A stretch of 36,058 nt of DNA from a virus. Of the stretch, positions 1-36,058 are shown piece by piece; within the stretch, counting starts at the first letter, position 1, and each line of letters begins with the position of its first letter. A program made the position numbers and the translations under genes. The stretch is taken from positions 1 through 36,058 of the IMG/VR virus record IMGVR_UViG_3300021139_000059; one strand, given 5' to 3'. The notes below the pieces were generated by a model, which saw nothing but the letters and a program-made list of their open reading frames with translations, did no database searches and had not been told where the DNA came from.

Positions 1-4
1 AAAA

Positions 5-361
5 ATGCCCAGTAGTAGCAAAAAACAACACAATTTCATGGAAGCGGTGGCTCATAATCCAGCGTTCGCCAAGAAAGTAGGGGTCCCCAAAAAAGTTGGG
101 GAGGATTTTAGCCAGGCCGATAAAGGCAAAAAATTTTCTAAAGGTGGAAATATGAAGAAGATGTCAAGCGGTGGAGACACCACAGGTAAAGGCCCAAATA
201 AACAAAGCAAGGGTCTAACTAAAGAAACTATGGGCAAAGTTAAAACTGCTGCTCCTAGCAAAGACGGGCTTGCCGAGCGCGGTAAGACCAAAGGTATGAT
301 GCCTAAAATGGCTGGTAGCACCACAGGTATGAAGCGTGGTGGTATGGCTAAAAAGAAATAA
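5..361 (+). CDS. Small basic Lys/Gly-rich phage protein
   Basis: A 118-residue, strongly basic protein. The N-terminal part (about residues 5-45: SKKQHNFMEAVAHNPAFAKK, then a VG-DF--ADKG pattern) resembles a short conserved block I recall from small proteins of environmental tailed phages. The rest is low-complexity Lys/Gly/Met with KGG and SGG steps. Near the C-terminus lies DGLAERGKTKG, which matches the C-terminal motif of the protein at 576-1139, and the end is KRGGMAKKK. The ATG at 5 gives the expected family N-terminus, but too little upstream sequence is present to see a ribosome site. It begins a run of small genes that precede connector-like proteins, so a virion or DNA-binding role is possible. 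Function is unknown. Confidence 0.8.
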   Translation: MPSSSKKQHNFMEAVAHNPAFAKKVGVPKKVGEDFSQADKGKKFSKGGNMKKMSSGGDTTGKGPNKQSKGLTKETMGKVKTAAPSKDGLAERGKTKGMMPKMAGSTTGMKRGGMAKKK

Positions 362-371
362 GGAGAATTTT

Positions 372-566
372 ATGAAAATGAATCATCCCCCATTGATGAA
401 AGAAACCACACCTACTCATACACATCATGTGCATATGATGGAAAAAATGGAAGACGGTGGACATGTCCATCATCACAAAATGTATGGCGAGCATGCTGCA
501 GGTCACATGAAAGAGCATGAGAAAGTTAAAGCTCTATGTGGCGGCGGAATGAGCAAATCTAAATAA
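372..566 (+). CDS. Small His/Met-rich protein, possible metal binder
   Basis: A 64-residue protein with 12 histidines and 9 methionines, including HTHHVHMM (16-23) and HVHHHKM (31-37), one Cys (C56) and the C-terminal string CGGGMSKSK. I chose the ATG at 372 because AGGAG lies 6 bases upstream; an upstream in-frame ATG at 336 would overlap the previous gene and has no such site. Dense His and Met clusters commonly bind Cu, Ni or Zn ions, but no known domain is recognised. It sits in the cluster of tiny genes at the left of the window. Function unknown; metal binding is an inference from composition. Confidence 0.75.
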   Translation: MKMNHPPLMKETTPTHTHHVHMMEKMEDGGHVHHHKMYGEHAAGHMKEHEKVKALCGGGMSKSK

Positions 567-575
567 GGACTTACT

Positions 576-1139
576 ATGAAACGCAAAGTCAAACGCTATG
601 ATGGCGAAGAAGGTTCTGAAGTTGAATCAGACGATTCCGGTAGTTCTAAAGACTATGGGATAGATTACTCTGAATCTACAAATCCCGGTGGGTCTTTAGA
701 AGACTATAAACCCGCTAAATCACAGTCTTTTAAAGAAGCTTTTGCTGCTGGTCGCGCCGCTGCTTTAGCTGGTGGTCCAAAGACATTTACTTGGAACGGT
801 AAGACTTATGGAACTGAGTTGGCTAAACCTAAAGCTGCCTCTAAATCTATACCCAAAGAAGAACCCAAGTCTGAATATAAGACTGAGTTTCAGCGTCAGC
901 AAGAAAGAGCTGGGGAAGGCTCAGAAGCTTTTGGCCGCGTAATGAGTAGGATGGGGGATAAGATTAAAAGTGCTATTAGCCCTTCTAAATCTGAATCCAG
1001 AGGTTCTGGACGTATTGATACTTCTAACATAGACAAAAAAACTTTGTTGTCTAGAAAAGATATGGCTAAAGGCGGAACAGCTTCTAGCCGTGCCGATGGA
1101 TGTGCGCAAAGAGGTCATACTAGGGGTAAATACCTATGA
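576..1139 (+). CDS. Hypothetical phage protein with F-WNGK-Y module and DGxAxRGxTxG tail
   Basis: A 187-residue protein. The N-terminus is KRKVKR followed by an acidic Ser-rich stretch (about 10-45). Residues about 50-90 hold SFKEAFAAGRAAALAGGPKT followed by FTWNGKTYGTELA, a short AFxxAR...G-FxWNGKxY-T module I recall from several phage proteins. A charged linker follows. The C-terminus has MAKGGTASSRADGCAQRGHT then RGKYL, paralogous to the tail of the first gene in the window. The stop overlaps the next start (ATGATG at 1136). AGGA precedes the start. A structural or virion-associated role is suggested by context only. Confidence 0.75.
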   Translation: MKRKVKRYDGEEGSEVESDDSGSSKDYGIDYSESTNPGGSLEDYKPAKSQSFKEAFAAGRAAALAGGPKTFTWNGKTYGTELAKPKAASKSIPKEEPKSEYKTEFQRQQERAGEGSEAFGRVMSRMGDKIKSAISPSKSESRGSGRIDTSNIDKKTLLSRKDMAKGGTASSRADGCAQRGHTRGKYL

Positions 1140-1387
1140 TGGCAAGTCGCGGTATGGGGGCTATCAACCCATCAAAAATGCCTAAAGGAGAGAAAAAATC
1201 TCGCCGCGACAACACTGACTTTACTCAATATAAAGAAGGTGGCAAGATTGGACTTTATGCCAATATCCATGCGAAACAAAAAAGGATAGCGGCTGGGTCT
1301 GGGGAAAAGATGAGAAAGCCTGGTAGCAAAGGCGCTCCAACGAAACAAGATTTTATTGAATCAGCTAAAACCCGGAGAAACAAATGA
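1136..1387 (+). CDS. Small basic phage protein (GLYANIHAKQKR domain)
   Basis: An 83-residue, very basic protein. Residues about 40-75 contain GLYANIHAKQKRIAAGSGEK followed by MRKPGSKGAPT. This block recurs in small basic phage proteins; I associate it with a Pfam domain of unknown function but cannot confirm which. The start ATG overlaps the TGA of the gene before, and its own stop overlaps the next ATG (ATGA at 1384), so the three genes are probably translationally coupled. KEGG just before the domain matches the KGG steps of its neighbours. Function unknown. Confidence 0.78.
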   Translation: MMASRGMGAINPSKMPKGEKKSRRDNTDFTQYKEGGKIGLYANIHAKQKRIAAGSGEKMRKPGSKGAPTKQDFIESAKTRRNK

Positions 1388-1704
1388 GTTTACTAAAGCA
1401 TATTGAAGAGAATGTTGAGCACTTATACGCTTTGATTAAGCATGTTGCAGCAACTCAAGAAGCCGCTCATGGAAGTGTAGTTCAAGAAACAAAAGATTTG
1501 CTTGAAAAGATTGAAGAGCATATGGGTGTTGCCAAACCTGCTGAGCCTATTATTGAAGCTCCTGTTGTAATTTCCGCACCTGTTGTAATTTCTGCACCTT
1601 CAGATACAAACGTAATTACTATGTCTGTAACCCCTGCGACAGTACCTATTGAAGCTCCGCAAACAGTTGCTCAAGAGCAATCTGCATCTAACGTGGCTAA
1701 CTAA
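1384..1704 (+). CDS. Acidic helical protein with Pro/Ala/Val tail
   Basis: A 106-residue protein, unlike its basic neighbours. Residues 1-52 look like one or two amphipathic helices rich in Glu, His and Leu. The rest is a low-complexity Pro/Ala/Val/Thr tail with a perfect tandem hexapeptide APVVIS-APVVIS encoded by an 18-base tandem repeat at 1561-1596. It starts at an ATGA overlap with the preceding gene. No family is recognised. The acidic charge beside a set of basic proteins could mean partnering, which is speculation. Confidence 0.7.
   Translation: MSLLKHIEENVEHLYALIKHVAATQEAAHGSVVQETKDLLEKIEEHMGVAKPAEPIIEAPVVISAPVVISAPSDTNVITMSVTPATVPIEAPQTVAQEQSASNVAN
1561..1596 (+). repeat. Tandem 18-base coding repeat
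   Basis: Two adjacent 18-base copies (1561-1578 and 1579-1596) differ at one base and encode the duplicated PVVISA hexapeptide in the acidic protein. The pattern suggests replication slippage in a tolerant linker. Confidence 0.85.
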
Positions 1705-1706
1705 TC

Positions 1707-1886
1707 ATGGCAGAGAAATGGATTCAAAAAGCCATCAAAAAGCCTGGGGCTTTGCACAAATCTTTGGGCGTGCCCAAAGGTGAAAAGATTCCTGCGGGCA
1801 AACTGGCTAAAGCTGCTAAAAGTTCTGGTAAGGTTGGGAAGCAAGCGCGCCTTGCTGAGACTCTTAAAGGAATGAAGAAAAAATAA
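1707..1886 (+). CDS. Small basic protein (AEKWIQKAIKKPGAL family)
   Basis: A 59-residue, Lys/Ala-rich protein beginning MAEKWIQKAIKKPGALHKSL and ending LKGMKKK. I recognise the pattern WIQ-AIKKPG-L---LGV--GE-IP--KL as a recurring tiny phage protein of unknown function. The ATG at 1707 follows the previous stop by two bases, and its TAA overlaps the next ATG (TAATG at 1884-1888). This tight spacing on both sides, plus the conserved N-terminus, supports a real gene despite its length. The high Lys content suggests nucleic-acid binding, but nothing demonstrates it. Confidence 0.75.
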   Translation: MAEKWIQKAIKKPGALHKSLGVPKGEKIPAGKLAKAAKSSGKVGKQARLAETLKGMKKK

Positions 1887-2818
1887 TGGCTCAAACATCT
1901 GGAACCACATCGTTTAATCTAGACCTAACTGAGTTGGTCGAGGATGCGTATGAGCGTTGTGGTCTTCAATCCCGATCAGGATATGATTTGCGTACTGCAC
2001 GCCGGTCTATTAACTTAATGACGATTGAATGGGCTAATCGTGGAATTAACCTTTGGACTGTTGAGGAATGTGTAATCCCCTTGGTTACTGGACAAGCGTT
2101 TTACAACGTGCCTAATGACACCATTGATATTCTTGACTTGGTTACTCGTACAAGCAATACCAGCACATCTAATCAGGCGGATATTAATTTAAGCCGTATT
2201 AGTGAAAGTACCTATTCCACAATACCTAACAAACTAACGACTGGTCGCCCTATCCAGGTCTGGTTTAACCGGCAAACAGGTAATTCCAATCCAACAACAA
2301 TTACTTTAGCGACTTCTTGTTTAGCTACAGATACCACATTAACTTTAAGTACAACTCAGAATTTGCGTAGTTCTGGGTACATCCAGATTGATAATGAAAT
2401 TATTGGTTATGCTAATATCAGCGGCAACCAGATCGTAAATTGCTATCGTGGGCAAAATGGTACAACGGCTGCAGCACACACTGCAGGGGCATCAATAATT
2501 GAGCAATACCTTCCTAATCTGACCGTTTGGCCTTGCCCGGACTCAGGTGGGGGTCCCTACACGCTCGTTTACTGGCGCATGAGGCGCATTCAAGATGCAG
2601 GTAACGGGGTAAATATTGCCGATATCCCATTTAGATTTATCAACTGCTTTGTGGCTGGACTCTCTTATTTTATTAGCGTTAAAAGGCCGGAAGTGGATCC
2701 AGCAAGGGTTTTGTTCTTGAAACAGGATTATGAGGACCAGTTCAACTTGGCTGCCCAGGAAGACCGTGAGACTGCGCCAATCCGTTGGGTTCCAAGGAAC
2801 ATTTTCTATTCGAGGTAA
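1886..2818 (+). CDS. Putative head-tail connector/tail structural protein with inserted beta domain
   Basis: A 310-residue protein. The N-terminus (LDLTELVEDAYERCGLQ, YDLRTARRSINLMTIEWANR, GINLWTVEE) is a well-conserved block in environmental podoviruses and recalls adaptor/tubular proteins such as T7 gp11, which form the ring beneath the portal; this role is inferred by analogy. Residues about 135-210 form an apparent inserted beta-rich domain with TTLTLSTTQNLRSSGYIQID, NEIIGYANISG and RGQNGTTAAAHTAGA, a module seen in other phage structural proteins. The helical C-terminus (FINCFVAGLSYFISVKRPEV, LKQDYEDQFNLAAQEDRE) resumes the connector fold. The start overlaps the preceding TAA. Confidence 0.7.
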   Translation: MAQTSGTTSFNLDLTELVEDAYERCGLQSRSGYDLRTARRSINLMTIEWANRGINLWTVEECVIPLVTGQAFYNVPNDTIDILDLVTRTSNTSTSNQADINLSRISESTYSTIPNKLTTGRPIQVWFNRQTGNSNPTTITLATSCLATDTTLTLSTTQNLRSSGYIQIDNEIIGYANISGNQIVNCYRGQNGTTAAAHTAGASIIEQYLPNLTVWPCPDSGGGPYTLVYWRMRRIQDAGNGVNIADIPFRFINCFVAGLSYFISVKRPEVDPARVLFLKQDYEDQFNLAAQEDRETAPIRWVPRNIFYSR

Positions 2819-2821
2819 AGA

Positions 2822-3244
2822 ATGCCTAGTAAGTATTCTTCTGGTAAGTATGCAATTGCTGAATGCGACAGATGTGGTCAGCGGTACAAGCTTGTCGAAC
2901 TTCGTAAGTTGACGATTAAGACTAAACAAGTTAGCATCAAAGTATGTCCTGAATGTTGGGATCCAGATCATCCCCAGCTACAATTAGGATTGTATCCAGT
3001 TAATGATCCACAAGCGGTTCGTGAGCCAAGACCTGATATCAGCTACTACGGTTCTGGTAACAATGGTTTACAAACCCAAAATGGGGTGCTTAACACACCA
3101 AATGAAGTTGGGTATCCTGATACTGGTAGCAGGGTATTTCAATGGGGATGGATGCCGGTAGGTGGGGCTAGTAGTTTTGATAGAGCACTAACTCCAAATT
3201 ACTTGGTAGCCAAAGGCACTGTAAATTCGGTAACAATAACGTAG
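2822..3244 (+). CDS. Zinc-ribbon phage protein
   Basis: A 140-residue protein with a clear N-terminal zinc-ribbon: C15-x2-C18 (CDRCGQRYKL) and C42-x2-C45 (CPECWDPDHPQLQLG). The WD-DHPQL-LG--PV-DPQ continuation is a pattern I know from proteins encoded beside connector genes in uncultured phages. The C-terminal half is Gly/Asn/Pro-rich and probably flexible. It lies 3 bases after the connector-like gene, so it is probably a virion or assembly protein. The four cysteines predict one zinc ion; the function is unknown. Confidence 0.75.
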   Translation: MPSKYSSGKYAIAECDRCGQRYKLVELRKLTIKTKQVSIKVCPECWDPDHPQLQLGLYPVNDPQAVREPRPDISYYGSGNNGLQTQNGVLNTPNEVGYPDTGSRVFQWGWMPVGGASSFDRALTPNYLVAKGTVNSVTIT

Positions 3245-3253
3245 GAGTAAATC

Positions 3254-3424
3254 ATGGCTAAAAAACACGAAGACGAAGCAGAAGACAAGAAACTTTTCAA
3301 GAAAATGATAAAGCAAGAAGAAAAAAAGCTTGTTAAAAAAATGGCTAAAGGTGGCGTAACTGGTAAAGCCATGCGTGCTGTAGGTCGTAACATGGCCCGC
3401 GCTAATAACCAAAGAGGTGGATAA
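3254..3424 (+). CDS. Small highly charged Lys-rich protein
   Basis: A 56-residue protein: MAKKHEDEAEDKKLFKKMIK, then a Lys/Glu helix, then MAKGGVTGKAMRAVGRNMAR and an RGG end. The charged helix probably forms a coiled coil or binds nucleic acid. The KGG-TGKAMR tail again matches the motif style of the other tiny proteins here. AGGAG lies 6 bases before the ATG, and the TAA overlaps the next gene's ATG (TAATG at 3422-3426). Function unknown. Confidence 0.72.
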   Translation: MAKKHEDEAEDKKLFKKMIKQEEKKLVKKMAKGGVTGKAMRAVGRNMARANNQRGG

Positions 3425-3705
3425 TGGCTAAATTTAGTATGAAGCAAGGCGGCAAAGAAGTAGGTCCTGCATCTACTTATGCTCAAGCACATAGTATGAA
3501 AGGTGATGTTATTAATGGGCAAGAGGCTGTCCATTATGCCACTGATCCAAATACAATGCGTGCAGACGAATCTACTCCTGGCGGCATGCCCGCAAGACGC
3601 GTAAGTTTAGGCAATATTACAAACGGTCCTAAAAATACAGGTATTGAAACTCGCGGGAATGGTGCGGCTACTAAAGGCAGAATAGCTAGAGGACCAATGG
3701 CGTGA
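3424..3705 (+). CDS. Small hypothetical phage protein (RGNGAATKGRIARGPMA tail)
   Basis: A 93-residue protein beginning MAKFSMKQGGKEVGPASTYA. The C-terminal GIETRGNGAATKGRIARGPM is a short basic Gly/Ala motif I recall from other environmental phage proteins (R-GAATKG---RGPMA). The central part (VINGQEAVHYATDP, STPGGMPARRVSL) is not recognised. It is coupled to both neighbours: TAATG at the start and a GTGA overlap at its stop, where the next gene starts with GTG. Function unknown; likely virion-associated by position. Confidence 0.72.
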   Translation: MAKFSMKQGGKEVGPASTYAQAHSMKGDVINGQEAVHYATDPNTMRADESTPGGMPARRVSLGNITNGPKNTGIETRGNGAATKGRIARGPMA

Positions 3706-4652
3706 ATTACGAGACGTTATACAACACAATCCAAGCGTATGCTGAGAATACGGAGTCTTTGTTTCTTGCAAATATTCCAATATTCGTGCAGCAGTGCGAA
3801 GAGCGTGTGTATAACACGATTAATTTTCCATCCCTACGTAAAAACGTAACTGGTACGCTAACTGGCGGCAATCAATATTTATCTTTGCCTTTAGATTGGC
3901 TATCAACATATTCCATAGCAATTTATACATCTGACTACACAACTGTACCTTTTACGTACCTGCTTAATAAAGACGTAAACTTTATCCGTGAAGCTTATCC
4001 AAACCCAACTGCTACTGGAACTCCAAAATATTATGCAATGTTTGGGCCTAACTTTAGTGTAGCAAACGAATTATCTTGTATTATTGGTCCAACCCCAGAT
4101 CAGTCATACAATGTAGAATTACATTACTTTTTTTATCCTCCTTCAATTGTGCAGGGTATTATTACTACCCTTAACACAACATTTACAGCGGGCAGTGGGT
4201 ATGTTCCGGGGCTATATCAAAATATGGCTTTTACTGGAGGTTCTGGCGCAAGCGCATATGGGGACTTTATCGTTGGTCCTAGTGGCGCGGTTACGTCTGT
4301 TACTTTACAAAATGGTGGTAATTTCTATGCCGCTGGAGACACTTTAAGCGTATCTTCATCTAATCTTGGGGGTTCGGGGTCAGGGTTTTCCATTACTGTA
4401 AATGCAGTAAATAATTCCACTGGCACAAGTTGGTTGGGTGACAACTTTGATCCAGTGCTTCTTTATGGTGCTATGCGTGAAGCTATGCTATTTATGAAGG
4501 GCGAGCAAGACTTGGTGACTTATTATGAGACTAAGTACTCTGAAGCTCTTCAACTTGCTAAACGCCTTGGCGATGGCCTTGAAAGAGGTGATGCGTACCG
4601 TGATGGTCAAACTAAGCTCAATACAAATATTAGAGGTAATGCAGCTGTATGA
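3702..4652 (+). CDS. Phage adaptor/connector-like protein with inserted Gly-rich beta domain
   Basis: A 316-residue protein starting at a GTG that overlaps the previous stop (GTGA). The body (ETLYNTIQAYAENTESLFLA, NIPIFVQQCEERVYNTINFP, LSLPLDWLSTYSI) and the C-terminal helices (WLGDNFDPVLLYGAMREAML, FMKGEQDLVTYYETKYSEAL) match a family often annotated as phage adaptor or head-tail connector. Between the two halves, about residues 150-245, lies a Ser/Gly/Thr-rich beta segment (GGSGASAYGDFIVGPSGAVT, NGG-FYAAGDTLSV, GGSGSGFSITVNAV) that looks like an inserted repeat domain. The role in joining head and tail is inferred from family resemblance and position. Confidence 0.68.
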   Translation: MNYETLYNTIQAYAENTESLFLANIPIFVQQCEERVYNTINFPSLRKNVTGTLTGGNQYLSLPLDWLSTYSIAIYTSDYTTVPFTYLLNKDVNFIREAYPNPTATGTPKYYAMFGPNFSVANELSCIIGPTPDQSYNVELHYFFYPPSIVQGIITTLNTTFTAGSGYVPGLYQNMAFTGGSGASAYGDFIVGPSGAVTSVTLQNGGNFYAAGDTLSVSSSNLGGSGSGFSITVNAVNNSTGTSWLGDNFDPVLLYGAMREAMLFMKGEQDLVTYYETKYSEALQLAKRLGDGLERGDAYRDGQTKLNTNIRGNAAV

Positions 4653-5077
4653 TCGTCCAAACCCAAACAACTCAGTTTAAATCAGACTGCTTGAGCGGTT
4701 TGGTTAACTTTACAACGACTTCTCCTTATACGTATAAGGTAGCGCTTTACACGGCTTTAACTACATTAAATAATACAACAGCGACTTATGCAGGTACGGC
4801 TAACGAAGTTGTAGCTACGGGATATACGGCTGGTGGAAATGCCATCACAATTACCCAAAATCCTGGCATAGATTTAACAAATAATGTTGCTTTTCCGTAT
4901 TTTGCAAATGTAATTTGGACAGGCGCAACTATTACTGCAAGAGGAGCGTTAATATATAATGCAACAACGGGTAATTCCGTTGCTGTTCTAAATTTTGGTA
5001 ATGATATTACGATGAGTAATTTTACTATAACTTGGCCAGCGGCAACTTCAACAACTGCTGTTATCACAATTTCTTAA
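4649..5077 (+). CDS. Small beta-rich virion structural protein
   Basis: A 142-residue Thr/Ala/Asn-rich protein with alternating hydrophobics, typical of a beta-sandwich phage structural protein. Recognisable stretches are YKVALYTALTTLNNTTATY, TANEVVATGYTAGGNAITIT and VIWTGATITARGALIYNATT, which I recall as a recurring uncultured-phage protein placed between connector and fibre genes. The ATG overlaps the preceding TGA (ATGA). It could be a tail or fibre-attachment component; the precise role is unknown. Confidence 0.65.
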   Translation: MIVQTQTTQFKSDCLSGLVNFTTTSPYTYKVALYTALTTLNNTTATYAGTANEVVATGYTAGGNAITITQNPGIDLTNNVAFPYFANVIWTGATITARGALIYNATTGNSVAVLNFGNDITMSNFTITWPAATSTTAVITIS

Positions 5078-5086
5078 GGAGTTAAA

Positions 5087-5689
5087 ATGAGCAATGAAAT
5101 TTCAAGCTTTGGTGACAACACAGTTGTTACAATGCAATCTAATGTACAAGCACCAGCCGGGATGGGTATAGAAGGCTGGTATCATGTTGTTTGCCGCGAT
5201 AAAGATGGCAATATTAAATGGGAAGAAGAATGCCCTAATTTAGTTGTTGCTGTTGGTAAACAGTTAATGCTAGATACCTTAATGAGAGGCTCTTCTTACT
5301 CGGTTGTTGGTCCGTACCTTGGACTTCTTAACACAAGTGTTACACCTGCGGCAACAGATACTATGAGCACCATTGTGCCATCCAAAGAGTTTACTGCCTA
5401 TACAGTTAGTGGATCCGCAGTTCGTGGGACGGCAGTTTTTGCCTCTTCTACAAGTACAGGCTCTACACCATCCAACGTAACATCTTCAACGGCGACAGCG
5501 GTTGTATATACAATTACAGGCTCTGGCGGTACAGTTTATGGATGCTTCTTAGTTACAGGTACAGGTGCTTCAAGTACACAAGGTAACACAAGTGGCACTT
5601 TATATTCTGAAGGTAACTTTGGTACGGCTAAAGCAACAACAGCTGGTGATACAGTAAGCGTTACATACAGTACAACTGCTACTTCCTAA
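5087..5689 (+). CDS. Putative tail/fibre-associated structural protein
   Basis: A 200-residue protein with AAGGAG 6 bases before the ATG. The N-terminal half holds EGWYHVVCRDKDGNIKWEEE followed by CPNLVV-VGKQLMLDTLMRG and SYSVVGPYLGLL, a pattern shared by phage structural proteins encoded near tail fibres. The C-terminal half is Ser/Thr/Gly-rich beta repeat sequence with no charged core, as in fibre shafts. It lies between the small beta protein and the S74 fibre, at the start of the fibre island. Function inferred from context. Confidence 0.65.
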   Translation: MSNEISSFGDNTVVTMQSNVQAPAGMGIEGWYHVVCRDKDGNIKWEEECPNLVVAVGKQLMLDTLMRGSSYSVVGPYLGLLNTSVTPAATDTMSTIVPSKEFTAYTVSGSAVRGTAVFASSTSTGSTPSNVTSSTATAVVYTITGSGGTVYGCFLVTGTGASSTQGNTSGTLYSEGNFGTAKATTAGDTVSVTYSTTATS

Positions 5690-5702
5690 TAAGGAGTCTT
5701 AA

Positions 5703-7289
5703 ATGGCTTTAGTTGTTGCGGATCGAGTCCTAGAGACTGGGACCGTATCTACGGGTACGGGTTCCGTTAACCTTGCGGGCGCAAATAATGGGTACCAATC
5801 TTTTGTTGGTGCTATAGGTAGTGGCAACACTACTTATTACGCTATCTACGATTCAACCTCATACTCGTGGGAAGTGGGTATTGGTACCGTTACATCGGGT
5901 ACGCCTAATACTTTATCAAGAACTACAGTACTTTCTTCATCTAATAGTGGATCTTTAGTTAGTTTTAGTACAAGCGATACACTTACTGTATTCAGTACTT
6001 ATCCTACAGAACGAGCTATTTATGGTGACGTTAATAAAAACGTAGCAGTTAATAATTTATCACCTGGATATACTGCAGTAGCAACAACGGGCGGTACAAC
6101 TACATTAACTGCAACCGCAACATACTTACAAAATTTTACTGGCACTAATACCCAAACAGTTAAATTACCCGATGAGACAACCATTCCTACAGGTACGGCG
6201 TATATTATCGACAATGACTCTACGGGTAACATAACAGTTCAAGATAGTGGTGGTAATACATTAGCTACAGCAGTTAACGGTTCTGCGGGGTATTTTTATT
6301 CAAAATCTAATTCCACTGCTACTGGCAACTGGGCGGGTTATGCCTTTATGCCTAACAATGTCCAATGGGGTTCTGGTGGTCTACCTGCGGGTTACGGTGG
6401 TACGGGCCAAACTAGTTTAACTGCAAATAATGTAATTCTTGGTAATGGTACTTCAGCAGTTCAATTTGTAGCCCCTGGTACAAGTGGTAATGTACTTCAG
6501 TCTAATGGTACAACTTGGAATTCAGCGGCAGTAGTAACTTCTTTTACATCTAGTTCAGGATTATCTACTAATACATCTGCAACTGGAGCAGTATCTGTTA
6601 CCAATACAGGTGTTACTTCCGCCGCTGCGGGTACGGGCATTTCAGTTTCAGCCTCAACTGGCGGTGTAACAATTACAAACTCGGGTGTAACTTCTGCTGT
6701 TGCAGGAACAGGTATTTCAGTTTCAGGCTCAACAGGCGCAGTAACTATTACAAATGGTGGAGTTACATCATTAACAGGAACAAGTAACCAAGTTTCTGTA
6801 TCATCCTCTACTGGTAGTGTAACTTTATCTACGCCTCAATCTATTGGAACAAGCTCAAGCGTACAGTTTGGATCATTTGGCGTAGGTACTGCGGCATCTG
6901 GAACCACTGGTGAGATTCGTGCAACCAACAACGTAACCGCTTACTATTCTGATGGCAGGCTCAAAGATCGTATTGGAACAATTGAAAATGCTTTGAATAA
7001 GGTTAAACAGTTAACTGGATTCCTATACAAAAATAATGATGTTGCCAAATCTTTTGGTTATACTTCTGACGAAATTCAAGTTGGTTTAGATGCTCAAGAA
7101 GTTGAGAAAGTTCAACCAGAAGTTGTGGCTCCTGCTCCTTTTGATATTGGTCAGAATGAAGACGGCACAGAGTTCAGCAAGTCTGGTGAAAACTATTTGA
7201 CTGTTAGATATGAGCGACTCATACCACTTTTGGTTGAGGCTATTAAAGATTTATCGAACGAGCTTGACGAAATCAAAACAAAATTATGA
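5703..7289 (+). CDS. Tail fibre protein with C-terminal peptidase S74 (intramolecular chaperone) domain
   Basis: A 528-residue fibre. Residues 1-105 form a conserved fibre N-terminus (VVADRVLETGTVSTGTGSVN, YAIYDSTSYSWEVGIGTVTS). The middle is Ser/Thr/Gly-rich shaft, including three 25-residue repeats at 303-377. Residues about 410-528 are an S74 domain: YYSDGRLKD with the expected catalytic Ser416 and Lys421, then LDAQEVEKVQPEVV, RYERLIPLLVEAIKDL and a C-terminal helix. In this family the domain trimerises the fibre and then cuts itself off at the Ser. AAGGAG precedes the ATG. The stop overlaps the next gene (ATGA). Likely receptor-binding or receptor-proximal fibre. Confidence 0.88.
   Translation: MALVVADRVLETGTVSTGTGSVNLAGANNGYQSFVGAIGSGNTTYYAIYDSTSYSWEVGIGTVTSGTPNTLSRTTVLSSSNSGSLVSFSTSDTLTVFSTYPTERAIYGDVNKNVAVNNLSPGYTAVATTGGTTTLTATATYLQNFTGTNTQTVKLPDETTIPTGTAYIIDNDSTGNITVQDSGGNTLATAVNGSAGYFYSKSNSTATGNWAGYAFMPNNVQWGSGGLPAGYGGTGQTSLTANNVILGNGTSAVQFVAPGTSGNVLQSNGTTWNSAAVVTSFTSSSGLSTNTSATGAVSVTNTGVTSAAAGTGISVSASTGGVTITNSGVTSAVAGTGISVSGSTGAVTITNGGVTSLTGTSNQVSVSSSTGSVTLSTPQSIGTSSSVQFGSFGVGTAASGTTGEIRATNNVTAYYSDGRLKDRIGTIENALNKVKQLTGFLYKNNDVAKSFGYTSDEIQVGLDAQEVEKVQPEVVAPAPFDIGQNEDGTEFSKSGENYLTVRYERLIPLLVEAIKDLSNELDEIKTKL
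6609..6833 (+). repeat. Three 75-base (25-residue) repeats in fibre shaft
   Basis: Residues 303-327, 328-352 and 353-377 of the S74 fibre follow the pattern GVTS--AGTGISVS-STG-VTITN. The first two copies are nearly identical in protein and close in DNA; the third is diverged. Such repeats are typical of triple-beta fibre shafts and can vary in copy number by recombination. Confidence 0.8.
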
Positions 7290-7690
7290 TAAACGGCGTT
7301 GACTTTGTATATGAATATTCAGATCTAAACTTGTTTCACACAAGGGTCAAAGTATTGACTGGATTTTATAAAGATTTGGTATTTGAATACGGTGGCTCAA
7401 TGCTTGCTCAAATAGGCGATAAAAATACATTTACTTTTGAGTACATTCTTTACGAAGTGCCTGATAAATTTCATGGTCCATCGCTTAGAAAAGATGATGC
7501 ATTTAATACTTTTATTGCTTATTTAATTGTTGATGTTATTTCTTGTAGAAAATCAGATCCAAATGAATTAGAAAAGTTGCATGAAGCGGCAAGTGCAGAA
7601 GGCAAAACAACGCATAGCATAGATATAAACGAAAAATACTATCCACCAAAAGTGGCTCAACCTGTGGCTACTGGAGTACAAGGATTTTAA
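7286..7690 (+). CDS. Hypothetical protein downstream of S74 fibre
   Basis: A 134-residue protein starting at an ATGA overlap with the fibre stop. It has mixed alpha/beta character (VDFVYEYSDLNLFHTRVKVL, FEYGGSMLAQIGDKNTFTFE, FIAYLIVDVISCRK) and a Pro/Val-rich C-terminus. No membrane segment, signal or catalytic motif is visible. Coupling to the fibre gene suggests a fibre assembly factor or fibre-associated structural protein, but this is positional inference only. Confidence 0.65.
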   Translation: MINGVDFVYEYSDLNLFHTRVKVLTGFYKDLVFEYGGSMLAQIGDKNTFTFEYILYEVPDKFHGPSLRKDDAFNTFIAYLIVDVISCRKSDPNELEKLHEAASAEGKTTHSIDINEKYYPPKVAQPVATGVQGF

Positions 7691-7691
7691 A

Positions 7692-8693
7692 ATGACACTT
7701 AACTCATCAGGTCCAATTAGCTTAGCGGGTACAACCGCAGGGGTTTCAATTGAGATTGAAAACGGCGGTAATGGCACAACTCAAATTAGTTTAAATGATA
7801 CGGCTGTTCGTAGTCTTGCAGGAGTTCCAAGTGGCGCTATTACTATGCCCACAAACTTTTATGGTAAATCAAATACCGTTTACCCATCATATACATTTAC
7901 TTCTAATACAGCAAATGCATCACTTAATGTATCTTCTATTAGCGGGTATGTTGCGGGTAAATCAGTAATTACTGTAACAGTTAATAGTGGTGTTTATTTA
8001 TATGCAACATCAACAGGTAATTACGGATTGTCTTTATCTGGCGGCACTTCTGGAGATTCTTTAACCTTAGTTAACAATGGTTATATCGCAGGTCAAGGTG
8101 GTGCAGGTGGGCACAATTCATCATCAGGAAACAATGGTCAATCTGGAGGACCTGCGCTTGGTTTGGGTTTTGCTACTACTGTTACAAACAATAGTTATAT
8201 TGGTGGCGGAGGTGGAGGTGGTTCGGGCGATTCGGCAAATTCAACTGTTGTCAATATTGCTGGTGGAGGCGGTGCAGGTGGTGGTCATGGCGGTAATGCT
8301 TTTATAAGTTGCATTTGTATAGGCGGCGGTGGATGTGGTGGAGGGCCTGGTTCGTCTGGCGCAAATGGTGTTTATACTAATTTTAATTGCGCGTGTTTTT
8401 CTGGAGGCGGTGGAGGAGGAAGAATATTCCCTGGTTCTGGTGGAATAGCTCACAATTCTCCAACTAATAGTGGAGGTGGTGGTGGAGCGGGTGGAGCATC
8501 CGAAACTGCAAATGGTGGCGGATCAAATAATGCAGGTACTTCACAAAATGCGGGAGGTGGCGGAGGAGGCTGGGGAGCTTCAGGAGGAAGTAGTTTGCAT
8601 CATTCAGGTGGATCTGGTGGAAACGCCATTAATAAAAATGGTTATACACTCAGCCAAGGTGGAAGTGGTTCATATTGGGGTGCAATAGTATGA
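7692..8693 (+). CDS. Glycine-rich tail fibre/adhesin
   Basis: A 333-residue protein. Residues 1-60 (SSGPISLAGTTAGVSIEIE, TTQISLNDTAVRSLAGVPSG, AITMPTNFYGKS) form an N-terminal module shared by many phage tail proteins. Residues about 75-130 are beta-rich. From about 135 to the end the protein is dominated by runs of 3-8 glycines broken by short polar, Cys or aromatic inserts (CICIGGGGCGGGPGSSG, FNCACFSGGGGGG, GGGGGGWGASGGSS). This recalls the polyglycine-II adhesins of T-even-like phages (gp38 type), where loops at the tip of a Gly sandwich bind receptor; that link is an analogy. AAGGA precedes the ATG and the stop overlaps the next start (ATGA). Confidence 0.78.
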   Translation: MTLNSSGPISLAGTTAGVSIEIENGGNGTTQISLNDTAVRSLAGVPSGAITMPTNFYGKSNTVYPSYTFTSNTANASLNVSSISGYVAGKSVITVTVNSGVYLYATSTGNYGLSLSGGTSGDSLTLVNNGYIAGQGGAGGHNSSSGNNGQSGGPALGLGFATTVTNNSYIGGGGGGGSGDSANSTVVNIAGGGGAGGGHGGNAFISCICIGGGGCGGGPGSSGANGVYTNFNCACFSGGGGGGRIFPGSGGIAHNSPTNSGGGGGAGGASETANGGGSNNAGTSQNAGGGGGGWGASGGSSLHHSGGSGGNAINKNGYTLSQGGSGSYWGAIV

Positions 8694-9166
8694 TTTATCA
8701 AATAACAAATTTTATACAAAATGAATGTAATTATGTTTGTCCAGATCAAGCAACTATTACAGCAGGACAAGTAGCAGGATATACTGGAATATTTAGTATT
8801 GGTACTGAAACAGACGCTAATAATATACTTGCCACTAATCAAAATGCTTGGCTAACAAAACAAGCATCTTTGTTTCATACAAATAAAGAAGTACCTGATC
8901 CAAGTCAACCTGGATATATTATTTGGGAAGTAGTTGATTTAAATACTGAACCTGCAAACACAGATCAAATATATCAAGTATTTGATGTTGTAAATGGTTA
9001 CTATAACCAAGCAACAGGACTTACTGCGGCTCAAACATTATTCGCACAAACTCAACAGAATTATTTAGTATTTTGTAATTTAGGTTCCGTCACAAATTTA
9101 GGTGATACATGGCCTGCTTTACCACAAGAGAAAAAACCAGTAACAACAGGAACCCAAACATTATGA
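8690..9166 (+). CDS. Hypothetical fibre-island protein
   Basis: A 158-residue protein. I start it at the ATG at 8690, which overlaps the adhesin stop (ATGA), rather than at an in-frame ATG 15 bases earlier inside that gene; MIYQITNFIQNECNYVCPD is then the N-terminus. It is neutral, Gln/Asn/Thr-rich and partly helical (QNAWLTKQASLFHTNKEVP, TAAQTLFAQTQQNYLVFCNL). No motif is recognised. The stop overlaps the next start. Position after a polyglycine adhesin would fit an adhesin chaperone or fibre-tip component, but nothing in the sequence proves it. Confidence 0.62.
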   Translation: MIYQITNFIQNECNYVCPDQATITAGQVAGYTGIFSIGTETDANNILATNQNAWLTKQASLFHTNKEVPDPSQPGYIIWEVVDLNTEPANTDQIYQVFDVVNGYYNQATGLTAAQTLFAQTQQNYLVFCNLGSVTNLGDTWPALPQEKKPVTTGTQTL

Positions 9167-9444
9167 CAACACCAATAGCCCCACATCACCAGCTTACCTA
9201 TGACGGTGCGGTATTAAATATTTTCCATGCTAATAAAGGCGAAGGATTACCTAGACATGAGCATACCTGGGCGCACGCCACAATGTGCCACGCCGGGTCC
9301 TGTATTGTTCGCAAAGAAGGCCGCGAATTAGTGATGACGAAAGAAACGCAGCCAGTAAATTTAGTAGCTAATGAATGGCATGAGATTGAAGCTCTTGAAG
9401 ACGGGACTGTATTTGTAAACGTATTTGCTGAAGGTAAATATTAA
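9163..9444 (+). CDS. Small cupin-fold protein
   Basis: A 93-residue single-domain cupin. The first cupin motif is visible as GEGLPRHEHTWAHATMCHAG with likely metal ligands H32 and H34 and perhaps H38; the second motif contains NEWHEI with H73 as the probable further ligand. Cupins are beta-barrels that bind a metal or a small sugar-like ligand. I chose the ATG at 9163, which overlaps the TGA of the previous gene; an upstream in-frame ATG at 9109 lies within that gene. The TAA overlaps the next ATG (TAATG). The substrate is unknown; it sits inside the fibre island, so a virion or carbohydrate-related role is possible. Confidence 0.78.
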   Translation: MTTPIAPHHQLTYDGAVLNIFHANKGEGLPRHEHTWAHATMCHAGSCIVRKEGRELVMTKETQPVNLVANEWHEIEALEDGTVFVNVFAEGKY

Positions 9445-10280
9445 TGTTTTACGGAGCAACAACATTTGCTCAAATTCCTTTTGCGGGAACCGCAGGGAAT
9501 AATATTTCCTTTGCAATTACAGAAAACTTAAATCCGGCTGATTCTAGTACTCAAGTTACTGCATATACGCCATCTATAATTGAAAACTTTATATCCGCCG
9601 ATACTAATGCAGAGGTCGATGTATTCTATGAAAGTATAGTTGAAGGAGCTACACTTGCAGATTCCAATGTACCTTCTGCTGGGTATTATTTTACAGACAC
9701 TGAACCAATAACAAGTGCCGATGTACTTTCAATGTTTGCTGGATTTGCTGGATCTGTTGCGGAAAACATTAATCCCGCTGAAAACGAAAGCATCGGGTCC
9801 TATTTAACTTTTAGTCAAACAGAAAACTTTGCCCCTGCCGATACGCCAACTATTAACGCGCAATATCCGCTTTCAATTACGGAAAATTCTGGGGTAGCAG
9901 AAACAGATTCAATTAAAGCCGGATTTGCTGAAAATATTGCAGAAGGAATAAATTCTTCGGATACTAATGGTGAGACTGATATTTTCTACGATGGTATAAC
10001 AGAAAATGCTGGCTTAGCTGCCGTACCTACAGCTGTTACCGCTTACAACGTCAGTCTTACAGAAAACTTTGCTCCTGCTGATACATTAGCAATGTCAGCG
10101 CAATTTGTGGTAAGCGATACAGAGAATGTTAATTCCGCCGATTCAAGTACACAAACTTCTAACTATTTGGATAGTATTACAGAAAATACAAGTGTGCAAG
10201 ATTTGCCTGAAGAATCGTATTGGATTAAAATAAATGATAACCAAACTACTACTTGGGTTTTATTAAACAACACCCAATAA
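9444..10280 (+). CDS. Fibre-like protein of twelve 20-residue repeats
   Basis: A 278-residue acidic protein. After 24 N-terminal residues (MFYGATTFAQIPFAGTAGNN, ISFA), residues 25-264 split exactly into twelve 20-residue units without insertions or deletions, with the pattern (I/V)TEN---AD------A-Y--S, for example ITENLNPADSSTQVTAYTPS and LTENFAPADTLAMSAQFVVS. The last 14 residues include TTTWVLLNN. The strict 20-residue period suggests a beta-solenoid or a repeating fibre shaft. The start overlaps the cupin stop (TAATG). I recall similar ITEN--AD repeats in uncultured-phage tail proteins. The exact role is unknown. Confidence 0.72.
   Translation: MFYGATTFAQIPFAGTAGNNISFAITENLNPADSSTQVTAYTPSIIENFISADTNAEVDVFYESIVEGATLADSNVPSAGYYFTDTEPITSADVLSMFAGFAGSVAENINPAENESIGSYLTFSQTENFAPADTPTINAQYPLSITENSGVAETDSIKAGFAENIAEGINSSDTNGETDIFYDGITENAGLAAVPTAVTAYNVSLTENFAPADTLAMSAQFVVSDTENVNSADSSTQTSNYLDSITENTSVQDLPEESYWIKINDNQTTTWVLLNNTQ
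9516..10235 (+). repeat. Twelve 60-base coding repeats
   Basis: Twelve in-frame 60-base units encode the 20-residue repeats of the fibre-like protein. The DNA copies are diverged from each other, but phase is kept throughout, which points to selection on the protein period rather than recent slippage. Confidence 0.82.
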
Positions 10281-10289
10281 GGAACCACC

Positions 10290-11039
10290 ATGTCAACATC
10301 ATACTCAACGTCACTTAAATTAGCTCTACCCGCTACCGGCGATCAGTCTGGGGTTTGGGGTGTAACTACCAACAATAACATTGGTACTTTAATTGAGCAA
10401 GCTATAACTGGTGTGGTTGCTATTAACGCAAGTAGTTTAGGTGGCTCAAGTTATACATTAACAAACTATAATGGAACGGCTGATGACGCAAGAAACGCGG
10501 TTTTAGTAATTACTGGTTCTCCTGGTAGTGGAGTAACTATCATCGCTCCTTTGGTTAATAAACTTTATACCGTAGCCAATTTAACCGGGCAAACAATAAC
10601 AATGTCCGCAAGTGGCGGATCACAAACTTTAGCTATCCCTGCAAATAGCAATGTGCCTTGTTTCTGTGATGCCTATAATGCCACCGGATCTGGATCTGGA
10701 TTCTATGTTCAACTTAATGGTATTGCAGGAAATTTAAATGTCGGTGGATCTGTTACAGCTACAAACTTTATTGGCCCTGGAACTGGATTAACTGGCACTG
10801 CTTCAGCTTTAAGTATTGGTGGAAATGCCGCTACAGCTAATTCCGCTACATCTGCTACATCTGCTACTTCCGCAACAACAGCAACCAAAATTTCTAATTC
10901 GGGTGGTTGGACAGTTCAAGCTGGTAGTACACCAACTGTTTTGGAATTCATTTATAACGGTACTGTTGTCGCTTCTCTTGATTCAAGTGGAAACTGGATT
11001 TCTCTTGCTAACGTAACTGCTTATGGAACTCCCGCTTAA
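10290..11039 (+). CDS. Tail fibre-like protein lacking an S74 domain
   Basis: A 249-residue protein with AAGGA upstream of the ATG. The N-terminus STSYSTSLKLALPATGDQSG followed by VWGVTTNNNIGTLIEQAITG is a widespread phage fibre module. The middle is beta-rich with an ITGSP-SGVTIIAP-L--LYTV-N segment and a low-complexity ATANSATSATSATSATTATK stretch. It ends LANVTAYGTPA. The S74 fibre in this window has NNVTAYYSDGRLKD at the start of its chaperone domain, so this protein ends just where an S74 domain would begin. It may be a fibre that lost its chaperone tail, or a naturally short baseplate-proximal fibre. Confidence 0.72.
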   Translation: MSTSYSTSLKLALPATGDQSGVWGVTTNNNIGTLIEQAITGVVAINASSLGGSSYTLTNYNGTADDARNAVLVITGSPGSGVTIIAPLVNKLYTVANLTGQTITMSASGGSQTLAIPANSNVPCFCDAYNATGSGSGFYVQLNGIAGNLNVGGSVTATNFIGPGTGLTGTASALSIGGNAATANSATSATSATSATTATKISNSGGWTVQAGSTPTVLEFIYNGTVVASLDSSGNWISLANVTAYGTPA

Positions 11040-11048
11040 GGATTAGCC

Positions 11049-11759
11049 ATTGAATTTTTACTTCTTTTCCAAGCTGCAAATGCTGCGTTCACTGGCGTCA
11101 AAGAGTTATGCGCTATGTATAACGAAGGTAAAGCGCTTGTTAGAGATGTACAAAAAACAGTTGGTGAAGTAAAACAAATAGGTAAAGAGGTTAAGGGAAT
11201 TTGGGGGTGGATAACATCTATTTTTGCTGAACCTGTTGAGGAAAAGAAAACACTGCAGGATATTCATCCAAAGAATCAAAAGAAGGAGAAAATAAAGTTT
11301 GATGAGCAAGTTCTTTACGCAGAGATTGGGGATCAGTTGGTTAGCTTCTTTAGAAACTACAAGGCCTGCTCAGATGCGATACATGAGGAAGAATCGAAGA
11401 TAGAGCAAATATACGATCCGGATGGCGAAACGTATGAAAGGGCAATCAGGCTTGTGATGGCAAAAACCCAACTAGAACAAATGCGTGTAGAACTAACGGA
11501 GTATATGATTTATCATGTACCGCCAGAGCTGAAAGATTTATACTCACGAGTTAATGAGATGATTGGATCTGTAAAGACCAAGCAAGAGATGGCTCGCAAA
11601 GCAGAGTTGAAGAAAAAGGCTCAAAGATTAGCGGAAGCTAGAGAAGCGGCGGATAGAGCTTGGTTGATGGGTGCTTGCACAGTGGTGGTCATTTTTATAG
11701 CAATCTATTTGGCAGGACTGATGTGGGCAATAAATCGAGCGAGTCATGGGGGTATGTAG
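11049..11759 (+). CDS. Helical protein with C-terminal membrane segment; probable AUU start
   Basis: I place the start at ATT 11049: AAGGA at 11038-11042 lies 6 bases before it, and the added residues IEFLLLFQAANAAFTGVKEL then CAMYNEGK fit an N-terminus (MEFLLLFQAANAAF) I recall from related phage proteins. The first in-frame ATG, at 11115, would give 214 residues but has only a weak upstream site. The 236-residue protein is mostly charged helix (DEQVLYAEIGDQLVSFFRNY, YDPDGETYERAIRLVMAKTQ, KKKAQRLAEAREAADRAW) and ends with one membrane segment at about 205-227 (GACTVVVIFIAIYLAGLMW). It precedes the lysis cassette. Function unknown; an accessory lysis or membrane role is possible. Confidence 0.7.
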   Translation: MEFLLLFQAANAAFTGVKELCAMYNEGKALVRDVQKTVGEVKQIGKEVKGIWGWITSIFAEPVEEKKTLQDIHPKNQKKEKIKFDEQVLYAEIGDQLVSFFRNYKACSDAIHEEESKIEQIYDPDGETYERAIRLVMAKTQLEQMRVELTEYMIYHVPPELKDLYSRVNEMIGSVKTKQEMARKAELKKKAQRLAEAREAADRAWLMGACTVVVIFIAIYLAGLMWAINRASHGGM

Positions 11760-11914
11760 TTGCCATTATTGTGTTGGCACTCCTCTTTGTGCTGATATTG
11801 CCGGTAATTGGGATTATGTACATGGATATTCATCAAGAACGAATTCTGATTGCAAATGATCTTAAACGGATTGAAAAGCTAAAGAAAGAACTTGAGGCTC
11901 AGAAGGACAAATGA
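11723..11914 (+). CDS. Small single-pass membrane protein with coiled-coil tail
   Basis: A 63-residue protein starting at GTG 11723, with AGGA 5 bases upstream inside the previous gene. An in-frame ATG at 11660 lies deeper in that gene and has a poorer site. Sequence: a short polar N-terminus with SWGYV, one membrane helix (about 11-34, VVAIIVLALLFVLILPVIGI) and a charged helix (NDLKRIEKLKKELEAQKDK). I recall similar tiny proteins with SWGYV---...LPxxGxMY in phage lysis regions. It overlaps its upstream neighbour by 37 bases and its stop overlaps the next ATG (ATGA). It could be a holin partner or antiholin; unproven. Confidence 0.65.
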   Translation: MGNKSSESWGYVVAIIVLALLFVLILPVIGIMYMDIHQERILIANDLKRIEKLKKELEAQKDK

Positions 11915-12090
11915 GAATATGCGCTTTATTGATTATGTTATTAGCGGGGTGCGAAGATCGTTACCGCTACCATTGCCAAGACCCTAAACATTGGAGTGAT
12001 GATGACTGCAAACCGCCCCTCTGCGTCGCCGCGCAAAATTGCCCCGAGTATTTTGCAAAACCTGCTAATGGGAAAACCCAAGACAACTGA
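11911..12090 (+). CDS. Small Cys-rich lipoprotein
   Basis: A 59-residue secreted lipoprotein: signal MRICALLIMLLAGC with lipobox LAGC and lipidated Cys14, then EDRYRYHCQDP and C22, C33, C38 and C44, followed by a polar tail. The four post-lipidation cysteines could form two disulfides in the periplasm. The ATG overlaps the previous stop (ATGA), with AAGGA just upstream. Its last 89 bases overlap, in another frame, the holin-candidate gene. I recall short proteins with GCEDRYRYPCQDP in uncultured phages. A second lipoprotein besides Rz1 in one lysis cassette is unusual; superinfection exclusion or a lysis accessory role are possible. Confidence 0.68.
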   Translation: MRICALLIMLLAGCEDRYRYHCQDPKHWSDDDCKPPLCVAAQNCPEYFAKPANGKTQDN

Positions 12091-12454
12091 ACAGTTAAAT
12101 TCTGAGACAAATCGTTTTGTTATACGAATGTTTAGCATTGCCTTGGTATTTATTGTAATACTTTTTGGTTATAGTATTGTATTTACAGAACAGCCCCTTT
12201 TTAACGAAGCCCCTGCCGATAAACAAATTTTTGCAGTACTTACCCTAGTTGCGGGGCAGTTGCTCCAGATACTGGCTAACTATATTTCCAAAGGGAACAC
12301 TACACCCCCGCCTTCTTTTAATCATTGCCCGCCAATCGCAACTACAATTAAGCAAGAGGAAAAGCTAATCACCGCGCTGGAGGCTAAGCCTGCAGTTTCT
12401 CCTACACCAAAGTCATCACCGTTTGGCAACCCTAATGATAGGCCAGCACTATGA
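12002..12454 (+). CDS. Two-membrane-segment protein, holin candidate
   Basis: A 150-residue protein started at ATG 12002 (GGAG at 11993-11996, 5 bases upstream); ATG 11999 and GTG 11996 are alternatives in frame. It has a basic N-terminal region, a membrane helix at about 39-61 (VIRMFSIALVFIVILFGYSI), a short loop, a second membrane helix at about 76-96 (IFAVLTLVAGQLLQILANYI) and a soluble Pro/Lys-rich C-terminus. Two helices and a hydrophilic tail, just before spanins and endolysin, fit a class II-like holin that forms the membrane lesion at lysis. The assignment rests on topology and position. Its stop overlaps the Rz start (ATGA). Confidence 0.62.
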   Translation: MTANRPSASPRKIAPSILQNLLMGKPKTTEQLNSETNRFVIRMFSIALVFIVILFGYSIVFTEQPLFNEAPADKQIFAVLTLVAGQLLQILANYISKGNTTPPPSFNHCPPIATTIKQEEKLITALEAKPAVSPTPKSSPFGNPNDRPAL

Positions 12455-12924
12455 AGTACATCATTGCTATTATTCTTTTTTCTAGCTTTGTAGGCGGAGT
12501 CTATGAAGCGGGGCATCATCAAGGCTACGCAGCCGCAGAAGCTGAAGTTCAGGCTAAAGTAGCCAAAGCTAACGAAGCCGCTAGACAAACCGAACAGCAA
12601 CTCAATGGCAGGATTGCTGACCTATCAACTCAACTTCAAAAGGTGCAAGATGATGCTAAAAAACAAATTGCTAAACGGGATGCTGATATTGCTACTGGCA
12701 AGTTGCAGCTCTTTGTCAAAACCAAGTCCACAGTATGTCCCCCCTCAAATGCCCCCGCTACCAGCGGACCTGACACCGCAACCGCCCAACTTGACCCAGC
12801 GTTTGCTCAATCTCTTGTCGCCGTCACAGACGACGGGGACCTCGCAATCAGGAAACTTAACGCCTGTATCGCAACCTACAACCAAGTAAAGGAAATGATC
12901 AATGGAAGTACAACAACTCGCTGA
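12451..12924 (+). CDS. Rz: Inner-membrane spanin (Rz-like, i-spanin)
   Basis: A 157-residue type II membrane protein: N-terminal helix MKYIIAIILFSSFVGGVYEA anchors it in the inner membrane, followed by a long Ala/Glu/Lys/Gln coiled coil (about 28-90: AEAEVQAKVAKANEAARQTE, LSTQLQKVQDDAKKQIAKRD) in the periplasm and a C-terminal region with cysteines (VCPPSNAP, NACIATYNQVK). This is the standard i-spanin layout. The o-spanin Rz1 is encoded inside it in the +1 frame, the hallmark of nested Rz/Rz1 pairs. Together they fuse inner and outer membranes in the last step of lysis. It starts at an ATGA overlap with the holin candidate and ends within the endolysin start region. Confidence 0.85.
   Translation: MKYIIAIILFSSFVGGVYEAGHHQGYAAAEAEVQAKVAKANEAARQTEQQLNGRIADLSTQLQKVQDDAKKQIAKRDADIATGKLQLFVKTKSTVCPPSNAPATSGPDTATAQLDPAFAQSLVAVTDDGDLAIRKLNACIATYNQVKEMINGSTTTR
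12650..12889 (+). CDS. Rz1: Outer-membrane spanin lipoprotein (Rz1-like, o-spanin), nested in Rz
   Basis: A 79-residue lipoprotein lying wholly inside the Rz gene in a different frame. Signal MMLKNKLLNGMLILLLASCS has lipobox LASC with lipidated Cys19; the mature part is Pro-rich (PSPQYVPPQMPPLPADLTPQ), as is usual for Rz1. I chose ATG 12650 (AAAGG upstream at suitable distance; ATG 12653 is the alternative) over an earlier in-frame ATG at 12605 that would bury the signal peptide. In the model for lambda, Rz1 sits in the outer membrane and pairs with Rz across the periplasm. Signal, lipobox, Pro-richness and nesting all agree. Confidence 0.85.
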   Translation: MMLKNKLLNGMLILLLASCSSLSKPSPQYVPPQMPPLPADLTPQPPNLTQRLLNLLSPSQTTGTSQSGNLTPVSQPTTK

Positions 12925-13507
12925 AGCAGCAAAAATAGATGTAGGTCATGCGGAAGCTCTAATTGAGCCAATGAAAATGGCTATTGAGAAAGCCGATCTG
13001 TCTACCCCTGCACGACTAGCAGCGTTTATTGCTCAGTGCGGTCATGAATCCGGCAACTTCAAGTACATGGAAGAGAACTTAAACTACAAGGCTGAGAGCC
13101 TTTGCAGAACATGGCCATCTCACTTTAACGAGGAAAATGCCGCTGAATATGCCCACAATCCAGAGAAGATCGCCAACAGAGCCTATGCCCACCGCATGAA
13201 AAATGGAGATGAAGAATCAGGAGACGGTTGGGCTTATCGCGGTCGCGGGTGGCTGCAAACCACTGGTCGCGCAGGGTATGAAGAGCTATCTGATGCAACC
13301 CAGATTGATTTTTTAAGCAACCCCGATGCCGTTGCTACGCCCGAAGGGGCGGCCTTATCCGCAGCCATATTTTGGGAAAAGCATCAGCTTAACCGCCATG
13401 TAGATAATAATGACTTTGTGGGCTTAACAAAAGCCATAAATGGTGGGACAATTGGGCTTGAGGACCGCATGGCTCGATATGAGCATGCCATGTCTGTTTT
13501 AGCTTGA
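12902..13507 (+). CDS. Endolysin, glycoside hydrolase family 19-like
   Basis: A 201-residue cell-wall hydrolase. Residues 42-62 hold FIAQCGHESGNFKYMEENLN, with Glu49 of the HES motif as the likely catalytic acid and Glu57/58 as the second carboxylate; YRGRGWLQTTGRAGYEEL (about 112-129) is the classic GH19-type endolysin signature, and LTKAINGG follows near the C-terminus. The family cleaves the glycan strands of peptidoglycan. No signal peptide or extra wall-binding domain is visible, so release depends on a holin, agreeing with the upstream candidate. The start overlaps the end of Rz by 23 bases, with AAGGA 8 or so bases before the ATG. Confidence 0.88.
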   Translation: MEVQQLAEAAKIDVGHAEALIEPMKMAIEKADLSTPARLAAFIAQCGHESGNFKYMEENLNYKAESLCRTWPSHFNEENAAEYAHNPEKIANRAYAHRMKNGDEESGDGWAYRGRGWLQTTGRAGYEELSDATQIDFLSNPDAVATPEGAALSAAIFWEKHQLNRHVDNNDFVGLTKAINGGTIGLEDRMARYEHAMSVLA

Positions 13508-13514
13508 GGAATTT

Positions 13515-16112
13515 ATGCCCTTACAAAGACTACAGTTTAGAGCGGGAATTAACCGGGAGGGCACAGATTACGCCAATACGGGTGGTTGGTATGACTGTAA
13601 TAATATTCGTTTTCGTTCTGGGTTCCCAGAAAAATTAGGTGGATGGGCACAAGTTAGCCCAAATCAATTTATAGGGCATGCAAGGGCACTTTGGAGTTGG
13701 GTTGACTTATCTGAAAATAACTTTATTGGTGTTGGTACACAGATTAAGTACTATATATACAACGGCGGTGCTTATAACGATATCACACCTATTATTCAAA
13801 CCGATACACTTACCAATCCTTTTACAACAATTTCTAGCTCTGCAATAGTAACGGTAACGGACGGGGGGTATTCCCCAAATGTAGGCGATTATGTTTTATT
13901 TTCCGGTGCCTCAACTGTAGGGGGGTTGACTTTAAATGGAGAGTATGTAGTAACTGGGATTGTTTCAGCAACGCAATATCAAATTACTGCTTTAACTACG
14001 GCTTCTTCAAGTGCAACAGGTGGAGGAACAGTTACCGCCCAATATGAATATCCAACGGGCTTAGATACATTTACTTCAGGAAATGGTTGGGGTATTGGTC
14101 CTTGGGGCGGAGTAGTTAGTCTCAGTCCTATATCGTTAGGATCAAATCCTTTTGCGACTATAAATGGCAGTGCTACTATTACAGTGACTCAAACCGCGCA
14201 TGGGCTAACTACAGGTAATTATGTTTTATTTTCTGGGGCTACAAGCTTTGCAGGTATACCAGCAATTGTTTTAAATAATTTATATTCTATTGTTGTAACT
14301 GGGGTAAATACCTATACCATAGCAATTTCTACAATTGCGGGTTCTTTGACTGCTAATGCTACAACTTCAGGCGGTGGAAGCAGTATTACTGTATTAGAAC
14401 AATCAGGTTCCCGTGGGTGGGGCACTGCATATTCGGGCGTTAATAATTTAGGTAGTCAACTGCGTCTTTGGTCCAACGATAACTTTGGTCAAGATTTAGT
14501 TATCGCCCCAAGAGGTGGTCCAATATATTATTGGGCGGATTCAACTGGAGTTAGCTCAAGAGCCGTATCTCTTGTATCTTTAGCAGATTCAACAACTTCT
14601 ACGACTACAACTGCTACTTTTAGTAGTGGCGTTAGTTCAATTACTGTTGGAAATCCTGCAAGTATTTATGCAGGTGCATATGTAACAGGTACTGGAATAC
14701 CTGCCAATACTTATGTATTAAGTACTTATATTACCGGTTCTACTACGGTTCCACTTTCCGCATCAACTACTGCAAATAGTTCAGGAAATTACGGATTTTC
14801 TTATTCTGGATCCGCTGTACCCATTGCAACTTATCAAGTAATTACATCCGCTATACAAGAATTTGTTATCTGTTTTGGAGCTAATCCTTACGGTTCTTCT
14901 ACATTTAACCCTATGGTTGTTCGTTGGTCTGATCAGGCTAATGCCTATCAATGGGTTCCAAATATTACAAATCAATCAGGTGACTACACATTAACAAACG
15001 GTTCTTATATTGTTGGTGCAAGATCTACTCGCCAAGAAATTTTGATTTGGACGGATTCTGCTTTGTATTCTATGCAATACACCGGAGCGCCTTATGTTTG
15101 GGGTTTCCAAATTATGATGGATAACATTAGCACCATATCTCCAAACTGTATGGTTACGGTTAATAATGTGACATATTGGATGGGCCAAGATAAGTTTTAT
15201 ATTTATACTGGTTCTGTAGCAACGCTGCCCTGCTCCGTGCGTCAATATGTATTTGAGAATTTAAATTCGCAACAATCTTATCAAGTATTCGCTGGGGCTA
15301 ATGAAGCATATAACGAAGTATGGTGGTTCTATTGTTCTAATGGTTCTACCACTATAGATTCTTACGTTATCTATAATTACCTTGACCGTGTATGGTATTT
15401 CGGGGAAATGGCTAGAACTGCATGGCTACAAAATGGTCTTGAGCAATACCCAGTAGCAGCTTGCTATAATACTAATTCATTATTTACTGGTTATATATCA
15501 GGAACTACCCTGCACGTAACAGCTATTACATATGGTTCTTTGGCAGTAGGGCAAACCCTAACTGCACAAGGTATTGCCGCAAATACCACAATCACCGTTT
15601 TAGGTACTGGTTCTGGTGGTGTAGGAACTTATACAGTTTCTGTTAGCCAAACGATTGCGTCTACAACTATAGTATCTTCAAATGGTAATGGGGTATTAGT
15701 TAACCATGAAATTGGAACAGATGACAATTCTACCCCAGCAACCTTACCAATAGATGCTTATGTGCAATCATCTGATTTTGAGATTGGTCAAGGACACAAC
15801 TTTGGGTTTGTATGGAGGATACTGCCGGACGTAAACTTTAATGGATCTACGGCGGATAACCCAACCGTAACTATGACGGTTAAACCTAGACAAAATTCAG
15901 GAAGTGCTTACGGTCCGGCGGATAATCCACAAGTCCAGAGTGCAAATAATTATGCGTTATCAAGTGAATATAACATTCAACAATTTACTGGGCAGGTATA
16001 TACAAGGTTGCGTGGGCGGCAGATGAGCTTTAAAATAGAGTCCAGTTCTGTCGGAACTGCTTGGCAGCTTGGCGTACCCCGTATTGACATTAGACCGGAT
16101 GGTAGAAGATGA
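13515..16112 (+). CDS. Large tail nozzle/tubular-like structural protein with inserted beta domains
   Basis: An 865-residue protein. The N-terminus (PLQRLQFRAGINREGTDYAN, GGWYDCNNIRFRSGFPEKLG) and the core (IQEFVICFGANPYG, IWTDSALYSMQYTGAPYVWG, VTYWMGQDKFYIYTG, VWYFGE) have the WD-like, beta-propeller style of P22 gp10/T7 gp12 nozzle proteins. The C-terminus (RLRGRQMSFKIESSSVGTAW, RIDIRPDGRR) is strongly conserved in environmental podoviruses. Four Ser/Thr/Gly-rich beta domains interrupt the core at about 101-177, 211-294, 365-431 and 655-722; the first two are related copies. It would form the distal tail tube. The nozzle role is inferred from these resemblances. AGGA precedes the ATG. Confidence 0.68.
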   Translation: MPLQRLQFRAGINREGTDYANTGGWYDCNNIRFRSGFPEKLGGWAQVSPNQFIGHARALWSWVDLSENNFIGVGTQIKYYIYNGGAYNDITPIIQTDTLTNPFTTISSSAIVTVTDGGYSPNVGDYVLFSGASTVGGLTLNGEYVVTGIVSATQYQITALTTASSSATGGGTVTAQYEYPTGLDTFTSGNGWGIGPWGGVVSLSPISLGSNPFATINGSATITVTQTAHGLTTGNYVLFSGATSFAGIPAIVLNNLYSIVVTGVNTYTIAISTIAGSLTANATTSGGGSSITVLEQSGSRGWGTAYSGVNNLGSQLRLWSNDNFGQDLVIAPRGGPIYYWADSTGVSSRAVSLVSLADSTTSTTTTATFSSGVSSITVGNPASIYAGAYVTGTGIPANTYVLSTYITGSTTVPLSASTTANSSGNYGFSYSGSAVPIATYQVITSAIQEFVICFGANPYGSSTFNPMVVRWSDQANAYQWVPNITNQSGDYTLTNGSYIVGARSTRQEILIWTDSALYSMQYTGAPYVWGFQIMMDNISTISPNCMVTVNNVTYWMGQDKFYIYTGSVATLPCSVRQYVFENLNSQQSYQVFAGANEAYNEVWWFYCSNGSTTIDSYVIYNYLDRVWYFGEMARTAWLQNGLEQYPVAACYNTNSLFTGYISGTTLHVTAITYGSLAVGQTLTAQGIAANTTITVLGTGSGGVGTYTVSVSQTIASTTIVSSNGNGVLVNHEIGTDDNSTPATLPIDAYVQSSDFEIGQGHNFGFVWRILPDVNFNGSTADNPTVTMTVKPRQNSGSAYGPADNPQVQSANNYALSSEYNIQQFTGQVYTRLRGRQMSFKIESSSVGTAWQLGVPRIDIRPDGRR
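13815..14396 (+). repeat. Duplicated beta domain in the nozzle-like protein
   Basis: Residues 101-177 and 211-294 both begin NPF-TI--SA-(I/T)VT and share G-YVLFSGA--..G and a YTI/YQI--L strand followed by Ser/Gly/Thr-rich sequence. They are separated by a segment with GWGIGPWGG. This looks like a duplicated, inserted accessory domain. Confidence 0.65.
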
Positions 16113-16426
16113 GCACTGGAACCACAAAAGCACCGAATCTACCACTGCCCCCGGCAGAGTATGATCAACAGTATTTTATTCAATTAACGAATGCGCTAAG
16201 GCTTTATTTTGCCCAATTGGATAACCCAGGACCATCCGCAATGGCAACGCAAAGAACGGGTGGCGCAGTAGTTTCAGCATTAAATTTTAGTCAACCTGGA
16301 ACAACGGGGACTGGTCAGGTTTTGAGTTTGCCAACACAGACTGATTTTTCAAATGGGTTAATACGTGTTGGGGATGTTTATGTAGACGAATCGGCTAGTA
16401 ACGTATTAAAAGTTAGAATTTCTTAA
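16109..16426 (+). CDS. Small structural protein downstream of nozzle-like gene
   Basis: A 105-residue protein starting at an ATGA overlap with the nozzle-like gene. The N-terminus (TKAPNLPLPPAEYDQQYFIQ, LTNALRLYFAQLDNP) is a pattern I recall from small phage proteins that follow the nozzle gene; the C-terminus (FSNGLIRVGDVYVDESASNV, LKVRIS) is beta-rich. It probably assembles with the tail or fibre hub. No enzymatic motif is visible. Confidence 0.68.
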   Translation: MSTGTTKAPNLPLPPAEYDQQYFIQLTNALRLYFAQLDNPGPSAMATQRTGGAVVSALNFSQPGTTGTGQVLSLPTQTDFSNGLIRVGDVYVDESASNVLKVRIS

Positions 16427-16436
16427 GGAAGATTGT

Positions 16437-18155
16437 ATGAATTTATTAAACAAATTATTAAACCCCCTTGAGATTATCAAGACGTTTACCTTTTTTGTTG
16501 ACGGAGGAATTGGTGAGGCTGCTCTAGCTAGTGAGGCCGTAAGCGGAATGGATTTAGCAGCGGATGCCGGTCTGAGTGGAGCAAACGCTATAGGTGGCGG
16601 TGCTTTAGCTACTGGCGTAGGTTCGGGCGCAACGGTTAGTGGTATGGATTTAGCCGCTGATGCCGGAATGGGAGCTAACAATGCTATTGGTAGTAATGCG
16701 CTATCTAATATGCCAATTGGACCTGGAACACCAACAGGCCCTGCAATAAATGCGGCAAATGCAGCAGTAAATGAAGCTAACGTAGCAGCAAACGCCGCAA
16801 GTCCATATGCTCTTAATGGCGCTTCTACGACATTGAATTCTGCTGGATCTATGGCTAATACTTTCCCTAGCTTGCAAAATGGGTCTATAGCCAATGGTTT
16901 AAGCAGCTTGCAAGGTAACCCATCTGTTTTGGCTAATGCACCATCTCTTGCTGATGCTTATACAACAGCTAATCCAGCTTTAGGTCCGGGTCTTGGACTT
17001 AACCCCGCTTTAGGTCAGGCTGGATTTAATGCTGGAATGGCAAATGCTGCCACTGCTTCTGCTTCTCCTTTTAGTTCTTTGGGTAATATGTTTAGTTCAG
17101 CTGCACAATGGGCAAGTGCTAATCCAGTTAAAGCTACAGCATTGGGGGGTGTAGCAGGTATATATGCGTTGATGAAATCTGGTGCAATGAATCCAAATTA
17201 TATGACACCATATCAACCACCCAGTGCCGCATCAGTTGGACTTGGTAGAACATTGTCACCACAGTATAAACCTACATTTGCAATGGCGGAAGGTGGAGTT
17301 ACTTCACTTGCTATAGGCGGTACGCCTGGGCAACAATATCCTATGAGTCAAATTAACTATAACGGATATAACACACCTACACAAATGCCAACAACCGCTA
17401 TGCAAATGGCGGGGTATCAACCTAGTAATATGCCATTACAAGGCGCATTACAACAAAATATGGCATCTGGTGGTTCCGCCAGTTCTAGTCAGTCTACACC
17501 TTCTAGCGTTAGTAGTTCTAGTGCCCCTGTTTCTGGAATTACTGCGGCGGGTTTAGATACCGCACCCGAATTAAATGTTTGGCATCCCAGTGCTTCTAAT
17601 AATGGCAGTTTGCAAGATCTTGCCGCGCAATACGGAGTTAGTTTGCCTAGTGGAATGGCCAATCAAGGGGTTACTTCGTTAGCATCTGGTGGGGATACAT
17701 TAGCCCAAATAGCAGGACAACAAAATTCCCCCATAGATCCAAGGACTGGGGTTCCTTATGATCAAGAACAATTTAATAACCCAGGATTTTTTGGTGGGTT
17801 AGGAGAAAGCATAGATAATTTAGGTCGAAGCATAGGTAAGGGACTAGGGTTTGCTCATGGTGGTAGTGCCGGGGGGTATAACCTAGGAGGATACTCAGAT
17901 GGTGGACGATTACTTAAAGGCCCGGGAGATGGTATGTCTGATGATATTCCCGCTTCTATCGCACACAAACAACCAGCAAGATTGGCAGATGGCGAATTTG
18001 TTGTGCCTGCTGATGTTGTCTCTCATCTTGGTAATGGTTCTACTGATGCTGGTGCTAAACATCTCTATTCCATGATGGACAGAGTACGTAAAGCACGTAC
18101 TGGTAATCCAAAACAAGGTAAACAAATTAAACCAGAAAAGTATTTACCTGCATGA
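16437..18155 (+). CDS. Putative internal virion/structural protein with LADGEFVVPADVV domain
   Basis: A 572-residue Ala/Gly/Asn/Ser-rich protein. Near the N-terminus a block is duplicated 32 residues apart (SGMDLAADAG at 36 and 68). Two copies of a GGV-SLA-GG motif occur at about 286-295 and 410-419. The C-terminal 75 residues (GPGDGMSDDIPASIAHKQPA, RLADGEFVVPADVVSHLGNG, MMDRVRKARTGNPKQGKQIK, PEKYLPA) are a conserved domain of uncultured-phage structural proteins. AAGGA precedes the ATG, and the stop overlaps the next start (ATGA). It begins the run of likely ejection proteins; the exact role is unknown. Confidence 0.72.
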   Translation: MNLLNKLLNPLEIIKTFTFFVDGGIGEAALASEAVSGMDLAADAGLSGANAIGGGALATGVGSGATVSGMDLAADAGMGANNAIGSNALSNMPIGPGTPTGPAINAANAAVNEANVAANAASPYALNGASTTLNSAGSMANTFPSLQNGSIANGLSSLQGNPSVLANAPSLADAYTTANPALGPGLGLNPALGQAGFNAGMANAATASASPFSSLGNMFSSAAQWASANPVKATALGGVAGIYALMKSGAMNPNYMTPYQPPSAASVGLGRTLSPQYKPTFAMAEGGVTSLAIGGTPGQQYPMSQINYNGYNTPTQMPTTAMQMAGYQPSNMPLQGALQQNMASGGSASSSQSTPSSVSSSSAPVSGITAAGLDTAPELNVWHPSASNNGSLQDLAAQYGVSLPSGMANQGVTSLASGGDTLAQIAGQQNSPIDPRTGVPYDQEQFNNPGFFGGLGESIDNLGRSIGKGLGFAHGGSAGGYNLGGYSDGGRLLKGPGDGMSDDIPASIAHKQPARLADGEFVVPADVVSHLGNGSTDAGAKHLYSMMDRVRKARTGNPKQGKQIKPEKYLPA

Positions 18156-18565
18156 CACTTACTATAAAACACGTATCCACAAACTATTGCGCCCAAACTT
18201 GGCCTTTAGTTGAAAACTTTATTGCTGAAGCACATAAGCATGGTGGTGGTGACTATAGTATGGATCAAATTCAAATGTATGTTAATTTGGGTAGTTGGGT
18301 TTTACTGATTGCAGTTGATGAGAACAATGTAATACACGGTGCGGGCACAGTTTCATTTATTAACTATCCAACAAATAGAATTGCATTTTTTACTACCATT
18401 GGTGGTAGATTAATTTCAAATCAAGATACTTTTAACCAATTAAAAGTAATACTAAGAAACATGGGAGCGACTAAAATACAGGGCGCAGTAAGAGAATCTG
18501 TAGAAAGGTGGCTTAAACGGTATGGTTTCGCAAAGCGCTACACGGTAGTGCAATCAGATATTTAG
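18152..18565 (+). CDS. GNAT-fold protein, possible internal virion protein (T7 gp13-like)
   Basis: A 137-residue protein with GNAT acetyltransferase-like order: N-terminal helix (WPLVENFIAEAHKH), strands with WVLLIAVDENNVIHGAGTVS and RIAFFTTIGGR, then helix LKVILRNMGATKIQGAVRES and the terminal VERWLKRYGFAKRYTVV, where a WL-RYGF ending is typical. A canonical acetyl-CoA loop is not evident. T7 gp13, encoded just before the other T7 internal virion proteins, has a similar fold, and this gene occupies the same relative position. It may therefore act structurally during assembly or ejection; true acetyltransferase activity remains possible. Confidence 0.66.
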   Translation: MTLTIKHVSTNYCAQTWPLVENFIAEAHKHGGGDYSMDQIQMYVNLGSWVLLIAVDENNVIHGAGTVSFINYPTNRIAFFTTIGGRLISNQDTFNQLKVILRNMGATKIQGAVRESVERWLKRYGFAKRYTVVQSDI

Positions 18566-18574
18566 GAGTTTATT

Positions 18575-19717
18575 ATGAGTGGTGGTGGATCAAGCGGCGG
18601 CGGGCAAACGCAACAACAGAATCAATATACAAATTTATCTTCTTGGGCACAACCATATGTGACAAGTATACTTGGTGCTGCTCAACAACAAGTATTTCAA
18701 ACAGATCCTACTACTGGGCAACTAACTGGTATAAATCCATATAGTGCTTATGGATCTACCAACCCCGCTGGGGGTCAATATGGACTTACTGCATCTGATC
18801 AGGCAGCTGCAAATGCTTCAATAGCTGGATTTAGTCCGCTTCAAACTCAGCAGCAACAAGCAGTACAAAATTTGCAGAATCCTTGGCAAACAGGCGCAGC
18901 GTCTAATCAAGTTACCCAATCCATGAATACTGCTAATCAGTTAGGCGCATCTGCTACTCCTCAAGATTTTCAAAATCAAGTGGGCGGATATATGAATCCG
19001 TTTATTGCTCAAACGCTTCAACCATCGTTGCAAATTCTTAATCAGCAATATGGGCAACAAGGGGCTGCAGAACAAGGAGCCGCTACAAGCAGAGGCGCAT
19101 TTGGTGGAAGTCGTGAAGCTTTAATGCAAGGATTAAATCAACAAAACCAAAACCTAGCTGCTAATCAATTAGTAAGCAATGCGTATAACAATGCGTTTGG
19201 TGCCGCACAAAACCAATACAACCAAAGTGGCACATTTGCTTTGCAAGCTGCTAACCAAGCTGCTCAAAATGCAGGACAATTAGGCGCTTTAGGTACGCAA
19301 GGTTTACAAAACCAACAAAATATTCTTAATATGCAGGGTACTGCTGGTGGGCAGCAGCAACAGCAACAACAGAATATCATCAACCAAGCGATGCAAAATT
19401 ACTCCAATGCTCAGCAGTATCCAATGCAGCAGCTTGGCCAGTTAAAGAACTTAGTTTCTGGCATTCCAGTTACAGATGTAACTACAACTCAATCAGCAGC
19501 TGCCCCTTCTACAATTGGACAACTTGCCGGTCTTGGAACTACTGCGGCAGGTATATATGGATTGGCTAACATGGGCAGTAATAGCAACACGCCTTCAGTA
19601 GTTGTCAATAATACTACTCCTCAACCTAAGAACGCAAAAGGAGGACAGATTAAATCCTATGCGGCTGGTGGGGTTGTTAGCCTTCAGTTAGAAAATATTA
19701 TGAAGGGTACAAAATGA
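18575..19717 (+). CDS. Gln/Asn/Ala-rich internal virion protein candidate
   Basis: A 380-residue low-complexity protein with AGGAG before the ATG. It opens MSGGGSSGGGQTQQQNQYTN and is rich in Gln, Asn and Ala throughout, with long helices (LAANQLVSNAYNNAFGAAQN) and a seven-Gln run. QQYGQQGAAEQGAATSRGAF followed by GGSREALMQG is the most conserved-looking stretch. A short hydrophobic Gly/Ala segment (about 315-335, IGQLAGLGTTAAGIYGLANM) precedes the C-terminus, which carries KGGQIKSYAAGGVVSLQLEN. By composition and order it resembles T7 gp14, which enters the outer membrane during DNA ejection. The role is inferred. Confidence 0.68.
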   Translation: MSGGGSSGGGQTQQQNQYTNLSSWAQPYVTSILGAAQQQVFQTDPTTGQLTGINPYSAYGSTNPAGGQYGLTASDQAAANASIAGFSPLQTQQQQAVQNLQNPWQTGAASNQVTQSMNTANQLGASATPQDFQNQVGGYMNPFIAQTLQPSLQILNQQYGQQGAAEQGAATSRGAFGGSREALMQGLNQQNQNLAANQLVSNAYNNAFGAAQNQYNQSGTFALQAANQAAQNAGQLGALGTQGLQNQQNILNMQGTAGGQQQQQQQNIINQAMQNYSNAQQYPMQQLGQLKNLVSGIPVTDVTTTQSAAAPSTIGQLAGLGTTAAGIYGLANMGSNSNTPSVVVNNTTPQPKNAKGGQIKSYAAGGVVSLQLENIMKGTK

Positions 19718-21912
19718 TTTCTCCTATCCAATCATTAATAAATACTCCAGAAAAATTTTCGGTTCAGGAAATTCAAAATGGTATTCAGGATGGCGTTATT
19801 CCTGCCTATATTGGCATGCCTATCCTGCAACAAAAAGTCCAACAGCAAAAACAAGCTATGGCAATGATGGCCCCGCAAGGTCAGGGTCAAGGTCAACCTC
19901 AAACAACTGTAGCAGATGATATTAATAATTCCGTGGCTAGTTTACATAGTAATCTTCCAGTTATGCATGCCGCTTCTGGTGGTGTGATGGCACTTGCTGA
20001 AGGTGGAGATTTTGAAGATGAAAATGATGACGATAATCTTGGATTCGATGATAATTTAGTTAGTGGCAGTAAAGAAGATCAAGCATTATTTAATAGATTG
20101 CAAGATCAAATAAACACTCCGGCAAGACTTCCAGAAACTACGCCTATGGATGATTTTGTTGATTCATATACAAATGAAGCTCCTATGGCTGCACCTGCTT
20201 CAAGTCAAGCGCCCTCTGCCGGTATTATGGCTGCGCCCGGTGCTCAGATGATGGCAGAAAAAATTGGTCAAACTCAGGCCTATCAAGGTCCTGGCATGAA
20301 TAAGCCGGTAGTAGCGCACAAAGAAGAGACAAGAGTTAAAGAACCGGCTAAAGAGACGGACATGGAAAAAGCTCGTCACTACAACGTAGGTAACTTACGT
20401 CCTGATAACTTTACGTATAAAGGACAAATAGGTAAAAGTAAGTCTGGCTTTGCTTTGTTTGACAGTCAAGAGTCTGGGGTCAACGCTCTTACTCATGATA
20501 TTCAAGTAAAACTAAATCGAGGCGTAAATACACCAGAGCAGTTTATTAATATATATGCACCTAGGAAAAGTAAGGGTGGGGACAATCCTGATAGCTTAAC
20601 CGATGCGTATATTAATAATGTATCTAAAGCTTTAGATATTAGACCCGGCGATAAAATTCCAAATACACCAGCAGGCATAGCCGCTTTGCGTGACGCAATT
20701 ATCCGTCAGGAGGGGGCACAGTATACCCATTTAGCGCAAGGTGGTGTAGTTAGTTTAGCTACAGGTGGAGTAATTGGGTTTGCTGGAGGGGGATTAAAAT
20801 CAGATCCAACTGAAAATAGTGAAGGCGACATGGATCCAGTAACTGGCATGCCAAACTTCATGCTAAATGTAAACCCAGTACCTAAATTTTCTAGGCAGAA
20901 TTTAGAGCGCGCTGAGAAAATGCAAAATAACCGTAGCCCTGTTGGATATACACCTCCAAACAAAGAAACTACTGCGCAATATACTCCAGGAGTAGATAAA
21001 GGAGCAACTGTACCTAAATTAAGCCAAAGCGCATTAGAAAGATACAGCGATCCTGCAGTGCAAGATCTATTAGTAAGTAGAGGATTAGGTAATACCGCTA
21101 GTTCTACAGTACCTAATCCATTTGCCCCAAGTCAATCCCAAGTAACTGACGATGCAATGTATACCAACATTCAAAATCCTCAACCAGCTACTGGGGCAGC
21201 GCCACAAGCAGAATCACAACAAGCCGCACCGCAAGATGATTATCTTAAAACTATGGTGGACATATTAAATAAACGTCAAAATGCTGCTGACCAACAAAGA
21301 AATATTGATAAATATATGGGGCTGCTAACCGCAGGTCTTGGAATTATGTCTAAAGCTGGAACTGTCGCCCCCGGTGTAGTTCATTCTGCATTTGGAGATA
21401 TTGGAGGAGGCGCACAAGCTGGTATTGCTTCTTTAGCTAACGCACGTAGAAATCAGATTGCAGAAGAAAATTCTATTATGTCTGGTCAACTTGGTCTTGC
21501 CCGTGCAAACTTATATGAGAAAAGCCGCGCAGATGCATTAACACAGAGAAAGATTGAAAACGCATTACATGTAGATTATCTAAATAGAGATTTGGATATT
21601 AAGAACCGAAACGCACAAACAATGCAAGAGAAAGCTGAGGCTCAAAATAGACATCTTCAAAATTTAGTTGACCAACAACAAATAACTAATCAGTTTAAAC
21701 GAGCTGACCTTGCTAGAAAGTATGAAGATCAATGGATAGGTAGTCCAGAAGAAAAACGTCTTTTAACTCAGTTTAATCAAAAAAATTGGGCAAGTGATCC
21801 TAAAAAACTTGGGCTATATAATGCTACTAAAAAGCAATTTTTAAACGATAGAGTTATGGGAGAGATGGCTAATCAAGATATACCCACTGCAAATTCTTTA
21901 TTAACACAATAA
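19714..21912 (+). CDS. Internal virion protein with lysozyme/transglycosylase-like domain
   Basis: A 732-residue protein beginning at an ATGA overlap. Residues about 1-45 are helical (INTPEKFSVQEIQNGIQDGV); an acidic linker follows. Residues about 220-337 resemble a peptidoglycan-acting domain: RHYNVGNLRPDNFTYKGQIG, GFALFDSQESGVNALTHDIQ, FINIYAPRKSKGGDNPDSL, TDAYINNVSKALDI, as in NPGNLR-type lytic transglycosylases. GGV-SLA-GG motifs lie at 89-98 and 343-352, the second followed by VIGFAGGG. The C-terminal third is a long charged coiled coil (DALTQRKIENALHVDYLNRD). It probably opens the wall locally during DNA entry, as T7 gp16 does. Confidence 0.7.
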   Translation: MISPIQSLINTPEKFSVQEIQNGIQDGVIPAYIGMPILQQKVQQQKQAMAMMAPQGQGQGQPQTTVADDINNSVASLHSNLPVMHAASGGVMALAEGGDFEDENDDDNLGFDDNLVSGSKEDQALFNRLQDQINTPARLPETTPMDDFVDSYTNEAPMAAPASSQAPSAGIMAAPGAQMMAEKIGQTQAYQGPGMNKPVVAHKEETRVKEPAKETDMEKARHYNVGNLRPDNFTYKGQIGKSKSGFALFDSQESGVNALTHDIQVKLNRGVNTPEQFINIYAPRKSKGGDNPDSLTDAYINNVSKALDIRPGDKIPNTPAGIAALRDAIIRQEGAQYTHLAQGGVVSLATGGVIGFAGGGLKSDPTENSEGDMDPVTGMPNFMLNVNPVPKFSRQNLERAEKMQNNRSPVGYTPPNKETTAQYTPGVDKGATVPKLSQSALERYSDPAVQDLLVSRGLGNTASSTVPNPFAPSQSQVTDDAMYTNIQNPQPATGAAPQAESQQAAPQDDYLKTMVDILNKRQNAADQQRNIDKYMGLLTAGLGIMSKAGTVAPGVVHSAFGDIGGGAQAGIASLANARRNQIAEENSIMSGQLGLARANLYEKSRADALTQRKIENALHVDYLNRDLDIKNRNAQTMQEKAEAQNRHLQNLVDQQQITNQFKRADLARKYEDQWIGSPEEKRLLTQFNQKNWASDPKKLGLYNATKKQFLNDRVMGEMANQDIPTANSLLTQ

Positions 21913-21913
21913 A

Positions 21914-24900
21914 ATGCTTCTTGATCTACCTAAACTTGGCACGGTAAAGTTTGACGATAATCTTACTGAAGATCAACTGAATTTACAGTTAGATGCACTT
22001 GCCAAAAAATATAACTTTGAACTTCCCCGTGGGCAATTAACTACTGGGGAGATGAGTAAGCGCGCTTTAACGCGTGGGTTTACGGAACTTGGATCTACTC
22101 TTACAGATGTCATCCCTGCTATGGGAGCAAGTGCTTTAGGATTTAATGATTACGCTAAAGAACAATTAGAAGAAGCTGCAGATAAACAAAAAGAACTTTC
22201 TACAAGATACGCACCCCAATACCGTACTAGAAAAGACGTAAAAGGTATTAGCGATGTTCCTGGATTTGCGTTAGAAACTGTACTTGAAAATGCGCCTAGC
22301 ATATTAACATCTCTTGTACCTGGTGTTGGCGCAGAAGTTGCCGCTACTAGGGCTGGACTTGGCGCTGCTGGAAAAGCTGTAGCTGGTGGTGCCGGTGCTT
22401 TCCTTGGTTCTTATGCACAAAACGCCCCTGATACATTTCAAGGTATCTACGAAAAGACCGGACAATTAGCCCCGGGAGCTGCTGCTATTTTTGGTGCTGG
22501 ACAAGCCGCACTTGACTCTATATTACCTGCACAAGTTTTAAATAGACTTAGTGGTCCGATGAAAGCTAGTATTGTTGAAAAGGTATTAGAGAAGTCGGGC
22601 ATGGATAAGGCGCTATTGCGTACTATTACTGCGAACACAATACAGGCAATGACTGAAGAGGGTCTTACTGAAGGCGCACAGGAAGCGCTTAGTATTGCCG
22701 CAGAAAATTTTGTAGCTAAACATCCCCAAGTATTTAATAGCGAAGATTGGGATCGCATCATGGAATCAAGTGTCCGTGGTGCAGTAGCTGGTGCTCCATT
22801 TGGTGGGGCTAGTGGTGCTATTGAACATAGCAGAAGAGCGTATCAGGCTCAATTAGATGCGGCTAAAGATCAAGCAAAAGATACTGGCAAGTCAGTAATG
22901 CTTGCACTTCCGTATGACCCTAAAGTTTCTGCCCCAACAGAATATGGACAACAAGTTATTTATGTACACCCAGATGGTAGTACATCCCAAGGCTCAGAAT
23001 TATCTGACGAAGCATTTGCACAGCAGTATCCTAAATTTACTCCCCCTGCTCCATTAGATACGCAGGCTGCGCTTAAAGCAAATCAAATTGCAATTAACCA
23101 AGGACGCAAAGAAGAAAAGCAAAGAGAAGCTCAAGCTAAGTTAGCACAACAAAACTTAAAATCAGTTATTGCGGAAATTGCCCCAAATAATATTGATTTA
23201 TTATCTTTAGCTCAGACTCCATCCCCAATACAACAAACAATTATTCAGCAACAGGCTGAAAATGATGCCCTAGCTGCTAAAAGAAATCCTCCACCAAAAG
23301 CAGCGGGCGTTACACCACAACCGGCCACAACTGCTGAAGTAGTAACACCACAACAAGTTTCTACAGTAATTGACGACAATACATTTAAAGCTTTGGGTAT
23401 TGGTCCCAGCGCAAAGATAATCAGAGACAAGTTAATACATGGCAAAGATATTGCCGACCCAGCTCAAGCGGCTGAAGTAAAGTCTATACTTGAAGACTTT
23501 GCAAATAAAACAACAAGCAAAAAAGCACGTGACAATATTGGGGCATTTTTGGATCGCCCTGAATTTAAAGGAGTAGAAAATGTTGCAGGACCTAACGCCA
23601 GCACAAGTGGAACAAGCGTTCCTGTGGCTGGACAAACCAGTGAAAACGCGCCCGCCGGAGGACCTACTGAACTTGAATCAAATGGAGTGGTTTCTACTGG
23701 AGAGAATGTTGAGCCAACTGCTACAGGAGAAGCAGAGCAACCCCTTACAGTAAGGAAAAAAGCTAAGGGCAAAAAAGAAATTGCTGATGAAATTAAAGCT
23801 GAAACAGGGGAAGAGACTGCGCAAAAAGAACAGCTTGATTTTGTGCAACAAAATGAGCAAAACACAAATGACTTGATTAACAATCAAGTTCAAGCTGCTG
23901 CTAAAGATGCTGGGCTGCGCCCCGAAAGTATTGATATTGAGGATCATTCCAATACAGATGCGCATAAAACACTTAGACTGCCAGCTCTTTTGGCTGAGTA
24001 TTTCCGTCTAGGCGAAATGATTAAAGCGGATCCAGCTAAAGCTAAAAAGAATCAAAAAGAACGTGACGTTATTAAGAATGCAATTGATAAGTCTACGCCT
24101 GAAGCAGCTAAGTTTTTACAGACTTTAGAAAGATATACCCCTGCCCAACGTGATGCTTTAATATCAGAAGTTGGTAAGCAGGGTAGGCAGCATATGAATG
24201 ACTTGGTAAAAGCCAAAGTCGATGAAGCGGTTAAAAATTCTGCCAACAAACAAAAACCTGCAGAGCAACAGATAAACCCTGAGCCGGAAATAGATGAAGC
24301 TAAAATAGATGAAGCAACTAAAAAGCTTGCAGAAATTTTGCATGCTAGGGGCATCTCTAGATTCTTTGCTCCTAAATTCAAAGGTAAAGATTTAAATGAG
24401 CGTGGGCAAGAACTAGCTCGTCAAGGTAACTTTAATGGGTTACTCGATCATCTTATTAATACAGTAACAGACCCCGAGATTAAACAAGTATTACGCAAGA
24501 TCCGTTCACTTGGCAATAAACCAAAAATTGTAATCGGTCCTGTTGAGGGAGATCGTCCTGGTTCTTATGACCCAGTAACCAATACGATTACGCTTGATCT
24601 AAATACTGGATTGAATGAGCACACAGTTATGCATGAGATGGCACATAGTGCTTTAGCTCACATACTAGAAAACCGTAATCATCCGCTAACAAAAGAGTTT
24701 GTAAAGTTCTTTGACCAAATTAAAAACCAATTAGGTAATGCTTATGGTGGGGAAAACTTACAAGAATTCGCAGCTGAGTTAGTAGGTAACCAACAATTCC
24801 AAGCTCTGCTCAAAGACATCAAAGCCCCAAAGAGCAAGAATATGTTTGTGCGTATTCTGCAAACTATTGCCGAAGCTCTTGGTTTCCGCAAAGGGCAGTC

Positions 24901-27613
24901 TGCTTACGATAAAGGATTAAAGTTTATCAATGATTTACTTGATGTATCCGAAGGGGTTGAGTCATCAGCTTCTAATAAGATGTTCTTGGGTAACGGTAAT
25001 GCTTGGAGTTCTTTAAGTGATATAGGCATGTCCATGCCAGCTCTTGGTAGGCAGTCTATCGAAAACGCTAAGAATACCTTCTCCAACATAAAAGATTTTG
25101 GTTGGCTAAAAACAGCATTTAAAACATTGCGTCTTGATAATATCAACACCATATATGGCAAAGAATTGCCATCTATCCAAACACTGCTTGATGCAATTGA
25201 GACTCGTACTGGTAGAGTACAACAAGAGCGTACAAAACTAGAGAATAAAGTAAAAGAATTTAGGAAGATTGAAACTAAATTCCCCGAAGCAGTTAAGAAA
25301 ATGGATGACATGGCAATTGATGCCAGACTTGCGGGGATTGAATTAGTATCTCAAATTAACCCTAATTTTAAACCTGATGCTAAAAACTTAGCGGAATACA
25401 ACAGGTTAAAGAGTGTATATAACTCTTTACCAAAAGAAGTTCGTGAGATGTACGACAGTATTCGTACTGACTACCAAGACGCGATCAATGGTTATCTGCA
25501 TTTATTAATTGGTGATCCAGCCAAGGGTGTACCCGGCATGGTTGAGCCTGGTCTTGCACAAAAACTTAAAGCCCAGTTTGAAGCTGAAAAGCGCGTTGCT
25601 GGTTATGTGCCATTTAAACGCTATGGTAATTTCTGGGTAGAGTATGCAGATCCTGCAACGGGTGAACGTGTGGCAAGCTCCTTTGAATCTATTCGTGAGC
25701 GCCAACAATTTGTAGATGCAAATCTAAAAGATACGCCACATAAGTTATATCGCAATCTTGAGGATATTAGATACCAGCCCGGGACTATCCCACCCACTAG
25801 ATTTATTGGTAACTTGATGGCTACCTTGCAAAAACAAGGCGCTTCACAAAACCAACTTGACTCCGTATATCAGACATACTTGTCTTTGTTCCCTGCTGAA
25901 TCAATCAATAAGCAGTTTATGAAGTCTAAGAATGTGCTTGGTATGGAGAAAAATACCCTGCGCAACTATAGCAACACGATGTGGTCATGGACTAACAAAC
26001 TTGCTAATACGGAATTTGGTCCGAAGATTGATAAGGCTATTGAAGGTATTAAAACAGAAGCAAGTAATGCGAATACCCTTGAGACTGCGGCGGTTGCCGA
26101 AACCATTGCAGAACAAAATAACTTTTTCCACAACCCAACATTTGGAAACTTAACTCATACCGCCACTGCGCTTAGTTACTTCGAATACATTGCAGGTAAC
26201 GTATCGTCTGCAATAGTTAACTTAACTTCTTTGCCAATGCTTGTATGGCCCACATTAGGTGGTAAGTTTGGGTTTGGTAAAACAAATTCTGCTATGGCAG
26301 CCGCAGGTAAACTAGCTCTGGGCGATTGGAGTAAGGACGCAAGATACAAGAACTTGTATCAAGCTATGATGGACCACGATCAGCTTGGACATACAACTGC
26401 ACGCAATGTACTTGAAGCAAAAGGTGGAGCGCCTGGATTCTCTAGTCTGTACGGCAGAATATTAGATGGCTTGTCAATACCGTTCTCTGCATCTGAAAGA
26501 TACAACCGTGCAACCACAGGTATCGCTGCATATGATTTAGCAAAGCAAAGCGGAATGAGCGAGGCAGAAGCTATTAAGTATGCGCTAACCACTACAAAAG
26601 ATCTTCATACGTCAGGTCTAGCTTCGACAGCGCCGCTGTGGATGCAGAACCCAGTTGGTCGTGTTATGTTTACCTTTAAGTCCTATGCATGGAATAGTGC
26701 ATTTGTCATAGCGCGTGCTTTCCATCAGGCTTTTAAGAATGAAGATCCAGCTATCCAACGCGCCGCACGTAGACAACTTTTAGGTATCTTTGGGATGTCT
26801 ATGGCTTTTGGTGGTATCAAAGGTCTGCCTTTCCACGGAGCAACAACTTTACTTGCGACTATGATCCAGTCCTTATTTGGGGATGACGATGAGCCATTTG
26901 ATGTGGATGAGGAAATGCGTGACTTTTTTGGTGAAGCTCTTTACAAAGGCGCATTTAACTACGTAACAAATTTAGAAACATCTAATCGCACAGGACTTGC
27001 AACTGATCTAATCTTTAGGGATGACCCAAGGGGCGTTGCCGATCACGGTTATGCTTTATCTGCTATGCAACAAGCTTTTGGACCTGCTGGTACATATTTG
27101 GTCAATGCAGAAAATGCGATCAAGTTAATGAAGGAAGGACACACAGAGCGTGCGATTGAGTCATTATTGCCAAGCTTTATCCGTAACGGATTTAAAGGCG
27201 CAAGGTACATGAATGAAGGCGCATTGACGCTAAAGGGTGATCCAGTTCAAGAAGATATAAGTGCATGGAATAGTATGATGCAGGTAGCAGGATTTGCCCC
27301 TGCCGAGTTATCTAGTATTTACGAAAAAACCTCTGCAGCAAAAGCAGCGGAGAATCAAATTAAACAACGCCGTACCGCTATCCTAACCGCATACGATATG
27401 GCACGTACATCTGGCGATGATGACTTGATGCAAGAAGTTAGAGAGCGTCAACAAAAATTTAACGAAGCGCATCCGACCGACAGAATAACTCAAGAGAGTT
27501 TAGAAAAATCTCATCGTGCACGGGTTGAGAATGAAAAGAATGTAATAAATGGCGTTACATTTAATAAACACTTAGTTAAAGAAATTAAACAGAATTACTT
27601 TAATGAGGAATAA
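21914..27613 (+). CDS. Giant internal virion/ejection protein with HExxH metalloprotease-like motif (LPD38/PLxRFG type)
   Basis: A 1899-residue protein. About 115-210 is an Ala/Gly-rich hydrophobic region (VPGVGAEVAATRAGLGAAGK, APGAAAIFGAGQAALDSILP). A Gln/Lys-rich linker spans about 380-860. Residues 907-911 are HEMAH (LNEHTVMHEMAHSALAH), a zinc-protease motif, with EFAAE at 951-955 as possible third ligand. Long helices follow. The C-terminal part (about 1420-1660: FEYIAGNVSSAIVNLTSLPM, NPVGRVMFTFKSYAWNSAFV, RQLLGIFGMSMAFGGIKGLP) resembles the membrane-active LPD38/PLxRFG region of large phage ejection proteins. It would travel with DNA into the cell. It ends next to the terminator. No frameshift is seen. 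Confidence 0.76.
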   Translation: MLLDLPKLGTVKFDDNLTEDQLNLQLDALAKKYNFELPRGQLTTGEMSKRALTRGFTELGSTLTDVIPAMGASALGFNDYAKEQLEEAADKQKELSTRYAPQYRTRKDVKGISDVPGFALETVLENAPSILTSLVPGVGAEVAATRAGLGAAGKAVAGGAGAFLGSYAQNAPDTFQGIYEKTGQLAPGAAAIFGAGQAALDSILPAQVLNRLSGPMKASIVEKVLEKSGMDKALLRTITANTIQAMTEEGLTEGAQEALSIAAENFVAKHPQVFNSEDWDRIMESSVRGAVAGAPFGGASGAIEHSRRAYQAQLDAAKDQAKDTGKSVMLALPYDPKVSAPTEYGQQVIYVHPDGSTSQGSELSDEAFAQQYPKFTPPAPLDTQAALKANQIAINQGRKEEKQREAQAKLAQQNLKSVIAEIAPNNIDLLSLAQTPSPIQQTIIQQQAENDALAAKRNPPPKAAGVTPQPATTAEVVTPQQVSTVIDDNTFKALGIGPSAKIIRDKLIHGKDIADPAQAAEVKSILEDFANKTTSKKARDNIGAFLDRPEFKGVENVAGPNASTSGTSVPVAGQTSENAPAGGPTELESNGVVSTGENVEPTATGEAEQPLTVRKKAKGKKEIADEIKAETGEETAQKEQLDFVQQNEQNTNDLINNQVQAAAKDAGLRPESIDIEDHSNTDAHKTLRLPALLAEYFRLGEMIKADPAKAKKNQKERDVIKNAIDKSTPEAAKFLQTLERYTPAQRDALISEVGKQGRQHMNDLVKAKVDEAVKNSANKQKPAEQQINPEPEIDEAKIDEATKKLAEILHARGISRFFAPKFKGKDLNERGQELARQGNFNGLLDHLINTVTDPEIKQVLRKIRSLGNKPKIVIGPVEGDRPGSYDPVTNTITLDLNTGLNEHTVMHEMAHSALAHILENRNHPLTKEFVKFFDQIKNQLGNAYGGENLQEFAAELVGNQQFQALLKDIKAPKSKNMFVRILQTIAEALGFRKGQSAYDKGLKFINDLLDVSEGVESSASNKMFLGNGNAWSSLSDIGMSMPALGRQSIENAKNTFSNIKDFGWLKTAFKTLRLDNINTIYGKELPSIQTLLDAIETRTGRVQQERTKLENKVKEFRKIETKFPEAVKKMDDMAIDARLAGIELVSQINPNFKPDAKNLAEYNRLKSVYNSLPKEVREMYDSIRTDYQDAINGYLHLLIGDPAKGVPGMVEPGLAQKLKAQFEAEKRVAGYVPFKRYGNFWVEYADPATGERVASSFESIRERQQFVDANLKDTPHKLYRNLEDIRYQPGTIPPTRFIGNLMATLQKQGASQNQLDSVYQTYLSLFPAESINKQFMKSKNVLGMEKNTLRNYSNTMWSWTNKLANTEFGPKIDKAIEGIKTEASNANTLETAAVAETIAEQNNFFHNPTFGNLTHTATALSYFEYIAGNVSSAIVNLTSLPMLVWPTLGGKFGFGKTNSAMAAAGKLALGDWSKDARYKNLYQAMMDHDQLGHTTARNVLEAKGGAPGFSSLYGRILDGLSIPFSASERYNRATTGIAAYDLAKQSGMSEAEAIKYALTTTKDLHTSGLASTAPLWMQNPVGRVMFTFKSYAWNSAFVIARAFHQAFKNEDPAIQRAARRQLLGIFGMSMAFGGIKGLPFHGATTLLATMIQSLFGDDDEPFDVDEEMRDFFGEALYKGAFNYVTNLETSNRTGLATDLIFRDDPRGVADHGYALSAMQQAFGPAGTYLVNAENAIKLMKEGHTERAIESLLPSFIRNGFKGARYMNEGALTLKGDPVQEDISAWNSMMQVAGFAPAELSSIYEKTSAAKAAENQIKQRRTAILTAYDMARTSGDDDLMQEVRERQQKFNEAHPTDRITQESLEKSHRARVENEKNVINGVTFNKHLVKEIKQNYFNEE

Positions 27614-27617
27614 AAAA

Positions 27618-27650
27618 AGCCCCCCAATGACACTAATGAGTTGGGGGGCT
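27618..27650 (-). terminator. Rho-independent terminator for the minus-strand operon
   Basis: A perfect 10-bp stem (AGCCCCCCAA at 27618-27627 with TTGGGGGGCT at 27641-27650) encloses a 13-base loop. Read on the minus strand it is followed by a run of seven or more T residues (the A run at 27612-27618), the standard intrinsic terminator. On the plus strand the hairpin is followed by AAATCTA without a T-run, so it should be weaker there. It separates the converging late and replication transcripts. Confidence 0.9.
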
Positions 27651-27657
27651 AAATCTA

Positions 27658-27888
27658 CTAAGGAGAGTAGAGTGCAGTTGGCATTGTATCTTCATTTCTC
27701 CAGACCCGCAAGCCATACACTTTATTCTCTATAACTTGTTTGCAGGTTATATTTAAGCCAAGCCGCCGCGCTTCCTTGCGTACATACCGTTCAACCGTCA
27801 ATCTATCTATGCATGGTATGAAGAAGGAAGTGCCTGGCTTAAACTTATCCCACTCAATCAGTATCGTCAGATTCAGTACCGTCAGCAT
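27658..27888 (-). CDS. Small hypothetical protein (GTSFFIPC family)
   Basis: The last gene of the minus-strand operon, 76 residues. The core KPGTSFFIPCIDRLTVERYV then RKEARRLGLNITCKQVIENK and YGLRVWRNED is a compact alpha/beta pattern that I recall from short phage proteins beginning near W--LKPG-SFFIPCLD. The ATG at 27888 overlaps the upstream primase gene by 35 bases and has no clear ribosome site; the conserved part begins about residue 13, so the true start may be a non-ATG codon near 27855. It ends with tandem stops (TAG TAG) 8 bases before the terminator. Function unknown. Confidence 0.62.
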   Translation of the reverse strand: MLTVLNLTILIEWDKFKPGTSFFIPCIDRLTVERYVRKEARRLGLNITCKQVIENKVYGLRVWRNEDTMPTALYSP

Positions 27889-30706
27889 TTAAGATTACAT
27901 TCTCGTTGAAGAAGTCCAGTTTGGTAGTATCAAAACACAGAGCATTTACTGGCGCTTGAGTATTGGCAATCGTTCCTGCAGTCATACGCTTTTTCTTAAT
28001 CCCAAGCAAGCTCTTATTCTTGCGGTAGGGAGCAAGTGACTCGTCAAAGTTTGTAAAGGTCTTAGAGCAATCATCTCGGTATGACCGAACAACAACATAA
28101 AGCATCTTAGTATCAGGCTCGTACCGGATAGTCAGCGCACCTCGTGGTTCTCTCATCGGACCATGCTCAAGTCCAGTCCTATTATCCCTCGCGCCATTGA
28201 TAACAAGAATCTCGTGGAAGTGACGTTGCAAGAACGCACCTAAGAACTCGTCATTATCGAACATGTATTCGCGGGTTCTGTTTCTTGTTTCGCCTATTAA
28301 GTTTATTGCGTAATTGAATACTGGCTTGATTGGGATATTATGCAGCCCCAGCGTCTTGGCTATTGTGCCTCCTGTTATAGCTAATGAAGCCATAAGCGCC
28401 CAGTACCTCTCGTTGTTTTTAATTCCTGCGCCCTGCTCAACTCGCAAATAAATCTCGTCCATCTTGGCTTTGATCATAGGCAACTGCCCAACCAAGCATT
28501 GTGAATAAGGTTCGATTGCGTGCCCATAGTTGTTCATCAGCCTACCAAAGTGTTGCCTAGCCCAAGTAGCATCATCATGCGGATCAGGTTTTATGTTGAT
28601 CTCCAGAACACGCTTTAATTCACCATCAGGAAAGTTCTTTATAGAAAGCAATGCATCAGTTACGGATCGGTTGGATGAAGTTACCAAGCCAGTCTGCCAC
28701 TTCGTGTTGTTAGCACGTTCTGCGTTCTCATGTTGCTTGTATCGGTTCTTAGCTCTACCAGAAGTTACGTCATAGACCTGTTGCGACATCACATCAGGAG
28801 CCATATTGGTAATCTCGTCCATCGTTACGGCAAAGTTTTGCATCACACCAAGCCTACCCATGCGTGAGTTGTATGTATCTTTTGGGGATAGCATTAGCTC
28901 TTTGGGTCTGCCGTAGATACTGTTGATACCTTGCAAAATAGTGGTTTTCCCTGATCCCGATTCCCGACTAAATAAGTTGAGCAAGAAGCCATCAAGGGGA
29001 GTAAGCTTCATAAGAAGCGTGCCAAATCCCATGAAGAAAGCAAAAGCTCTGTCCTCCATACCTTCTTTGCCGTACACATTGATAACATCTTTCCATACAT
29101 GGAAGTCACCTTTGCTTTGGAATAACGGCACATGCGGTAATGTCGGAGATGATGGTGGACTATATACCGTCTCAGTTGCACGGATTTCTCTATCGCCAAT
29201 TATGATGCCCGACTCGTCTTCTAACCAGCCAAATTGTTTATGCGCTTTTTCTGCTTTCGAATTCATTTGTAATTCCTCTACCCATTTTGTTACGTATAAC
29301 ATAAGTGAATCTTGTTTCTTTCCAAGTGCCGTTACCCCATGAGATGCAATAGTTGCAATGAATTTCTCTTTAGATAACACATGATGTAATGGCATGATGA
29401 AGTCACGCACGCCGTCTTTTGGTAAGTGAAGCCTAAGTAAAACTGTTTCGCCCAAGTCAGGATCTTGCATGCGCTTGACCACATAGAAGTCATATGGGTA
29501 AACTAAATCATCTTGCTCTTCATCATCCTTGGTTTTGTTGTGGATATAAATACCACCGTTCTTTCCTCTAAAAAATGGGTAAGGGTATTTAGGAATTACA
29601 TATTCTTTAAGCTCTTTAGTTTCCGGTTGTAGCCCAACAACTTTGTTGTCTTCTTCAGTAGCTTCGATAATTTCTTTGCCAATCTGAATAGGGCTAGTAA
29701 TCTTGAGCGTACATCCCTCGCAACCGCTTGGGTTTAATTTCTTAAATGTCTCGCATGTATATGGACCTTTAGTCTCATCAGCCTTTTTCTCTGTCTCGTA
29801 CTTGGAATAGTCGGGGTGCTTGCTAGATATAACATGGATAGCTTTATCTCTATCTACACATTGTTGTGCAATACTAAGCCCTGCCCTCCACATCGGTTCT
29901 TCAAGCGTGGGTTGGTTGTCATAGATATAAGCTATCTGATTACACCCCGTACCTTGCACCGACTTGATAAGTATGGTCTTAAATCTAGATTGGCTATTAC
30001 CCATGAGCGCAAGGGTCGCCGCATCCATAGGTCTACGATGTTCAGACTTAGCCAGATTCAGCAATATATCCGCACTTGGTACAAGAAGTTCTTGTATCTT
30101 AGTTAATGGTATGGGGGACCCAACCATCATAACTTCAACCAATATTGGATTCGTTGGGTCTTTGACATGGTAGCTCTCAGGTAGCCTAAGAACTCTAGCC
30201 GCTTCGCCAGTAACCGCAGGATCGACTTGGAAATTGTGTTCAACACAAAGCTCCTTCAGCCTTTCCGCATGTGGCTTCCAATCTAATTTTGCCATAGTTT
30301 CTTGGACTGCCCAATAAATATGAGCGCCCATACCTGACTTGACAACCGTTGGCTTTGGTAATTTAGTAGCCTTGCAAAAAGCGCGTAGTGCAGTCAACCC
30401 TTCTTCTAAATTTGTATACGGCTTATTAGGTCCACAATCTAAGTCAATATAAAAAGATCTTAAGGCAAAAGCCGCTTTAGCAGTCCGTCCTTCTTTTGGG
30501 TCGCCATACTTTGCCATAGCAAAGAATACATTGAATCCATCCTTACCAAGTGCATCACCTTCTCTAGAAATACCATCAAGGTCTTTTACAAATCTTTGTC
30601 TAACAACATCTTCATCGTTAACTACCTTAGTACCAAATACACAATAATGTTCATTTTCGTTTAGTGGTGGTAAAACCAGAGTTAAAAACTCTTTTCTTGT
30701 AATCAT
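27854..30706 (-). CDS. Primase-helicase: prim-pol N-terminus fused to DUF927-type helicase
   Basis: A 950-residue replication protein. Residues about 55-200 form an archaeo-eukaryotic primase (prim-pol) domain: YIDLD with D88 and D90 for metal binding, SGMGAHIYWAV with H129, and VDPAVTGEAARVLRLPES. A middle region with a Cys cluster (TCETFKKLNPSGCEGC, about 318-332) is probably zinc-binding and linked to priming. Residues about 560-720 are a DUF927-like ATPase: Walker A SRESGSGKTT (K587) and Walker B FAVTMDEI (D630, E631). It should make primers and unwind DNA at the phage fork. AGGA lies 5 bases before the ATG, next to an inverted repeat at 30718-30755. No DNA polymerase is seen in the window. 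Confidence 0.85.
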   Translation of the reverse strand: MITRKEFLTLVLPPLNENEHYCVFGTKVVNDEDVVRQRFVKDLDGISREGDALGKDGFNVFFAMAKYGDPKEGRTAKAAFALRSFYIDLDCGPNKPYTNLEEGLTALRAFCKATKLPKPTVVKSGMGAHIYWAVQETMAKLDWKPHAERLKELCVEHNFQVDPAVTGEAARVLRLPESYHVKDPTNPILVEVMMVGSPIPLTKIQELLVPSADILLNLAKSEHRRPMDAATLALMGNSQSRFKTILIKSVQGTGCNQIAYIYDNQPTLEEPMWRAGLSIAQQCVDRDKAIHVISSKHPDYSKYETEKKADETKGPYTCETFKKLNPSGCEGCTLKITSPIQIGKEIIEATEEDNKVVGLQPETKELKEYVIPKYPYPFFRGKNGGIYIHNKTKDDEEQDDLVYPYDFYVVKRMQDPDLGETVLLRLHLPKDGVRDFIMPLHHVLSKEKFIATIASHGVTALGKKQDSLMLYVTKWVEELQMNSKAEKAHKQFGWLEDESGIIIGDREIRATETVYSPPSSPTLPHVPLFQSKGDFHVWKDVINVYGKEGMEDRAFAFFMGFGTLLMKLTPLDGFLLNLFSRESGSGKTTILQGINSIYGRPKELMLSPKDTYNSRMGRLGVMQNFAVTMDEITNMAPDVMSQQVYDVTSGRAKNRYKQHENAERANNTKWQTGLVTSSNRSVTDALLSIKNFPDGELKRVLEINIKPDPHDDATWARQHFGRLMNNYGHAIEPYSQCLVGQLPMIKAKMDEIYLRVEQGAGIKNNERYWALMASLAITGGTIAKTLGLHNIPIKPVFNYAINLIGETRNRTREYMFDNDEFLGAFLQRHFHEILVINGARDNRTGLEHGPMREPRGALTIRYEPDTKMLYVVVRSYRDDCSKTFTNFDESLAPYRKNKSLLGIKKKRMTAGTIANTQAPVNALCFDTTKLDFFNENVILNADGTESDDTD

Positions 30707-30717
30707 AACCGTCCTAG

Positions 30718-30755
30718 CGTCTCGTCTAAAGGGGGAAATGGGCAGGGATGAGACG
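30718..30755 (-). promoter_or_regulatory. Inverted repeat beside the primase ribosome-binding site
   Basis: CGTCTCGTC (30718-30726) and GATGAGACG (30747-30755) form an inverted repeat with one imperfect pair and a 20-base loop. In the minus-strand transcript the stem ends 2 bases before the AGGA of the primase gene, so folding could limit ribosome access, or a protein could bind here as an operator. The rest of the 89-base gap (30707-30795) is purine-rich and holds TTGGGGGGCTA on the minus strand, the same 11 bases as the right arm of the terminator. No good promoter boxes are seen. Confidence 0.4.
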
Positions 30756-30795
30756 GAGCATCCTTTTCGGTAGCTAACCTAGCCCCCCAAAAATG

Positions 30796-31026
30796 TTAAG
30801 CTAATTTAATAATTAACTTCTGCATTTTCTCTGCGTGTTTACCCGATACAACTGATTTACCTGAGAACCAAGAATAAATAGTTACCCGACTAACACCAAA
30901 GAATTCAGCTACATCTGTGACGGGAATATCCCGATCAATACAAATTTTGCCTAGTCTAACTCCAAGAAGACTTTGATTAGCCTTTTTGTTCGCATCTGCC
31001 ATTTGAAGGGAGTAACCTACAGGCAT
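30796..31026 (-). CDS. Small Cro/CI-type helix-turn-helix DNA-binding protein
   Basis: A 76-residue protein. Residues about 33-58 form a helix-turn-helix: IPVTDVAEFFGVSRVTIYSW, where VTDVAEFFGVS is helix 2/turn and RVTIYSWFSG the recognition helix, followed by a basic C-terminus (GKHAEKMQKLIIKLA). This is the XRE (Cro/CI) type. The ATG overlaps the stop of the upstream SSB-like gene (TAATG); ATG at residue 9 (31002) is an alternative but lacks a ribosome site. Sitting inside the replication operon, it may regulate early genes or bind the origin. No integrase is present, so it is not evidence for lysogeny. Confidence 0.75.
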   Translation of the reverse strand: MPVGYSLQMADANKKANQSLLGVRLGKICIDRDIPVTDVAEFFGVSRVTIYSWFSGKSVVSGKHAEKMQKLIIKLA

Positions 31027-31925
31027 TACTCATCATCCCATTCGTCAAGAATCTTGGAAAGATCTTTCTTAGGTGCGGGTTCTTCCTCTTTCTTGGCAAC
31101 TCGTTTCTTGGGTTCTTCAGTCTCGACTTCAGCTTTCGGTTCTGCTTTTTTCTCTTCCTTGACTTCAGCCTTTTGAACTGGTGCTTCAAGTTTTGGTTTT
31201 GCACCGTCAGCTTCTGCAACAGTCATAGTAATTGCCTTGTGAGCAATCTCAGACTTACCTTGGTTAATTACAACTTGGTGGTCATTTGCATCTAGAACCT
31301 TAACAGGTTTGAATGTGAGTTTAGGTGTTGCGCTATCGGTATCAAAACGCATCTCAGTTACAACCGCAGTAATTGGTATACCTTTACTTCCAATCATTTT
31401 TGCGTATGTTTGGAGAGGCCATTTGCCGGGTTCCCCTGCACCAAAGATTGACGCACTTGGTAGTGTTAATTGGAATATGTCGCCCTGCAAATCATTGGCT
31501 AGTACAACCGCAATGCGTTGTTGGTAACGGCATGCACGGCTATCGCCTTGACCTGAACCTTTGACGTTTTGTTCGCAGTCCATGCACCGCTTGGCTTGTG
31601 GGATTGAAGCTTTTGCGTCAGGAAATTCGCCGTCAGCAGACCAGCAATCAGGTACAGTTGGTTCGCTACCTTCAGTAAAAGACTTCAAATAGAAAGTCCT
31701 TGAAATTTTAGGCGCAGCCGCAACTACAACTACGTTCATCGAACGGTCTTCATTCTTAGCAATTTCTTTGCCGTTGACCATCATGCGCCATACCCCGCCT
31801 TTAATCGAGATACGCTTCATGCTACTACCACCGCCACCCATTAGGGCTTTAGTGGTCTCGTCAATTTCCAACTCTTTAAGGTAAGAAGGTAAACCTATGT
31901 CAAGCACTGAAAGATCATTACTCAT
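31026..31925 (-). CDS. Single-stranded DNA-binding protein candidate with Cys4 site and acidic tail
   Basis: A 299-residue protein with AGGAG before the ATG. The N-terminus (SGGGG-MKRISIKGGVWRMM) leads to a beta-rich core (MNVVVVAAAPKISRTFYLKS, RIAVVLANDLQGDIFQLTLP). Four cysteines, C94, C114, C117 and C132, could bind zinc as in T4 gp32. From about 240 a Lys/Glu/Pro/Ala linker runs to the end ILDEWDDE, an acidic tail with a Trp, like the protein-binding tails of SSBs and T7 gp2.5. It lies between a helicase-coupled coiled-coil gene and the HTH and primase genes. The SSB call is inferred from layout, tail and context. Confidence 0.68.
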   Translation of the reverse strand: MSNDLSVLDIGLPSYLKELEIDETTKALMGGGGSSMKRISIKGGVWRMMVNGKEIAKNEDRSMNVVVVAAAPKISRTFYLKSFTEGSEPTVPDCWSADGEFPDAKASIPQAKRCMDCEQNVKGSGQGDSRACRYQQRIAVVLANDLQGDIFQLTLPSASIFGAGEPGKWPLQTYAKMIGSKGIPITAVVTEMRFDTDSATPKLTFKPVKVLDANDHQVVINQGKSEIAHKAITMTVAEADGAKPKLEAPVQKAEVKEEKKAEPKAEVETEEPKKRVAKKEEEPAPKKDLSKILDEWDDE

Positions 31926-31926
31926 A

Positions 31927-32316
31927 CTAGCTCCTATTTTTTGTAATTACAATGGTTTGTTTAACATCCGCATTTAGCCCTGGTGGATGTAAGTCAGGGT
32001 TTTCTTCTAAGAACTGTGCCATCACAGAATTACTTATACGTTGTTGGTACAAGTGCGGAACTTTATGTTCTAGGATGAATGTGTTAAACGCATCCCAATC
32101 ACTTGTCCAATAATGTTTACTAATCCTTTTTGACACAGTACCGAATTGGGTACGAATTGTTGAAGCTCCTTGCTCTTTGCAAATCTCTAGCAGTTGTGCT
32201 TCAATCGTGTCAATTTGCTCTTTTAACTCCTTATCCTCTTTCTCTAACTCTCTTCGCCTGTCTCTTATTTTTATATAGACCTTGGCAAGTTTCTCTGCAT
32301 TAGGTTCTTCACTCAT
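31927..32316 (-). CDS. Coiled-coil replication/recombination-region protein
   Basis: A 129-residue protein. Residues about 8-50 form a strongly charged coiled coil (KVYIKIRDRRRELEKEDKEL, KEQIDTIEAQLLEICKEQG). The rest (STIRTQFGTVSKRISKHYWT, DWDAFNTFILEHKVPHLYQQ, FLEENPDLHPPGLNADVKQT) is a conserved phage block I recall but cannot name. The start lies 8 bases inside the end of the SNF2-like helicase gene, with AAAGGAG 6 bases before the ATG; the stop is 1 base from the SSB-like gene. It may be a helicase or SSB partner, on the strength of this coupling only. Confidence 0.68.
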   Translation of the reverse strand: MSEEPNAEKLAKVYIKIRDRRRELEKEDKELKEQIDTIEAQLLEICKEQGASTIRTQFGTVSKRISKHYWTSDWDAFNTFILEHKVPHLYQQRISNSVMAQFLEENPDLHPPGLNADVKQTIVITKNRS

Positions 32317-33850
32317 TGCACTCTCCTTTATATAAGTCGATTAGTCTTGTATGTATGTCCACCTTTTCAGATAGCATCTTATAGATGCGCTTCTCGACCG
32401 GGCTTCCTTGTAGGTGAACGACTGTACAAGGATTGCGTTGCCCAGCCCTATGCACACGTGCATTAGCCTGTAAATATGTTTCTATAGAAGTAATTGGTCC
32501 CCACCAAACTACCACATTCGCCGCGTGTAAAGTCACACCATGTGAAGCGGCTTGTGGTTGTATTACCAAAACTTGTGGATCTTTCTCAGCCTGAAACTTA
32601 GCAAAGATTTCCGTGCGTCTTGATGCAGGAACTGCGCCGTTAATAACTTCAGCCGTAATATTATTCTTCTTTAGTTCTTCCGCTATGATTTCAATGGCGT
32701 GCCTAAACGGAGCAAACACAATAACTTTATGGCTTGCTTCCTCAATCACCTCAAGTAGCGCAGTCATTCTGTTCTTCGCATCAAACGCTACGATCTCACC
32801 ATTATCGGAATAGACCGCACCACAAGACAGTTGTAATAACTTGTTTAAATTTGCCGCCGCATTTACTGTAGTAATTTGCTCACCTGCGGCTATCGTCATC
32901 ATATGTTTACGTATGGCTTCATAGAACTTAACCTGCTGTGGGGTTAAAGGCACATCCCTAGTCACATAAGTCATGTCGGGTAGATCAAGACAATCTTCCT
33001 TGGTAAATCGGATCGCCGGTTGAAGTACCTCGTGCAATATTTTTTCTGAAGTTGGTTTGGGTATCCATTTAAACGTAGTAATCTTTTGCATCACCATGTC
33101 TCTGAACGCACCATAGAACCGTGGCACTCCTGACGGATTGATAATCTTAGCTAGTCCATAAGCATCGGTAGGTGACTGTGAAGCCGGTGTGCCTGTGAGC
33201 ATCCATACCCACATGTCTGCGGATATAACTGAGTTAAGTGTCTTCCATCTTTTAGTTGTGACGTTTTTGTATGCGTTGGCTTCGTCAATCACAATCATGT
33301 CGAACTTGCCCTTGACCTCGTCTTTAATAATATCAAGACCATCAAAGTTACAGATCACAAACTCGGCTTTACTGTTAACTGCTTGCTTGCGTTTCTCGGT
33401 TGAATAACTATGAGCAATAACGTAACTTCTATGCATTGCAAACTTGAATAAGTCCCCACCCCATGCAGACTCCATGATTGACAAGGGGCACAGGATAAGC
33501 ACACGCTTAATAGCACCAATGTTCATCAAGTAATCACAAGCCCATATTACGCTTGATGTTTTGCCAGTACCCTGCTCGTTAAAACAAAAAGCTCTGCGAT
33601 GCAAAGTAAGAAATGATGATGTGACTTTTTGGTGTTCAAAGGGTTTGTACATCCCTGTCCACTCATAGTCTTTATTGATTGGGGACGGCACATTCTTGAT
33701 GCGTAAATTCTTAAGCACCTGTGCTTCATCTAGTCCCCACTTTACAAGCACCTCATTCTCGTCAATTATTTTTGACTTTGGAATAACCGTGGTTATCCTC
33801 TCAGGATGCCTTGTTTTAAGCAATAAAGCTTTGTTATCTATTATCTGCAC
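32309..33850 (-). CDS. SNF2-type DEAD/DEAH superfamily 2 helicase
   Basis: A 513-residue helicase starting at GTG. All main motifs are present: motif I NEQGTGKTSSVIWA (K97), motif Ia RVLILCPLSIM, motif II VIDEAN (D189, E190), motif III LTGTPASQSP (218-225), then in the second RecA lobe KVIVFAPFRHAIEIIAEELK, VLVIQPQAASHGVTLHAANV and motif VI ANARVHRAGQRNPCTVVHL. These place it in the SNF2/Rad54-like group, which remodels DNA or protein-DNA complexes. Phage members are linked to replication and recombination. A weak GGAA lies upstream of the GTG, and a hairpin lies in the leader at 33874-33902. Confidence 0.9.
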   Translation of the reverse strand: MQIIDNKALLLKTRHPERITTVIPKSKIIDENEVLVKWGLDEAQVLKNLRIKNVPSPINKDYEWTGMYKPFEHQKVTSSFLTLHRRAFCFNEQGTGKTSSVIWACDYLMNIGAIKRVLILCPLSIMESAWGGDLFKFAMHRSYVIAHSYSTEKRKQAVNSKAEFVICNFDGLDIIKDEVKGKFDMIVIDEANAYKNVTTKRWKTLNSVISADMWVWMLTGTPASQSPTDAYGLAKIINPSGVPRFYGAFRDMVMQKITTFKWIPKPTSEKILHEVLQPAIRFTKEDCLDLPDMTYVTRDVPLTPQQVKFYEAIRKHMMTIAAGEQITTVNAAANLNKLLQLSCGAVYSDNGEIVAFDAKNRMTALLEVIEEASHKVIVFAPFRHAIEIIAEELKKNNITAEVINGAVPASRRTEIFAKFQAEKDPQVLVIQPQAASHGVTLHAANVVVWWGPITSIETYLQANARVHRAGQRNPCTVVHLQGSPVEKRIYKMLSEKVDIHTRLIDLYKGECNE

Positions 33851-33873
33851 TCTTAAATTCCGATAGCAATTTA

Positions 33874-33902
33874 GACCGAAAGTGGGTTTTCCACAATCGG
33901 TC
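33874..33902. promoter_or_regulatory. Symmetric hairpin/palindrome upstream of the SNF2-like helicase gene
   Basis: GACCGA (33874-33879) pairs with TCGGTC (33897-33902) and GTGG (33882-33885) with CCAC (33891-33894), with matching AA/AA internal loops and a 5-base GTTTT loop. On the plus strand it is followed by AGG and five T residues, so it could stop antisense transcription; on the minus strand it lies in the helicase leader and could be an operator or attenuator. It is the only notable element in the 78-base gap at 33851-33928 apart from an AT-rich block. Confidence 0.5.
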
Positions 33903-33914
33903 AGGTTTTTAATT

Positions 33915-33920
33915 ATTATA
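33915..33920 (-). promoter_or_regulatory. Possible minus-strand -10 element (TATAAT)
   Basis: On the minus strand the AT-rich block between the HNH-like gene and the helicase contains a perfect TATAAT. A good -35 box is not found 16-18 bases upstream, and there is no TGn extension, so this is only a weak promoter candidate. If used, transcription would begin just ahead of the hairpin at 33874-33902. Confidence 0.25.
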
Positions 33921-33928
33921 TCTAATTT

Positions 33929-34216
33929 TTACTTGGCTAAAGGTTTATTTTTCGCAACTGAATGATCAGCATTACGACTAAACGACCTATTCGCACTCTT
34001 TGTTTTTACTGCCAAATTTTTTCTGTTCGTTGACCCACCTTTACTGAGGGGCTTTTTGTGGTCAACATCTTTACCGTCTCCCTTACTGACCTTCCCTTCT
34101 TTTTCCATTTCCGCACGTGCTTTATTTCTTTTAGCACGGTTTTTAACCTGTTCGGGTTTTCCCTGATATTGGGCATACTCTTTATCGTATGGTCTTGGTT
34201 TGTTAACGTATGGCAT
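33929..34216 (-). CDS. Small basic HNH-like protein
   Basis: A 95-residue, very basic protein with GAGGA before the ATG. The N-terminus (PRPYDKEYAQYQGKPEQVKN, RAKRNKARAEMEKEG) is a Lys/Arg helix; the C-terminal half holds DVDHKKPLSKGGSTNRKNLA and NRSFSRNADHS, which match the DH--PLS-GG---NLL--...N pattern of HNH nucleases. The zinc-binding cysteine pairs of larger HNH enzymes are absent. I recall this as a common small phage family often annotated HNH endonuclease. It may nick DNA or only bind it; activity is unproven. It stands 7 bases after a tiny upstream gene. Confidence 0.68.
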   Translation of the reverse strand: MPYVNKPRPYDKEYAQYQGKPEQVKNRAKRNKARAEMEKEGKVSKGDGKDVDHKKPLSKGGSTNRKNLAVKTKSANRSFSRNADHSVAKNKPLAK

Positions 34217-34223
34217 TTGATCC

Positions 34224-34316
34224 TCATTTAATAATAGACACCATTTTCTCAGTATCTAGGGTAAGTTGCAACATTTCTACGTCGTGGAACTTTATTCTTA
34301 CTTTGTCAATTTTCAT
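34224..34316 (-). CDS. Tiny 30-residue hypothetical protein
   Basis: A 30-residue reading frame, MKIDKVRIKFHDVEMLQLTL followed by DTEKMVSIIK. Its ATG overlaps the stop of the nuclease gene (ATGA), GGAG lies 7 bases upstream, and its TGA lies 7 bases before the HNH-like start. This fills what would otherwise be a 96-base gap in a tightly packed operon. The alternating hydrophobic pattern suggests a beta-hairpin plus helix. No family is recognised; the support is spacing and ribosome site only. Confidence 0.5.
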   Translation of the reverse strand: MKIDKVRIKFHDVEMLQLTLDTEKMVSIIK

Positions 34317-34987
34317 CTGTATTCTCCCTTGCCGTTGTGCACGCAGTCCGTTACGTGGCAATATTTTCTGCATGTAAAGTTGGGTCTAGGATTCCAAACA
34401 TCCAACTCAAAAGATTTTTCCAACCTATTAACATCTGTTAACCAATTCTGCCATTTAATGTTTTGTTCATCCTGTGCGTATTCGGCTTTAACGAACTCGT
34501 TACTTACCACAAATAGCAGTCCGGCTTTGATCTTTTTGACTTGTGGGAAATGCTTAAAGACCGCAAGGGATAAGATTTCAAGTTGTTTAGTATCCGCATA
34601 CTTTGCGCTCTTACCAGTCTTGTAGTCTATGATCCTCGCCTTGTCACCATTAATAATCAGCAAGTCTGCAATACCTCTCCACCAAACATCTTTATCTTTA
34701 AACCCACAGGGCTGCAAATTCCGATCAAGTCCTAACTGGTATTCACAAAGATGTTCTCCAGACTTATTTCTAAGCGTCTCAAGTGGCTCTCGTGCAAAAG
34801 CAAACTTCTCAGGAATGGGTGTTCCTAATTTTATAAAGTCTTCGGCACACTTGTGAAACTCAAGACCGTAGTCCAAATGATGTGTCTTTGGCTCAACCAC
34901 ATCTTTCTTTACACGCAAGCGGTAATACTTGTGTGGGCATTGCTTGAACAAGTCAAGTGAGGAATAAGACCATGTGATGGGTTTCAA
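34313..34987 (-). CDS. PD-(D/E)XK nuclease, Cas4/RecB-like with probable Fe-S cluster
   Basis: A 224-residue nuclease starting at TTG (TTGA overlap with an upstream frame). It begins WSYSSLDLFKQCPHKYY, the usual N-terminus of this family; H45 lies in GLEFHKCAEDF; the catalytic core is WWRGIADLL (D108) and ARIIDYKTGKS (D121, K123), followed by Q135 in TKQLEILSLAVF. C17 together with C206, C210 and C215 (NFTCRKYCHVTDC) has the one-plus-three arrangement of a 4Fe-4S cluster in Cas4 and AddB. Such enzymes resect DNA ends to single strands, which fits with the SSB-like and SNF2-like neighbours in a recombination module. Confidence 0.82.
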   Translation of the reverse strand: MKPITWSYSSLDLFKQCPHKYYRLRVKKDVVEPKTHHLDYGLEFHKCAEDFIKLGTPIPEKFAFAREPLETLRNKSGEHLCEYQLGLDRNLQPCGFKDKDVWWRGIADLLIINGDKARIIDYKTGKSAKYADTKQLEILSLAVFKHFPQVKKIKAGLLFVVSNEFVKAEYAQDEQNIKWQNWLTDVNRLEKSFELDVWNPRPNFTCRKYCHVTDCVHNGKGEYR

Positions 34988-35042
34988 AATGTTGCTTTCT
35001 CAAAGTTGTCAGGATTTACTTTCAACGGCTTACCAATTTTAG

Positions 35043-35243
35043 TTAGTAACGTGGTTGGAAAAGGCCATTGTTGTTCCGTTCCTTCTTGTCTATTCTTGGT
35101 AGTGCTCCTTCGTACAGAACTTCTTGTGACTTGAACCAGTGACCGCACTTCAGGCATTCCCTCTTGCGTATCGTGTTCCCGTCGTCTGCCTTCCTCGATT
35201 CCAAAACTATTGACTTGTAGTGAGTGCATTTCGGGCATTTCAT
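35043..35243 (-). CDS. NrdR-like zinc-ribbon protein
   Basis: A 66-residue protein with a zinc ribbon: C3-x2-C6 (MKCPKCTHYKSIVLESRKAD) and C30-x2-C33 (TIRKRECLKCGHWFKSQEVL). This closely follows the N-terminal ribbon of the NrdR repressor (CP-C-----V-DSR---DG--IRRRREC--C---F-T-E) without its ATP-cone. It may bind DNA. The ATG overlaps the preceding stop (ATGA), with GGAGA just upstream. A 55-base stretch (34988-35042) between its stop and the nuclease start is open in another frame and ends in TGA overlapping the nuclease TTG. Confidence 0.75.
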   Translation of the reverse strand: MKCPKCTHYKSIVLESRKADDGNTIRKRECLKCGHWFKSQEVLYEGALPRIDKKERNNNGLFQPRY

Positions 35244-35440
35244 TTGTCTCCTTCGCTTGTTTCGCTATGTTTATGAATTTCGGTTTCTTCTTTATTAAAA
35301 AAGATCTTATTGCATATGGTACACAACCATGCTGGTCTAAACATTTGTTTTACTTCGCCAGTATGCACACCGACTTCTCTTCCTTCGTAGGTATTAATTT
35401 TTTGGAACACTTGTTTCTTCCTCCATGCGGTCATCAGCAT
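35240..35440 (-). CDS. Small protein with C2H2-like zinc finger
   Basis: A 66-residue protein (64 if it starts at the ATG at 35434 within a TGATG overlap). The C-terminus has LCTICNKIFFNKEETEIHKH, giving C40, C43, H56 and H58, a C2H2-like pattern with a short H-x-H end. The N-terminal half is basic (WRKKQVFQKI). It is coupled to the next gene by ATGA. It may bind nucleic acid; the family is not recognised. Confidence 0.65.
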   Translation of the reverse strand: MLMTAWRKKQVFQKINTYEGREVGVHTGEVKQMFRPAWLCTICNKIFFNKEETEIHKHSETSEGDK

Positions 35441-35742
35441 CTGCCATCCATGTCGATCTCTTTAGCTTTGTATTGTCTTATTGCTTCTACTTTGGCATTA
35501 AACTTTTGAACATGCACAAGTGCATCTCCATATTGCCCACGATTTACATTCTCGCATATTACAATAGCTTCTTTGACCGCATCTTTATACAAAGATAATT
35601 CTGCTAGTGCATCGCCCAGTTGTAGATCTAGTTCTCTTGTTTCTTCATCCATTGGTTTGCTCCTAAAAATTTTATCAAAGTTACTTGCAAATTTATCATA
35701 GTCTGTTGGTCTTTGCTTAGACCCTTTACCGCCGTCATTCAT
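35434..35742 (-). CDS. Hypothetical helical protein
   Basis: A 102-residue protein. The N-terminus is polar (MNDGGKGSKQRPTDYDKFAS); the rest is predicted helical (EETRELDLQLGDALAELSLY, KDAVKEAIVICENVNRGQYG, DALVHVQKFNAKVEAIRQYK). GKGS-QRPTDYDKF--N---I looks like a motif I have seen in short early phage proteins but cannot name. It is coupled on both sides by stop/start overlaps, so it is part of the minus-strand operon. Function unknown. Confidence 0.68.
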   Translation of the reverse strand: MNDGGKGSKQRPTDYDKFASNFDKIFRSKPMDEETRELDLQLGDALAELSLYKDAVKEAIVICENVNRGQYGDALVHVQKFNAKVEAIRQYKAKEIDMDGRC

Positions 35743-35969
35743 TCTTGCCCCCTGTTAGCAATAATTATTTCCATAGTTTGTCTTTGTGCTTCATACAAAG
35801 GCGCAGCGCAATCTTTGCAAAGTTGGGCATTCAATCCTCGCCAATGAAAGGAAAACATTCTGTGTGTTTTTGGAAATTCCATTCCTGGATAATCACTACA
35901 CTCATAAACTTCTGTATCAAGCGTTTTTTTGCATCCATCACAAATATGCTCATAGGTTAGCTTAATCAT
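35739..35969 (-). CDS. Small zinc-knuckle protein
   Basis: A 76-residue protein. C10-x2-C13 (HICDGCKKTLDTEVYECSDY) and C51-x2-C54 (NAQLCKDCAAPLYEAQ) could bind one zinc, bringing together the two ends of a compact beta domain (MFSFHWRGLNAQL). A helix (YEAQRQTMEIIIANRGQ) ends the protein. AAGGGG lies about 6 bases before the ATG, and both ends overlap neighbouring genes. It is one of three consecutive tiny proteins with paired metal ligands in the operon. Function unknown. Confidence 0.7.
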   Translation of the reverse strand: MIKLTYEHICDGCKKTLDTEVYECSDYPGMEFPKTHRMFSFHWRGLNAQLCKDCAAPLYEAQRQTMEIIIANRGQE

Positions 35970-36058
35970 TCTTGTCCCCTTGCTCTGATGGCGTTTGAAT
36001 CGCTTGTCAATGAATATGAATCATGTAATTGCCGAAGTACAGCGCAAAACTTCTCACG
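35966..36058 (-). CDS. Partial gene, C-terminal end only
   Basis: The last 30 codons of a gene that continues beyond the right edge of the window. The reading frame is open from the edge (EKFCAVLRQLHDSYSLTSDS, then NAIRARGQE) and its TGA overlaps the next start as ATGA, the same coupling used throughout this operon. Too short to assign a family. Confidence 0.6.
   Translation of the reverse strand, partial: REKFCAVLRQLHDSYSLTSDSNAIRARGQE

Follow-up and report, generated by a model that had tools for sequence, protein, structure and literature searches.

The 36,058-nt window (the whole stretch of viral DNA analysed here) carries a short apolar motif, flanked by glycine pairs, that is real, conserved, and specific to delivery proteins, namely the ejection proteins of podophages and the tape-measure proteins (TMPs) of long-tailed phages. 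Its full form, G[V/I/L/M/F]x[A/S][L/F]AxGG, is confined in the window to three proteins of 572, 380, and 732 aa (p572, p380, and p732). The unit can also be written AxGG[IVL]xx[LFY]xxGG, with a GG-to-GG register of 8 residues, and the fuller consensus reads [M/F/Y/A]-A-x-G-G-[I/V/L]-x-[A/S]-[L/F]-A-x-G-G. The open-access literature searched yielded no paper describing such a glycine motif for ejection proteins or TMPs. Proteins of both kinds are hard to recognise, given their fast divergence and largely disordered character, and the motif offers a sequence handle on them: about 90% of the in-frame occurrences among the matches listed in an unbiased scan marked such proteins. It also ties the ejection proteins of short-tailed phages to the TMPs of long-tailed ones, and it singles out residues for mutational study of how a chain is stored in, and released from, the virion. 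Genes were called as simple longest ORFs, and the features concerned are these:

13515..16112, plus strand: 865-aa nozzle-type tail protein (PDB 9nwi_Y; 8zkk, nozzle gp16), the upstream marker of the ejection operon
16437..18155, plus strand: p572, 572 aa, first motif protein, mostly disordered, with a TMP-type C-terminal module
17292..17321, plus strand: GGVTSLAIGG, p572 aa 286-295
17667..17693, plus strand: GVTSLASGG, p572 aa 411-419, a poorly conserved column
17844..18152, plus strand: p572 C-terminal module FAHGG...GPGDGMSDDIPA...GEFVVPADVV, common to TMPs
18152..18565, plus strand: 137-aa gene, kept by many relatives, that separates those for p572 and p380
18575..19717, plus strand: p380, 380 aa, second motif protein, matching PHROG 4287, DNA ejection protein (E 1.1e-11)
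19664..19684, plus strand: AGGVVSL, p380 aa 364-370, the second half of AKGGQIKSYAAGGVVSL
19714..21912, plus strand: p732, 732 aa, third motif protein, fused to p380 in most relatives
19762..19869, plus strand: p732 N-terminal helical domain, aa 17-52 (AlphaFold pLDDT 84-91)
19978..20007, plus strand: GGVMALAEGG, p732 aa 89-98, in the linker preceding the hydrolase domain
20374..20748, plus strand: p732 peptidoglycan-hydrolase-type domain, aa 221-345 (PDB 9vvp_L, Gp29, E 0.0025)
20740..20793, plus strand: double motif GGVVSLATGGVIGFAGGG, p732 aa 343-360, immediately following the hydrolase domain
21914..27613, plus strand: 1899-aa protein with an LPD39, DarB-like region

All five sites named in the original prediction are present where it placed them; its description of the three proteins as consecutive is not strictly right, since the 137-aa gene separates those for p572 and p380. 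At p572 aa 411 a Q stands in place of the first G, and the site thus lacks its leading GG; AGGVVSL in p380 lacks the trailing GG, with the stop codon 10 aa further on; and the double motif in p732 consists of GGVVSLATGG at aa 343 and GGVIGFAGGG, which begins at aa 351 and overlaps it. Across the three proteins there are 4 matches to the extended form G[VILMT]x[SA][LF]AxGG, compared with fewer than 0.001 per within-protein shuffle, and GGVx[SA]L also occurs 4 times against 0.013 expected from shuffles. The six-residue core GGVxSL turns up once each in two proteins outside the trio, at nt 6756 in one of 528 aa and at nt 14106 in the 865-aa nozzle-like protein, and specificity belongs to the extended form only, not to this core. 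Between pairs of copies, 1 to 6 of 10 third codon positions are identical; because the copies differ at silent sites, the constraint acts on the protein rather than on the DNA, and a DNA-level repeat is ruled out.

The same specificity is seen among related phages. The sample comprised 60 pieces from 26 related contigs together with the window, about 1.2 Mb with 1,433 ORFs and 386 kaa. All 16 strict matches in it fall within the p380, p572, and p732 families, bearing out the predicted enrichment in ejection genes, and none was found in the approximately 350,000 residues of other proteins from these contigs and the window. Nor does the motif appear at the random frequency that might be expected of Gly-rich proteins, with 16 sites per 738 GG dipeptides in the three families versus 0 per 2641 elsewhere. 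Fisher p-values were 3e-17 by residue, 2e-19 by protein, and 2e-11 per GG dipeptide, all inflated by relatedness. Since relatedness has this effect, an unbiased scan of IMG/VR was added, in which the motif was searched as a degenerate DNA pattern and a permuted pattern served as control; the figures refer to the matches listed, 120 stretches for each pattern. Among these, the forward pattern was in frame in 108 proteins, of which 63 come from loci that also contain ejection-operon genes, while 35 carry the TMP C-terminal module LVGE..E.vvPl; among the other 10, 4 are TMP- or p572-like by eye. The matches listed for the permuted control gave 57 in frame, with only 5 of the 57 at such loci. PHROGs labels the forward-scan families as tail length tape measure, versus scattered labels for the control families, and the TMP module assignments agree with independent genome annotation.

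Conservation follows the same residues. Across 49 orthologues of p572, conservation reaches 96-98% at G286 and G287 and 88% at A284, compared with column maxima that average 32%, and AxGG is retained where the linkers diverge. Spacing from GG to GG has its maximum at 8 residues (47 observed versus 8.3 expected; 22 versus 5.7). The expectation that orthologues would keep the motif holds for most of them, but the cultured orthologues furthest removed have it in reduced form or not at all: MinM2 and GB2A retain the AxGG core alone, or nothing. The p732 alignment mixes fused and split proteins, and its partly misaligned columns at aa 80-105 were left out of the conclusions. A solenoid or long-array repeat was rejected, as strict three-unit arrays with an 8-residue period occur at 13 loci, 3 of them in frame, compared with 32 loci for a 9-residue and 24 for a 7-residue period. 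Longer strict octad arrays are present in other viral proteins, at loci L381 and L383 (LASGGLSDLASGGLSDLASGG; LLSGGVNNLLSGGVNNLLSGG).

The genes lie in an operon whose order is kept across relatives (77 loci), and the upstream nozzle was found in 36 of the 38 related contigs searched. A cluster that follows nozzle and tail genes and has a peptidoglycan hydrolase in one member is the arrangement of podophage ejection proteins, and from operon position and family match we assign p380, p572, and p732 as putative ejection proteins. The position after the nozzle, the large hydrolase-bearing protein, and the match of p380 to the PHROG DNA ejection family all recall the T7-type gp14/gp15/gp16 set (PMC8954989), but gene lengths and order differ, and a sequence search of the PDB, including the solved ejection proteins, gave no match for p380. 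A tblastn search of cultured phages with p380 was also negative; a profile search later recovered homologues in MinM2 and GB2A. BLAST gave 50 hits for the 137-aa protein, placing homologues at many of the related loci; it has no significant Pfam or PHROG match, and looks acetyltransferase-like by eye only. The 1899-aa protein is probably also delivered, and the strict motif is absent from it. It closes the operon as a large polyvalent-type protein, whose C-terminal part matches an antirestriction PHROG of DarB-like type and which has, around aa 902-939, an HExxH stretch (SprT-like, weak).

AlphaFold mean confidence is low for p572 (52) and p732 (57), and the motifs sit at pLDDT below 50 in both models. 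Shallow alignments may account for this low confidence; the motif-bearing linkers are probably disordered. In p732, the motif segments come between the helical domain at the N-terminus, which is modelled with confidence, the hydrolase region, and a set of long helices at the C-terminus. The hydrolase region resembles the N-terminal part of a T7-gp16-like internal protein and attracts annotations of T7-type internal virion protein D or lytic transglycosylase; searching the PDB for folds like that of the p732 model gave no significant match. Six of eight 732-type relatives scanned have the Pfam SLT transglycosylase here, with one motif upstream of it and, in several, a second about 20 aa past it. 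The window's p732 gives no SLT match, and both flanking motifs are still there. Thus the predicted bracketing of the peptidoglycan-acting domain stands even where the hydrolase type differs, and the predicted placement at domain borders is seen in the low-confidence linkers of the p572 and p732 models and on both sides of the hydrolase.

We propose that the motif acts as a hydrophobic sticker hinged by glycines, set in linkers that can be threaded and sequence-specific but promiscuous, and give this inferred role a probability of roughly 40%. The GG pairs would prevent stable folding of the chain and so allow it to pass through portal and nozzle or a tail tube, while the apolar stretch of 4-6 residues would bind weakly and reversibly, whether to another chain or to the lumen. 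Such contacts could retain the linker inside the virion until ejection, when they would come apart and set free, in an ordered sequence, the hydrolase domain and the channel domains. In its favour stand the specificity for delivery proteins, the retained AxGG, the 8-residue spacing, the low-pLDDT setting, and the motif's place behind hydrolases of differing type. Counting against a sticker are the 1899-aa protein, probably delivered and motif-free, and the reduction of the element to its core, or to nothing, in MinM2 and GB2A. Moreover, long tandem arrays are rare, and the avidity of any sticker would therefore be low.

The main rival, if an unlikely one, is that the motif is a hinge only, a favoured flexible linker that joins swappable modules and makes no specific contact. 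Its position at domain borders in disordered linkers is what a hinge would show, as is the exchange of the hydrolase domain with the motif kept. Modularity is also evident at the p380-p732 junction (18575-21912), where most relatives have one ORF with the motifs at the junction and the window's split state is in the minority. However, order is constrained beyond glycine, with set positions for the apolar residues, an A at -2, and the 8-residue register, and the strict reversed pattern is absent from the same proteins.

The connection with tape measures comes through the C-terminus of p572. Its C-terminal module aligns with a TMP-type family B (hhalign 97.7%, E 1.7e-12) and its last 100 aa with the TMP gp46 of JBD30 (hhalign 86.9%, E 4e-6). 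The match to the Douge TMP gp16 (8zdo) is weak (E 0.054), with E 2.6e-7 for a related family, and a homologue in a Caulobacter phage carries a tape measure annotation. TMPs, including JBD30 gp46, Douge gp16, lambda gpH, and the PHROG families, share AxGG elements with the window, and in many the full GG[FIV]xAFAxGG lies some 100-120 aa from the C-terminal end; lambda gpH has FATGG 121 aa and YATGG 76 aa before its end. The TMP module GPGTGTSDxIP..GEF corresponds to the C-terminus of p572, which has the GPGTGTSD and GEF elements found in JBD30 and Douge. Unlike the long, mainly helical rod of a TMP ruler, p572 is mostly disordered, its model being largely low-confidence coil, and unlike long-tailed phages the window has an operon with a nozzle and no long-tail tube gene identified. 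A broader and rather doubtful reading is a shared linear code, in which unrelated short- and long-tailed lineages would each flank delivered domains with the GG-bordered apolar motif, needed for proteins to be stored compactly and to pass through the tail in order; the motif could then mark delivered proteins in raw phage genomes.

Docking was among the roles first suggested; here it would mean a peptide that binds one particular groove on a virion component shared by the three proteins, whether portal, nozzle, hub, or core. One motif common to three proteins of a single operon would fit such a role, as would the strand-like alternation between the GG flanks, and docking is in that respect possible. 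But podophage internal proteins and TMPs both carry the motif and have different virion neighbours. Motif variants in different proteins are no more alike within a genome than between genomes (p 0.49, 16 genomes only), which gives no support to a shared co-evolving partner. In the virion structures, the TMP is resolved for its C-terminal 33 residues only in JBD30 (PMC11445458) and its C-terminal 42 only in Douge (PMC13033339), and the module-bearing segment thus lies outside the ordered parts in both, which also fits the sticker proposal. We consider docking improbable.

Still less probable is a membrane-inserting segment for building a trans-envelope channel. TMPs and ejection proteins do both form such channels (PMC10038345, PMC8954989), and the motif is apolar and Gly-rich, but the Wimley-White interfacial energy averages -0.13 kcal/mol over 111 sites and ranges from +0.3 to +3.4 at the window sites. 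Acidic and amide residues are common in the motif, and a bilayer span needs a longer segment; insertion by the motif itself, as earlier proposed, is disfavoured by an interfacial free energy near 0. Processing near GG, separating delivered domains, we hold to be just as much of a long shot. Lambda and T5 TMPs shed C-terminal pieces (PMC10038345), lambda gpH has FATGG 121 aa from its end, and p380 ends about 10 aa past its motif as a separate gene, yet is fused in relatives. The mapped T5 TMP cleavage, however, is after R1127 and not at GG (PMC10038345), and the proposed JBD30 site is residue 1066 rather than the GG at 1022 (PMC11445458). The suggested processing signal is thus unsupported, and general cleavage at the motif is disfavoured.

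Two other glycine elements were considered. RTX repeats (GGxGxDxUx) are likewise short and GG-spaced, but the motif has no Asp/Gly calcium pattern, its register is 8 rather than 9 residues, and its arrays are short; it does not form the RTX nonapeptide array. Double-glycine (C39) leader peptides also have hydrophobic residues preceding GG, but the sites here are internal (aa 89-411) and repeated, unlike an N-terminal leader. Elsewhere in the window, an endolysin of the chitinase/GH19 type (PF00182) is encoded at 12902-13507, and 5-1387 encodes small proteins, rich in Lys, in which xGG modules recur (FSKGGNMKKMSSGG, AKGGTASSRADGCAQRGHTRG, YKEGGKIGLYANIHAKQKRI, and others), the last of them matching PHROG 16028 and the first, at its N-terminus, head-and-packaging PHROGs.
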